Assembly: GCA_949317995.1 (NCBI GenBank)
Contig: OX439049.1
Span: 9,401,395-9,465,394, forward strand
DNA length: 64,000 nt
Direction: 5' to 3'
Source of the DNA: Acholoe squamosa
Taxonomy: Eukaryota; Annelida; Polychaeta; Phyllodocida; Polynoidae
Of this stretch, positions 1-64,000 are shown piece by piece. The number at the start of each line of letters is the position of its first letter. Position 1 is the first letter of the stretch. The position numbers were made by a program, and so were the translations under genes. The notes below the pieces were generated by a model. It saw only the letters and a list, made by a program, of their open reading frames with translations. It searched no databases and was not told the origin of the DNA.

Positions 1-720
1 TTTTTTGAAAATAGGAACCATTATAATCCACATCAACGATTTTGAATCCGTTACGAACACCGTCTAGGATATAAGCATAGTTACCATCAACTTCCTCAAA
101 CCCCATGCATTCATCAAAGAAGGCGTGTGGGTTGAGTTGGAGGCATTTGCCATCTAAGACATGAACGGAATCACAATCCAAAGGACAAGGTCTAAACCAT
201 TCAACACCATCGACAATTCTGGAAGTGTAGATAGTAGGAGTTAATATAATGTCTTCCGTCTTTGGTAATGAGTCTGAAGAAGTGACATGATTTGAACCAC
301 ACGGAATTACAAATTTGTTGACATCCCATAATAAACTATATTCAAGTTCACTGGTATTGTCAGAATCGGAAGATTTTATAATTCCACAATCTATGCCAGA
401 CTCCTCGGAGTCACTGACCCCTGAATCAGAATCCACTAAGGCCTGATATCAATCATTTGATTTTTTTACAGTGCACTTTAGTTTTGTGTGATTACCCCCA
501 CAAGAGCGACATACATGTGGGTGAGGGCAATCTTTGGCGTTACAACCATTATCACCGTTAAATGCATAGCAACAGTGAATTTCATCTGACTTTTTCTTTT
601 TGTTTCTTTTTCCAATGTGAGACTGGTGGTCCTTCCTGGGGCTAGGCAATATGGCCGACTACAAAGGCCACCAGTGAAGGAACCTGTTACATAACACCTG
701 AATGGAAGTGGTGACATCTG
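1..720 (-). mobile_element. Edge fragment of a retroelement (gag zinc-knuckle to RT start, DIRS/Ngaro-like)
   Basis: Read on the minus strand, positions about 650-450 encode a basic stretch followed by a Cys/His cluster (CYAFN..GCNAKDCPHPHVCRSCGG..H..KC), a zinc-finger style seen in Gag-like proteins of tyrosine-recombinase retrotransposons. Positions about 430-1 encode an acidic stretch and then a segment with GVRNGFKIVDVDY, which I read as the approach to a reverse transcriptase. The element continues off the left edge. The visible part looks broken, with about one break. Family assignment is inference from motif style; another retroelement clade is possible. It is treated as a fossil. Confidence 0.45.
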
Positions 721-757
721 GTAATACATTGGGAACTGCTACTGCCCATTTATCACC

Positions 758-779
758 ACTTATATGCGCGCATATAAGT
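758..779. repeat. Perfect 22-bp palindrome
   Basis: ACTTATATGCG is followed directly by its exact reverse complement. It lies just upstream (minus-strand sense) of the retroelement fragment. Function unknown. The flanks from 780 to 1100 are AT-rich and show nothing I recognise. Confidence 0.7.
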
Positions 780-1107
780 AGCTTGAAAAATGAGAATTTT
801 ACCCAGAATGCCATGTTATAGAATTAAAATAAAAAATTCTTAATAAATCAGGATATCAGACCATTTACCATGCGAGGTATCATATCTCTGTATTAATTAT
901 TTATGACAGAAAAAGAAATTCTCAAATCTGAGACACATTTTCTCTTATGTCTAGGTGAAGATTAAAATACTTTTATTTTTCAAAAATCTGTAGACAAAAA
1001 AAAGTAGCTTGGGACCCCCTACTTTTCTTTTCATATTCTTATTCTAGATGTTTTTCTGTACCTCTGGGAGAAAAATGAAGAATATCTAGGATCTTTGATT
1101 CAATGGC

Positions 1108-1290
1108 AGCGACCCACCTTAAGCATCAGAGTCTGAAATAAGTGCCGGTCTTGAAAAGGTACCAGTGGTAAAGGCATATTGAAATCAATCTGAAGCACTA
1201 AAAAATATTAAACTAAGCGCCAGTTTCAAAATTAGTTAGTACCAGGGTATTGAAATCAATGAGCGCCTGGGAGCTTAACCGTCTCACCCC
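1108..1290. repeat. Family J repeat, degenerate copy
   Basis: Contains the family J vocabulary: aagtgccggtcttgaaaag, a run of gtaccag..ggtattgaaatcaat, and gagcgcctgggagctt. The units are direct and inverted short motifs rather than coding sequence. Confidence 0.5.
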
Positions 1291-1374
1291 CAGATTCCAA
1301 AAAATACCATTCAATGTTTGCCAATTGTAATTGCTAGTAAGGGGGGAAGAGTTAAGCTGGACATTATGGTATAC

Positions 1375-1776
1375 CACTGTGAAAAATACCTGTTGAATCT
1401 ACCAGAGATCCTTGTAAAACTGAACAGTAAAACACCATAATTGTATTGCAATGAAGCAGTGTAATTTCTACAATGAAGCCCCAGATGGCAGCACGTGGTC
1501 CACGGGCTTCCCTTGCCCACTTAAAAGGGTCTATATCTCCTCTTTCCTATCCCCTCATGATGTATGTGGTGCACATATGCGCGGGCACTGACACATTCCT
1601 CTGTTAAATTATCAACCTGTGAAGCACGGGATAGCCACTTAGTGCCGCTAAAGTGCTGTAAAACACAAATCAATCAAGCACGTGGTGCAAGGGATTTCCA
1701 TGAAAATAACAATGGATCTCCAGCAACATTCGGACCAGGTTCTCACCATTATTTCAACAACATTTTTTTACACTGT
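1375..1776 (+). mobile_element. Family C MITE, interrupted copy
   Basis: Begins CACTGTGAAAAATAC and ends with a T-run and ACACTG, matching nine other copies in the window (shared blocks ctgttgaatctaccaggg, gaagccccaggtggcag, ggatctctggcaac). The copy is split at 1499/1678 by a family S insertion, so its own length is about 224 bp. No coding capacity; a non-autonomous DNA element, probably Tc1/mariner-like because several copies are flanked by TA. Confidence 0.8.
1500..1677 (+). mobile_element. Family S retroposon inserted in a family C MITE
   Basis: A 178-bp insert flanked by the exact 9-bp repeat gcacgtggt (1491-1499 and 1678-1686). The host MITE reads through normally when the insert and one repeat are removed. 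The body (gggcttcccttgcccac onward) matches copies at 15.1 and 39.9 kb, and the 3' end is an aatcaatca-type tail. The target duplication and simple tail indicate LINE-driven insertion. No clear pol III A and B boxes were seen, so it may be a SINE or a 5'-truncated LINE end. Confidence 0.75.
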
Positions 1777-1859
1777 ATTGTGGGGGAGGGGGCAAGGGGG
1801 AAAAGGGAGTAAAAAGGGGATGTGGGGGGGGTGGCATATGTTGGTATTAGGCTGTGTTA

Positions 1860-2292
1860 CACTAAGGTGTGGTATATAGGCCACACCAGCTGTGATAGAT
1901 TAACACACTAACACACAGACACAACAATAATATAGGTGACACACTAAGATCACTTCTTTAGGAATCTAGCAGGATGGACTAACAAATGGCTCTATGGATA
2001 CCTAAAACCGACATGGCGACATGGGCCTTTTTTGCCGCTTAATTAGTGTCATGGGACATGGACATTTCCTTAAGGTCGACATAAGACATGGACTTTTCTT
2101 ATAATTGAAACCGGGATATTTATCCTTTCTCAAATTGATATGGACACATGGCCATTTCTCCAAATTCACATGGGACACGGAGGACCTCTATAGTAAAGCT
2201 AACCAAATATCAGCAACCTGGCGCTGACACATATGTATCTCACATTAGTCAATAAAGCCATTCTTGAATCTTCTTGAATCTTGAATCCTTGA
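1860..2292 (+). mobile_element. LINE-like 3' end with TTGAATC tail
   Basis: AT-rich sequence with loose repeats of catgggacatggacattt (about 1990-2190), ending in aataaagccattc followed by several copies of cttgaat. A polyadenylation-like AATAAA plus short tandem 3' tail suggests the end of a non-LTR retrotransposon. No reverse transcriptase is present in the visible part. Confidence 0.35.
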
Positions 2293-2499
2293 ACCAATAA
2301 AATAATCCCATCCATTCACTGCCAAAGTCCTATGGTGAAGGTGGTTTATTTGTTATTAATGCTTATCTTGCTGGTACCAGACAATGTTGGTCCCTACAAG
2401 CAAGGGGCTATACAAATGAGGAGTACCTGGGAACTACCACAGTAACTAGCTAGAGTGTTGCCCTGTATAAGCTCCCGAACACTCATTAGTTTTGACCAG

Positions 2500-3056
2500 G
2501 CCATAATTTTAGCCCTCATTCAGGATTGGTGCTAATTCAAGACATAAATTGTAGTGTATTTTCAAAATTCAATACCGCTGTATCCCGGTACTTATTCAAT
2601 ACCGGCGCTTATTCAAGGCCTGACACTTATTCAAGACCTATAATATATATCTCAAGTTCAATACAACAGCCGGATGGGTTTAACCAAGAACCTCTGTATC
2701 ACAGCCCCCAGTGTGATAACCCTTTCCCGTATTACACTGCCAGGTAGATCATTGCAAATAGTCACATAACTAGTGATGAAATGATTACTAATGCCGAATA
2801 AATGAATTTTTGAACATTTCTGAAAAAAAAAAACTTGAGATAAATACAAAGGAGCATTCGAATTGGCCCTCACTGAGGGTAATCACACACGGCTTCGCCT
2901 TGTGTAATAACCGTCAGTGGGGACCAATTCTCGTGCACCTTTTTCTATGTATGAATACCCCTGTACCCTCAGTGCTTATTCAAGAGCAGCCCTCATTGAA
3001 GACCGGCGCTAATTAGAGGCATGGCGCTTATACAGGCGAATATGGTATAAATCGTT
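2500..3056. repeat. Family J repeat, long copy
   Basis: Rich in gcgcttattcaaggcc, cttattcaagacc and gcgctaattagagg units at both ends, with a hairpin element (2860-2930) in the middle. The short frames across it are not coding. Confidence 0.6.
2860..2930. mobile_element. 71-bp hairpin insert
   Basis: GAATTGGCCCTCACTGAGGG at the left pairs with the reverse complement at the right (ccgtcagtggggaccaattc) with few mismatches, around a short loop ggcttcgcc. The sequence is almost entirely stem and sits inside a family J copy, so it is probably a miniature inverted-repeat insertion. Confidence 0.55.
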
Positions 3057-3594
3057 TTTTGGTATGGTGACAGTAGTATCAGCAGCAGCACCCAGCAGCC
3101 CCATCCTGCAACCCTCAACCAGAGGAGAAAATATAATATGGCCTGGAGGGATACACCATAGTGACCTGTTTAAAAAGCATCTAGGCCATTTTACTTTTCA
3201 CACCAACTGTACCCCTTGTCATTATTGCACAAGATCCAGAGGTGTCTATTTGACACACAGTTTCTGCAGAGACACTTACCATTCAGGATATTATCTCAGT
3301 GTAAAATCATGTCAACACCGCATGGCGTACCCAAAGCACTGACTCCAATACTACCTGGCGGTTATTGGAATACCGGATTCAAACGTAGACTGTTTTGCTT
3401 GATGCATTGTCAAGATTCACAGCAGTAACATAGTGGTAAAACTGGTACCCATTTTGACTGTTTATCTGGTCAGTAACAGATCAAGCTATGGCCACCTACA
3501 CTATGGCTCATGGAAATGAGGAGTACCATATATCAGCCTGGATAAGTACTGGCCTTAAAAAAGCCAGTCTAAGTTTGTTTTTTGTTGTTTTTTT

Positions 3595-3790
3595 TTGGGG
3601 GGGGTACAGGGGTATTGAAATCTGAAGTATCACTATAATTCTAGTCTTGAATAAGCGCCAGTCTTGAAAAAGCACCAGGGGTAGAGCCGGGTTGAAATCA
3701 ATGAGTGCGCTTATACAGGCCAATACCGTATAGCCTGCTTGAAATCAATCAACCGCCCGGGCATTCAAACGGGCCAATACAGTAGAGATG
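3595..3790. repeat. Family J repeat
   Basis: Contains gggtacaggggtattgaaat, cttgaataagcgccagtc and gcccgggcattcaaacgg. From 3790 to 4150 there is GC-richer sequence with short ctggagtaccag repeats and nothing I can call as a gene. Confidence 0.55.
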
Positions 3791-4152
3791 TGGATGGAGT
3801 CAGGAGGAGGTTCCAGAGGCACCACTGGAGGTACTACCACCCTGGAGTACCAGTGCTTGTTAACACAATGCACCCACAGCAGGGACTGCCGCCCAGGGAG
3901 TTAGTGAGAGAGTGTTGGAATGGGATCCCACCCTGGAGGAGTAGGAGCAGCAGCATAGATCTAGATATAAGCTCTAGGAGCTTGGTGGTACATACACTGG
4001 AGGAATATACATAGGAGACATATACATACACACAGTTAGTCACATAGAGTGGAGAAGTGACTCACATCTACATGTGCTAGGTATGACCAAGTAGCTGATG
4101 TTCACTGGAGGTTATTGTATCTTAGATTTGAGTGGATGAGCTACACTGGCTC

Positions 4153-4154
<2 letters not shown>

Positions 4155-4216
<62 letters not shown>
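4155..4216. repeat. (TA)n microsatellite
   Basis: About 31 uninterrupted TA units. Confidence 0.95.
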
Positions 4217-4219
<3 letters not shown>

Positions 4220-4220
<1 letters not shown>

Positions 4221-5415
4221 ATGTTCAACTAACCACAGAACTACTCAAATCTAGATTTAATCTGTGTCACATGGGTACTTAGCCTGACAATGAGCTGCTC
4301 ATTGGATGTGAGCAGCCCTGCTTTGAGCCACTCACCTGAATATAGAACTGATCTTTAACCATTAATCTTTCTTTCTCACACAGTCATTTAATCTGAATAT
4401 TGGATACACACTGGATACTGTGCAGATTGAGCAACAGCTTGGATGTGAGTTACTGAGGGAGCTGCTCATTTCTGTATACAAACACACAGAGCTGCTCATA
4501 TGTACATCTGGGATAATTGACTGAAGTAGTACACTAAGGTCATTATGACCATGGATTAGGGTGCATCTAATGCTTTGCACTGACTATCCGACACTTCCCT
4601 GCGAGTAAAGCTGATACATATGGAGTATCATCCCATCTACTTACATTCAAATGCTGATTAATCACAACATAAGGATTATCTGAATTTTACATGTAATCAG
4701 CATCTACTTGTTTATTTACATAGTCTTGGATATGTGGCACAATTAAACATAGCGTAAGCAGATATTTGCTAACCTATAAGGATCTAGATACTATTAGAAC
4801 AACATTGCTACCCTCTGGATATAAATCCAGTTTTCATTGAGGTAGCATATGGAGTGTTGTGCACTTCCCTTTAGGATAGGTCATTGAAAGAGAGGAGCTA
4901 ATGGAAAGCCGACCCTTTCATAGAGATTTTCAACATTTTATATACTTTTTCATATAAATTGGAGCACTTAACTGATGTGTTATAAAATTAAAAGAACAAA
5001 TCAAAACAAACGAAAAGCTCAATAACCTGGCCATATATAAGACCTCTTCACCAGGTGCATTCCCTACTGGCATGGATGGAAAGATTTGACTGATGTCACA
5101 TAGGAATTAGAAACTAAATCAATAAACCTAGTCATGTAAATGACACTTCTCCACTCTTAACATCCCCTTTAGTGGCATTCCTGGCATCTCTCCCAGGTTC
5201 ACTGGCCTCGACAGGATGCTGTGTTTGCACTGATTGATAGATACAAGGCTGGTATGCCTGGATGATGGGGAGGATTTTATATTGCTAGTTAATTTGAATC
5301 TCTGGAGTTTCTGGATGGTTAGTGAGTGTGCCACTATTAATCATCTTTATGGTCATAGAGGATGAAAAACTACACTTGCTATGGTGGATAGTATTTACTG
5401 ACTGGCTATACTATC
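4220..5415. other. No recognised feature
   Basis: Moderately AT-rich sequence with several gagctgctcat repeats between about 4290 and 4500. Short frames on both strands lack any recognisable domain. I see no RNA gene or clear element. Confidence 0.5.
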
Positions 5416-5420
5416 AGCTA

Positions 5421-5635
5421 CACTGGGAAAGTAATTCATCAAAATAACAAAGAAATCCTTGTCCCAGAGTTACCAGAGATCTGTTGTTATTTTCATGAAG
5501 ATTCCTTGGTCACCCATACTGCCACCTGGGGCTTCATTGCAGGAACTATAATATGATTACAGTGGTTCATTATGACTTCGATTTTAACCCTATACTCCCA
5601 ATACTTTATTTAGGCAGTTCTCTAAAACTGTATAT
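5421..5635 (-). mobile_element. Family C MITE, minus orientation
   Basis: Read on the minus strand it carries gaagccccaggtggcag, a diverged ggatctctggtaactctggg and a cccagtgtag end. It lies about 770 bp upstream of the first EF-hand exon. The distal boundary is diffuse. Confidence 0.65.
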
Positions 5636-5705
5636 TGGAAACCAAGTGATTTAAAACGCATGTATGTTCATGTATGAACAGGTAGGTCTTTCTCATAAGG
5701 TAACT

Positions 5706-5707
<2 letters not shown>

Positions 5708-5796
<89 letters not shown>
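5708..5796. repeat. Compound (CA)n-(TA)n microsatellite
   Basis: About 20 CA units followed directly by about 23 TA units. The alternating purine-pyrimidine run could adopt Z-DNA or cruciform structures; that is general knowledge of such tracts, not shown here. Confidence 0.95.
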
Positions 5797-5797
<1 letters not shown>

Positions 5798-6406
5798 CTC
5801 ATGTTAGTCCAGCCTGAGCTATTAGGGTACTGGGGAAGGCTGTAGATTTGGAATGACATAAATTGCTCTTCTCCATGGACAGACACACTAATAGAACTGC
5901 CACAATTTTTATAGCCCATGCCTATGTATCAGTAATGCTCAGGTCAATGTGAGGTCATGAGAAGTCGCGAGACGTGCCAGATTTTCAGACTTTCCTGTCC
6001 ATTCACCAATGACTGATGTATACTGTTACTGAACCTGCCAAATGAAACACCCTGTCACTCAAAATTGATGTTGATATTGCAGGTTTCCTTGACACAAGTC
6101 CTACTGACAATCTGGAAATATCCAAATTTTGAATATTACCAATATGGAGGATACCTGATGAATGTGAATACAGTTATTACAGCTTTGAAGAACATTCTGA
6201 TATCAAACAAAAAATAGAGACGCACAGACTCATCCTGCTATTCAGGCTAGTCTGGGATTTCCTCATAATTAACCATTGGCTAGGAATTAACTGCTACTAA
6301 ATGTTGTCCAAGCCTTGTGTGCGGACTCGCTGACAACGACTCGATGGCTTGTTTAAATATGACTTTGCTAACTGGGTGTATGTCTTCTTCCTCTTCCTCT
6401 GTGCAG

Positions 6407-6458
6407 GATCATACGGACAATGAATCACACTTCGAGTTCTCAACTGGTCAACTGGAAG
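6407..6458 (+). CDS. EF-hand protein, N-terminal coding exon
   Basis: This 52-bp exon encodes DHTDNESHFEFSTGQLE plus one base. It is preceded by a strong polypyrimidine tract and CAG (tcttcctcttcctctgtgcag) and followed by a consensus donor, gtgagt. The single trailing G joins the next exon's AG to give Glu, producing [14 protein letters not shown], the familiar approach to EF-hand 1 (compare EEQIAEFKEAFSLF of calmodulin). An ATG at 6344 is in frame with no stop between, so translation might start there (MACLNMTLLTGCMSSSSSSVQ) with no upstream exon. The polypyrimidine run that would encode that Ser stretch makes an acceptor equally likely. The phase match over 22.8 kb is the main support. Confidence 0.65.
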
Positions 6459-6847
6459 GTGAGTATTGAAATTTTCATATCATCATATTCTCCCCCCCCT
6501 CAAACGTATATCATATCATGGTAAAATGTTGGTAAATTCTTATCATTTCAGGGGAAAAAAATATTCATCAAATTACACCATTTTATTTCATCACTCTGTA
6601 GCATTGGCAATGCATCGGTCATGAGTAAAATGCATTTTACAGTTTGTCTCAGAAGCAAGTGATAGTACACACTTTACTTGGGACAAGTTTCCTTTTCGTC
6701 TCTCAACCTTTGGTCATGCTTGTAGTTATTGAGAATTTGTCATTACAGACCAATTATTGATATTATTGATAAGATTCAGAAAGAATGGCAATGATAATGC
6801 TTTTCATTTTGCATAAAACTACATAAATCCAACATTATCCATGCAGG

Positions 6848-7072
6848 AAGCGTGTGTCTCGGTGACACTCTGAACATCGATCGCTGTGCGCAGCAGATCT
6901 GTCCAGTTCCAGTGTCCCATCATTACACATTTCCATATGCTTGAACTCTCCCGTTGCCGCTCGCCGCACGGTGGAGAGTTCGCTAAATTCGTCAAAGTTC
7001 TCTCAGTGTACTAAGGGTATAAGTAGCTAAGCTCGGCTTTCCAAAATAGGTCTCACTCACTCATTATCCATG
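6848..7072 (+). mobile_element. Retroposon with 14-bp target duplication
   Basis: The 225-bp insert is flanked on both sides by the exact 14-mer attatccatgcagg (6834-6847 and 7073-7086). It ends in tctcactcactc, like family S. Its head (aagcgtgtgtctcggtgac) is GC-rich and differs from the other S copies. Long exact duplications imply a fairly recent LINE-mediated insertion, about 390 bp into the intron. Confidence 0.75.
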
Positions 7073-7436
7073 CAGGCATGAATAGCCATCCCAGACCAGG
7101 GTGATTGGGCTATTCCCAGCATACATGTGATTATCCAACTACCCAGTTTCTATACTGTATGTTCTATAAATAGCACAATGCTATATCTAGCTGTCACAGC
7201 ACTCTCTCCATGCCCACTTATTTATTATAACAGCCTATTAACACTGCTGGTAGTGCTGTAAAACCTGAAGTATAAGATGCACCGGGTTTATGAAAAAGGT
7301 ACTTATATCGCAGTCGCGATTGGGTTTAAGAAGGTGCCTCCCGCATATGACACACCCTAGGTTTAGGGAGCTTTTTAAGGCCACAGCAGGTATCCGCAAT
7401 GGTCCATTATGTGCAATAGACCTGTGTTGCAGATCT

Positions 7437-7700
7437 TAACCCTTTCAAGGCCGCCTATGGAGGAGTGCATCATGCTCATTGGTCGTCATGATGCACTGGT
7501 CAATGAAGTGCTGGCAAGACTGCTTGCCAGCACTTTATTGGAGCATCATGCCAACCCTACAGGGTTAATACATATACTCCCGAAGGGTCGGCATGATGTT
7601 CTAATGAAGTGCTGGCAAGCAGTCTCACCAGCACCTCATTTGTGCATTATGACGACCTATGGGCATGATGCATTAATGCATTTAAGTGGCCCTTAAGTGC
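7437..7700. mobile_element. Family H multi-hairpin element
   Basis: Outer ends are related inverted repeats (ggaggagtgcatcatgctca and the complement of gggcatgatgcattaatgca). Inside, aagtgctggcaagac/gcttgccagcacttt forms one stem, cagggtt..tacatata a joint, and aagtgctggcaagcagtc another. The whole unit is two to three hairpins in series. No coding capacity. Confidence 0.75.
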
Positions 7701-7877
7701 ACCCCAGTAACTGGGTTGTTAAAGTATGTAAGTGTTCCCTCAGTCAATTTACTAAATATAGAACTCTGTGAATCCCTTATTTTCACATGGGGTTTTATGG
7801 TAGCTGGGCTAAATGGAGGAGATTATGTATTCTGCTTAGCAAATATATGAATTTTGACACATATATGCCATATTATC

Positions 7878-8319
7878 CCGTTGACGCACCGGGTTTTAAA
7901 TAAGTGCCAGTCATGAAGAAGAATATCTAAATAAGGCAAAAAAAGGGTGTGTTTCCAGTTACATAGCTCAAAGAGCTAGGGTCGGATTTTTTATTTTAAA
8001 TTTTTTTTTTGAGTGTGTATTTCAATGTATGGTCAGATATGCCAGGTTCTTTGCCTTAACTCTACAAATATGAAAGTTATGTGAGAAGTGTGAAAAATAT
8101 GGAAAAGAAAACATGCCTTATGAAACTGTTAACTCAAGACCCATAGAATAATAGATAGAAAATTATGAAAAATGGGGAAAAATCATGAAAAACGGATGGA
8201 AATTCACGAAAAAAGAATTTTTTTTGGAAGTTTGGTATTGAAATCAATTTAAGCACCTGGCTGTAAATATCCTTTTAGTGTTTTCATTGATTTCAATAGC
8301 CCGTTAGCACCAGCTCTTA
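7878..8319. repeat. Family J repeat, diverged and split
   Basis: J-like ends (gcaccgggttttaaataagt at the left; tattgaaatcaatttaagca and tttcaatagcccgttagcac at the right) enclose A-rich sequence with gaaaaatggggaaaaat repeats that is not family J. Confidence 0.35.
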
Positions 8320-8349
8320 TTGAATTGGATTCCATGGAATCCAATTCAA
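8320..8349. repeat. Perfect 30-bp palindrome
   Basis: TTGAATTGGATTCCA is followed immediately by its exact reverse complement. It lies at the junction of a J repeat and a dispersed element (8349-8940) and may be a relic of a terminal hairpin. Confidence 0.75.
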
Positions 8350-8940
8350 TCTAACAGTCCGTGCTAGAATTTTGTCCACATCCTCCTCATGGCCTGTCAT
8401 GTCTTGCCCTTGTCCCCTAATTATTTTCAATTGTGCTATAGTATTAGTCTAGTACTAAGACCCCACAGGCCCTCGTCTAACAATCATAGCAATAGCCCTA
8501 GGCAAGTCTACTGTCAGCATATAACTCTCCATGACTATTAATAGTCCCTCACCCTTCTCCACTAGCCAGATCATTCATAGACGTAATCAAGATGCAACCA
8601 GTCACCTGGGCAAAGCCCTAACCTATTCCAACACATAACAATCCAGTACATGACTCCCTAATATCCCCTCCCCCTTCTCTACTAGCCAGATCATTGAATT
8701 GGATTTCCGTCTCTATTGCCTGGTCACGGCTCAGCACTCTTGAGTAGCTATAAGATGGAATTATATGCTTCTATACTTCACCCTAAGTCCATCTGCGCCA
8801 TGTCTGTTGCCTGGTCACCAAAGTATCAGAGCTAGTGTTTGGCATGATGCATGAAAGCAGCATGTTACTGTATCATAATTATTAACCATGACAAATACAA
8901 TTCATCTCAGCTACGCTGAGCTTACCTCGATTTTCCTTAA
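8349..8940 (+). mobile_element. Dispersed element, older copy of the one at 40.6 kb
   Basis: Both copies begin tctaacagtc.g.gctagaat and end with ttcatc.cagctacgctg.g, where ctcagctacgctgag forms a short hairpin. The shared interior tgcctggtcac..ctcagcact is single here but tandemly amplified in the 40.6-kb copy. A terminal hairpin suggests a Helitron-like end, but the CTRR terminus is not evident. Confidence 0.5.
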
Positions 8941-9570
8941 CCCTTCAGATACAGGCCTCCTCGTTTAAGACCGTGGTTATGTGAAACCCTGGTACTTAGC
9001 TTTTCCAGTATGGTATACACATGAAAAGAAAGGAAATTTGAAAAATAAAGACTGTGTCTATCCATCAGCAGATTTACTTAGCAATGGTATTTTCTTTTTC
9101 TGTTGAGACTGTTATCTTAGAAGAAATATGAGCTGCTATGCTGTTAGTTCATGTCAAACATACCCTGTACACATATTAATCTGGCTGGAATCTGACAGGA
9201 GTTTGCTATGAATAACACCAAGTGGGCCAGTATAAGAAATACAGTGTCTGGACCCACAGTTAAGGTGGGCCACTCTCATGGTCCAAATTAGCTAAATCCT
9301 GACCAATTTTCTAACATGTGGCCTTAATTACATGCTCAATTGTCTGATGAAAAGAAAATAGGGTGGTCGGTGTGCAGTTTCAAAGTTTCCATAGTTTTGG
9401 CACAAATCTGCAGAGAAAGATATCATAGAGTAACTACACATCCCAATATACATGGCCCAGGCATTTTCTTAACGGTTTTTAACAATTGAAATTAAAAAAA
9501 ATATATATATATATATAAAACATATTGTTGAGTGGTGTATATGTAGAACCGATAACACTTGACTCTTATA
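8941..9570. other. No recognised feature
   Basis: AT-rich intronic sequence without clear repeats, RNA genes or conserved coding blocks. Confidence 0.5.
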
Positions 9571-9573
9571 CAG

Positions 9574-9711
9574 AGCTGTATGGTCTAATGTTAAGCTGTT
9601 TGACTTCTGATCTTAAGGTTGAGTGTTCAGGTCTTGGTCATTCCAAGCAATTTGCCTATCAAGACCTGGCATATACCATTCCAGCACTTCTCACATCACA
9701 ATCTCCTAAAG

Positions 9712-9785
<74 letters not shown>
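9574..9785 (+). mobile_element. tRNA-derived SINE with (TA)n tail
   Basis: Positions 9574-9649 read like a degraded tRNA: tggtctaatgttaagctgtt resembles a pol III A box region, gacttctgatctt an anticodon arm with TCT at the anticodon place, and gagtgttcaggtcttgg a weakened B box. The body then runs directly into about 35 TA units (9715-9785). Arginine-type tRNA ancestry is a guess from the anticodon-arm similarity. Confidence 0.5.
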
Positions 9786-9788
<3 letters not shown>

Positions 9789-10059
9789 TAGAAACCTGTC
9801 CCGGGAACCTGTGCAGTGAGCTTAATTTTTGCAAGGGAGTGACCCACCTTTAGCCAGTCTTGTAGAATAGACCCACCTATTAAGGACTAGCTAGGTAGAT
9901 TAAAAACTTAAGGAGTAGGGCATGAGCATAGTATTCTACTTAGGTTAACATTAGAGACAAGACACAATGTTTTACTGGGCTGGCCTGTTTAAGCAGCCGC
10001 TGCTCACTAATTTCATTCCCTCTATATCCCCAGCCATCAATTGAGTTGGGTGCTCATTT

Positions 10060-10165
10060 CAATACTGTTTTTAGTGCATAATTAAGATTGTAACTCTGGC
10101 GCTTATTTGAGACCTGTGCTCATTTGAGACTTTGGTGCTTAAACGAGCCGTTACGGTACCCTTAG
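10060..10165. repeat. Family J repeat
   Basis: Contains gggtgctcatttcaatact, ctctggcgcttatttgagacc and cttaaacgagccgttacggt, the last being a typical J end. Confidence 0.6.
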
Positions 10166-10389
10166 ATTTCTGGGTCCCTACCTCCTATTGTATAGCAGCA
10201 AAATGAGGCATATTATTATCAGATTATACAGTTGACTAGCATCACCATCAGAGGGATTATAATTGATGAGGATTAGGGTTAGACACATAATAAGTGGCAT
10301 TATCAAAGTTTGCTCCATTGGGGCTGCAATTGAAGTTAATTAGAGAGCCAAGGCAAGCCCTAAGTGCTTAGCCCATTGAAGGGAATGTG

Positions 10390-10645
10390 CTACGTCGAAA
10401 ATCACGGTGGCTATATAGTCACCATGATGCACCAATGCAATGCTGGTGAAGTCATGATCACTGACACTTTATTGGTGCATCATGCCGACCCTCTACCAGT
10501 TTATGACTGCATCATGTATGAGGGTATCTGTGGTATCATAGATGCATTTATGCATCATGACAACCAAAGGGCATGATGCATTAAAGTGCTATGCAGCTGC
10601 AGTTAAGCACTTTACGCTGACTTTATCACAGAGGCCTCTCATAAT
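10390..10645. mobile_element. Family H element, diverged
   Basis: The cores atgatgcaccaatgcaatgc, tattggtgcatcatgccgac and gggcatgatgcattaaagtg are present, but the stems have decayed more than in other copies. Confidence 0.6.
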
Positions 10646-10647
10646 GT

Positions 10648-10962
10648 ACCTTATAACACTGCTGGGCGAAGTCAGAGTGCAATATCCTGAATACTGCGTT
10701 TTGATTGGCTGTTTGACCATGCATTATCTAGATGAATAATGCACTCCTGGCAAAGGAGATTAACTTCATCTCATCTTTAGACTTCACAATTGATATTCAT
10801 GTGTTGTCAGGTGGCTGATGGGTGATTTTTCTGTGTTATAACAGGAACAATGCACTTGGTGATGGCTGTGGTCTCGGAGCCTATGAGGCCGCCCAATGTC
10901 TCAATGCAGTCTAGAGCACTCCGACAGCCATGCCCCGTGCATTATTTTCTAAATAGACCAAA
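10648..10962 (+). mobile_element. 315-bp dispersed element, plus copy
   Basis: Begins ttataacactgctgggcgaa and ends near gccccgtgcattattttcta. A second copy occupies 26640-26942 in reverse orientation with roughly 85% identity by eye, including gcattatctagat, cacaattgatattcat and cagtctagagcactcc. The ends are not obvious inverted repeats. Class unknown. Confidence 0.65.
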
Positions 10963-10977
10963 GGCTCTATCCAATTA

Positions 10978-11510
10978 GTCCTTTGAGGGTCACTAAGACA
11001 GTCCTGAGTCAATCATGCCCATTGGTCGCCAGCATGCAATTCTGTTTTCAAGCTTATGTTTGAAGACTCAGCATCAGAAGGATCTTCTGGTATCATCTGA
11101 CCCTCCTGAAGTGCATCAACCCACAGGATTAGCATAGTGAATGGAAATGTACTCGGTGAGTTAATCGCCAGTGCCAAATTCATTATTGCAACAAGAGGTC
11201 CAAACGGCATGATGCATTAATCCAATATGCTCCAAGCAGAGTCTATCATAGAGGCCTCAAAACACTTAAAGCGCTGCTGATGCAGGGGTGCATCATACAA
11301 AGGTTGTCATGACGCACCAACGAAGGCCTGGTCAGATTGCTTGCCAGCACTTCATTGGTGCATCATGCCGACCCTCCAGGATCACGTATATTGACTGCAC
11401 AGGGTCAACATAAGGCATGAATGCAGCCCTGCCAAGTTACTCGCTGGGCTGCATTCATGCATCATGATGACCAAAGGGAATAATGCAATCACGCATCAGC
11501 CGCCCTGACA
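10978..11510. mobile_element. Two adjacent family H elements
   Basis: The first (about 10978-11250) is diverged. The second (about 11265-11510) has well-kept stems: ttgccagcacttcattggtg and gcatgaatgcagccctgcca paired with gggctgcattcatgcatcat. The two share the outer motif gatgca near gcccatt or caaaggg. Confidence 0.65.
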
Positions 11511-11659
11511 GGGTTATGCAGAGTTCATTACACAGGCCTGTCTGAGTGTACTACCACGTTCCAAAGAGTCTATTAAGTCCACAATCAAAGTCTGCCAATT
11601 CAACCAGTCTCCCAGATTGGTAGCTCTCCTTTAATAGGTTATTTACTCCTTTAAATGTC

Positions 11660-12232
11660 CACAGAGGTTGACTCCCCCTGTGGAGTGGGGACCTTCATGT
11701 GAGGGCATGGAGGAGCAGAATAACTTCATTGGGAGTCCACAAAGGAGGAATTCTCCTTCCTTTCTACCAGTGGGCATACCAGATTCGTAAAAGGCGACAA
11801 ACTTGGGGTTTCTTGTGGCTTAGTGTGAGCATGTGGGCAGCTGGTGTCCATATGCGCGGGCCCGGGCCTACATGCTTGTCTTTTGCCATGGGATTCCCCC
11901 TCAGTGAACCACGTCTGAGTGATCAAAGGCCGTGGTTTGTCTGGCCCTGCCTATGGGACCAGGCAAATAAAAGAACACTTGCTATCCTTCGAAAAGAGTA
12001 GGGGAATGAAGCCCCGGTAGCGGTTTTCCCCCTCACCCCTCCTCATAGATGCGGTCATTCATCTCATAGATTCGATCATTCATAGATTCAGTCACTGCTG
12101 TGTCTCCCAAGCAGCATATAAATACCTGTCCAAACAGAAAAGAAAGGACTTAATGTCTGAGAAACCTTGAAAGTCTGAGTTCCTTTATGGCCCCCGGACG
12201 TAAAACTAATCAAACAAACAAACAAACAAACA
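11660..12232 (+). mobile_element. LINE-like 3' region with (CAAA)n tail
   Basis: GC-richer sequence than its flanks, ending at a run of caaa units (12210-12232). The part 12040-12180 (cccctcctcatagatgcggt, attcagtcactgctgt, gaaaagaaagga) recurs at 15598-15752, so it is a dispersed repeat. The long forward frame 11699-12001 has no domain I recognise, so no coding claim is made. Confidence 0.4.
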
Positions 12233-12617
12233 GAGGTTGACATGTGAAATGTATAGGCCCTATCCCTCTTCAGTTTCCTTTCTTATACTCTGCCTTTCTC
12301 TCTCCCTCACTCTCTATGATAGGGAATATTAACCATTGAAACGCAACATCATGCATTTTATTTCATATTAAATACAATGGTTCCTATGTGTCTAGAAGAC
12401 AGCAAACTGTATTACACGCCCTCTTTTGATGGCCTTCCCTTAAATAAGATGCTGTTGCTGGTGAGTTACCCTTCTGTATTATCTAATGGAGTTTTCCCGC
12501 CATGAATTTGACCTTACCTGTATCTCACACTTTTGTCTGGGCTGCATTCGTGCATCATGACCAAATAAGGAAAAAACTTGAGCTTGATCTCAATATTTCA
12601 ATTGTTGGCATGAAACT

Positions 12618-12724
12618 ATAGATGATGCAGGAGTGCATCATGCCCACTGGTTGCCATGATGCACCGATGAAGTGCGGGAGAGACTGCCCGCCAGCACTTC
12701 ATTGTGGCATCACAGCGACTCTCC
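12618..12724. mobile_element. Family H partial element
   Basis: One good hairpin: tgatgcaccgatgaagtgcg paired with gccagcacttcattgtggca. Only about half of the full element is present. A stray fragment gggctgcattcgtgcatcat lies at 12539. Confidence 0.6.
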
Positions 12725-12939
12725 AGTTAACGGCTACACTGTCAGCCCAGCGCACCAGTTTTACAGTTGATAGCTTATTATACGAGACTACAGGGGGAGT
12801 TGATACAAACCCATTGACTTGATTAGGGTTCTAGTATATATGTGCTATGGTGGTATGTGCTGCCTATTTACAATTCCAGCTGAGAGTCTATGTTAATCCA
12901 GCAGGGTCAGCATGCTGCTTCAGTCCACAGCTGGTACAA

Positions 12940-13200
12940 TCTTAGTATGCCTCTCATAAAATGCTTCATTACTGTAATGCCCACTTTGTTGCCTACCTAC
13001 TGTGTTGTCTTGTACTATGTTTGTGATACAATCTGCAAAGTATTGTCATCTGTTATATAAATGGTGAATGTTGTCACCTGTAACCAAATAATTCTGCTTC
13101 TGACTAAAATTATTGTCGTTTTGCGACATCTGAAAAACGTACACAATGTATGAAATCTTCCTTTGTTACAAATAAACTTTTTCAAACTCAAACTCTAACT
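12940..13200 (+). mobile_element. LINE-like 3' UTR with short tandem tail
   Basis: The sequence tgtcttgtactatgtttgtg leads to ttgttacaaataaactttt and then caaactcaaactctaactc. The AATAAA-like signal and the reiterated 3' tail are typical of CR1/L2-type ends. Family resemblance is inference only. Confidence 0.35.
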
Positions 13201-13254
13201 CATGGGCATTATGCTTTTATGCATCAGAAGCCCTCACAAACTATATGGTCGTAA

Positions 13255-13355
13255 ATAACCACACCGGCACTTATAGATTTAGAGGGGCACTTACCCCCGA
13301 CGCTTATAAGACTGGCGCTAATTCAAATCCCGGCACTTAAACACAGCGATATGAT
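13255..13355. repeat. Family J repeat
   Basis: Carries taaccacaccggcacttat, gacgcttataagactggcgc and cggcacttaaacacagcgat. Confidence 0.6.
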
Positions 13356-13569
13356 AGGTTAACCACAAATCATAGTAAAAGGATAAAAAACCGTGAGATG
13401 ACCTGGCTGTATTCCAGGATTTAACATGCCAGTGGTTTGTCCATATTGCATCTGGCACTTCTGGCCATGCCAGTCAGCACTGATTTTTCATGACCCTCTT
13501 ACAGACCCCACCCCCTCCCACTTAACCCTTAGTCCTTTGCATTGTGCTTCAAAAAACTTTGCAAGCAGT

Positions 13570-14749
13570 TCATATATATATGGGTGTTATAATTATCTAG
13601 CCTACTAGTTATTATAATGGTATATATTGTAGCAGTTCTGCTACTCAGGTGTCTGCTACACTGGGACTCACATAGGGGGCAGGCCTGCATAGTCTCATCT
13701 AAGTCACCTGACCCCCTCCCAGGTAGCCACCACACACACAAGGAGGCCGCCATATTGTTTTGGTTGGACCCCAATTTTTTTCCCGGCCGATGCACCAGGC
13801 AGCCATTACTGCCTTTCGCGGCCTTCTACACAAAGCACACGTAACAAGTTCCTCCCAAGCTATATGGCTCCAGGATTTATCCTTCCATGACTGGGGGCTA
13901 CTCCTGACCTTGCCTCGTACAAAGACGATTCAATATGGTGAGCGGGTGCTTGAAATCCCCTTCAGTAGCATACCAGGATTGCCTTTATGCGTCACCTCCT
14001 ATGTTCGCAGGCTCATCGACCACACTGGGTTGGGGGCAGGTCAGGAAGTGTTTCAGTACTGGGAGTGAGGACGCTTACGGCCAATGACTTATTCGGCTTT
14101 TGCCACTGAACCCCATCGCCTGTCAGAATTGTGTGGCATTGTGGGCAAAGTATCCACCCATTCCCTCCGCAGAGGCGGAGCATCTTACCTGTCCTCGATT
14201 GGTTGGAATCTTATCGACATAAAATCCAGAGGCGATTGGCAAAGTCTCGCGGTATTATTATATCTTGTTGATAGCCTGACTCAAAAGGTGTCAAAGGACA
14301 AGGTTGCAGCCTCCTTCCTTCGTGTTTGTGTTTAGTTATGTTTTTCCTTAGACTAGGACAATTGTCTTGGAGGTCTTGGGTGTTAAGAGCGCCAATTGTG
14401 ACAACTTAATTACTGTTTGGTTATATATCCTTAGTTAAGTATAGGGGTCATATATGGGTGTTATAATTATCTAGCCTACTAGTTATTATAATGGTATATA
14501 TTGTAGCGGTTCTGCTACTCAGGTGTCTGCTACACTGGGACTCACATAGGGGGCAGGCCTGCATAGTCTCATCTAAGTCACCTGACCCCCTCCCAGGTAG
14601 CCACCACACACACAAGGAGGCCACCATATTGTTTTGGTTGGACCCCAATTTTCTTCTTTGTGTTTTCTTAATAAATTAAGGGCGTTAAGAGCGCCAATTG
14701 TGACAACTTAATTACTGTTTGGTTATATATCCTTAGTTAAGTATAGCGG

Positions 14750-14758
<9 letters not shown>
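13570..14758 (+). mobile_element. Ngaro-type tyrosine-recombinase retrotransposon, internally deleted remnant
   Basis: The layout is A1 - interior - B1 - A2 - B2. Repeat A (about 200 bp) is at 13579-13778 and again at 14449-14652; repeat B (74 bp) is at 14382-14455 and again at 14684-14757. B1 runs straight into A2. This split-direct-repeat arrangement is the known signature of Ngaro-like elements. The interior (about 13790-14335) holds tyrosine-recombinase-like coding blocks, including STHSLRRGGASYL with the HxxR pair, then GDW and a downstream Tyr. Gag, RT and RNase H are absent. It is a broken fossil with at least one large loss and about two breaks. The A and B copies are nearly identical, suggesting modest age. 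Confidence 0.75.

Positions 14759-14791
<33 letters not shown>
14754..14791. repeat. (TA)n microsatellite at the 3' end of the Ngaro remnant
   Basis: The B2 repeat ends in catatata and continues as about 18 TA units. A shorter tatata run also precedes A1, so the element may have inserted in, or seeded, TA-rich DNA. Confidence 0.85.
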
Positions 14792-14793
<2 letters not shown>

Positions 14794-15104
14794 TTTCGAA
14801 GTACCTTTTCATAAATGTCTCCTATACTCCCCTTATTCCCACAGTGGTAAAAAGGGATGGGAGAGGTTTTGAGATGGCCATATATTTTTGATTTTTAAAA
14901 ATTTATTGATTAGTTATCAGACATAGTTATGGTTATGACATAATTTTTCTCTCCATTTACAAAGTCTGTGTGCACCTGATATGCAAGGTGCGCTTTATTC
15001 GCGGGGTATCACAGTTAGCCAAATTTTATCCTTCATCAGGAGGGAACTTAATGTTTCTCCAATCCACCACAGTGCAGAATCCTGTCTCTCTATTACACAC
15101 GGGC
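14792..15104. other. No recognised feature
   Basis: AT-rich intronic sequence. A weak ggtgcgctttattcgcgggg at about 14992 resembles one motif of the MITE at 60.6 kb but is too short to call. Confidence 0.4.
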
Positions 15105-15290
15105 TTCCCTAGCCCACGTAAAAGGGTCTATATCTCCTCTTTCCTATCCCCTTGGATGTGTGTGGTGCACATATGCACGGGCACCGACACATTCCTCTGT
15201 GAAATTGTGTAATGTCGTTCTCACCATGAATATGACCTTAGCTGTCGAAATGGCGTTAAACACCTATTACTCACTCACTCACTCTACTAC
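15105..15290 (+). mobile_element. Family S retroposon
   Basis: The fullest 3' end of the family: gggcttccctagcccacg, ctcctctttcctatcccct, gtgtggtgcacatatgcac, gaatatgaccttagctgtcg, aatggcgttaaacacc, then actcactcactc. The tail and its dispersed copies support LINE-driven spread. Confidence 0.7.
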
Positions 15291-15597
15291 ACACATTATA
15301 ATATATTCACAATTGCCAGAACGCATCTATTGGAGAAGCAATACAAACAACCAAAAGCACTTACTAAAACGAAAGTCCATATTATAGGTTCACAGTTGAT
15401 TTTGCCTAACCATTAATTGTATGTGACCCATACACCCGCATGTACTTTAGCTTTTACATTTACTACCATTGTATAATTCCCAATCAATCAACTTCTGCCC
15501 TGTCCCTTATTAGTTGGATAATTGCATTGTATTGTATTTCCTTTTGTTTATCCTGTTTTAGAATTAATTGCATATTCTCCAGTAGTATCAGTCCCAC

Positions 15598-15752
15598 CCT
15601 CATCCCTCCTCATAGATTCGATCATTCATCTCAGAGATTCAGTCATGCATAGATGCGATCACTGCTGTCTCAGTCAAGCAACATATAGATGCCTAACTGT
15701 TTTGGACAAGCAGCTTTTAAATAGCTGCCCAGAAAGAGAAAGGAAGAACTGA
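15598..15752 (+). repeat. Second copy of the repeat at 12040-12180
   Basis: Shares cctcctcatagattcgatca, attcagtcatgcatagatgc, tcactgctgt and agaaagagaaagga with the upstream copy. It may be a 3' portion of the same LINE-like family. Confidence 0.5.
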
Positions 15753-15779
15753 GTGTCCAATCAAACACAGTAACTGTGC

Positions 15780-17105
15780 CAGCTTTTTAGCACTACGCCC
15801 CCCCCCCACCATGTAGATCTACAGTAGAGTTATATTCTTCTCTTCAGTTATACCTGCTGTAGGCATGAAACTACATACCAGATTTAGATAATGCTGTAGT
15901 TACAGCTGGTTCTACTGCCTACGTACAGGGGTATTTATAGCCCATTTTAAAAGAGTAAAAAACAATCAACATTGTACACATACACAATGTAGATCTATGC
16001 CAACAGGTTAGATTAGGCATGGCAGGGGGTTAAAAATTGTTTTTCAAAAAATTCAAAAAACAAAATTTATCAATACTTTAGGATGCTAGAAGTGTGAAAA
16101 GTGTGTTTTTATTAGGGTTTGATATGGGTTTGATAGCAAAATTCATCATGTTGAGATGCTGTCTGGAACAGGCTTTTCACTGAGAATTGCCCTGAATCTG
16201 CCCGAACATGGGGTCCTGGCAAGAATCTAAGAAATTGAAAATGTCATCACAGAGCTATCTATCACTGGTCATAACAAAGCCCAACATTTTCCCTCTATGA
16301 ATCAATTAGATTTATCTTCCTAATGTCAGTAGTTTTTGTACAAGAGGCGATTGTGTACAGGCTGTCAGAGGGAGTTTTCACAGAAAATGATAAAAAAGCA
16401 CACTTGGCATCTTCAATATAAATGGTCATAAGTTATTGAATTGTCAATGGATTTTGATGCCGTTAGGTTTTCCTTGTAGGGAAAATATTATATAATCACA
16501 TCATTGATTCATTTTAGATATTCTATAACGTTTTCCTAATTTTGAAGACCAGGCAAGTGGACAGAGCCAAAATTTCAGGGTCAACCTTGCTCTACACCTT
16601 ACTTTCCCACAAACACTGCCATGCACAAATCGATGAACATAAGACTGATTTATATAGAAAAATAATGACTTTCCATCACTTATATAGTGGCTAGAGAGTA
16701 TCAGCAACTTTGTCAGTTTTTCAGCATAACCTAACTTTGAACCTCTGATATATATCATTGATAATTTGTTTTTACTAAAATTATAGCCTGATACTAAAAC
16801 TAGAGGTGTTGTAGGCAATCATAGCATTTGGAATTATTCAAATATCTCTATAGGTTCTCCTCCAGGGTGGGGGCAAAGTTGACCATACCCAGACAGAAGA
16901 ACTCGGGCAGAAATGGCTGCTGCTGCATGCACAGTGCCTGGGGCGCCCTCTTCAGGACACTGCCATGCCTAGTTAGATGCCATAAAGGTAGAAGCTAATA
17001 AAGGTTGGTAACCCATAATTTGGTATTCATAAATATTAATTGAGGCTTTTAAAAAGTTAATAAATAAGCTGTCTTCTAAGTTGTTGCTAACAGCTCTCTC
17101 CAATA
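15780..17105. other. No recognised feature
   Basis: AT-rich intronic sequence. A 105-codon minus-strand frame (16501-16818) starts with Met but shows no domain, and its composition is like its surroundings. A short GC-richer patch at 16860-16975 is unexplained. Confidence 0.4.
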
Positions 17106-17109
17106 AATA

Positions 17110-17835
17110 TTCATCTCCCCAGTACTCCATACATGCATGGTACTGACCCTACAGAGCCCATACTGCCCCAGAGGGTTGGCATCATTATTCAATAGTGGGG
17201 ACTCCACTACGCGATAATTGACAAGAATCGGAGCTATTCTCATGAAAGCTGGTACAAACACAGACTATCAAGTGATATTTGTTATCATTACAAGGTAGAA
17301 ATAGAATGTTGAGAGGGTTATTTGTTTATGTGGTGAAGGGTTTGTGTATGATCTAAGGCACATTTCTGTTGACAAAAGATGTTTTGTTTACTAAACCAAG
17401 TTGACCTAATGTAAATATTGCAGACTTTCGTCCTTATGACTCTCTGCAATACATTATCAAACGGGTTTGATTTTTACAGTACCAAGACCCTGTGATCTAT
17501 GTGACTGCTGTGTTGTTATTTATATTTTGCTGTGTTGGTGTTTATATATTGAACTCCCACCCAATCACAGTGCCCACGCAGGTGCAGGCTAGTTTGTAAA
17601 TATGACACACACACATTTGCACAAGGAGAGAGATCACCCATGAAATGACCCCTGAAATGTGATGTTTACAATTTTGAATCTTATGTTTACAATATAGGAA
17701 TGTCAACACCCTATAACTTATAGGCACTATAGGGATAACATTTCCTGAGAATGTAGCAGAAAATCGCGTAGTGGAGTCTCCACTAATGAAGTGCTGGTAA
17801 GCAGACTTGCTGGCACTTCATTGGCCGATTATTAA
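17110..17835. mobile_element. Family H element split by a MITE
   Basis: The left part (17110-17192: gaccctacagagccc, gagggttggcatcatt) and right part (17786-17835: tgaagtgctggtaag, cttgctggcacttcattgg) together match the H order once the intervening MITE (17195-17783) and one TA are ignored. Confidence 0.7.
17195..17783. mobile_element. 589-bp MITE with TA target duplication
   Basis: The left end GTGGGGACTCCACTACGCG pairs with the right end CGCGTAGTGGAGTCTCCAC, and both are flanked by TA. The empty site is reconstructed from family H consensus, which reads caatgaagtgctgg. TA duplication and simple ends suggest a Tc1/mariner-type non-autonomous element. The interior has no recognised coding block. 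Confidence 0.75.
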
Positions 17836-18032
17836 TTAGCTGGGCAGTCAGGTATATACTAGTATGTAGTTCCCTTACTCAGTTCAAGGGGCCAAGGTTA
17901 GCCATAGCCACCAAGTCTAACCCAGTATGTTCACATAGGTCATACTTCCCATTTTTTTTACTCCTGATCTAGTTAGCTTATCTTCTATCTGAAGAAATCA
18001 TCAAATTTAGACCCGATTTCCTACTTTTTTGG

Positions 18033-18170
18033 AGTTGCTTGCTGCGTAGCGGCCATAGCAACTTTATTGTGTTTTCGGTTTGTCAGTGACGTCACGGTCA
18101 CCTTGTGATGCAATTTGTGACGTCATACATTGGCCGTGACGTCACATGTCGGCTGCAGAGTGGCAACTCC
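18033..18170. promoter_or_regulatory. Cluster of three CRE palindromes inside a small inverted repeat
   Basis: Full TGACGTCA sites occur near 18089, 18118 and 18138 within about 60 bp. The block is bounded by ggagttgc at 18033 and gcaactcc at 18163. CREB/ATF proteins bind this octamer in animals; use as an intronic enhancer is inference. It may instead be a small transposon whose ends and interior happen to carry the sites. Confidence 0.45.
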
Positions 18171-18454
18171 TATCCGTGGTCCTTGCACCATTTTTCTTGT
18201 TGAGTGCACACCATGATTCATATTCTTTGAAAAACGGCGTCATCACTGCCTTCATGGACTGGCAACATGGGGCTAAACCCAATGACGATCTGTTCATTGT
18301 GGTTGCCTTGGAGCTCCCTATTCAGACTTGTTAATTGCGATTCCTCTTCCACTTTTTTTCGCATAGTAAATGCAAACTCTTGTTTTTTCTATTACAAGCC
18401 TCAATAGAACTCTGCAACATACATTTGAAATGCTTTTCTTTATTAAGGCGACTG

Positions 18455-18775
18455 AAGGAAGGCATTTGTCAAGATGGTATGACTAGACCCCTTCAAATCT
18501 TAGTGGGACTCTTCATTCTAATGCATTTACAGACCTGTATCTCATAGTCACTTCCCAGCCAGCATGACCACATGGGACCCAGATGGGATTCCTGCAGGCT
18601 TTCTAGGCTGGCCCAGATGGGTTAAATCTGATGTTCTGGTACGACTGCCCTACCAAACCCATGTACTTACCATATTAAGAGCAATCATAGCACATTACCT
18701 ACGATCACCCAAGCTTATTTTCAGACTTTCAAATTAAACCGCCTGGGTCGTACCATGTTGAGAAATGCCCTCGCG
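18455..18775. mobile_element. Inverted-repeat element (relative of 45.4-46.1 kb)
   Basis: The left end gcatttgtcaagatggtatg pairs with the right end gtaccatgttgagaaatgcc. The interior shares acgactgccctaccaaaccc and ttacagacctgtatct with the 45.4-kb element. No coding block. Confidence 0.6.
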
Positions 18776-18779
18776 GCTC

Positions 18780-19785
18780 CCCATCCTTGGGTGCCATTCC
18801 GCCCTTCCTGCTTGTCTGTACAAACTGTAATTTAGCCCTTCCTTTACTGTCATATTGTGCAGGGTAGGTTGTACTCAGTGTCTGCATCAAGTAGTGGAGA
18901 GTGGCATACCATGTTCTGATAACAGTCCCCCTTTTAATCATATGACTGCCATAGCCTCCCACTGTATCATTGTTGTATGCATATATACAAAAGCGTCTGA
19001 GGGTAAATGGCTGTAGATAGGCAGGGTTAGGCTGTAGTTAAAGCATTGTCTTGTATAAATAAGTCTAGACTTCTGTCTAATCAATCGTTGGTTTCGCTGC
19101 TGTCAGTAATGCAAATATTCGCTAATTCCACAATCTATAATGTTGCAAAAGTATAGAAAAATTGGGCAGATGAGCAAAATGTCGCCCGATTGCCAGCAGT
19201 GGCACAAGGGCTTAAATGAGTCAAAACCTGTAAATTTACTCTTTGTGCATCTTGAAGGCTTTAGATGTTCTAGGCACATGACCCTAACTGAGAACCCTAC
19301 TTCACAAGCAGTGAAATGGTCAAACTATAGGCCCATGCAGCAGGAAAGAGCGATTCTTTTTCATGAATAAAGTTGTGTTTAGGTCAATTTTGGTAGAATG
19401 CTCGTAACCTTGCTTGTAGTGACCACATGAGCAAATGATTTGCACTTAGGGACCCACAAGACATTTATCTTTCAAATAATGGGCAGATCTGACAAGGAAT
19501 TTCTCAATAGATTTCCTGAAAGAAAGTATAAATACTTTATCAACAACTTCTCTGAAAAGTCACCCTTTCTTGCTGTATTGATTTTGTTTATAGGCACATG
19601 CATTGTCAACATGAATGATAATTCCGATTAGTAAAATTCCTGCCAACAAACGGCAATGGAATACCCACGTTAATTATAACATTTCAAAATTCTTTCTGGG
19701 TAGACATTTGCATAACCCCCAACTTTCATTTTCAAATAAACCTTAGAGATTCGGTGACCAGATTCTACCTAATCAAGGTCCAATG
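18780..19785. other. No recognised feature
   Basis: Mixed intronic sequence with short frames only. I see no repeats matching other parts of the window. Confidence 0.45.
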
Positions 19786-19789
19786 TCTG

Positions 19790-19861
19790 GTTGGGGGGGG
19801 GGCTTCGAGTGAGGGGGCCTTAGGTCAGGGGGCCCATGGACAGGGGGCCCTGTGTCAGGGA
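19790..19861 (+). repeat. G-rich tract with quadruplex potential
   Basis: Five runs of four or more G in about 70 bp, in a loose repeat of cagggggcc. Runs of this spacing can form G-quadruplexes; this is potential, not evidence of function. Confidence 0.6.
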
Positions 19862-19995
19862 GCTCTTTGAGAGAGCCCTCAGTCTCTTCATCTATTCAGC
19901 TACAAGGGAGCCTGGAACTGAAAGCATCATGTATAGACCTGGACTCAAGAAGAGCTAGATGTGCCCATACACATAAGCTTGTACATTATCTGGAT

Positions 19996-20206
19996 ATATT
20001 ACTGTTGAATCTACCAAGGATCCTCAGCAAACTGAACAAACTGTGAACCACTGTAATTGTTCGACAGTAAACCCGTGTAGTTGTTACAAGAACACCAAGG
20101 TGGCAGTACGGTGATGCCAGGAGTCTCTCCGAAATACTATTGATCTCTGGAAACTTTGGGACGAGGATTCCATAGTCATTTCAAACCTTTTTTTCAAAGT
20201 GTACCA
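19996..20206 (+). mobile_element. Family C MITE
   Basis: Reads actgttgaatctaccaagga, aacaccaaggtggcagtac, aactttgggacgaggattcc and a T-run with aaagtgt. The first few terminal bases are lost. Confidence 0.7.
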
Positions 20207-20375
20207 CAGGTGATATATACCTTGGTTATTCCAGCATCAGCACAGGGTCCCAGTGTGTTTTTATACAGAGCCAATACTATTACTAGGATGATAAAGGACA
20301 GGTAGATGCAGAACAGACTGAGGTATGTTTAACCCCTCATAGACCAGATCATGCCTCCCTAAGTCACCTTTGACC

Positions 20376-20545
20376 CTCTAAGTGCCGTTAATGCATTGAT
20401 GCATCATGCCCATCTGTCGTCATGATACATGAATGCAGCCCTGGCAAATTACTTGCCAGGGCTGCATTCACACATCGTGCCGACCCTATGGAGTGGATAC
20501 TTGCCCGGACGGTCGCAATGATGCTCTAGTGAAGTCTTGCCGGCA
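20376..20545. mobile_element. Family H partial element
   Basis: Contains a near-perfect stem gaatgcagccctggcaaatt / acttgccagggctgcattca, and ends in cttgccggcacttcatcggt where a family S piece begins. Confidence 0.65.
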
Positions 20546-20655
20546 CTTCATCGGTGTCCATATGTATAGGCACAAGTTTCATTCTTAGTATTGTTTTCAG
20601 GCCATGAATATGATCTCAGCTGCAAGTGTCAATGAAATATTGCTCACTCACTGCA
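20546..20655 (+). mobile_element. Family S fragment
   Basis: gtgtccatatgtataggcac, ccatgaatatgatctcagct and attgctcactcactgc follow the family order and end in the usual tail. It appears to have landed in the adjacent H element. Confidence 0.55.
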
Positions 20656-20957
20656 AGGTGCTAGTGACTGCCGTCCAGGATCCACTAGTCTGACGACCAT
20701 TGAAATTTTTGTCACTGATGGAAATACGCAGAAAGTGACAGCAGCAGATGCACCGCTGTGACAAAGCACCAACGACGGATGTGCAATTCACAAATATCAA
20801 CAACTTTTGATCTCTGTGATAGCTCTCATAAAACTCCATAGTGTCAGCATGATGCTGCGCTGGTACAAGACCAAGCACTGGCAGACCCTCTGGGCGTCCA
20901 TGCTAAGTCCTGTAAAGCATTACGATATGATGCGGCCTTTGAAGGATGCTAAATCTA

Positions 20958-21193
20958 CACTGTAAAAAAATAACTGTTGAATCTGCAAGGGATCCTCGTA
21001 AAACTGTACAGTGAACCACCCTATTTAGATAGCAGGGAGTCAGTGTAGCTTTTTACAAGAAACTCCAGGTGGCAGTGTGATGGTACAAGAAATCTCTATG
21101 ATAATAACGACATCTCTGTGAAAAATAACGATGGATCTCTGGCAACTTTGGGACGAGGATCCTTTGTTATTTCAACGACATTTAATTAGAGTA
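20958..21193 (+). mobile_element. Family C MITE
   Basis: Begins CACTGTAAAAAAATAACTG after TA and ends in the tcaacgacatttaattagagt region. The middle has a local duplication of the tctctgtgaaaataac block. Confidence 0.8.
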
Positions 21194-21241
21194 TCTAGCA
21201 TATAGAAACAGAACATGTCTCCCACAGCAGGAGCCAAGTAG

Positions 21242-21312
21242 TGTGGATCAACACAGTAAAAGGTATGCCCGCGAGGGGTGCGCGGGCATACCTTTTACCG
21301 TGTTGATCCACA
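21242..21312. repeat. 71-bp near-perfect hairpin
   Basis: tgtggatcaacacagtaaaa and ggtatgcccgcg form the left arm of 32 bp; the right arm matches with one mismatch around an 8-bp loop aggggtgc. The lack of decay suggests recent origin or structural constraint. It resembles a minimal foldback insertion. Confidence 0.75.
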
Positions 21313-21317
21313 TATAT

Positions 21318-21530
21318 ATTATGTCCATCGGTCATCATTATGCGTGAATCCAGCCCTGGCGAGGTACATTCATTTAAGCATCATGCCGACCTTACAGGGT
21401 TGATACACTCCCAGAGTGTCAGCATGATGCTCCAATGAAATGCTGGCATGCAGCCTCGCAAGCACTTCATTGGTGCATCATAGCAACAAATAAAATGGGC
21501 ATGATGCACTCCTGCATAAGTGGCCCTTTA
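21318..21530. mobile_element. Family H element
   Basis: Starts at gtccatcggtcatcattatg and ends at gggcatgatgcactcctgca followed by taagtggccctttaccg. It includes aatgaaatgctggcatgcag / cgcaagcacttcattggtgc. Confidence 0.65.
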
Positions 21531-21532
21531 CC

Positions 21533-23245
21533 GATTGCGCATTTCTGCGAAAAAATCGTCGATTTTTGGCCAATTTTTAGCACCCCAGCCCTCCTTTATT
21601 AGCGCATGCTTTTGTTACTATAACTCTATATGTTAGAAACAAAAGTATGCCCTTTGGTAGTTGGGGTCGCTGCCATTCACCTCAGTGTTAAATCCTGAAT
21701 ATGTAACATTCTATATCTGTCTCCATCGACCTTTTCTCATTGATATATTGCCTAATCACTGCAATGCTGAATACTAGAGAGATAACCAGTTTCTATGCTG
21801 CTTTTATTTTTCATAAAGAGTGCAGAAAAAGTAGTTTAAGGGTTGTTGAAAAGAAGGTTTCACAAGGACATTATTGGTCTTTGTAGCAGACAGACTGGCA
21901 CCTCCAAACATGCCAGCCAATCAGATGTGCGGTCAGCTGTGACAGGCATCCTACAATGATTTGTTGATGGCATTTACACTTGTAGACATGCCCTCAGTCT
22001 TACTGAACAATGAACCCACAATTAGGCTGAATGTGACAGACTTGTTGATAGTATCAATTCAGCCCGCAAATAGCACAGTGTAGTATTTATCAAAGACCTA
22101 TCCAAAACTGCTATGCTGAGCAACTGTGACCTAGTGGCTAGGCTGGTATGTGGTGGGTTTTTATGAATTTTCTGGCCTTTTAGATAGGAACCTCACCCAC
22201 GCAACTGTCACCCGGGTTGGGGTTGAGCCTTATTCATAGGGTTTTGCAAAATATGCATTCTGGGCCAGGTGCGCCTTATAGGAAATCAGGTTGGGGTGTG
22301 CCTTATACTTAGGTCTCCATATACACTGAGTACTACAGTAGCTCACAAATACCACCTGGAAGAGGAATTCAATCACCCTCTCGGAAATTTCTTCAAAAAT
22401 CAGCACCAGGCCTATATTGGTCAGCAATAAGTCAAAATATGACAGTAATTACACATTCTAGCACAAAAGCATGCCCTATTAGTATACAAGATGTTACTAA
22501 ACCTACGCTATAGATATAAATTGCTCTATTTTTATTCAATGAAATCTCACGATTTTTTCTGAAGTTGCCCTATGGTATGTGGTCCTTTACATATCTCAAA
22601 CCATTAGTTTCTCCCATGAATTAGTAAGATATGGGGAGCTTCTAAACATGGCAGATAATTAAGAGAGGTTTAGGCCAATTTCACTCAGTATGTAAGGCAA
22701 ACATCATGAAAAATGTAAAATTATTTTATCTATTTAGTTAAACCCTAGTTTTGAAGTTTTTCATGAAGAAAAAAAAGGTACCAACGTTTTTAATCTATTT
22801 TGCTGTTTTCCAGACTGAAATATTGGTTGCCATAGCAACAGATACAGTGAAAACATTGATTTTACATAGATTTGGTTGTCATGGTAACCAAATTTCAGAT
22901 GTACCATGTGACCATTTTATTTGCAAATTCTGAAAATATCCAACATTGTCTAAAGCATGGTCTTTATTTCATCTCAATTGATAAAATAACTCCTGAAATA
23001 TTCATCTTTGAAGTTCAATTAACTCACCAGTTCTTTTTTTTAAATATGTATGCTATGTTATCCCTGTCTTATCTCCCTTAACGGGATAGATACAGACAAT
23101 TGGGATTTCATAATTTTCTGTGCATATGCCTTCCTTGTACTATCATTACTTGGCTTCTAGTAGGACTATCAACATGATTCCAACAGATTTTGAAAGATAA
23201 TGACACCTGCTAGAGGCTGAAAATACCTTGGTAAAGGAAGAGTTA
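21533..23245 (+). mobile_element. Long dispersed element, copy 1
   Basis: Starts ttaccgattgcgcatttctg and shares its left end (cgtcgatttttggccaattt) and its 22.5-23.2 kb part (tatggtatgtggtc, aaatattggttgcca, taccatgtgacca, taccttggtaaa) with 47252-48000. This copy has about 900 bp more between the two shared parts. It includes a ggttgtcatggtaaccaaat inverted motif. Class unknown. Confidence 0.55.
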
Positions 23246-23709
23246 GAGTTGAATATTATTTGAGGCCAGAGTACCCCTGGTCTATACAACATACCTTATG
23301 GGCAAGGATGTTGTACTAGAGAAAAGTGCTCATATGACCAAAGAAAAATTTCCCCAATGTGCATGAATATGTGTGACATGCACCCTTATACATGATGTGC
23401 ACTTTAGCGAGTAACCGATCTGAGCTATGGACATCACGGCATGACGTAAGCATGACATGATCAAACGTCACAACATGCGAGCTGCTCTTACTGAGGCCAC
23501 AGGTCACGTGACTTGAGGAACATGGCTGTGACGTCACAGAGGGTGCCTTAAATTGATGTAAATGGGGATCATGACATTGTCAGGGCTTTGTTATATAGTC
23601 TGAGCTTTTTATTCTGGTCGCTGCGAGTCCCATGGTGATGCTAGAATCAGTCCATACCTTAATGCTCTAGCTAGCCTTTTGGCCGCTACTTTCATTTCAA
23701 TCCCCTTTA

Positions 23710-24045
23710 ATGAGCAAATATAAAAAAGGAAACATGGGTACTAGGAACAGATATAAGGGATGTGCATAGTTGGGGGACAGGTGTAATGAAGGAAAGGTAG
23801 GCCTTAGGATAGGCATCGTTAAGGATAGGTAGGATCAATTTGGTAGACATGATAAGCAATGTACTGTTAACCATTAGGGTCTAAATAAAGAGATGAACAG
23901 TGCAGTTTAAACTTGATGGCCTGAGGGATAGTCAAAGAGTTGGGGGATAGGCACAATGAGGGATAAGTAGACTTTATGATGGGCATTATTCGGGATAGGT
24001 AAATTGAAATAGTAGACATGATAAGGAATGTACTGTTAACTAATA
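23710..24045. repeat. Duplicate of the foldback interior
   Basis: About 90% identical by eye to 25454-25790 in the same orientation: tgagcaaat.t.aaaaaagga, gggataggtgtaatgaagg, ggcatcgttaaggataggta. It lies 650 bp outside the foldback element. Confidence 0.7.
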
Positions 24046-24464
24046 ACTGTCTAACTGTTGTCTCGGGACCTGAGGGTTCCATTCTGGTTTTCATGGCTTT
24101 CATATTGGACCATTATTAAGGTTTTTACAGCCTAACACAAAAGCTGTTACTTTTTGTTATATTTCGAGGAGTTGAAGGCTTGAAATAGCAAGGCAATTCT
24201 TGTCTACCATAATTTCTTTCCTTACAACAATAATTTTGAGGTAGTCGGTCCTGCTGAAATTACTCTGGGCCTGCAGAATGATAAAATTTGCATGACCTAA
24301 TGGACTGCAAGGGGAAACACTTTTCGTTTAAACTGTAAAGGATTTCTTTTTTTTTACAGTAGAATGGTACTGTGTTTTGATGAATGTAGACCTGGTGAGT
24401 TACCTGCTTTGAAAGCAAAGATCTGTAGATCTGCTCTAATCCTCCAATTTGGCAAATAAATTAT

Positions 24465-24695
24465 CGGCCTGTATTAGCACTTGGTCGTGAATAAGTGCTG
24501 GTCTTGAATGAGTGCCATGGGTACAAGGGTATTGGAGTCTTGAATAAGTGGTGGTCTTGAATAGGAGTCAGGGCAATTGCCTGGTTGAAATCAATGAGCG
24601 CCCCACTGCGCGTTTTAATGCTTAGAATATAGTTCATGACCCCTGTACCCCAGGCGCTTATTTGATACCTTCACTTATTCAAATTACAGCCAAGA
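24465..24695. repeat. Family J repeat
   Basis: gtcgtgaataagtgctggtc, aatgagcgccccactgcgcg and ccccaggcgcttatttgata, ending beside the foldback element. Confidence 0.6.
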
Positions 24696-24700
24696 AGTTT

Positions 24701-26459
24701 AGATACTATAGGAGGGGTCACTGAGAGCATAGTCTATGGGTAGAGTGTGACAGGCCACTCCCCTCTACCCCCCTCCCATGAAGCTAGGTGCCCTTGTGTC
24801 CTCATTGTTGATTTCTATAGAGGATTAGGTGGTTTATGGAGCTGTGGTATTCCTTTATCAGGGTGATACTAAAGGGGAGGAGGGAACCACCTAGAGCAGA
24901 AAAAGTCCGGCTGAATCCAAAGTTTGTGATAATGATTCTCAGAAATTGACTAAAAGTACCCAAAAATGAGGCTTGATAAAGAAAATATTTTGAAGATGAA
25001 CAAAAATAATATTCAAAATGAGAAGTCTGAACAGACACAACATGTAATTCAGAGTGAGTACCCCAATACCCATATCCAAATGTCTGCCTTTCTCCCAATC
25101 TGACAAGTATTCTAACTCTGCATTACTTTGCCCATGGTCTGCATTATCTTCTATGGTGCCTATCCCTTAGTCTACCTATCACTCATACTGCCTATCTCTT
25201 GAATCCGAAGCATCTTGAGTTAAGTAAGTCTATCTCCCAAAAGGCCTAAATACTAAAGCTTACTACTCACTTTACCTAATCTTCTCTGGTCCTAGTTTCC
25301 CATAATTTACCTATCCTCAATCTGCCAATCATGAATTTTACCTATCCCAAATGGTGACTTTCGCTCAGGCCATCAGGTTTAATTTGTATTGTTCATGTCT
25401 TTATTTAGCCCCTAATTGTTAACAGTACATTGCTTATCATATCTACCAATTTGATGAGCAAATGTGAAAAAGGAAACATGGGTACAAGGAACAGATATGA
25501 GGGATGTGCAGAGTTGGGGGATAGGTGTAATGAAGGAAAGGTAGGCCCTAGGATAGGCATCGTTAAGGATAGGTAGGATCAATTTGGTAGACATGATAAG
25601 CAATGTACTGTTAACCATTAGGGCCTAAATAAAGAGATGAACAGTACTGTTTACACCTGATGGCCTGAGGGATAGTCAAAGAGTTGGAGGATAGGCACAA
25701 TGAGGGATAGGTAGACTTCATGATGAGCATTATTAGGGATAGGTAAAGTTGAAATAGTAGACATGATGAGGAATGTACTGTTAACTAATAAAGGCGTATA
25801 TGGCAGAAAAAGAGTGCACATTAAACATGAGGGTCTGAGGGATAGTCACCATGAGGGATAGGTAAAATGAATGCTAGGTAGCTTGAGGATAGGTAGACTA
25901 AACCAAAGAAGGAACGAATAACATAAGGTAAGGGGTAAGCATTATAAGTTAAACCTTTTAAGATATAACCAGATTTAACCCAAGATGTTTGGGATTGAAT
26001 GAGATAGTCAGGATAAGTGATATGTACACGATTGATGTGCTGTATGTGGGATAGGCAGAGCAATATACAGGCATAGAACTTGTCTGACTGAGAGATAGGC
26101 AGACAGGTGTGTGGATTGAGGTTTTAACTCTGGTTTACATGTTGTGACTGTTCAGACTTCTCATCATTCTGGATATTATTTTTGTACATCTTCAAAATAT
26201 TTCCCTCGTCAACCGTCAATTTTTGATACTTTTGGTCAAATTCTGAGAATAAAGACAATCATTTTTTAGATTTAGCAGGATCTTTTGGTTTAGATGGTCC
26301 CTTCATTTCATTTGGTATCCCTTTCATGAAGATACATGATAGCTCCATAAACCCCCTTATCCTCCTACAAAGGGCCCAATACTGAACACACAAGCTCACC
26401 TAGTTTCATGGGGGGGTAGAGGGGGGCTGACCCTCACTATAGGACTGTCTGGAGTATCC
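24701..26459. mobile_element. Foldback-like element with ~340-bp inverted ends
   Basis: The left arm (24701 to about 25070) reappears in reverse complement at about 26120-26459: tctaccccc.tcccatgaagc, ctccataaacc, tctgagaat, gttcagacttctcat and acatgttgtg are shared in mirrored order. The interior is dominated by short cctatccc motifs on the left and their complement gggatagg on the right, so the whole unit is one long imperfect palindrome. Foldback transposons of other animals have such long, internally repetitive ends. No transposase is visible. Confidence 0.7.
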
Positions 26460-26639
26460 CATCCTATACTGTAAATCCTTGTTATAGCTCTTAAATACGA
26501 CAATACGGTATACTCTGAAGGCAGTATGGCTCACCCCTCACCCCCTGACACAGCTAAGTATCTTAGGATGGAGTGTGTCATAAGGTACTAATGGAAACCA
26601 GCCTTCGCAGTACAACCACGTTCTGTGTAAGACTGCTAT

Positions 26640-26942
26640 TTAGGGAATAATGCATGGGGCACGGCTGTGGGCATGGCTATAAGGCCCCTTGATGTCTCAA
26701 TACAGTCTAGAGCACTCCCACAGCCATGACCAAGTGCATTATTTCCGTTATTTATAACACAGACAAATACCCCATCAGCCACCTGACAACATATGAATAT
26801 CAATTGTGAAGTCTAAATGTGAGATGAAGTTGACCTCCTGTGCTGGGAGTGCATTATCCATCTAGATAATGCACGGTCAATCAGCCAATCAGAATGCAGC
26901 ATTCAGGAAAATGCACTCTGGCTTCGCCCAGCAGTGTTATAA
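26640..26942 (-). mobile_element. 315-bp dispersed element, minus copy
   Basis: Reverse-orientation copy of 10648-10962; it ends gcttcgcccagcagtgttataa. Both copies are in the same intron about 16 kb apart, in opposite directions. Confidence 0.65.
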
Positions 26943-27815
26943 CTGCAATTATACAGATAGAAGCTAACTATCCACCCCAGAACGTAAAATTTTCCAACAA
27001 TATGTTTCCAAAAATGTGTTTTATTGGATATTTGCAGTGTGATTTAGCTGTTAATGATAATAATGACAGTTTATAACCGATGCCATTTACTGGAACTGTG
27101 ATTCAGTTCTATCGATAATGTCGACTTATGATTTTACTCCCACCTATATTCTGTCGTAAGATCAAGTGAAGAATGATAAATTCTTTACTTTCTCCAGGCC
27201 CAGCGATAAATCAAAATTTAAACAGAATTTAAAAGGGGACTTATTATTTCTAACGTAACCAAAGATAAAGAAAACGTGGTGGGTTGGATGAAAAGCAAAG
27301 AAATGAAAAGAGAAAGGCAAGAAGGTAACCAGACAGGATAACCAGACAAGCAAACCTGACCCCAGGGTATGACTAATGTGTTGATACTACCCAGCATTCC
27401 TACAATGTCACACGTTGAAGCCATTCTAGAAGCCAGTCCCTCACCCCTCCCTCCACACCAACCCACGCACTCACAATCTCCACTCACAGTTTGACTCACT
27501 CTCTAAACACCTGTTGGAGAGTGTGAGGTGGTTATGAGCACTTCTCAGGGAGGGATCAGTATGTCTCAACAACATAGAAGGGGTGGTGGGTTTTCATTTA
27601 GACATGCTGAAAAATACCTTAGCTTCGCTTTGGGGGTTAAAATTTGTTCCCTGTACCATGCAAGCTTTTGTGTTGAAAATGGGCAACCCTGCCCCCTCCA
27701 ACATCAGAAAGAGCACATTTCTTTATTTGCCCCTTTTGGTCAAGGGTTCAAATACACCCCCGCCCACGCCATCCACAGTAAACTAACCCCCTCCCTTTGT
27801 TCAAAGAGTAATCGC
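26943..27815. other. No recognised feature
   Basis: Intronic sequence with chance frames on both strands. A C-rich segment at 27420-27480 and a ccccgcccacgccatcc patch near 27770 are unexplained. Confidence 0.4.
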
Positions 27816-27819
27816 TTCC

Positions 27820-28050
27820 TTAGGGAGTGATATCTTTATTTTTACAACAGGGGAGTTCGTACCTGTTTTCAGAAAAAAAAATCTCGCACATTAGTTTAGG
27901 ATAAAAGGGCGGAGATCCACGCAATTTTCCGGCCCCAGGGTAATACGTCAGTAAACTGCGAGGTGAGGGTCAAAAATCCTGTTTGCACGGCTGCATGAAA
28001 ACCGACTCCCACCCCCCCTCATGTTTCTATGATAAAAAAATGATCGCTCC
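27820..28050. mobile_element. Family G MITE
   Basis: The left end tTAGGGAGTGATATC...ACAACAGGGG mirrors the right end taaaaaaatgatcgctcc. The interior shares tacctgttttcagaaaaaaa and ttgcacg with the 48.2-kb copy. Confidence 0.65.
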
Positions 28051-28156
28051 AGATGCCTCAGCTTCAGCCGAGCCACTCTCAGGAGGCCACGTTGGCTTGG
28101 CACCTTGCCAACTCTGAGGAAGAATCCTCACTGTACTTACCCTGGTAACACTTACA

Positions 28157-28157
<1 letters not shown>

Positions 28158-28226
<69 letters not shown>
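28158..28226. repeat. (TA)n microsatellite
   Basis: About 34 uninterrupted TA units. Confidence 0.95.
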
Positions 28227-28228
<2 letters not shown>

Positions 28229-28387
28229 ACAACAACATGACGATCTCACCCTTCTGTACCTAAGGTCCTACATGTGTGTAGGAGACGGCAGGATATATAG
28301 GTCATGGTCATGAGAAGATATGCGCAGGGAAGATTGATGAATATGATGAATTATGTCTATTTGTTTTTGTTTGTGGGATTGATAGGG

Positions 28388-28633
28388 TACACTGAGGAAA
28401 AAATCTTACTCACTTGAGTCTGGATCTAGACTCAGGCAATGACGCCAAAATGAGTATGATTTGAGACTGGGGTGATACTCTAACAGATCCTTAGGCTGAT
28501 CTTGGGGTGATACTCTGGCTCTGCCTGAGTATCATCCCAGGATCAGGCTGAGTCTCGAATCTCATACTCATTTTGGCGACATTGTCTGAGTCTGGATCCA
28601 GACTCAAGTGAGTAAGAATTTTTTTTCAGTGTA
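28388..28633. mobile_element. 246-bp MITE with long inverted ends
   Basis: The ends TACACTGA and TCAGTGTA flank arms of about 75 bp that match almost perfectly (cttactcacttgagtctgga, tccagactcaagtgagtaag). The interior gggtgatactc units are also mirrored. TA at each border suggests mariner-type insertion. Confidence 0.8.
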
Positions 28634-28683
28634 GAGTGTAACTGAATAGGAGGGTTCATTAGTTCTCTGATGTATAATTTAAA

Positions 28684-28905
28684 GGCTGCTGATGCAGGAG
28701 AGCATCACACCCATCGGTCGTCGTGATGCACCATGGAGTGTTGGCTTGTTCGGCCCGCAAGTATGTTCAGCAGCACTTTTTGGTACATCATGATGACCCT
28801 TCGGGACGGTATCAACCCAGTAGGTTTGGCATGATGCATCAATGCAGCCTCGGCTGGCGGGTTATTCACCAGGGATGCATTGATGCATCATGATGCATCA
28901 ATGCA
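28684..28905. mobile_element. Family H element
   Basis: gctgatgcaggagagcatca at the left, atgatgcatcaatgcagcct in the middle, and the self-complementary ttgatgcatcatgatgcatc at the right end. It lies about 320 bp before the second EF-hand exon. Confidence 0.65.
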
Positions 28906-29227
28906 TCCGAGGCATTTTTTTTTATATATGTTGAGTATGGCCAAAAAATGCAATGCAATGCAACTGTCCAATATACCGATTGGGGTCTAATGCTTACTGC
29001 CTGCACCTTAGGTATGCCAATAATGACTTTTCCCTAAATTTCATAAGTAATCTAGACATAACATTCAGTAAATTAGATGACAAAAAGAATCACAAGATTT
29101 TTTGTACAGAGTACTAGGACCCTGCGGTTTAATAGTGCAGGAGATTGCAGTGAATATCATTGATGGCCTTTCCCCTTATCCTGGTATCACTTTAACTCAA
29201 TCCTCTTCTTTTCTGGTATAATTTCAG

Positions 29228-29371
29228 AGTTACGAGAAGCCTTTTCGCTATTCGACAAAGATGGCGATGGCTTCATTACGACGGACGAGTTGCTCACAGT
29301 TATGCACAGTCTTCGACAGCAAGCAACCGAGGAGGAGATTCGCGACATGATACATCAAGTTGACATCGATG
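29228..29371 (+). CDS. EF-hand protein exon: EF-hand 1 and most of EF-hand 2
   Basis: The acceptor is tataatttcag and the donor gtacat (weak at +5). The 144 bp encode [16 protein letters not shown], a canonical first loop [12 protein letters not shown] with Glu at position 12, then [15 protein letters not shown], the start of the second loop. It enters and leaves in phase 1. The pattern is that of the calmodulin/troponin-C superfamily: calcium sensors in which paired EF-hands open a hydrophobic patch on binding Ca2+. I do not assign a specific orthologue, because the sequence departs from conserved calmodulin at many positions. Confidence 0.9.
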
Positions 29372-31012
29372 GTACATCCCCGATACTACTCTAAACAAGT
29401 ATCACCCCAACACAAAAGGATCTGCATCCATTCATAATCAAGGATATATTTATCTTAACTATATGAGCCTTTCTGCATTAGTCTCAATTTAGAGCTCATT
29501 TGCATATTGCTTCGGCTCATTTACATATATATGCGCCGGGTCATTTGCATATATTATTGCCTCGCTGGATCATTTGCATTTATAATCGCCCAGTCTGGAG
29601 TGTCCCTGGAAGCTTTATTATCATATGATTATCAAATTGCTCTAGTTATGGCATTGGCCACACGGCAGCGCCATTGGATTCACTTCCGGTTATGACAACT
29701 ATCACGTGACACCATTTGCACATGCTGCAGAAAAAAGAGATTCCCCAGGCATTTCAAAAGAAAAATCATTGTTTATTAGTCTAACCTGTATCACTTAGTC
29801 ATTATTGATAATAGTCACCATTTCTAATTTACCATTTTGATGGAGGTCTTGTGCTCGTATTGCGTAAGTCCTGTTAATTATCAGTAGTAAAAGTGTGTTT
29901 AGATATTTTGCAAAATTTGGTTAACTAGTACTAGCCGGCATAGAAACGTACCTTACACAGGAAGCAGTTGTGCGCATGTGCAGTGACATAAATACGTGAC
30001 CACGTGATAGTTACTTTGCCTGTAGTGAAGTAAAGATATATAATCACCAGTTGTTAAATATCATTTTTGAATTTCTTTAGCCGTTTGCTTCCAGGTTCAT
30101 GCAATTGTTGTTCACATTTAAATATCACCTAACCTCCACAGAAATTATCAAACTAAATGATAATTAAATAGAGGTCAACACATATGAATTCCTTTAACCT
30201 TTACTAAGTGTTGTACATAACGCTTTATTTACTAACTATACCTAAATCCTCTGCTCTATTCTCTATTGTTGTTTACATTAAGTTACTAACTCATCACCTG
30301 AACATCCCTTGCATGGCTCTCTCCTTTCTGTTCTTTAAATGTCATATATTCATATATATAACTCCGCTTCAGTAGCTGCTTATAATGTTAAAATTGATCT
30401 AGTTTAGTATTGCATGGTGGTCTATGTTTCTATGTAGCTTTTGTTGCTCTATCTATTCACAAAAATCCATACTACTTCAAAACCTGTTCCATTCTCACAC
30501 TCCTGTTATTATTGAGTGGTCATATACGTCATTGCTCACTTCATGACGTAATTCTGACGTCATAATAGCCACCGGAAATACAAAGCTTTTAACCGGAAGT
30601 ACATACATGTACAAACCCCCTTTATATATCAGGGGTCTGCAAGGATGTGAAAAAAAGCACAGAAAGAGCAATTAATAGAAAAAAAAAATACAAAAGGGAG
30701 CAAGATATAGAATACAAGGGTTCTAAACAGAACCATATTATCACACAGAAAGGAGAGGATCCATTCAAAGGAAAAAAAAAAGGAGCAAAAGTACAGGAAT
30801 AGTAAATCAGAGGATTATATATTATCACCACACATGTATCACTGATGCAATGACACTATTTCTCTACATCCTAACCACCCCTTCACCAACCCTACAACTC
30901 ACCAAAACCAACCTGAAAACTACCACCAAAAATCCCACTCCAACCCATACTACCAATACAATCTGTGGCACCATTGCCACAACCCCCTCCCACTACCCTT
31001 ATCAATAAGTAG
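29372..31012 (+). other. Intron 2 of the EF-hand gene
   Basis: 1,641 bp. It contains catttgcatat repeats at 29490-29580, an imperfect inverted pair (actatcacgtgacaccattt near 29698 against its complement near 29995) that may bound a small element, two CRE-like sites near 30545-30560, and an A-rich stretch at 30640-30790. It ends in a pyrimidine-rich tract and atcaataagtag. Confidence 0.6.
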
Positions 31013-31264
31013 GACAGCAGGGATTATCCTTTGAGCTGTTCGTCGAGGCCGTAGCCATGGATTACCGGCGGCACAAGGCGGCAGGACCTCGGGGGGAGAT
31101 GGAGAGGGCCTTTGCTGTGTTTGACGCCGATGGTGATGGGTATATTGATGGTGCTGACATCCAGCGGACAATGGCTGAACTAGGGGAGCGTCTGTCGGCG
31201 GCCGATGTGTCCAGCATGGTGAAAGAGGCTGATGAGGATCGGGATGGACGAATCAACTTTAAAG
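31013..31264 (+). CDS. EF-hand protein exon: end of EF-hand 2, linker, EF-hand 3 and EF-hand 4
   Basis: 252 bp, acceptor gtag and donor gtaaat. Only an acceptor after position 31012 keeps the frame; it completes loop 2 as DIDGQQGLSFEL. That loop has Gln at positions 5 and 6 and Leu at 12, where Ca2+-binding loops need Asp/Asn/Ser, Gly and Glu, so the second site is very likely non-binding. A basic linker (MDYRRHKAAGPRG) leads to EMERAFAVFDADGDGY. Loop 3 DADGDGYIDGAD ends in Asp, not Glu, which in other EF-hands weakens Ca2+ or favours Mg2+. Loop 4 DEDRDGRINFKE is canonical at 1, 3, 5, 6 and 12. Leaves in phase 1. Confidence 0.9.
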
Positions 31265-31830
31265 GTAAATGGAAATTAATTTTAGGTATAGAAAAATAAT
31301 GAGTAAAAAGTGAATTAATGAATTGACGAATATATAAACATGTAGTGAGTGAATGAGTGAACATAAGAATAGACTTCTGAGTAAACAAAGAAATAACAGA
31401 CAAATGAATGATAACATAGCTGATCGAGTCTGCCCCCACTGAGAAAGATCATAATGTCTCTTATTTTGGATCTGTATAAGATCTTTGAGGGAGTAGTGGG
31501 GTAGTCTACATTCTATTCCCAAATATTGGCCCCTCTATTCATATATGAATTTTAGGGGAGGGGAGTGGCAGATCATTTAGTAAAAGATATGTAGAAAAGA
31601 TGTAATAAATCAATAGCAGAATTGGAACCTAATAATAGACAGTCGACTGATGATATGCTTGTAAAATGATATAAGAGTATGTCTCTGCATTGGGTTTGTA
31701 AGACTGCAATGAGGACTCATAAACAGTCGACTAGAAGAGAAGCATGATTTAAAATAGTGTTGCACCTCGACTAAGGCAAACAGTAAGCTAAGCGATACAT
31801 ATATTTATGGATTTCTACTTTTATTTTCAG

Positions 31831-31883
31831 AGTTCTTCCAAATGATGAAGCAAAGATTCAATTCGTCATTGGATACCTTAGAG
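31831..31883 (+). CDS. EF-hand protein exon: end of EF-hand 4 and C-terminal extension
   Basis: 53 bp between ttattttcag and gtgagt. Its AG completes Glu-12 of loop 4 and continues FFQMMKQRFNSSLDTLE. Calmodulin ends about three residues after the equivalent QMM; here the protein continues at least eleven more, and the donor shows a further exon in phase 0. I did not find that exon downstream. The four visible exons encode 167 residues, more than the 149 of calmodulin. Confidence 0.85.
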
Positions 31884-33120
31884 GTGAGTATAAACCTATA
31901 TATACATATATTGTCAACATCAATCAGTGTTTAGACCAAGGGAAGGAACTCTTTGAAGCTACTTACAGACTAGAGACTGGGTCTTGTTAAAATTTATAGA
32001 CAAATGCCTTGACAATATAGCAGGCTTAATGTCAAGTGCGCAGACAGCTACACAAACCTAGCCAACAAGTGTTCGGAAACATGGACACAAGTTGTAATGG
32101 TACCGAGAGGTTCATCATAGTCACACTAGGGGTCTCTGCTGTTTCCCCCACTCAACAGGCATTTGTGCTAGGCTAGTTAAATGAACAGCAAGCAGAGGGC
32201 AGCACAGCTACCAGAATAGGTCTGTTATGTTTTGCTTTGGGTTTGGCATTCTCCAATTTCACAGGTTTTGCAATATATAGTGCTACTCTATGACTTCATG
32301 ATAAGAATGGTGCTTTATTTTTCACTCTTTTCATTAATCAAATATATCAAATATTCTTGCTTATTTTTTACTCCTTGCAAAAAAGGTTTTTGAAACATAG
32401 AGCCCACATGCCACCCTATTGTACAATGTATAAAAGTCTAGACCCATACCCAGTGGATCCACCATTTTGAATTTTGCTGGTTCTTCTAACACTGACAAAC
32501 ACACTAATAAAACACGTCATAATGATTACCTTGTCCCTTGATAACAACCACTTCCAGGGACGAGACAATTCCATTTTATCAGCTCTTGTCAGTGCATGTC
32601 GCCAGAAATCAGCTCCAGTCCTACTTAGACCCAATAGCACACTGTGCACTCACAATTAGGGATACGTTATATTATGGGCAGACAGAAGGATCATAGTGTT
32701 TTAACCTTTTAGTATGGTAAAATTTCTGGATGCTCTCACAAAGGTGATGGCTTTTCAAACGATATGCATTTCCATCATAATTATTCATTATAAGTCTGTC
32801 TGTTCAACCTCACAAAATATATCAAAATGGCAAAAATAATGAAGCTAAATCAGATACACAGTTGTTGATGGCCCTCTACCTGAATACCTTGTATAGAAGG
32901 CTCAGTATCTATTTCCACAATTCTATACAATACTTTATAAAATGGCTGGCAGTGCTCTGCTGCACGATAGATGTGACCTTGAGTGCATTATAGGAGTACA
33001 GTGCACGCCTGGGCAAGGTCACTATAGCTGTAAAACAGTCAAGTGCCATTAATTGGTCTAAACATACCTTGATTGGATAATTGATGGGTTGGAATGAAAT
33101 GTACAATGTTTTATAAAGAC
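31884..33120. other. Intronic sequence, no recognised feature
   Basis: AT-rich with chance frames. The next EF-hand gene exon must begin in phase 0 after an AG, but no candidate here stands out. Confidence 0.4.
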
Positions 33121-33235
33121 AATAGACAACGCGTTCTTCACATCCTGACTGCCTGTTGTCCTATAATGCACTCAGATGCATTTGTGCATTATAGGACAAC
33201 AGACAGTCTCGGTGTGAAGAAGATCGTTGTCTATT
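33121..33235. mobile_element. 115-bp long-stem hairpin
   Basis: aatagacaacg...tcttcaca and gttgtcctataatgca in the left arm are mirrored in the right arm, giving arms near 50 bp and a short loop (ctcagatgcattt). It resembles a stem-only MITE. Confidence 0.7.
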
Positions 33236-33414
33236 CTCTAATTCTACAATGTTATTAATTTACCGATGCAAAATTATTTCCAAGAATAGAAGAGCTCTAA
33301 ACACACGCTACCACAATATTGATTCCCCATAGACAGATCCATCCCTACCCACCTCAAAGCTCTGTAAGGAAAATCATCGATTCCCTTTTACTGATACGTG
33401 TCTCAGTTCGTAAC

Positions 33415-33625
33415 CCTTTAGGGGCGGTTGATGCATCAATGCATCATGCCAATTGGTCATCATGATGCATGAATGCAGTTTTGGGGAGTTATTCACCAGG
33501 GCTAAAATTGTGCATCGTGCCGACTGTACAGGGTTGATATATCCTGGTGGGTCGGCACGATGCAGCAATGAAGCACTTAATTGGTGCATCATGCCGACCC
33601 ATGGGCATGATGCACTCCTGCATCA
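33415..33625. mobile_element. Family H element
   Basis: Begins cctttaggggcggttgatgc and closes with gggcatgatgcactcctgca. Includes gcatgaatgcagttttgggg and gaagcacttaattggtgcat stems, one shortened. Confidence 0.7.
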
Positions 33626-34801
33626 TGCACTCTTCAAGAGTCAATCTTCAGACTTAGGAGATGACGGGATCGCGATTCCTTTTATCTGTCACAGCATCTT
33701 AGTGGTCTGGTAATGAGAGAAGCCATTTAATATTAAGGACAATTGCGTCTGCCCCTTTTCACCTCATTAATCAATGCATCTAACACAGCAGAAAATAAGC
33801 AAATAGGCACTGAAAACTAAGAAGATGCCACCAACATACTACAACCTGTAGGGATAAGCCAAATCATCAAAATGTGGGTCCTCAAGTCCATTATACTGGC
33901 ATTAGTTGCATCTTGTAGCTTTAAAATTAAATGTGTATTATACAATGCTTATCTTCAATTAATTCTCAAGTCATAAGTTTGGCTTATAGCTCTTTTTCAT
34001 GGTTAGCCGTGCAGCTTATATAGCTGGTTTTGCTCATACATGGTCTAAAGTAGGGCTTCCACTGAGGCCGTTTGACAAAAGTCTGTGCGATATTTGATTT
34101 TAGAGAACTAATGGAAAAGGATTTTTCATGATTTAATTGTCAGGGTACCTGTTGCATCCCTACCCCCATTCCCGCAAAATTATATTAGCTTGATTTATCC
34201 TGAACTGTGGGCGGAAACATATCCGGAAGATGCCCGATGTACGCCTGATTTAAAATGGTTCAAACACTCCTGAACTCAGGGTGGTGTAGATACATCAGCA
34301 CTGGTTGATGCATCGCGAGGACTGAGGGACATCGACCCAGGGGCATCATATTGCCCTTAGGGGTAAAAAGGTGAAAGGAGGTTTTCACAGAATAGGGCAG
34401 ATCGATAGACTGTACATGTGTGCCCCTTGGGAGTAGCTCAGGTTGGATTGTGGCTGGGGTCAATGCTAGGGGTGAGCTGCTCCATGTAAGGTTTTTTCTC
34501 CTGTACCCGATAGAATGCGATAGTCCCACAACAACATTTTACCGATCCTAGGTACCTACTTGTAATTAGGTATTCTGCATACATGTATTCAGATAGAACA
34601 GCAGATTTAACCACTACAGCCATATTATCTGGTTGCATGGCTGCTGCTGCATGCAGCCATTGTTTGAAGTGGTATTAGTGAGATAAGCACTAGTAAAACC
34701 TATCATAATGGGTTGCCAAAACTTAAGGAGTGTATTAGCCCTATAGATTCGGCATGATGCATTAATGTATTAGTGGATCTTAAGGGGTAGAAGGGCTATT
34801 A

Positions 34802-35456
34802 TCCTATATATAAAAAGGCATTAGTTCGCCGCTGGTCCCCATCCCATTGAAATAAGCTTGACTGCTTGCCAGGAACAGATAAACCAAAAGAGGCTAGCTA
34901 AAACTATGTCCTTTTTTGAGAATTAACTCAGTTTTTCTTCAAGATTTCATGCCTGTTAATATTTAGAGAAGCCCATATCTAATACAGCTTCTCCTCATCA
35001 AAGAAATGATGAAGTTCAATCGGAACTAAAAGTAAACAGATATTTTAATCAATAACCTCTAACCTCAAAATCATCAGCCTACTTTTTCATGCATTTTCGG
35101 ACATCTTGGATATCAGTCGATTCCAGATCTGGATTTTACTCATCTAGACCCTCATTTTGATATCTTTAATATATTAAGATCCGATGAGTACTTGCAGAGA
35201 AATGAAGAAAAATCCACATGCCTAGAGAATCTGCTTGGAGATTGCTCAATTGTTTGGTGCTGCTATGTTATGCAACGTTGCTAAGTTATGCGCTGCTTAG
35301 TTGCGTGCCTCTAGTGGATAGCACCAGGGGGCAGCACATTCACATAATCTGTGTTGGGCACCACCGATTTTGTTGAAAGCAGGGAGACAGGCAGGTGGGG
35401 GGGGGGGTCACAATTTAAGTGTTAGCTGCCCCACTCCCCTGGTGCCGAAGGCACTA
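34802..35456 (+). mobile_element. Helitron-like non-autonomous element, copy 1
   Basis: Begins TCCTATATATAAAAAGGC and ends ggtgccgaaggcaCTAG before T; the hairpin gtgcc/ggcac abuts the CTAG. Helitrons start TC, end CTRR after a hairpin and insert between A and T, which fits here (a|TC...CTAG|t). It shares cctagagaatctgc, ggagattg, ccagggggcagcaca with 43411-44077. No Rep/helicase is encoded. Confidence 0.5.
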
Positions 35457-35899
35457 GTAAGGGTTAAAACAGGCCAGTGAGCTGCTCAGACCACATGTCC
35501 TTGTATTGATGGAGCAGCTCATGGTAATCAAAGGGTCCATGTGGAGAACAGGTTTACAAGGGTCAAGCCCCTGTATGGATATCCCTGCGTGCTAGCCTGC
35601 TCACATGTGGTCCAAAAATACCTATTCGTAATCAATGCTCTATGGAGATGAAATTGCCTTAATTAAAGGAGCTCTGAATTGGCTACATTGGTCCTCGATT
35701 CATTGCGCCTTTAAAACCCTGAATTTATGCCGAGCCTTATAAGCCATTTCAGCAAGTAGCTACAGCCCATAGGGTATCTGTCAGGGAACTCAAGATTTTC
35801 AAACTCACTTCAGGGAGAAATGTTGATAGGGTAAGGCTAAGCTGATGCTAGAATGTGACACGTTTTCCTTCACCGTGAGTGTCATATATATTTACCTAA

Positions 35900-36122
35900 T
35901 TGTAAGGAATAAGTGTTGAATCTACCAGGGATCCTTGTAAAACCGAAAAGTGAGCAACCATAATTATATAGCAGTAAGCCGGTGTAGTTTTTACAAGAAG
36001 CCCCAGGTGGCAGTACAGTGGTACTCAAATGTACAAAGTCTCTCTGTGAAAATAAGATTGGATCATTGGTAACTTTGGGACAAGGATTCCGTCGTTATTT
36101 TGAGGACTTTTGTTTTATAGTA
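35900..36122 (+). mobile_element. Family C MITE
   Basis: gtgttgaatctaccaggga, gaagccccaggtggcagtac, and gtcgttattttgaggactt with a degraded tatagtat terminus. Confidence 0.7.
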
Positions 36123-36231
36123 TAGGGACCAGGGCATCTATCTTTGTCACCTTTTTGATGTATCTTTCCTATATACAGGACATTGCAGCAGGCAATGCTT
36201 AAACCATTTCAGAGTCGATCAATGCATTAAG

Positions 36232-36595
36232 CAGGGGTAGTCACTAACACTGGCCCGGGGGCCAATGGCCCGTAATTCTGGGTACGGGCCCGCAATTTTT
36301 TTTCCATTTACACCTTCCTATGGGCCCGGCTGGCCCACAGGAGTGCCCTGAAAGCAATTCTAGGATAAGGTTCACATACCAATATAGACATGTTATATGT
36401 CATTAGAAAGAGAAAACCATTACAAAACTGATCACCTACATGAGGATTTTCTATAACTTCTGTTTACAAGTAAGATTTTCTCTCAAAAAAAGTGTAATAC
36501 TTATTCTGGGCCCGTAGATATAGCTGCGGGTGCATAGGTCTCTGAAGCTGTGGGCCCGGGTGGCCCATGGCTGAAAATGTTAGTGTCTACCCCTG
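36232..36595. mobile_element. hAT-like MITE
   Basis: The ends CAGGGGTAGTCACTAACA and its mirrored counterpart TGTTAGTGTCTACCCCTG are 17 of 18 identical. CAGGGGT-type ends are common among animal hAT elements. I see no clean 8-bp duplication, so the superfamily is tentative. The GC-rich gggcccg motifs near both ends also pair. Confidence 0.65.
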
Positions 36596-37265
36596 ATTAG
36601 GTGTCATGTTTCTATGATGCAACAATGCAGCACTGAATTTTATGCATCATTCTGATGCTGCAAAAATGTATCGACCTCAATGGTTTGACATAAGAGAGGT
36701 TAAGATTTGGACGTGTATGCCTACCTGTACGGGTAGCGTCAAAGGTCATGTAAGGGGGAAATCCTAAGCTAGCAGTATACAACTTGTAGGCAAGGTATTT
36801 TGGACGTGTAGGGGGTGCTCTAGGCATGTAGGGAAAATAGATATATAAAATAATTGATAGTGATTATAATTGTAATTGGTATGGCTAACTAAATAATAGA
36901 TATCTGACAACCTGGTGGTGGTGTAAATTGGCCCAAATGTAATTATATTCCAAGGTAATTAGGTTTTGTTTACACCCCTGAGACCATTCAGCTGAGACCA
37001 CATACTTCAAGTGTTGATGGCCTCATATAATGCCATCTCACCTTAACCACCTTTACCTGTATCTATACCGGAGCCTGTACTTGTAGACCTTGCCGTACCC
37101 GTGCAGGTAGACGCCCAGGAATCTTAACCTCTCTATTATGCTTACACATTACCTGGGTGATCGAGTCACTCATGCGGGTTGCGTTCATGATGCACCGATG
37201 CAGTGCCGGTGTATCTACTCCCCATTTTCACTCTCTGGCGCTGGATTAGTAAGGGCATAATGCAT

Positions 37266-37352
37266 GGCTGGGCTTCCACTAGGTCCTTTTATCCCAGATG
37301 AAGGACGAGGTCCTTTATCTAAGGGATAAAAGGACTGAGTTGAAGCCTAGCC
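37266..37352. repeat. 30-bp-arm inverted repeat
   Basis: ggctgggcttcc/ggtccttttatccc at the left pairs with gggataaaaggac/gaagcctagcc at the right. Diverged H fragments lie on both sides (37150-37235 and 37720-37810). Confidence 0.6.
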
Positions 37353-38222
37353 AAGTACTATGACATTTATACCATGGTTTCAACCATTAAATTAATTATT
37401 TTACCTTATAAAGCCATGAAATGCACTGATTTTTGTTGCCAGTCGACGACAGAGCTCTGATTCGAATCAAAACATGCGTCTTCCTCAGCGAGTGGACCGG
37501 ACTGCGTGGACGCAAAATGTTAATATGACGTGTGTCCGAGGGGCATTTTCATAGAGCTACCGCTGGCAAGGAGTGCACGCGACGGCCAGAATACCCTTAG
37601 AGCATATGCCAACGTAACAGCTTGTATCAAAATTTTCCACGGTGCCTTAGCGTGTGCTAAATACATGGGTATATCAGGGTTGGGCACTGAAAACCAGTGC
37701 CGAAACGTGATAACCATGGTATAATGCATCATACCGACCATCTGGGACTGTACATCATCATGAATGCAGTCCTGGTGTGTGAGACCATTTACTGCAATGA
37801 TGCAAAGGGCATGTCAAGGTTCAGGCAGACCAATTCAAGTTAACCTTTACATTTATCTCATTTTATTTTAGTTAGATGTGTTTCAGATATCAATTATTTG
37901 GCTCGAAATAATGATTTAATCATGGTTTTCGGAACATCTAGGATGTTGCAACTATCCATGGAATACAGTATAGGGTCATTGCATAGGGGTGTTCAATAAG
38001 GGGTTCCTTGGTTAAACCTTTATAGTTAAGAGATAAAGCGCGATGCTGTCCTTAAAGTGTTAGCTATGTTGGGAGTGGTTGGTGTAAATTGGCTGTCAGC
38101 ACAGTAGATGGAAGTATAGGGGAGGAGGATAGCATCTGGTGGGGCAGCCAAGGCACGTCCAGACCCAGGAGGAGCCAGGGTGTCACCAAAATCTACTCAC
38201 TCACATTAGACATACATAGCTA

Positions 38223-38447
38223 CACTGTAGGAAATAACTGTTGAATCTACCAGGGATACCCATAAGTCTGAGCAGCGGACCACCGTAATTGACGAGCATT
38301 GCACCAGTGTAGTTGTTACAAGAAGCCCCAGGTGGCAGTGGGGTGATACACAAATGTACAAGGAATCCCTGTGAAAATAGGAATGGACCTATGGCAACTT
38401 TAGGACGAGGAATGCGCTGTTATTTCGACAACATTTTATTTACAGTG
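38223..38447 (+). mobile_element. Family C MITE
   Basis: Begins CACTGTAGGAAATAACTG after TA and ends TTTATTTACAGTG. The sequences flanking it share a ggagg..ccaggg.gtcaccaaaatctact block (38165-38195 and 38452-38485), so a host repeat was also duplicated around it. Confidence 0.8.
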
Positions 38448-39050
38448 AAGACTCAGGAGGAAGCAGGATGTCACCAAAATCTACTTACTCACATCAGGCA
38501 TACATAGCTACCTATCTAGGAAGGTAATTGGAGGACGGGACTTCTGAGGAGAATTGTATGCTATTTAGGAGGCATTGAGGAGGTTAGGAAAGACATATAG
38601 AAAGCAAAAGAGGTTGGGAGAAAAATACAGCCCTTCTGAGAAAAACAATAGAGAATGTAGACACAAATTGGCAAAAGCACTGGCTTAACTGCCATCAGTC
38701 GGGTGAATATTTCCTAATGCGGCTGTTTTTTTTCTATACTTTCTCAGTATTACAAATCAACAGTTTAGTGAAAATCCACCCAACCAATGGCAGTAGAACC
38801 TACGCTAAAGCCAGACGGGAGAAAGTGGGAGAAGAGTCAGAGGCAGAGAGGTAGACAGTTAGGGGCAGTGAGCAACAGAACTCATTTAAAGGCAGAAATA
38901 ATGAGACACAAAAAAGCATTGGCATCATTCATAAACAGCTAAATTAAGAGAAAAGTGAAGGAATTCGACACAGAGAAAAGAGAGAGGGCAGAGACTGAGA
39001 GGCAAAGGCCATGTTTGAAATTGTGAGAGTGTGTCAAACAGAGAATCAGA

Positions 39051-39072
39051 GAGAGAGAGAGAGAGAGAGAGA
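39051..39072. repeat. (GA)n microsatellite
   Basis: About 11 GA units within purine-rich sequence from about 38570 to 39070; a minus-strand frame of Ser-Leu repeats across it is a compositional artefact. Confidence 0.85.
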
Positions 39073-39839
39073 CGCTGACTGTGGAGCTGACTGGTCCCTG
39101 GTCTCACCATGTGCTATAATCAGTGCACCAGACTTGTTCCTGGCATGCCATCCAGTTTGGATGTATGATACCCATCAGAATAACGTGTGAAGTTCCCAGA
39201 TTGGAACTGTTATAAATGTGCATTCAATTGAACAAGAAACCTTGCTAGACCGATCTAATGGCCACCGACAGATCGATGCCTGGTGTAGATCACCTAATGG
39301 CCTATCGATCGTGTGGTTGTGCCTTGACACCAGTTATATATAGCATAAGCTGAGACTGTGCCTGTCATCAATATCTAGTAAAATGTGACAGAAACCAATT
39401 ACTTGTCACATCTTGTAGATATCCGTAGTAGTGGGAATCATGACTAATGGTGATCTCACAGGGGGAACCCTCAGTCAGGCCCACTACGAGGGAATCTTTG
39501 TATTTATTTCACGTTATCTGAGTCAGAAATGTTGAAAATTCTTTTGAAATGACATGAAAAGATATTATTTACATGTTTTATAACCATTTGCTCTTACTGG
39601 CGTGTTATCTCCTTGGGAGTGTAAGATACGCAGCTTCTATGTTAATCCTATGGGCCGTCTGTATCCCACTGTTCCAAACATGAAATAATGTATGTTATTT
39701 CATGTTGAAGACACCTATAGTAAAGCGTATGGACGGCCATTCTCAACATAAGGAAACTGAATCTCATTCTGCACGGGCCCATTCCCCATTGTCATGTCAT
39801 CAAATAGCCTCAAGGCCTTTTTATAAAAAAGTAGAATTT

Positions 39840-40190
39840 CTAGAACTCACCAGGACTACATTCGTGCATTATATCGGCCCTATGTGGTTAATACACTGCC
39901 CTGGGCTTCCCTAGCCTACTTAAAAGGGTCTATATCTCCTCTTTCCTATCCCCTCAGATGTGTGTGGTGCACATATGTGCAGGCACCGACACATTCCTTT
40001 GTGAAATTGTGTAATGTCGTTCTCGCCATGAATATGACGTTAGCTGTCGAAATGGCGTTAAACATATATTACTCACTCACTGATACACTCCCAGAGATTC
40101 CAGATGATGCTTCAATCAAGTCCCGCCACCACTTCATTTAAGCATCATGCCAGCTATGATACACTCCTGCACCAGTGGCCTCAAAGGGCT
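39840..40190. mobile_element. Family H element split by a family S insertion
   Basis: The left piece (39850-39897: cgtgcattatatcggcccta, gtggttaatacact) and right piece (40083-40190: atacactcccagag, cacttcatttaagcatcatg) follow the H order. The near-repeat atacactgcc/atacactccc at the borders is the target duplication. Confidence 0.65.
39898..40082 (+). mobile_element. Family S retroposon inserted in family H
   Basis: Matches the 15.1-kb copy over its whole length, from gggcttccctagcctact to cgttaaacatatattactca and the cactcactg tail. The insertion shows that this H copy is older than the S insertion. Confidence 0.7.
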
Positions 40191-40589
40191 GAAAGGGTTA
40201 GAGGCTTAACTGATATGGGTAACATGAGATGAGCTGGTTATTTCTACCAATCCAGGTGTTTCCCTTTAATTAGTTGCAGACCTTCAATCCCTTTCCTAAT
40301 TAATCTGTGTTATTAATCATACTTCTTTTGCTTATCCCCTGGAGATAATTGTCAGGTAATGGGAAGAACTTGGTCTGCAATTACTGCCAAACGCCCAGAA
40401 AGTGACACATTTCTAGGGATGGTGTAAGATCTGTCCTTCATCCTAGAAAAAGAGAAAAATATAAAAGTTTCAGGTTACCCTTGCTACCTAGCAGAACAGA
40501 GTCAGTCTAAACAAATAACTCTTTGACTATTCAACCTATTTCTGATATTATTGAATTATTTTCTTTTGAAAATAATTCATTCACATCTA

Positions 40590-41140
40590 ACAGTCTGCGC
40601 TAGAATTTTGTCCAGATCGTACTCAGTGACCTCACTGCCTCCACTCATATTGGGAGTGCTCAGCCATGACCAGGCAGTACACACAGCCTCCACACACCTG
40701 AGAAGTACTACTATGTATGAATCTCTGTCTCAGGTGTGTGGAGGCCGTGTCTACTGCCTGGTCATGGCTGAGCACTCCCAATATGCTATCAAGTTGAATT
40801 ATATACTTGTAGTATGTCTCAGGTGTGTGGAGGCCGTGTCTACTGCCTGGTCACGACTGAGCACTCCCAATATGCTATCAAGTTGAATTATATACTTGTA
40901 GTATGTCTCAGGTGTGTGGAGGCCGTGTCTACTGCCTGGTCACGACTGAGCACACCCAATATGCTATCAAGTTGAATTATATACTTGTAGTATGTCTCAG
41001 GTGTGTGGAGGCCGTGTCTACTGCCTGGTCACGACTGAGCACACCCAATATGCTTTCAAGTTGAATCATATGCTTGTTCTATGGTAACTACGTTCCGTAA
41101 CCATGAGGAAATAATTCATCACAGCTACGCTGTGAACATT
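40590..41140 (+). mobile_element. Dispersed element with internal 89-bp tandem repeats
   Basis: Begins tctaacagtctgcgctagaa and ends ttcatcacagctacgctgtg with a terminal hairpin, like 8349-8940. Inside, an 89-bp unit (tgtctcaggtgtgtggaggc ... atatacttgtagta) starts at 40727, 40815, 40904 and 40993. An inverted partial unit (40650-40701) precedes the array, so the first unit can fold back on it. Confidence 0.7.
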
Positions 41141-41354
41141 TCCTTAAAAAAGATCCTAAATTCCTCAAATTTACGTCTCCTTGTATTTATGGTACATTAT
41201 TCCATAAGTTATTCTCATAGTTTGTGCTTTGATCCCCTGGTACTTTCAATACCTAAATAATGATAATAGATGAAATGAAAAGTAAAGATAATGAGAGGTG
41301 GCATGTATACTGTTGAAACATGTGCTGATTTTGAAATATCTTTTTTTTTTCAAT

Positions 41355-41394
41355 GGTAATTCCGGCACTTATTGCAAAAAAAAAAAAAAAAAAG
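41355..41394. repeat. Poly-A tract in T/A-rich sequence
   Basis: An 18-base A run at 41376-41393 follows cttattgc, adjoining a family J fragment. It could be a retroposon tail, but no body is recognisable. Confidence 0.4.
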
Positions 41395-41469
41395 AATCAG
41401 CATCCAAACAGGCCAATATGATTAGAACTTTTCCAAAGCTTTCTCAGAAGCTACTGAACTAAGTGAGTA

Positions 41470-41690
41470 CTGTAATGGTCTATATAAGCGCCCGGCCGCT
41501 CACAGATTTCAATCTCGCTGTACCCACTCCGCTCTAAGACTGGCGCTTATTTAAGATACAGTTTTCAGTACTTAATGCTGATTTCAATACCCCTATACCT
41601 CTGGTGCTTATTCAAGGCTTACACTCATTTGAGATGCTGGCGCTTGTTTGTGACCCGGTCCTTTAACGGGTCATTATGGTATTAATGAGA
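41470..41690. repeat. Family J repeat, well preserved
   Basis: Starts actgtaatggtctatataag, has gactggcgcttatttaagat and ctctggtgcttattcaaggc units and ends ctttaacgggtcattatggt. The two ends are loosely inverted (tactgtaatgg / cattatggta), consistent with a non-autonomous DNA element. Confidence 0.6.
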
Positions 41691-41832
41691 ATGTCAACCT
41701 TACAATGTAGATACATAGGGGCGGTGTTTGACTTAGGACAAAGGTGAATTATCCAATACCTCTTACTAAGTCACATACATAGAAGTTTGCTTTCCATTAG
41801 AGCTCTGTTTAAACACCCTAGCGCTTTGGATA

Positions 41833-42565
41833 TGCTGACTTTCTGGTCACTGGTGACGGGATTGTCAGCCTATCTGATGCTATTGTACCACACATAACCT
41901 TGAACACCCTTTCTGTGACTGCTACTCTTATAAAGCCTTGAACTGGATTTCTCCTATATAAGAATCTATCCTATTCCTATATATAGAATAAAATTCTATA
42001 CTGTACACCAGGTATAGAAAAGAAGCTTGTCCCGCAGGGCTACTAATGTAGGATTAGAATAGAATCTTGCCCCACAGGGCTATCAATTTAACATTGATAC
42101 TTTAGGGAATAGAATAGAATTTTGTCCCGCAGGGCTATCAATTCAAACCTTCTATTATAACCCTTAATAAAGCATGAATTTCATATTGATAGCCCTGCGG
42201 CGGAAAATTCTATTCAATTCCCTAAAGTATCAATTTTAAATTGATAGCCCTGTGGGGCAAAATTTCTATGCTATTCCTTAATAGAGTCCAATCTAATTCT
42301 ATGCTATTCCAAATTGGTTAAAAATACTGTATACAACCAATAAGGATAGTATCATTAGGGTTTAGGGTTGTTCCTCTAGTTCTATAAGAAGAGAGGGATG
42401 TTATCATGGATTGAAAAGAAGAAATCATGGCTTATTAAAACCATGATAACATCCCTCTCTTCTTATAGAACTAGAGTAACAGCCCTAAACCCTAATGATA
42501 CTGTCCCTATTGGTTGTATACAGGATGAGTGACCAGTGACAGGAAAGTCAGCCTATCCGATAGGC
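41833..42565. mobile_element. Multi-level palindromic element
   Basis: There are three sets of inverted arms. The outer set is ctgactttctggtcactgg at 41835 against its complement at 42533-42556. Inside, about 100-bp arms at 42049-42155 and 42183-42296 share ccacagggctatcaattt and gatactttagggaat. Next to them, 83-bp arms at 42327-42410 and 42441-42523 share atacaaccaat, tcattagggtttagggt and tagttctataagaagagagg with few mismatches. No coding block. Confidence 0.7.
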
Positions 42566-42700
42566 TGACTGTGGGCATCCGGTCATCGTATCGTATACGC
42601 TGACCGCAGATGGGTGGGGTTGTTTAAAACCCTTTGTAGGGGCCAGAGAGTGCAGTGAAGGGTTATTTATATCATGTTGGATTCAGCAGCCCCATAGATC

Positions 42701-43023
42701 TAAGGAAGTGATCAGCTTTTAACGACAGGGGGGGTGGTGGGTTTGCGTGCGGACGCGCGAAAAACATTTTTCAACCCTCCCTTGAGGGGTGAACAAAATT
42801 TGGACCCCTCCTAGGTGTGAAAATCACATGCGAAATTGCCCTTTTAACCTTTTGTAACATGTGGGGTTTTCCACTGAAACAGGTGGAATTATTAATAACC
42901 CCAATCAGAGGGTTTAAAAAAATTCTGACCGCCCCCCAGTTAAGGGTAAAAGAAATTCTGACCCCCCCCCCTCAAACCCACCAGCCCCCCTCCCCCTGTT
43001 GTTAAAAAAATGATCACTCCCTA
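42701..43023. mobile_element. Family G MITE
   Basis: The right end gttaaaaaaatgatcactcc plus ctaa is well kept; the left end taaggaagtgatcagctttt is diverged. The interior is rich in g and c runs with gggtgaacaaaattt and gggtgaaaatc units. Confidence 0.65.
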
Positions 43024-43410
43024 ACCTGTATTGCACACTCCCATACAGAAACACCCACACTGTATTTCACGGCCAATTGCAGCATCCTAAATGGACGTAC
43101 AACTATGAATAAATCATTAAATCACGCCAAATAAATAAGGTTTTGAATGTATCTCAATACATAAACACAAAAAAAAAGCAGATGTTCTTTTGAATTGGTC
43201 TGACTTGGTCAATTCCGTCAGCCATGAATCCATTATAATTCTGCTATTTGTGACCAGGCAAGCAAAAACGCCTCTCTGCAGGGAAATTCATTATCAAAGT
43301 TCATCTCAAGATCTTGAAAATGAGACATCATTGGCTTGAATATTCCTAGTAGGTATGTCAGAACCCCTCCTTGAACATAGGTCATTATTCAGATCGGAAA
43401 TCGATGATTA

Positions 43411-44077
43411 CCCTATATATAAAAATGGGTTAGTAGATCACTGGTTACTTTTGCAAAAAATAATGACTGCTTTAGCCTAGGGTACTTGTGAGGTACCAGA
43501 TGAAGCAAAATTTTTAGGCTGTGAAGCAGTGAGGAAAGTGCCAGCTAACTCGACCTCCTACTTATACATTATATCAAAACTAGAATAGATAATTATCTAC
43601 CTGATTGGCCTTACGGTTTTATTATTAATATTTTATCTAATTCATTATTTAGTAAATGTTTTATAACCTCAAAACTCTTCAGTCAGGCTGCAATGGACGC
43701 CATCTTGGATCTCGATCCAAATAGACCAAAGCTTTTCACGATGTCAATGTCTACCCTCTTAATTATGAATTTTCTGGACAGTACTCAATGAGATATTCAA
43801 TCTGATAGGTCATACATGAAAATCGGCCAAGTAGTTTAGCAGATATACAAGAAAGCTAACCTTCGAGAGAATCTGCATGGAGATTGTAAAAATGTTTGAC
43901 GTTGCTATGTGATGTGCAGTTGCTACGTTACATGTTGCTAACTAACATGTTGCTAACTAACGCACCTTTAATGTAACATACCAGGGGGCAGCACAGAAGC
44001 AGCTGTGGTAATGGGGGTTGCAGATAATTTATTGGAAGCACACTTTGCCCCCCACTATCTAGTGGCAAAGCCAGTAG
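43411..44077 (+). mobile_element. Helitron-like element, copy 2
   Basis: Begins CCTATATATAAAAATGGG and ends agtggcaaagccagTAGT, where tggc/gcca forms the terminal hairpin. Matches copy 1 best at both ends and over gagaatctgcatggagattg and ccagggggcagcac. The terminus is more diverged than in copy 1. Confidence 0.5.
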
Positions 44078-44424
44078 TTAAGGTCTGAATACATTATAAA
44101 CCATAATAGTGTCTAAAAACACGATAAATCAGCCTTTTCCATAAAAAATACATAACAATATGGTGTTTTTATCGTAGATTTTGATCTAGAAGGAATTTTC
44201 CATTTCTGTTTTCAGTTTTAAGTTTTTGGTGAGTATCCCTGAAAATTGGCATCAAAATCTGCAAATTCTGCCCCTCCAATGCCCCCCTGGTGGCCAAATG
44301 GGAATTAAAAATCCCCGCGGAGGGATGTTCTCCCTTGATGGGTCACATTTATTCTGCCACTATTACGTGCACTTTTGGTGATTCTGTCATGATTCCATAA
44401 TGGAATCATGGCAGAATAAAGCTA

Positions 44425-44645
44425 GGGATCCACTGCCGTGAGTTTGTTGCGAATTGTACTCGTGCATGTGTCCTCGCAGAGCACTCGCAAATATCAAATT
44501 ATTTTGATTTTTGCAAATGCGGTCACACGCCGCACGGACACCTCATGAACGTTGTTACAGCAGCAGATCCACTGGTGGAAGCTTTTTTGCGACAGCACAC
44601 GCAAGAGTACCACTCGCAAGAAATTTGCGGCAGTGGATCCCCACT
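44425..44645. mobile_element. MITE with 45-bp inverted ends
   Basis: agggatccactgccgtgagt at the left is mirrored by tttgcggcagtggatcccca at the right, and cgaattgtactcgtgc by gcaagagtaccactcg. A separate short hairpin (tgattccataatggaatca) lies just upstream at 44390-44410. Confidence 0.65.
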
Positions 44646-45067
44646 TAACATAAAAATCATGGCTGATGGAATGAGAGTTGGCAGTGGATGTAGCCCTTAA
44701 GCAGTCAATAATAGGGTTTAAGGTGAAACATGTATAATCCATATCTGAGACATGTTCAAAGAAACCATCCTTATTATTGCCCCAAGCCCTCCAAGACAAA
44801 ACACAGGCTGCCTGCAGCTCTATTGATTTTCATTTCCACCAGATACTGCCCCCCCCACCTGCTATCTTCTGGGTCCTCTCTCCACCTCATTTCCTGCTAC
44901 TTGGCATATATCCTGTCATGGAAGTATTTAGTCTGTCCTGAAACAAATGGAAACACATATATATGAAGTGTCAGTGGTTTTATATTTTCTTACGTGCTTG
45001 ATTTATTCAATTTTTCCATTGCTTAGATTTCCCCTGTACTTATGACACTCAGTACCTATTTACCATA

Positions 45068-45312
45068 CACTGTAAAGAACAAACTTTATTACATTTAATG
45101 TTGAACCTACCAGGGATCCTTGTAAAACTAAACCATAGTAATCATTAAGCAGGGAGTCAGTGTAGTTTTTACAAGAAACCACAGGTGGCAGTATGGTGGT
45201 ACAAAGAACCTCTGTGAAAATAATGACATCTCTGTAAAAATAACAACGGATCGCTGGCAATTTAGGGATGAGGAATCCTTCCTTATTTTGACGACACTTT
45301 TTTTTACAGTAT
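45068..45312 (+). mobile_element. Family C MITE
   Basis: Starts CACTGTAAAGAACAAAC and ends TTTTTTTTACAGT. Like the copy at 20958 it carries a second tctctgtaaaaataac block, so these two are probably a subfamily. Confidence 0.75.
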
Positions 45313-45404
45313 AGAGGCCTTTTCTTTAGCACCTCACAGATTTCAACACTACCCCGGCACTTATACAAGATAGATGCAAGACTTATACAAGACTTGAGGT
45401 CACC

Positions 45405-46125
45405 TGGAAGGAATTTCTCAAGATGGTGCGACTAGACCACCTTCAAGTCGTAGTGAGATCCCTCTGTTAAATACCATTACAGCCCTGCATCTATTTTAAT
45501 CAACGGAATATTTGTGTGAGATGGAGGTCAACTGGTTTAGTCCAAAAGATTTAATCCTTGGGGAGTTATGGTGTACAGACGGTACACCCATATTAGGAAA
45601 CTGCCTTGACCTAATTCTGAACAGTCATGATACCAGAAAGAGGCTGCTGATCCCTTATTGGTCCAGAGCTTCATCACCTTGGTTACACCAGTGGATGTTC
45701 AAGTCAAAATCTGACATTAAGTGGTAGCGCTTCATAGGGAGCAGACCTATTCCGTTTTAGTTTTGTTAACTACAGCCCTGCATCTAGTGGTTGATAATAA
45801 TTGCATTGGAACGACTGCCCTACCGAACCCCATGCAATTACTGCCTTAAGCTGACCGCAGACGGGCCCGACTGGGTCGGCCGATCCTGACGATCGGGAGC
45901 GTCTGCGTGGGCGTCCGATCGAGTCTGACAATATCAAACATGTTTGATACTCCCGATCGGATCGGGACCACACTCCTTAGATACCGATCGAGTCTGGCCC
46001 GTCTGCGGTTGCCTTTAAGTGCTGATTGTACAGAGTAGTCGTGCTACGAGTGCTACGATCACCCACTGTGATATTGTGGGTTTCAAGTCGTACTGGTTGT
46101 GTCTAGTCATACCATCTTGAGAAAT
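45405..46125. mobile_element. Inverted-repeat element containing a TTAA MITE
   Basis: tttctcaagatggtgcgact at the left end is mirrored by gtcataccatcttgagaaat at the right. It shares acgactgccctaccgaaccc with 18455-18775 and is interrupted by the element at 45846-46018. The forward frame 45512-45727 has no recognised domain. Confidence 0.6.
45846..46018. mobile_element. piggyBac-like MITE flanked by TTAA
   Basis: TTAA sits at both borders (45846-45849 and 46015-46018). The ends gaccgcagacgggccc and ggcccgtctgcggttg pair closely, and cgatcggg motifs pair inside. TTAA is the piggyBac target. A single related end, ctgaccgcagatggg, occurs at 42598. Confidence 0.65.
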
Positions 46126-46619
46126 GCCCTCCATTAGTACTGAACACATGCATATCCAGGAAGGTAATGACTGAGTTTAGGATTTAGATGACTTGAAATA
46201 TGTAAAGATGAGTGCAATTTGGCCATAAGGTCATGACATCACATGCAGCGATGGTGGCCACTGTCGGTGCTGTGCAGTGATAGAGGAATTTGGGATGAAT
46301 TGTGAACCAATATATCATACTCCAAGCTCTAATAGAACTAAAAAAGCTAGGGAGGGCTAAGGATACTGTCCCTACAGTCGGCTATTTTGTTTTGTAGAGA
46401 GGATGTTCCATTAGTGATCTGGAGATCGGCATCCGAAACTAAGACTTAAAAAGGTGGACTATATCTCGGTCTTTAAATACATCGATGACTGACAGCATCA
46501 GTTAACATGACAGCTGTCAGTTGGCTATTTTGTTTTGTATAAAAAAATTCCATCAGCTGCCTGTAGCTCAAACAGTGATGAAAATCCCCATAACATTAAG
46601 GCCCGAATTTTGTCAGTGT

Positions 46620-46735
46620 TGCCCTGCTTGAGTCACGTTACAACGTGTCCATGGGGCACCAGCGACTTCCTAAAATGAATATGAGATGAGCTATTGAATG
46701 GTGTTAAAAACCACAGTCCATTACCCACTGACTTG
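46620..46735 (+). mobile_element. Family S fragment, diverged
   Basis: atgaatatgagatgagctat, gaatggtgttaaaaacc and cccactgactt keep the 3' order of the family but with heavy decay. Confidence 0.35.
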
Positions 46736-46849
46736 CTCTTTGTCCCTTTCAACGATAACCTGGGAATGCGTTTCCGAAGGCATTCATCTTTGGTTTAAGA
46801 TCGTCCAACACTGTCCAAGTTGAAAAAAAAAAGAAAATTATTTGTCACT

Positions 46850-47170
46850 TGAATGCACAATGGTCATCTTGATGCCCGACCCCTGAACAGTGCAGCCCTG
46901 ACAAGTAATTCGCCAGGGCTGTTTGCAGGCATTGTGCATGTAGGTATCAGGCATATCCTACGAGGTCGATACATCCCAGAAGGGCTGGCAATATGCACCT
47001 CATTGGTGCATCATGCCAGCTGATGGGCATTATGCACTCCTGTTTAAGTGGCCCTTAAAGGCTGACAGGCCTTTAAACACAATGCCCGTTGGTTGTCATG
47101 ATATGCAAGCACAGCCCTGGTGAGTTACTCGCCAGACCTCTATTTATGCCGATCCTACAGGGTTGATACT
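46850..47170. mobile_element. Two family H elements in series
   Basis: The first (46850-47065) has cagccctgacaagtaattcg / cgccagggctg and ends gggcattatgcactcctg then taagtggcccttaaa. A second partial unit follows (47070-47170: cacagccctggtgagttact). Confidence 0.6.
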
Positions 47171-47251
47171 CCACTAACAAGAACATGTATAGAGGATGTT
47201 CCATTAGAGTTCTGGAGATCTGCATCCGAAACTAAGACTTAAGTCTTCTTT

Positions 47252-48000
47252 TACCGAACGTGCATTTTTGCGAGTAAATCGTTGATTTTTGGCCAATTTT
47301 TGGTACACTCTCTCTCCCTCAATTTCCAATAAAATCTTTCGATTTTCTTAGATATTGCTGTATGGTATGTGGTCTCTACACATCTCAATAGTCTCTACTA
47401 TATTTTACTGAGATATGGTGAGCTGCTAAACATAGTAGAGAATTAAGAATTCTAATGAGTATTTATTGCAAAAAATCATAAAAAATGTAAAATAATTTCT
47501 TTTTTCTCATGAAAACCTACTTTGGGCAGTTTGTCATGAAAAAAAAAAAGAGATGGTAGCAACATTTTTAGTATATTTTGGTGGATTCTGGACAGAAATA
47601 TTGGTTACCATGGCAACAGATACAACTAAAGTAGCTATTTTACATAGATTCGGTTGCCATGGTAACCAAATAAAACATATACCATGTGACCATGTAACTT
47701 GAAAAGTAATAAAAAAAACTATCATGTGTTTTTTATTTCATGTAAATTGATAGAGAGAGTCCTAAAATATCATTATTTGCATTTTGATTAAATCATCTTT
47801 CCCTAGGATATGTATGTTGTGTTGTCACCATCATATCTGCCTTATGCGGTCAATCAGGATTCCCTAGATTTTTGTCTATATGCTCACTTTTGACACTCAT
47901 TACGCAGCTTCTAGTAGGAATATCAACATGATTTAAACAACATTTGAAAGATAATGAGAGCACCTAGAGACCGATTTTAAGCCAAAAACACCTTGGTAAA
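47252..48000 (+). mobile_element. Long dispersed element, copy 2
   Basis: Starts ttaccgaacgtgcatttttg and ends near aaacaccttggtaaaagaag. It contains ggttaccatggcaac and ggttgccatggtaacc, which are mutually inverted. It is about 900 bp shorter than the copy at 21.5 kb. Confidence 0.55.
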
Positions 48001-48172
48001 AGAAGAGAAAAGGTTGTGTGATACGAAACTAATGGCTAATGGAGGAGGACATGAAGGCAAAGCTTTTCACCACAAGGGCCACATAGCAATAACAGATCCC
48101 GACGTCTGAGAGTAAGGAACTGGAGAGCTCTGTAAAAGTGGGTGCTTACCTGCCACTGTTAACAGTTTGTGG

Positions 48173-48451
48173 TTAAGGGAGTGATCATTTCTTCTAACAA
48201 CAGGGGCGGGCAAAATGTTTTCAACCACTCTGAGGGGGTGGGGGTAGGCAAAATGATTTTACCTGTTTTCAGCAAAAAAAACAAAAAAAACAGCACGTTG
48301 CTATGGGGTAAAAGGCATGTTCGCGCATTATTTTTCAGTCCTCCTCCAGGGGAAGGGCAAACACGATTTGAGGGGGTGGGCAATATTTTTTTGCACGCAT
48401 CCATGCACAAACCCATCACCCATCCCCTGTTAAAAAATTATCACTCCCTAA
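48173..48451. mobile_element. Family G MITE
   Basis: TTAAGGGAGTGATCATTTC at the left mirrors AAAAATTATCACTCCCTAA at the right. The interior has gggtgggggtaggcaaaatg and tacctgttttcagcaaaaaa blocks. Confidence 0.75.
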
Positions 48452-48940
48452 TTTACGTTCATTCTTAGGAATGAACGGCTATAGGAGGGGACCCATTATT
48501 AAATACAAGCTCTCATAGTGGTGCTTCCTCGCTCTCCATGTATAATCCTGTCATAGGTACAGTATTGAGTATGCCTATACCTGGATTAAAATCTGCAAAT
48601 CAGTCAAGCATAGAAGTGGTGGCAGTGGTGGTGTTGGTGGACCTGTTATTGTAGACCCTGGGGACAGAGTGGTGGTAGCCCTGGACACCTCAGGCAGAGC
48701 CATGGTATATAGTATATATACCCCCCCCCCAACCCACCTCTGAATAGTGGTGGTGGCTGTGCTCCTGTGGTGGCCCCATACCTGCCTGGCACCACCTCCC
48801 CCAGCACCATGTGGTTCTCTTCTGCTGGTGGTGCATTTCTCAGCACCACTGACTATTAACCCACTAAGGGTCACCTACATGTATATTTATGTATACATGT
48901 ACACATAAGTATGATGCACTTTTTTAGGAGTTTTAAGTGG

Positions 48941-51757
48941 CGTGGCATTGGATTATTTGGAGTCTTGGGACCGTTTTCCATGTGTGTCGGCCATCTTGGT
49001 TTTCAGAAACACAGGGATCCAGGCCATATATGGTCAATTTTGATCTTAAAAAGTTATCAGATGGATGTTAGTGACCATTGGGACAACTCAACTACCCAAT
49101 TTATTGTTTGCCATGTGTGTCAGCCATCTTGGTTTTAGGAAACACAGGGATCCAGGTCATTTGTGGTCAATTTTGATCTTCAAATGTTATCAGATGGATA
49201 TTAGTGACCATTGAAAGACCTCAACTACCTAATTCTATTGTTTTCCATATGTGTCGGCCATCTTTGTTTTAGGATACACAGGGATCCAGGCCATACATGG
49301 TCAATTTTAATCTTCAAAAATTATCAGATGGGTGTTAGTGACTATTGGGAGACCTCAACTAGCCTATTTTATTGTTTTCCATGTGTATCGGCCATCTTTG
49401 TTTTAGGAAACACAGGGATCCAGCTCATATATTGTCAATTTTAATCTTCAAAAGTTATCAGATGGATGTAAGTGACCATTTGGACACCTCAACTAGCTAA
49501 TTTTATTGTTCTCCATATATGTCGGCCATCTTTGTTTTAGGAAACACAGGGGTCCAGGCCATATATGGTCAACTTCGATCTTCAAAAGTTATCAGATGGA
49601 TGTTAGTGACCATTGGGGGACCTCAACTACCCAATTTTGTTGTTTTCCATGTGTGTCGGCCATCTTTGTTTTAGGAAACACAGGGATCCAGCTCATATAT
49701 GGTCAATTTTGATCTTCAAAAGTTATGAGATGGATGTTAGTGACCATTGAAAGACCTCAACTACCTAATTCTATTTTTTTCAATATGTGTCGGCCATCTT
49801 TGTTTTAGAAAACACAGGGATCCAGGCCATATATGGTCAACTTTGATTTTCAAAAATTATCAGATGGATGTTAGTGACCATTGGGAGACCTCAACTAGCC
49901 TATTTTATTGTTTTCCATGTGTGTCAGCCATCTTTGTTTTAGGAAACACAGGGATCCAGCTCATATATTGTCAATTTTGATCTTCAAAAATTATCAGATG
50001 GGTGTTAGTGACTATTGGGAGACCTCAACTAGCCTATTTTATTGTATCCATGTGTGTCGGCCATCTTTGTTTTAGGAAACACAGGGATCCAGCTCATATA
50101 TTGTCAATTTTAATCTTCAAAAGTTATCAGATGGATGTTAGTGACCATTGGGGGACCTCAACTACCCAATTTTGTTGTTTTCCATGTGTGTCGGCCATCT
50201 TGATTTCAGGAATCACAGGGATCCAGGTCATATATGGTCAATTTTGATTTTCAAAAGTTATGAGATGGATGTTAGTGACCATTGAAAGACCTCAACTACC
50301 TAATTCTTTTTTTTTTCAACATGTGTCGGCCATCTTGGTTTTAGGAATCACAGGGATCCAGGTCATATATGGTAAATTTTGATCTTCAAAAGTTATAAGA
50401 TGGATGTTAGTGACCATTGAAAGACCTCAACTACCTAATTCTATTTTTTTCAATATGTGTCGGCCATCTTTGTTTTAGAAAACATAGGGATCCAGGCCAT
50501 ATATGGTCAACTTTGATCTTCAAAAATTATCAGATGGATGTTAGTGACCATTGGGAGACCTAAACTAGCCTATTTTATTGTTTTCCATGTGTGTCGGCCA
50601 TCTTTGTTTTAGAAAACACAGGGATCCAGCTCATATATTGTCAATTTTAATCTTCAAAAGTTATCAAAAGGATGTTAGTGACCATTGGGACACCTCAACT
50701 AGCTAATCTTATTGTTCTCCATATATGTCGGCCATCTTTGTTTTAGGAAACACAGGGATCCAGGCCATATATGGTCAACTTCGATCTTCAAAAGTTATCA
50801 GATGGATGTTAGTGACCATTGGGACACCTCAAGTACCTAATTTTATTGTTTTCCATGTGTGTCGGCCATCTTGGTTTTCAGAAACACAGGGATCCAGGTC
50901 ATATGTGGTCAATTTTGATCTTCAAAAGTTATCAGATGGATGTTAGTGACCATTGGGACACCTCAACTAGCTAATTTTATTGTTCTCCATATATGTCGTC
51001 CATCTTTGTTTAGGAAACACAGGGATCCACGCCATATAGCTCACATAGCCATTATCAGCTGGGGGCTGCCATTAGACCCCGATGGCACTATGACTAACAC
51101 CTTCAGCCCCCGACTCCGCAGTATATGCCAGGGATGCCTCCCATTGGTCAATAATACAATAGCCATGTGCCGTATATGGTCAACTTCGATCTTCAAAAGT
51201 TATCAGATGGATGTTAGTGACCATTGGGGGACCTCAACTACCCAATTTTGTTGTTTTCCATGTGTGTCGGCCATCTTTGTTTTAGGAAACACATGGATCC
51301 AGGTCATATATGGTCAATTTTGATCTTCAAAAGTTATGGTTAGTGACCATTTGGACACCTCAACTACCCAATTTTATTGTTTTCCATGTGTGTCGGCCAT
51401 CTTGGTTTTAGGAAACACAGGGATCCAGGTCATATGTGGTCAATTTTGATCTTCAAAAGTTATCAGATAGATGTTAGTGACCATTGGGACACCTCAACTA
51501 CCTAATTCTTTTGTTTTCCTTGTGTGTCGGCCATCTTGGTTTCAGGAATCACAGGGATCCAGGCCATATATGGTCAATATTGATCTTCAAAAGTTATCAG
51601 ATGGATGTTAGTGACCATTGGGACACCTCAACTACCTAATTCTTTTGTTTTCCTTGTGTGTCGGCCATCTTGGTTTAAGGAATCACAGGGATCCAGGCCA
51701 TATATGGTCAATTTTGATCTTCAAAAGTTATCAGATGGATGTTAGTGACCATTGTGA
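48941..51757 (+). repeat. 134-bp satellite array, about 21 copies
   Basis: The landmark ccatctt recurs at 48991, 49124, 49258, 49392, 49526, 49660 and onward to 51665, with spacing 133-135 almost throughout. Units contain gtgtgtcggccatc, aaacacagggatcc, tatggtcaattttgatcttc and ttagtgaccattgg. Variant types alternate (gggacacctc, gaaagacctc, gggagacctc), so amplification involved multi-unit blocks. Forward frames through the units are by-products of the period. Confidence 0.95.
51039..51172. mobile_element. Small insertion inside the satellite array
   Basis: About 134 bp of unrelated GC-richer sequence interrupts one unit between ccatata and tatatgg. The ends cacatagccattat and its imperfect complement (ataatacaatagccatgtg) suggest a short inverted-repeat insertion with a tata target. 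Confidence 0.55.
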
Positions 51758-51949
51758 CACCACCACCACCAATACCACCACCACACTACTCCCAACCCTC
51801 ACACACATTCCTTATTTGCATATTTTAATCCTGGCATAGGTTTACTCCATACTATAGCAATGGGGCAGGATTTTACATGGAGAGCGAGGAAGCACCACAA
51901 TCAGAGCATATATTTAAGTATAGGTCCATTCCAAAGGCCATAGAGTTCA

Positions 51950-53825
51950 TATATAATGATCTTTTTTCCTTGGATCATCATAGGAATATGCACGGCATTA
52001 CAGCATTGCTGTGTTTACTTTCCTGAAAGTATGTTATAGATTAATAAATTGCAAAACACACAACATATGAAGGGCTTTTAGATTCCGTATTAAAATAATA
52101 TTTGTTCTGAAAATTTTGATCTACTATCATATTAAAAATGTTGTAAATCAATTCTATACTTCTTAAAACATGATATGAATATGCACGGCATTACAGCTTT
52201 GCTGTGTTTACTTTGCCGAAAATATGGGATAAATTTCTAATCCGGGAAACGCACTGCAATTTAACTGCTTTTAGAATTGATATTAAACTCAGGATTGATC
52301 GTCAAATTTAAATATGAAACCCTAATATCTTGATCATAGATGACAGATCCTAAATTGAATCCTCTCAATTGCATCCTTAACACGGGCCTCTTGATCATAG
52401 ATCTTAGATTCTAAATTTTCAATTGAATCCTTAACATAATCTCCTAACCATGGACCCCTTGTAGGTAGCTATTGGCTGGTAGTACAAATAAAATTGAATA
52501 TCCAACAGTTGGGGAAAACATCAACACCCCATAAGTGTCGGATACCCTGTGACGTCCACATAGCTAAGACGTCTACTCAATTTAGGAAAAGGAATCTGTT
52601 TGGCATTGACTCAACATTGCAAATTAGTGGAATAAATGCTGATCTACCAGACATGCTTAAAGTTCTACCTGCCAGGTTAACAAACATTTCTACCAATTGG
52701 ATGGGCGCAAATTGAGCCACATTTGGTAGTATTTAATTTGAGTGCTGTGTTAATAAGCTATGAATATTGATAATGGTATAATCAACTAAGGGCAAAATTG
52801 AGAAAAAAAAGAAAGGGGAAAAAAGAAATAGAGGAAAACATGAAATCTTTAAAAGGGGACATTATACTGGACACACTTGATAATGGGATAATCAAACAAG
52901 GTCATTTTCCAGTATCTACCTCATGAGGTATAAACATACTGTCAGCCATTACAGACAGAGGGTTGGTCTTATCAGGACTTAGCAGTAAAGGAAATGACCA
53001 GGGGCCATACAAATGGTTCTATTTTTTCTCTGCACAGCAGTCCCAGCAACAGTACTGCTCCCCTGCCCTGGGGAGGGGGAGCACTGAGGTGGGGTTTGGT
53101 TAACGACTGCTGCCTGACCTCGGTAGAGTAGGTGGTAGGCCTGCAGCAAGCCTGAAAACGAGGGCGGTCAGCCCTCTGTATCTTCAAAAATCAAGGGCCA
53201 TATTCTCAATTTGTAAAGCTTAGTCCCGAATTTATGTCATGGCAGATACAATCGTTACTATAGATTAGTACTAGAACAACTGTACTCCATGGGGGGCATG
53301 GAATACAATATGCTTGTATTCAATAGGGTCTGCCATCTTGGATTTTGAATGGAGCTGAGCTGCTTTTCTCTGTATAAAAGCAAATTAACCATAGGCCATG
53401 ACATAAATGCAAATTTCCACTCCCATGGCCTGTCCGTATTCAATGACGCCTTATATTACGATGCAAAAATATTCCATGGTCGTGGACATTTGCTTATGTA
53501 TCACCACTGTACATGCTGTTGTGGCACTACAGTATAAAGATTCTGTATTACACAGATTAAGTAAGTCCTGAAATATCAGGACCGCTGAAAGGAGGGCACA
53601 AAACATAGGGCGGTCAAACCTCAACACAGACAGATAACATGGGCGGTAGGGGGGCAGTTGCTACCTTTCCTCAAAGTATGAGTGCCTCCCTCGGGGCCCC
53701 CTGCTTACCACAACAAACACTATACCCCTGTCTAGGGTCCCCTGTAATGATTATCAACCTCAAATACAATACTTGAGGGCTGTCTATGTAGGAGTGCATC
53801 ATGCCCTTTAGTTGTCATGATATAG
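51950..53825. other. Sparse sequence with local duplications
   Basis: gaatatgcacggcattacag appears at 51987 and 52174, about 187 bp apart. cttgatcatagat recurs at 52329 and 52391. catggtcgtggacatttgct occurs at 53476 and again at 53941. The forward frame 52494-52715 has no recognised domain. A short family H remnant lies at 53786-53822. Confidence 0.5.
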
Positions 53826-53830
53826 GGTTA

Positions 53831-53935
53831 TTTTTTACATCGTATTCCCCTCTGTGGGACTGCTCGCATCCCACTCAGCCATATAATGGCTTCTTGTGAT
53901 ACTCCAGTCCCACCTTGGGGAATACGATGTAAAAA
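53831..53935. repeat. 105-bp hairpin
   Basis: tttttacatcgtattcccc and gtgggact in the left arm pair with agtcccac and ggggaatacgatgtaaaaa in the right arm; the loop is about 45 bp. Confidence 0.7.
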
Positions 53936-54394
53936 TGTCCCATGGTCGTGGACATTTGCTTATATATGCGCTTCCCTTTTTTAATGTTAGCTATATTGGG
54001 TGGGGGAGCTTTTTGGGTACTTTTGCAGGCCAGCAATCAATTGGATAAAGTGGTGTTGGTATAGCCTTCCCTGGAAAATAGATATGGAAGTTGCCGTAGA
54101 TGTGGTAAAGCAAATCGTACCTATCCAGCATTTCACAATCGTCCGAACTGTAACTTCTCCTCCCATTCCTTTGAATTACAATACTCCTAATCTTAATACA
54201 TCATAAGATAAATAATAGATGAACCCCTTTCAAACAATATACTACTATAAATTGGCATTCTGAAAGGAATCGTCCTCTTAATAATCTGGCTACTGTCCAT
54301 CCTCCATTAATGATCAGGTAGCTGCTCCTCAGGCCCTTCCTTCAGAAAGTAACCTTCTAATGTAACCCTTTTTGGATCCCAAGTGCCATAATGC

Positions 54395-54710
54395 ATTCAG
54401 CTTCACGCTTCTTCTCCATTATGACGATGCACTGATGCATTGACGGTGAATAACGCACCACTACTTCATTAAAATGCATCATGGTGACAATGAATCTTCA
54501 TGATGCATTACTGGCGCTGGTGAGTTACTTGCCAAAGCCACATCTTGATGTTAAAAGGGCATGGTGCATTAAAGTATCTGTAGATTGATGTCTAATGTAG
54601 TTTTCTTGGCATAAATATGACCTTAGCAGAAAGAAATGACATTAAACAATTATATCTCGCTCACCCATGATACAATAATGACTCTGGCGAGTTACTCGCC
54701 AGAACTGCAT
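54395..54710. mobile_element. Family H remnant with a family S tail fragment
   Basis: H cores (atgacgatgcactgatgcat, ttcattaaaatgcatcatgg, gatgcattactggcgctggt) decay into aaatatgaccttagcagaaa, gacattaaacaattatatct and cgctcacccatg, a family S 3' end, followed by another H bit (gcgagttactcgccagaact). Confidence 0.5.
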
Positions 54711-55284
54711 CATACTGTAAATAGGGAATATGCATGAAAGCCTATTGCCTATTGCTGGCCTGCAAGGGTTGACTCCTCAGACTCTAGGCCCTATCCTTAG
54801 ATATAGTAGTTTACATTAATGGAAGGGTTAATGCCATAGGACATGGACAGCATCGGGCCGTGAGACACGTTAACCCTTTCAGTAACACACATAGAGCTTT
54901 AATGTATCAAAGTCAGTGGCGGATCCAGGAGTTGAAAAGGGGGGGGGGGAGGGGCGTGCATATCTCTGCAAGAAAAAGAGGTAGTGCCTCTCTCATCTTT
55001 GAGGGTAAATCAGGGCATCAAACATGCAAATAAATTCTAGCATTCTGGTAAAATACAGGGGCACATCCCTGTGTCCCCGCAAGGTTTTATAATGATAGTT
55101 ACCAAATGCAATTTCGCCAACTATTATTGAGATCATATTTATGATGAGAAAACTACATTACACTTCAATTGATGGCTAAATTTGGGGCCCCAAACACAAA
55201 GACGGGACAGAAAAAAAAACACGTAATCGTCCACTTTTAAGATGAGCTAGGGATGCCCAGTCACCCTGCAGACCCTAAATGGTT
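54711..55284. other. No recognised gene; possible transposon end
   Basis: agtggcggatccaggagttg followed by a G run (54914-54950) resembles ends of many animal DNA elements, but I could not find the partner end. Confidence 0.3.
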
Positions 55285-55515
55285 AATGTCTATTAGGTGG
55301 CTGATGCGGAAGTGCATCATGTAAATTGGTCGTCATGATGCTCCAATGCAGTGCTAGCGAGACTGTTCGCCAGCACTGCATTGGAGCATCATGACGACCC
55401 TTTGGGATTGAGTGTATTAACCCTGTATGAATGCAGCCCTACAGAAATGCAGCACTGGCGAGTTACCCGCCAGAACGACCAATTGGGCATGATGCATTAA
55501 TACATCAGCGCCCGT
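55285..55515. mobile_element. Family H element with the best-kept hairpin
   Basis: The stem at 55328-55399 pairs ggtcgtcatgatgctccaat and gcagtgctagcga with tcgccagcactgc and attggagcatcatgacgacc: about 32 bp with one mismatch and an 8-bp loop. The outer ends are taggtggctgatgcggaagt and gcattaatacatcagcgccc. Confidence 0.8.
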
Positions 55516-57904
55516 TAAAGGGTTAAATTCTACAAGTCACTGATCAGGTAGTCCACTATACATCAATTTGAGCTGAGAGTCAGGTGTTTGTCTGGGTAGT
55601 GGGAGGCGGCCCCTTCAGTGTAATGAAGACGTCACAGGGGACAGATGGGTAGGGGAATGGGATGTGGTAGGTGTTCTTGGCTCTTTCACTCAAGTAATTT
55701 ATACTGGAATATTATCACGTGGGTGGTACTATATGGATGCATTTCCTATTTAATTGAGAAAGGGTAATGGGTTGAGGGTGGTTTATTGACCAGCTAAGGT
55801 TTTCCTTTATGGAGAGTTGTCATATAAATAAATACCCATTTGGTACACATTATCTCAATAACTGTTCAACATTAAGTATGTTAGAAGCTTGGATCAATGT
55901 GTATTATCCTTGGTACAAGGCCCATTTGTCATGGTTATATGGGAGTTTAATTAAAAGTATTGACGCACAGTTTTAAAGATTGATCCTGGATTGGAAACAG
56001 CTGGCATTATAAATTCGTTCACTAATCTCATCAAATGCTAGACCTAGTAAGCTTCAGCTTAAGGTATAATAATATATCCCCAACTAGTTACTCAACTACA
56101 GTCATACACTATGCAAATCCTTTTACGACGTAGATAATCGAGGTAGTGAATGGGATAGACATGATTAATGCAGGTGTTAGACCATCTCCCAACTGTGGAG
56201 TGATGCAGTGAGGAGGTGAGAGAGGGGGTAATGAGACTACAGATAATGCATAATTTGAAATTATTTTGATACAGTAAACGCAACATATCTTATCATACAC
56301 GACTTTGTTTTGAAAGTGTTCATACATACACATGGGTAATTTGAATACTCCTTCTAGTCACTTAAGGGCTTTGAAATTCCTGAGTATTTTTCTTCAGAAG
56401 CATAGTTTACACAGAAAAGGCCCTTGAAAAGAGGGGTTATTATAAGCCTTCTTGAAACAAGGGGGCTGTAAAAATTGAGGTACGTTTTAAGGGGCTGCGA
56501 ACTGGCCAAAAATGGAGGGGGTGTAGTTTCACAGTTGGGACCCACTATCAAAGAGTCAGTGCCTCCCCTGGTTAGCGCACCATGTAAGGTGCACCGTCCT
56601 TGGATTCATGAAGAGCCGCAATGAGCTCTTTTAGTTTGGTTGTCTACAAACCAGACCTAATCAAGGGATTTATGGTTGGCCTATCATAAAACCCTGCATA
56701 AAAGGAGCAATGACGTATAAGCCGCACTCTGACTTGTATAGAAGATCCTATGCCACACCTGAGACCTAGAAATTCCCCCCGGAAAGTCCCTCTTCCATAG
56801 TCCTCTTCTATATATATGTAGTTTAATCCACCGCCCATATATGCAGCACCCTGGGTTTAGGACAATGCTATTAGCCACAGTAGGACTTTAAGATAGTCTA
56901 TAAGCCGTGGCTTTTACACGGGGTTTTAACTCACCTCCAGTAGCCACCTGCTGAGCCTGTGTAGCACCTTGAGGTGCAGGAGGAGATCGATACTTTACTT
57001 ACACACTGAGGTACCCTCCACGAGCACACACCCACAGACACTCACTGTTGCTAGACTATAGGGAGCAGAGCCATTGCTAGTACCAAACAAATTACCTAGG
57101 TGGCTCATGTAGTCGGGGGCTAGATAAGCAGTTGGCCTCTTTGTACAGTTTATTTCGGTTGGCATGTCCTAATCATCTATATGAAGCTATATTCTATACC
57201 TTTGGATAGCAAATACTGTAAACCTAAACAATAGAAGCTTTATATAGGCTAAGTACTTCGAATACAAGAGAAATTAAACTTTAAAAGTTTTCTAAGAGGG
57301 CACATATAATCCAGGCTGAGTAAAACCAAGCCATTGTCTTTTCATCAGGCGAATCCTCTCCATTCATACCTAAAACAATGGACAGGTACTTAAGGTGATT
57401 TAGATAGAGGCAGTGGCAGCTTATCAGTCTTATCAATTCCCGTTGTTTTCTGTGGGTGGAGGGAAAGATAAGAGATTACCCACAATCCACTGCCAGATCC
57501 AAGATGGCTGTTGGGGGGGCAGTTACATAACTTATTTAAAGATGGCCACCCCCATACAGGAATGGCTCTGTTCCCTATACCTAAATACCCATAGTACCTT
57601 AACCCTCTGAGCTCTACTGCTGCAGGAGCACATAGTGCCCATAGTAACTAGCCAGGAGGGTTTTGCCAAAAGGGAAACGTGAACCAAAAAAAAAAACAAA
57701 CGTGCAGGCATGCTTTCATATTGCTAAACAATTATTTTTCACAAACTCGTTTGGATGAAACATGCACGTTTTTCTACCCCTCAAAACGTGTTTTCCATGC
57801 ATTCTGCTGTAAATTATTTGTGAAAACATGTTAGGCCATGCACGTTTCTATCAGTGTTGCATCAAGAATATTTAAGAGGTTTTTCCTCGTCAGCTTTTGG
57901 CAAA
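55516..57904. other. No supported gene
   Basis: Mixed intergenic or intronic sequence. A minus-strand gtgagt donor near 56930 with a short open stretch is too weak to call. Purine-rich and gatggc patches (57480-57560) are unexplained. Confidence 0.4.
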
Positions 57905-58110
57905 ATCCTCCAGGGCTACATTCATGAACCATACCGATCTTACTGGGTTGATCCACACGCCATGATACACCAATTAGATGCTGGCGAGTCTGCTCTCTAG
58001 CACCTAATTGGTGTATCATGCTGATCCTCCGGGAGTGTATCAACCTTATATCTTCAGCATGATGCATCTATACTTAATGACAACCAATGGGCATGATGCA
58101 TTAATGCCTC
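57905..58110. mobile_element. Family H element
   Basis: tgatacaccaattagatgct / agcacctaattggtgtatca is a well-kept central stem with gcgagtctgctctct between. It closes with gggcatgatgcattaatgcc. Confidence 0.75.
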
Positions 58111-58394
58111 AACGATCCCTAAAGTAGGCCTACCATAGTGCCCTATGTATAAGGCATGTTTATATGCAAGGCATTACATTTTATAGTATAAGTATTTAGT
58201 ACGATGGTTGACTCAATCAACATTCTGGAATGAATGCTGACTTAATCAATATTCTTGAATGAGTGCTGTGAAATATGGGTTATTGAAATTCATCTTATCT
58301 GCCTCTGCATGAAAGTGGAATTGATTCAGGGTCTGGCCTTTAAGATTTGATGTATATACGTTCAATCGTTCAATTCATACATGCCCAATCACGG

Positions 58395-58612
58395 GGTATA
58401 AAAACACCACTGGTATCCCAGAAGCTAATAGCCACTCCTGTTGCACAATCCTGATCAACCAAGAATACATCAGACCTGTTGTGCTTACAAGATGCATTTG
58501 ACCAATTCATGATGCTGTACGGGTCCACAAAACATCTTTGGAAACACCAGGAATCGAACCCAGGTCTGTCAACTTGCAAGATCTACCACTGAGCTACATC
58601 CTCAGACCTGAC
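58395..58612 (-). mobile_element. tRNA-derived SINE
   Basis: On the minus strand, gaggatgtagctcagtggta contains an intact pol III A box (TAGCTCAGTGG, plus positions 58587-58597) and gggttcgattc an intact B box (GGTTCGATTC, 58551-58560), spaced as in a tRNA. The anticodon arm is shortened, so it is not a functional tRNA gene. About 150 bp of unrelated body follows toward 58395. Promoter-bearing heads of this sort define tRNA SINEs. Confidence 0.75.
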
Positions 58613-59115
58613 GTTTCCTACCTTCCACCTACGCCTGGATCGGTATGATACACAAGGGGGCAGCTTACACCAGCTAACCACCCCCTGGGGGCTGGTGCAG
58701 CCGGAACAGGGCAGATGGCCTACCGCCATGGACTTACAGCCAGCCTTAAATTCAGAACCATACATGTATAGTGCATTACAAGCCTATTTATAAACACTGT
58801 GCTCAGAAGCTTCACCATGGGTGTGGCCATCAATGATAATGATAAAACAAGTTTCAAAAAATTATTCCTGTGGAAGCCTGTTTCTGTGCTTTAACTTTGT
58901 AGGGCTTGATATGCACAGTCTGCTGTGATCCTCCTCGCCCCGTTCTGTCTGGGTAACCTTTGAAGTTCTTTTTACACTGTACAAAATAACTCTTGAAACA
59001 ACCAGGGATCCTTGTAAAACTGAACAGTGGACCACCATAATTATATTGCAGGTAAGCAGTGTGGTTTCTACAATGAAGCCCGAGAAGACAGTACAGTAGT
59101 ACAGGGAATCTCCAT

Positions 59116-61156
59116 GCAGGATACCGATGACAGCGGTTTAGCTAGTCCTCAGGGCTAAAGCGCCTGCCGCATCCGCGCTGACCTAAATACGCAGACTCTA
59201 CACGGAGCCTCCTGCGGTGAGCATAGGTGCGTGGGTGTAGTGGTAGTCCTCAGGACTATAGCTAATAATCCTTAGTCCTGGGGACTAGATGATAGTTTAG
59301 CCCACAACTAAACTATAACGGTCAAGTCCTGGGGATAAAAGCCTAGTCCTAAGGACTAAAGCCTAGTCCCCAGGACTAAGAATATGAGGATATTGTCCTA
59401 GGGACTAATTGTACATTCCCATGAATAACCTTGCAGACCCCATGACTTTGTGTAAGACTGTGCTGTTAGTCTCCAGGACTAAGTTTTTAGCCCTGGGGAC
59501 TAATTCGTAGACTTAGGGACTACTTGTTCAATCCTGAGGACTACAAAAACACCTGCCTAGTCCTCAGGACTAATGCATGCGGTTCTGAGGACTAATTCAT
59601 TGATTGATGTCTAATGTAGTTGTGACTAGGGATGTAGTCCCCAGGACTTCAAATTTAGTCCTGAAGACTACTTCTAAGTCCCCAGGACTGCTCTGTGCAG
59701 TCCCAGGGACTAAAGATACAGTCCTGGGGACTAGAACATTGTCCTTGGGACTAGAGACACAGTCCTTGGGACCAATGCCCTAGGCCCCAGGGGTGCCTGT
59801 CAACATGTTTGTACAGTCAAATAGTTATAGCCCTGGGCGCAAAAAAGCAGCCATTGTTCCATAGTCCCTGGGATAGAACATTAGGCCTGAGAACTGTATA
59901 GTGGTCCTCAGGACTAGTCAGTCCAGGACTAGACCATTATATCTGTAGTCCCCAAGACTAGAGAAACAGTCATGGTCCCCTGGGGACTAGATTCATAGTC
60001 CCAGGGCTACCTCTGTTTGGTCCTGAGGACTAAATATATACTTACCTAGTCCTCAGAACTAAAGTAAAGTCCCCAGGACTATTATCTGTAGTCCCTAGGA
60101 CTTTCAGTGTATTTTTTCAGCCTGTAATGATAGTCCTGGGGATTAATAAACAGTCGTCAGGACTAAGTTTTTAGTCCCAGGGACTATCTCTTTCTAGCAC
60201 CGAGGGCTGTCCCGCGCACCCATGTGGTCGTAAAAATAAAACATAGGGCCTTAGTCCCAAAGATTGTATCTTAGTCCCAAGGATTATGTTCTAGTCCCTA
60301 GAACTATATGTTTAGTCCCTGGGACTAGACAGACAGGCTTTGAAGCTACAAGTCAAGTCCTGGGGACTAAAAAGTAGCTCCAGGTACTAAAATTCTAGTC
60401 CCCAGGACCAAATCTTGACTCCCTGTGAGCATGCATCTAGTCCCTAGCAGTTTCAGCATTGTTACTTGCATTCAAAGCCTATACTATAGTCCCTGGAACT
60501 ACACAGTAGTCCCAAGGACTAAAGATACAGTCCTAGGGACTAGATTATAGTCCTTGGGACTGAGACCCTGGCTCCTACCCATCTTATCACATATGTGTGC
60601 AGTCAAATGGGTATAGTCCTTACCGTAATCTCCCGCGTAAAAGGCGTGTCTTATACGCCAAACAAAATGCTGCTGAGTCTTATACGTGGGAGGGACATTG
60701 CCTTGAGTTTGGGGTGCGCCTTATAGGGGGGGTATTTTTACTATAGAACAGTACTAAATTAACAAAAATCTGGCCTTAGGGGTGCACCTTATACGTGGGA
60801 CAGGCCTCCCTTAGTTGGGGGTGCGCCTTATACGCGGGCTGCGCCTTATACGAGGGAGATTACGGTAGTGTGAAAAACAGCCAGCGTTTCATATTAATAA
60901 ATCATCCAAGAGTAGAGAATAGTCATGGTGCCCTGGGGATGAGATTCATAGTCCCAGGGACCACCTGTTTAGTCCTGAGGACTAAAATGTATAACTAAAC
61001 TGTACTTACCTAGTAAGCAGGTGTTCTAGTCCCCAGGACTAGATGTCGACGCATGGCTGCTGGCCGCTGCAGCGTAAGCGGCAAACAGGGCCAGCGCGGA
61101 CGCGGCAGACGCCTTAGTTCCAGGGACTAGTTAAACCGCTGTCATCGGTATCCTGC
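59116..61156. mobile_element. 2.04-kb element with inverted ends and an internal array of small palindromes
   Basis: The left end GCAGGATACCGATGACAGCG is mirrored exactly at 61137-61156. The inverted similarity continues inward for about 65 bp (gcctgccgcatccgcgctg against gcgtctgccgcgtccgcgctg). A 9-bp target duplication, aatctccat, flanks it (59107-59115 and 61157-61165). The interior carries more than 40 copies, by eye, of a 12-16-bp palindrome such as tagtcctcaggacta or tagtccccaggacta, separated by irregular unique spacers. No open frame of note. A 9-bp duplication with such ends would fit Mutator-like elements; that is tentative. Confidence 0.8.
60621..60867. mobile_element. MITE nested in the palindrome-array element
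   Basis: TACCGTAATCTCCCGCGTA at the left is closely mirrored by tacgagggagattacggta at the right. The interior repeats gtgcgccttata and its complement. TA at both borders may be the target. A fragment of the same family (ggtgcgccttatagg, gtgtgccttatactt) is at 22266-22305. Confidence 0.7.
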
Positions 61157-61254
61157 AATCTCCATGGAAATGGATCTCTGACAACTTTGGGACAAGGATG
61201 AACAGCGAATACCCCTAAATAAACATAATCAGTGTACAGTATCATCATGTTTAA

Positions 61255-61425
61255 GTACCGAGATTTGAATAAGTGCTGGTCTCAACTAAGTACCGGGGGT
61301 ACAGGGGTAATGAAATAGCCCTTCAGCACAAAAACTAGATCTCAGATAAGCGCCTGTCTTAAATAAGGGCTGGGGTATTGAGGCCGCCAAATCAATGAGC
61401 ACCGGGACGCTTGAACACGACAGTG
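61255..61425. repeat. Family J repeat
   Basis: gtaccgagatttgaataagt, gtaccgggggtacaggggta, gcgcctgtcttaaataaggg and gagcaccgggacgcttgaac. It lies between two family C pieces. Confidence 0.6.
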
Positions 61426-61426
61426 T

Positions 61427-61553
61427 AGTAGTTTTTACAATGAAGCCCCAGATGTTAGCACAATGGTATAAGGAATATCCGTGAAAATAATATCTTTTGG
61501 CAAATTTGGGAGAAGGATTTCGCCGTTATCTTTACAACATTTCTGTTACAGTG
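61427..61553 (+). mobile_element. Family C MITE, 3' half
   Basis: Runs from gtagtttttacaatgaagcc to acaacatttctgttacagtg. The left half is missing. Confidence 0.65.
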
Positions 61554-61633
61554 TGTGGCTACATCGCCTTTCAATACTATTCACCTAATGGCACCAGAGC
61601 ACCTATAGATGTAAATATCGACCAACTCCTTCC

Positions 61634-61792
61634 AGCCACGTGTTCAAAGCGCCTCTCCCAGTCCCACACCCACCCACGTGACTCCAGCCTCTCAGTGCGC
61701 CTGCGCAGCCATTGTGACAATCCTAGAGTGTGGGTGGAGAGCGATTGTACTGTGGGGGGAGAGTGGAGGCTGATCAGTCTGTCGTAGTGGAG
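61634..61792 (+). promoter_or_regulatory. Promoter-like cluster with possible 5' UTR exon
   Basis: Within 75 bp lie two CACGTG E-boxes (61637-61642, 61675-61680) and TGCGCCTGCGCA (61696-61707), one base from the NRF-1 consensus. The local CpG content exceeds the flanks. NRF-1 and USF sites at this density mark many animal TATA-less promoters. A plausible noncoding exon would end at 61792 before gtaggc and splice to the ATG exon at 63785. This is inference; no transcript evidence is available. Confidence 0.4.
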
Positions 61793-61945
61793 GTAGGCAT
61801 CAGTAGTTGCTGGAGGAGGAGCAGGAGGAGCGGCAGGAGTCCTACCACTGGCGGGGTATGGTCTGTCGTAAGCCTGCCTACAACCCTTGTCATCATTATC
61901 TGATGGTTGTGTGGATCCCATAGCATTAACAGCTGGGCACTGAAG

Positions 61946-62236
61946 GTGTCTTAAATCACTGGAGAATGGGCAACTAACTTCTAGCCGATTGCCACCTGTT
62001 TTAATGAATAGGTATCATCACCGGGGAAGGGCCAGCTGATTGACACCTGTTTTATTAGGTATCATCACTGGGGAATGGCAACCTAAATTCTAACTGATTG
62101 GTACCTGTTTTAATACGTATGTTGACTGAAGAATGACAACCCAAAGCCTAACTGATTGACACTGTTTGATAGGTATCATCACTGGAGAATTACCATCTAA
62201 TCCCTAGCTTATTGACTCCTGTTTTGATAGGTATCA
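61946..62236 (+). repeat. ~57-bp tandem repeat, about five copies
   Basis: Units share ggtatcatcactgg.gaatg, aacctaa and ctgattgacacctgtttt. Start points fall at about 61946, 62011, 62058, 62116, 62172 and 62230, so unit length varies from 47 to 65. Confidence 0.7.
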
Positions 62237-62269
62237 ACTTATACCTACCTAAACCTACCTGGATTGCTC

Positions 62270-63500
62270 ACCTGTTCACCACACAGTGGGAGTACATTCT
62301 TGGAAACTGGAAACAGACACTGATTTGGAAGCAGTTTTGGACAATTCGAAGCTTACTGTTGTAGCTATATCTCTACTTATAAAAATAAGCTCCCCTGCTG
62401 GGAGCACCTGTCCGCCCCCACTCACAGCGGTCTTAATCGGGGGTTGGTACTGAGACGAGCGCATCTCTAGGTACTGGAGACAAGTGTCATTTGGAGGAGA
62501 GTGATACTATTGATAATATAGTATGGAGGTCTGGAGGTAGACTAGTTGACCACTCCCTGTTACCTACTTACCTATCACCCTATACTTACCCGTACCGTTT
62601 ACCTGTCTGCCCCCACTCACAGGGGTGTTGGGGCGGCAGATGTAGGCAGGGACACATCTCTAGGTAGGTAGTGGAGACAAATGGCCATTTGGAGGACAGC
62701 TTCACTACTTTCCTCCAGTGACTGATTGGCACTTCCCTGTCGTCTACTTGCCTATCGTCCAATACCTATGAACCTACCTGTGTGGACTACTTAACACCGG
62801 CCACCCCCAGGGATGTTAAACTATACAGTGGTGGCTGGAGGGACACATGCTTCGGTATTGGAACAAAGTAGGCATTTGGAGAGGAGTTGCAGGAGTTGAG
62901 GTCTGGAAATTGACTAATTGACCACTTCCTGTTACCAACTTACTCTCCAAAAATTAGCTATTGGATTTACCAGGGATCTTCATAAAACTAAAACCACAGT
63001 AATTGGCTTACAGTGAAGCAGTGTGGTTTCTACAATGAAGCCCCAGATGGCAATATAGTGGTACAAGGAATCTCTGTAAAAAAATAAGAACTGATCTCTG
63101 GACCAAGGATTTCGCCTTTATTATGACATTCTTTCTCTCTTTTTACAGTGTACCTGTCACCCTGTATCTATTCACCTAATTAAACTGCCCACCTGCCCAC
63201 CCTTCCTCCCCCTGGAGTGGTAGTAGTCTACAGTAGTGGGTGGAGGAGCACATCCTTAGGCATTGGAGAAGGGCACCATTAGGAAGGGAGCTGAAACAAT
63301 GGCTCCTGGTGCACTAGAGGCTGACTAGTTGACTACCTGGGCTCACTCACCTACTTACTTTCACCCTGTATACCTGTATACCTGTATACCTACCCACCTG
63401 GACAACTCACCTGGCTGCCTATACTGACATTAGTAGTGGTGCTGAGAGGTGGGTGGAGGAGGGTTCCATCCCTGGGTGCATACCTTCCTCCCATGCCTGG
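62270..63500 (+). repeat. ~195-bp tandem repeat, about five degenerate copies
   Basis: Repeating order: tgcccccactcacag, cacatctctaggta, ggagacaa.tg.catttggag, ttgaccac.tccctgttac, cctatcaccctata. Landmarks at about 62413, 62609 and 62801 are spaced 191-196; those near 63207 and 63410 fit once the MITE is removed. It lies in the putative first intron of the right-edge gene. Confidence 0.65.
62944..63150 (+). mobile_element. Family C MITE inside the 195-bp tandem array
   Basis: tattggatttaccagggatc, gaagccccagatggcaatat and the terminal TTTTTACAGTG. The array's spacing resumes after the MITE, so it inserted after array formation. Confidence 0.75.
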
Positions 63501-63784
63501 CTGGCTGTGAAATTGTTGAGGGTATTCAGCTGGGAACAAAGACCTGGAGTACATCACTTATCGACCTTGAGAAATAACCCCCAGTTTTGAGACAAGGACA
63601 AGATGCCATAAACAGCCCCGTATGATCTATAGTGTGTGTATACATGTATAGGCAGAGGGGTGTTTTCTGACCCTCATGTTTCTCCTATACCACTGGGGTA
63701 TATAACAAAATCAACACTAATCTACCAGTAGTGTAACTACTTACACCTTCCTATCGGATTATAGACAACAGTTGCTTAAGAAAG

Positions 63785-63850
63785 ATGGCAGCCCAGCGAG
63801 CACAGAGCTACCTTAGGAACAGGAGAGTACGACAAAGGGGCCTAAACAAT
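63785..63850 (+). CDS. Putative first coding exon of a gene running off the right edge
   Basis: The ATG is in a good context (aagATGg). It encodes MAAQRAQSYLRNRRVRQRG and LNN before a consensus donor gtaagt, leaving in phase 0. An in-frame reading extends upstream to an AG (ctatcggattatag) that could be the acceptor for a 5' UTR exon. The peptide is short, basic and unfamiliar, so I propose no function. It could be a chance ATG beside a chance donor; the promoter-like block 2 kb upstream supports it modestly. Confidence 0.4.
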
Positions 63851-63887
63851 GTAAGTTGTCATTTTCTGATATGTATGGCTATAGGTG

Positions 63888-64000
63888 TCAGATGCAGGAG
63901 TGCATCATGCCCGGCATCATGCTTATAGGACTAATCCATCCATAAAGAAATGGCAAGTGTCCTTGCCAGAGCTGCATTATGGGAATAAGAGAGTATATAT
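63888..64000. mobile_element. Family H element at the window edge
   Basis: gtcagatgcaggagtgcatc and tgcccggcatcatgctta, then gtccttgccagagctgcatt. It is cut off by the window end and lies just inside the intron after the putative exon. Confidence 0.5.

Follow-up and report, generated by a model that had tools for sequence, protein, structure and literature searches.

MULEs make target duplications of 8-11 bp and carry long TIRs, often of 100 bp or more, and in the foldback elements FB and the sea-urchin TU the TIRs are modular and partly built of repeats. Merlin elements have an 8-9-bp duplication and GG ends, and Helitrons and Helentrons have neither a target duplication nor a TIR.

In Muta1, a MULE of Aedes aegypti, target duplications are 8-9 bp long and the 145-bp TIR holds nine copies of a 12-bp subterminal repeat with 3-4-bp spacers; its terminal motif is an imperfect palindrome, it is classed as a type 2 foldback element, and more than 300 putative non-autonomous derivatives have variable repeat numbers (PMC5225508). 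Rehavkus elements are relatives of MULEs with a 9-bp target duplication and a minisatellite before the 3' TIR, and the tabulated hosts are Arthropoda and Annelida only (PMC6446971). The foldback element Tetris has modular TIRs of up to 1,735 bp that consist partly of repeats, 8-10-bp duplications and no reported transposase-bearing copy (PMC4079207). The subterminal repeats of CACTA elements are multiple short sites for the element-encoded DNA-binding protein TNPA, which is required for transposition (PMC2613891), and MULEs with tandem TIRs are plant elements according to the abstract of their description (PMC3310237).

Here we describe a transposon at positions 59116-61156 of a 64,000-nucleotide stretch of the annelid Acholoe squamosa (contig OX439049.1, 9,401,395-9,465,394; hereafter the window). 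The first-pass annotation could name no family built like this. The element is close to MULE and foldback elements with subterminal repeat arrays such as Muta1 (PMC5225508), although its array is unusually extensive. The 12-bp repeats of Muta1 are described as tandem and lie within the TIRs (nine per TIR), whereas here 15-bp palindromes occur at 17-66 sites through the body; no autonomous copy is known in the Acholoe squamosa family. The Acholoe squamosa elements resemble the Muta1 design taken to an extreme, with repeats that are palindromes and occupy the whole interior.

The element and its copies

The element is a real, multi-copy, gene-less (non-autonomous) TIR transposon. Its precise inverted ends and 9-bp target duplication, as first annotated, are confirmed. 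The tips are perfectly complementary over 25 bp (GCAGGATACCGATGACAGCGGTTTA at 59116-59140, with its exact complement at 61132-61156), they stand within wider arms of 69 nt that are 86% complementary (59115-59183 against 61089-61157), and the two copies of the target duplication AATCTCCAT are perfect. The features are as follows.

59107-59115, no strand: left 9-bp target duplication AATCTCCAT
59116-59183, forward strand: left TIR, the first 25 bp a perfect complement of the right end and the 69-nt arm 86% complementary, first palindrome at 59143-59157
59143-61129, no strand: array of palindromic sites TAGTCC-YNR-GGACTA (15 bp), 40 sites at two or fewer arm mismatches and 47 at three or fewer, main step 20-22 bp, non-coding
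60621-60867, no strand: nested younger TIR element with its own TA duplication; L071, L072 and L073 lack it here
61089-61156, reverse strand: right TIR
61157-61165, no strand: right 9-bp target duplication

The longest open reading frame that overlaps the element, in a list of those of at least 60 aa, has 67 aa, and the longest stop-to-stop frame at most 76 aa. When the flanks are joined across the element they align with dispersed repeats in the window and in L079 (five alignments, each close to continuous save for small gaps of a few bases by the junction), and the transposon was therefore inserted into an older repeat. This host repeat lies at 58976-59116 of the window and has relatives near 1382, 20003, 35909, 38234 and 63011. 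The tip GCAGGATACC (59116-59125) resembles the half-site AGGACTA minus one base.

Inside the transposon is a second TIR element of 243 bp (60623-60865), with ends CCGTAATCTCCC and GGGAGATTACGG and a TA duplication. It is younger than its host transposon, and the corresponding place in L071-L073 is without it. The nested element contains repeated GCGCCTTATACG.

The 20-bp tip has 954 matches (483 + 471) with up to two mismatches in the 1.48-Gb genome, compared with none for a reversed control, so the other copies anticipated in the first-pass annotation do exist and its view that the unit is mobile and carries a non-coding array of palindromes is supported. Among 100 exact tips listed there are at least 33 tip pairs, with lengths of 1,124-5,383 bp. 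For a second tip variant, GACGGCGGTCTAG, there are 353 exact matches, and the 100 of them listed include at least 31 pairs of 758-4,008 bp. Places that match the tip without the first palindrome number only 13, by a pattern that is not fully sensitive, and some of these are mere shifted versions.

For comparison we used 42 elements, namely that of the window and those of 41 of 46 stretches (L039-L084) with both ends in the right order; in L074, L075, L076, L079 and L081 the second end was not found in the stretch, and these were excluded. A stretch was picked either because it has an exact tip or because it is similar to the window element, and the sample is thus not random. The 42 elements are mosaics of common modules, 0.7-5.4 kb long. 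Pieces of positions 1-1066 of the window element recur in most of the set at ~86-97% identity, in both orientations and often fragmented.

The 9-bp duplication, whose length is within the MULE range, is perfect in 26 of the 38 elements compared, with one mismatch in four, two in four and three to five in another four. As to TIR length, the window element has 69 nt at 86%, and in some copies, such as L049, the two ends are nearly identical over the 150 nt compared. In L048, L061, L064 and L068 the tip is duplicated, a second copy lying 109 bp inside the first, which is like the tandem-TIR MULEs of plants; the abstract describing the latter makes no mention of palindrome arrays (PMC3310237).

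Foldback elements have long inverted arms made of tandem repeats; in the present set, L067 has the same module in both orientations and the window element has its 69-nt arm pair. Perfect terminal identity in the present family is short (25 bp, decaying over ~70-150 bp), and the array is palindromic and not confined to the arms. Like Rehavkus, the family has a 9-bp duplication; a minisatellite of ~81 bp, which recalls that of Rehavkus, stands near one end in some elements only, whereas the ~21-bp array fills the body. The ~81-bp minisatellite was seen at L067 3621-3947, L089 3394-4031 and L084 382-581, and similar sequence occurs in L062 and L069.

Two other groups can be set apart. Helitrons and Helentrons are excluded by the TIR and the 9-bp duplication. 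CACTA/EnSpm elements are excluded because the ends are GCAGG with a 9-bp duplication, as against CACTA ends and 3-bp duplications. Beside the GG ends of Merlin, those of the present family start with GC. In a literature search outside Repbase no family with this layout was recognised beyond Muta1/MULE, Rehavkus, foldback and CACTA elements, and such searches do not expose motifs; the motif and tip strings matched only papers unrelated by title.

The palindromic motif and its spacing

With 0, up to 1, up to 2 and up to 3 arm mismatches, the window element has 10, 35, 40 and 47 TAGTCC-NNN-GGACTA sites. The means in 100 dinucleotide shuffles are 0.01, 0.03, 0.2 and 1.63 sites, and the rest of the window (61,959 bp) has 0, 0, 0 and 9. 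The figure of over forty palindromes given at first is reached only with the loosest setting. Across the 42 elements there are 1,604 sites with up to two arm mismatches (17-66 per element), and their consensus is TAGTCC-Y-N-R-GGACTA. More than 98% of these filtered sites have Y at position 7 and R at position 9, and any of the four bases occurs at position 8.

The right half was also checked without a filter, by anchoring on an exact TAGTCC only; once copies were merged, 218 contexts remained. Of these, 92% have Y at position 7 and 93% have R at position 9. Information content is 0.54-0.95 bits per position in the right arm, 0.05 at position 8 and at most ~0.2 in each of the next ten bases. 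In 134 of the 218 contexts the right arm has no mismatch or one, and the 39 contexts with at least four mismatches look like lone halves or decayed units.

The exact motif TAGTCCTCAGGACTA occurs 3,180 times genome-wide, compared with two occurrences for the reversed control. Binding of a host transcription factor or chromatin protein, leading to germ-line expression or a preferred chromatin state, is an unlikely reading of these sites. The two-fold symmetric Y-N-R centre and the half-sites are typical of a dimeric factor, and the CC-YNR-GG core may recall AP-2-type sites. On C1, however, the exact motif is nearly always tightly clustered, and several occurrences abut either tip variant (among 100 places listed), which is, weakly, not like a dispersed host site.

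The array is quasi-regular, with a main step of 20-22 bp, or about two helical turns. Site-to-site steps in the 42 elements peak at 20 (314 steps), 21 (405) and 22 bp (102), with a second peak at 29 bp (135). After removal of near-identical copies, 73 of 223 steps of up to 120 bp (about a third) are 19-22 bp, and there are smaller peaks at 29 and 41-42 bp, of which 29 misfits a two-turn rule. The spacing, called uneven in the first-pass annotation, is thus not simply irregular.

The array looks like an old, strongly diverged minisatellite of ~21-bp palindromic units in which the half-sites were kept, so the earlier statement that it is not an ordinary tandem satellite was half right. This likeness raises the alternative of a passive minisatellite, in which slippage or unequal exchange multiplied a palindromic unit of 21 bp within a non-autonomous element without any function and arm conservation is only apparent, due to young expansions or conversion between similar units. 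We regard this alternative as rather doubtful. Tandem Repeats Finder agrees with it in that L067, L084 and L089 each show periods both of 20-21 bp and of 42 bp, and the window shows periods of 20-21 bp (68-90% matches); in the window element these are short 20-21-bp arrays with 79-90% matches. Similarly, 36 of 186 distinct indels of at least 8 bp are 19-23 bp long, and in L066 neighbouring units clearly share more spacer bases than distant units do (1.73 vs 1.19 identical of 5). L066 is however the only one of six elements with a clear difference of this kind, neighbours being less alike in two and scoring 1.67 vs 1.48 in the window element. The spacers and the central base are near random between units, yet both arms persist together with the Y/R restriction, and passive drift would not spare both arms.

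Pairing, half-sites and selection

The first-pass annotation had suggested that pairing or a dimeric binding site matters, or that short inverted units are added by a templated process. Covariation was analysed in 592 distinct sites with up to three arm mismatches, a filter that selects against double changes at each of the six arm pairs and leaves the central pair unaffected. Complementary double changes at the central pair 7-9 number 69 against 75.6 expected, those at pair 1-15 number 6 against 11.4, and six of the seven pairs fall below expectation; the exception is pair 4-12, with 3 against 2.2. In a second comparison, a site was admitted if one copy had no more than one mismatch, and the homologous 15-mer of the other copy was read unfiltered (462 distinct 15-mer pairs). 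Over the seven pairs this comparison gave 610 one-sided and 36 two-sided changes, of which 15 were complementary (10 at the central pair).

Positions 7 and 9 therefore vary independently. Self-complementarity had been said to be kept while the central bases vary; position 8 is free, and positions 7 and 9 are restricted to Y and R and do not covary. Since there is no covariation and the outer centre bases are independent, pairing is disfavoured and two TAGTCCY half-sites for a dimeric protein are favoured. From the sequence comparisons, two half-sites read separately by two protein subunits would explain the data better than a hairpin, and the appearance of the palindromes is that of places where a paired DNA-binding protein docks rather than of self-folding DNA. 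Of the possibilities first named, it is the dimeric binding site that is favoured, the motif TAGTCC-Y-N-R-GGACTA having halves that vary independently.

A hairpin or cruciform, with the palindromes kept for base pairing or made by a templated process, seems highly improbable to us. Many units do have perfectly self-complementary arms, and the excess at pair 4-12 points the same way. Against this stand the deficits at the other six pairs (the central one free of the filter's bias) and the scarcity of complementary changes beside one-sided ones when the second copy is unfiltered. Nor do gains and losses give much support to templated addition: indels between relatives are 8 to 72 bp long, and among the 40 commonest shown only 5 contain a palindrome or make one complete.

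Divergence between copies bears on selection and on the passive minisatellite alike. Pairs of at least 96% identity differ equally in arms and spacers (1.7 vs 1.7%), so that no selection after insertion is seen in them, as a passive history would have it. In older pairs arms differ less than spacers, at 2.6 vs 3.5% (93-96% identity), 2.9 vs 4.5% (89-93%) and 3.4 vs 6.4% (84-89%), the pairs not being independent. The two lowest identity bins give 6.7 vs 15.8% and 16.5 vs 31.3%, a gap that may partly be mis-registered alignment, because position 8 there differs in at least 30% (30% in the 76-84% bin).

Shared/private substitutions in the commonest (window-like) module, counted in a comparison that drew on L001-L038 as well, number 22/93 in arms and 66/179 in spacers plus other positions, and 20/91 and 45/146 without CpG-type positions. 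The direction is that expected under selection, and the difference is not significant (p = 0.12), which also agrees with a passive minisatellite. Selection on source elements is likely.

Transposase source and possible role of the array

The search for a transposase-bearing relative with the same ends, proposed with the first-pass annotation, found none among the copies read. No stop-to-stop frame in the 42 paired elements reaches 100 codons (the longest has 96), and no transposase was recognised in L079-L084, in the odd tip interiors L085-L089 or in L090, the interior of an 8.9-kb tip pair, by a frame scan that could miss spliced genes. Beyond the copies read, the genome has two further tip pairs, at C11:65538062-65544649 (6.6 kb) and C17:43019802-43024430 (4.6 kb). 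One L079 open reading frame, the single frame sent to Pfam, matched no family. The PHD-finger transposase of Rehavkus was not found in the copies read.

Large frames by the copies were judged by eye to be retroelements. In L081 there is a pair of LINE-like frames, and L083 has a frame that resembles reverse transcriptase and stands outside the element; the frame of L089 is RNase-H-like and that of L090 integrase-like. The LINE-like frames (L081 1754-5576) and the integrase-like frame (L090 260-1210) are within or beside copies.

The MULE domain PF10551 has 36 matches in the genome; of the 16 comparable with tips listed, none is nearer than 186 kb to an exact tip, and the eight on C1-C4 are no nearer than 604 kb to the second-variant tips listed. 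PF00872 has no match in the genome. The Merlin-type domain PF12762 has 46 matches, and of the 13 comparable none is nearer than 95 kb to the tips listed. As part of the tips was compared, the distance of MULE and Merlin domains is a weak negative. A MULE or Rehavkus source is favoured mainly by the 9-bp target duplication, which suggests a Mutator-like or Rehavkus-like transposase.

We give an even chance to the following reading: the family is a non-autonomous cut-and-paste TIR family, most likely moved by a MULE/Rehavkus-type transposase in trans, and its body consists of operator-like sites in an array to which a dimeric protein would bind. Each site would be a pair of half-sites 5'-TAGTCCY-3' in inverted orientation, their centres separated by 8 bp, and would recur about every two helical turns. 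A hypothetical dimeric DNA-binding protein from an autonomous relative (the DNA-binding domain of the transposase, or an accessory protein) would load along the array and help to bring the two TIRs together, so that array-rich copies would gain a transposition advantage. For this, the sites for TNPA in CACTA elements offer a functional analogy (PMC2613891). The array may have grown by duplication of ~21- and 42-bp units and shuffling of larger modules, with spacers drifting and half-sites kept.

More tentatively, and with less confidence than in that reading, this may be a transposon lineage that has lost all coding and whose whole body has turned into an array under selection, in phase with the helix, where a dimeric protein would find dozens of sites. 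Such an element would be a parasite competing for transposase by the number of its sites, and the array would be the unit of selection.

The family is unusual and well copied, and the function of its array makes a good testable hypothesis. If the array consists of sites for a transposase or accessory protein, the 42 elements would form a natural dose series of 17 to 66 sites per element. This series would let one ask how the number of sites in cis controls the transposition of non-autonomous elements and how these outcompete their source. It would also mean that a minisatellite of phased palindromes can spread through a eukaryotic genome as ready-made operator arrays.
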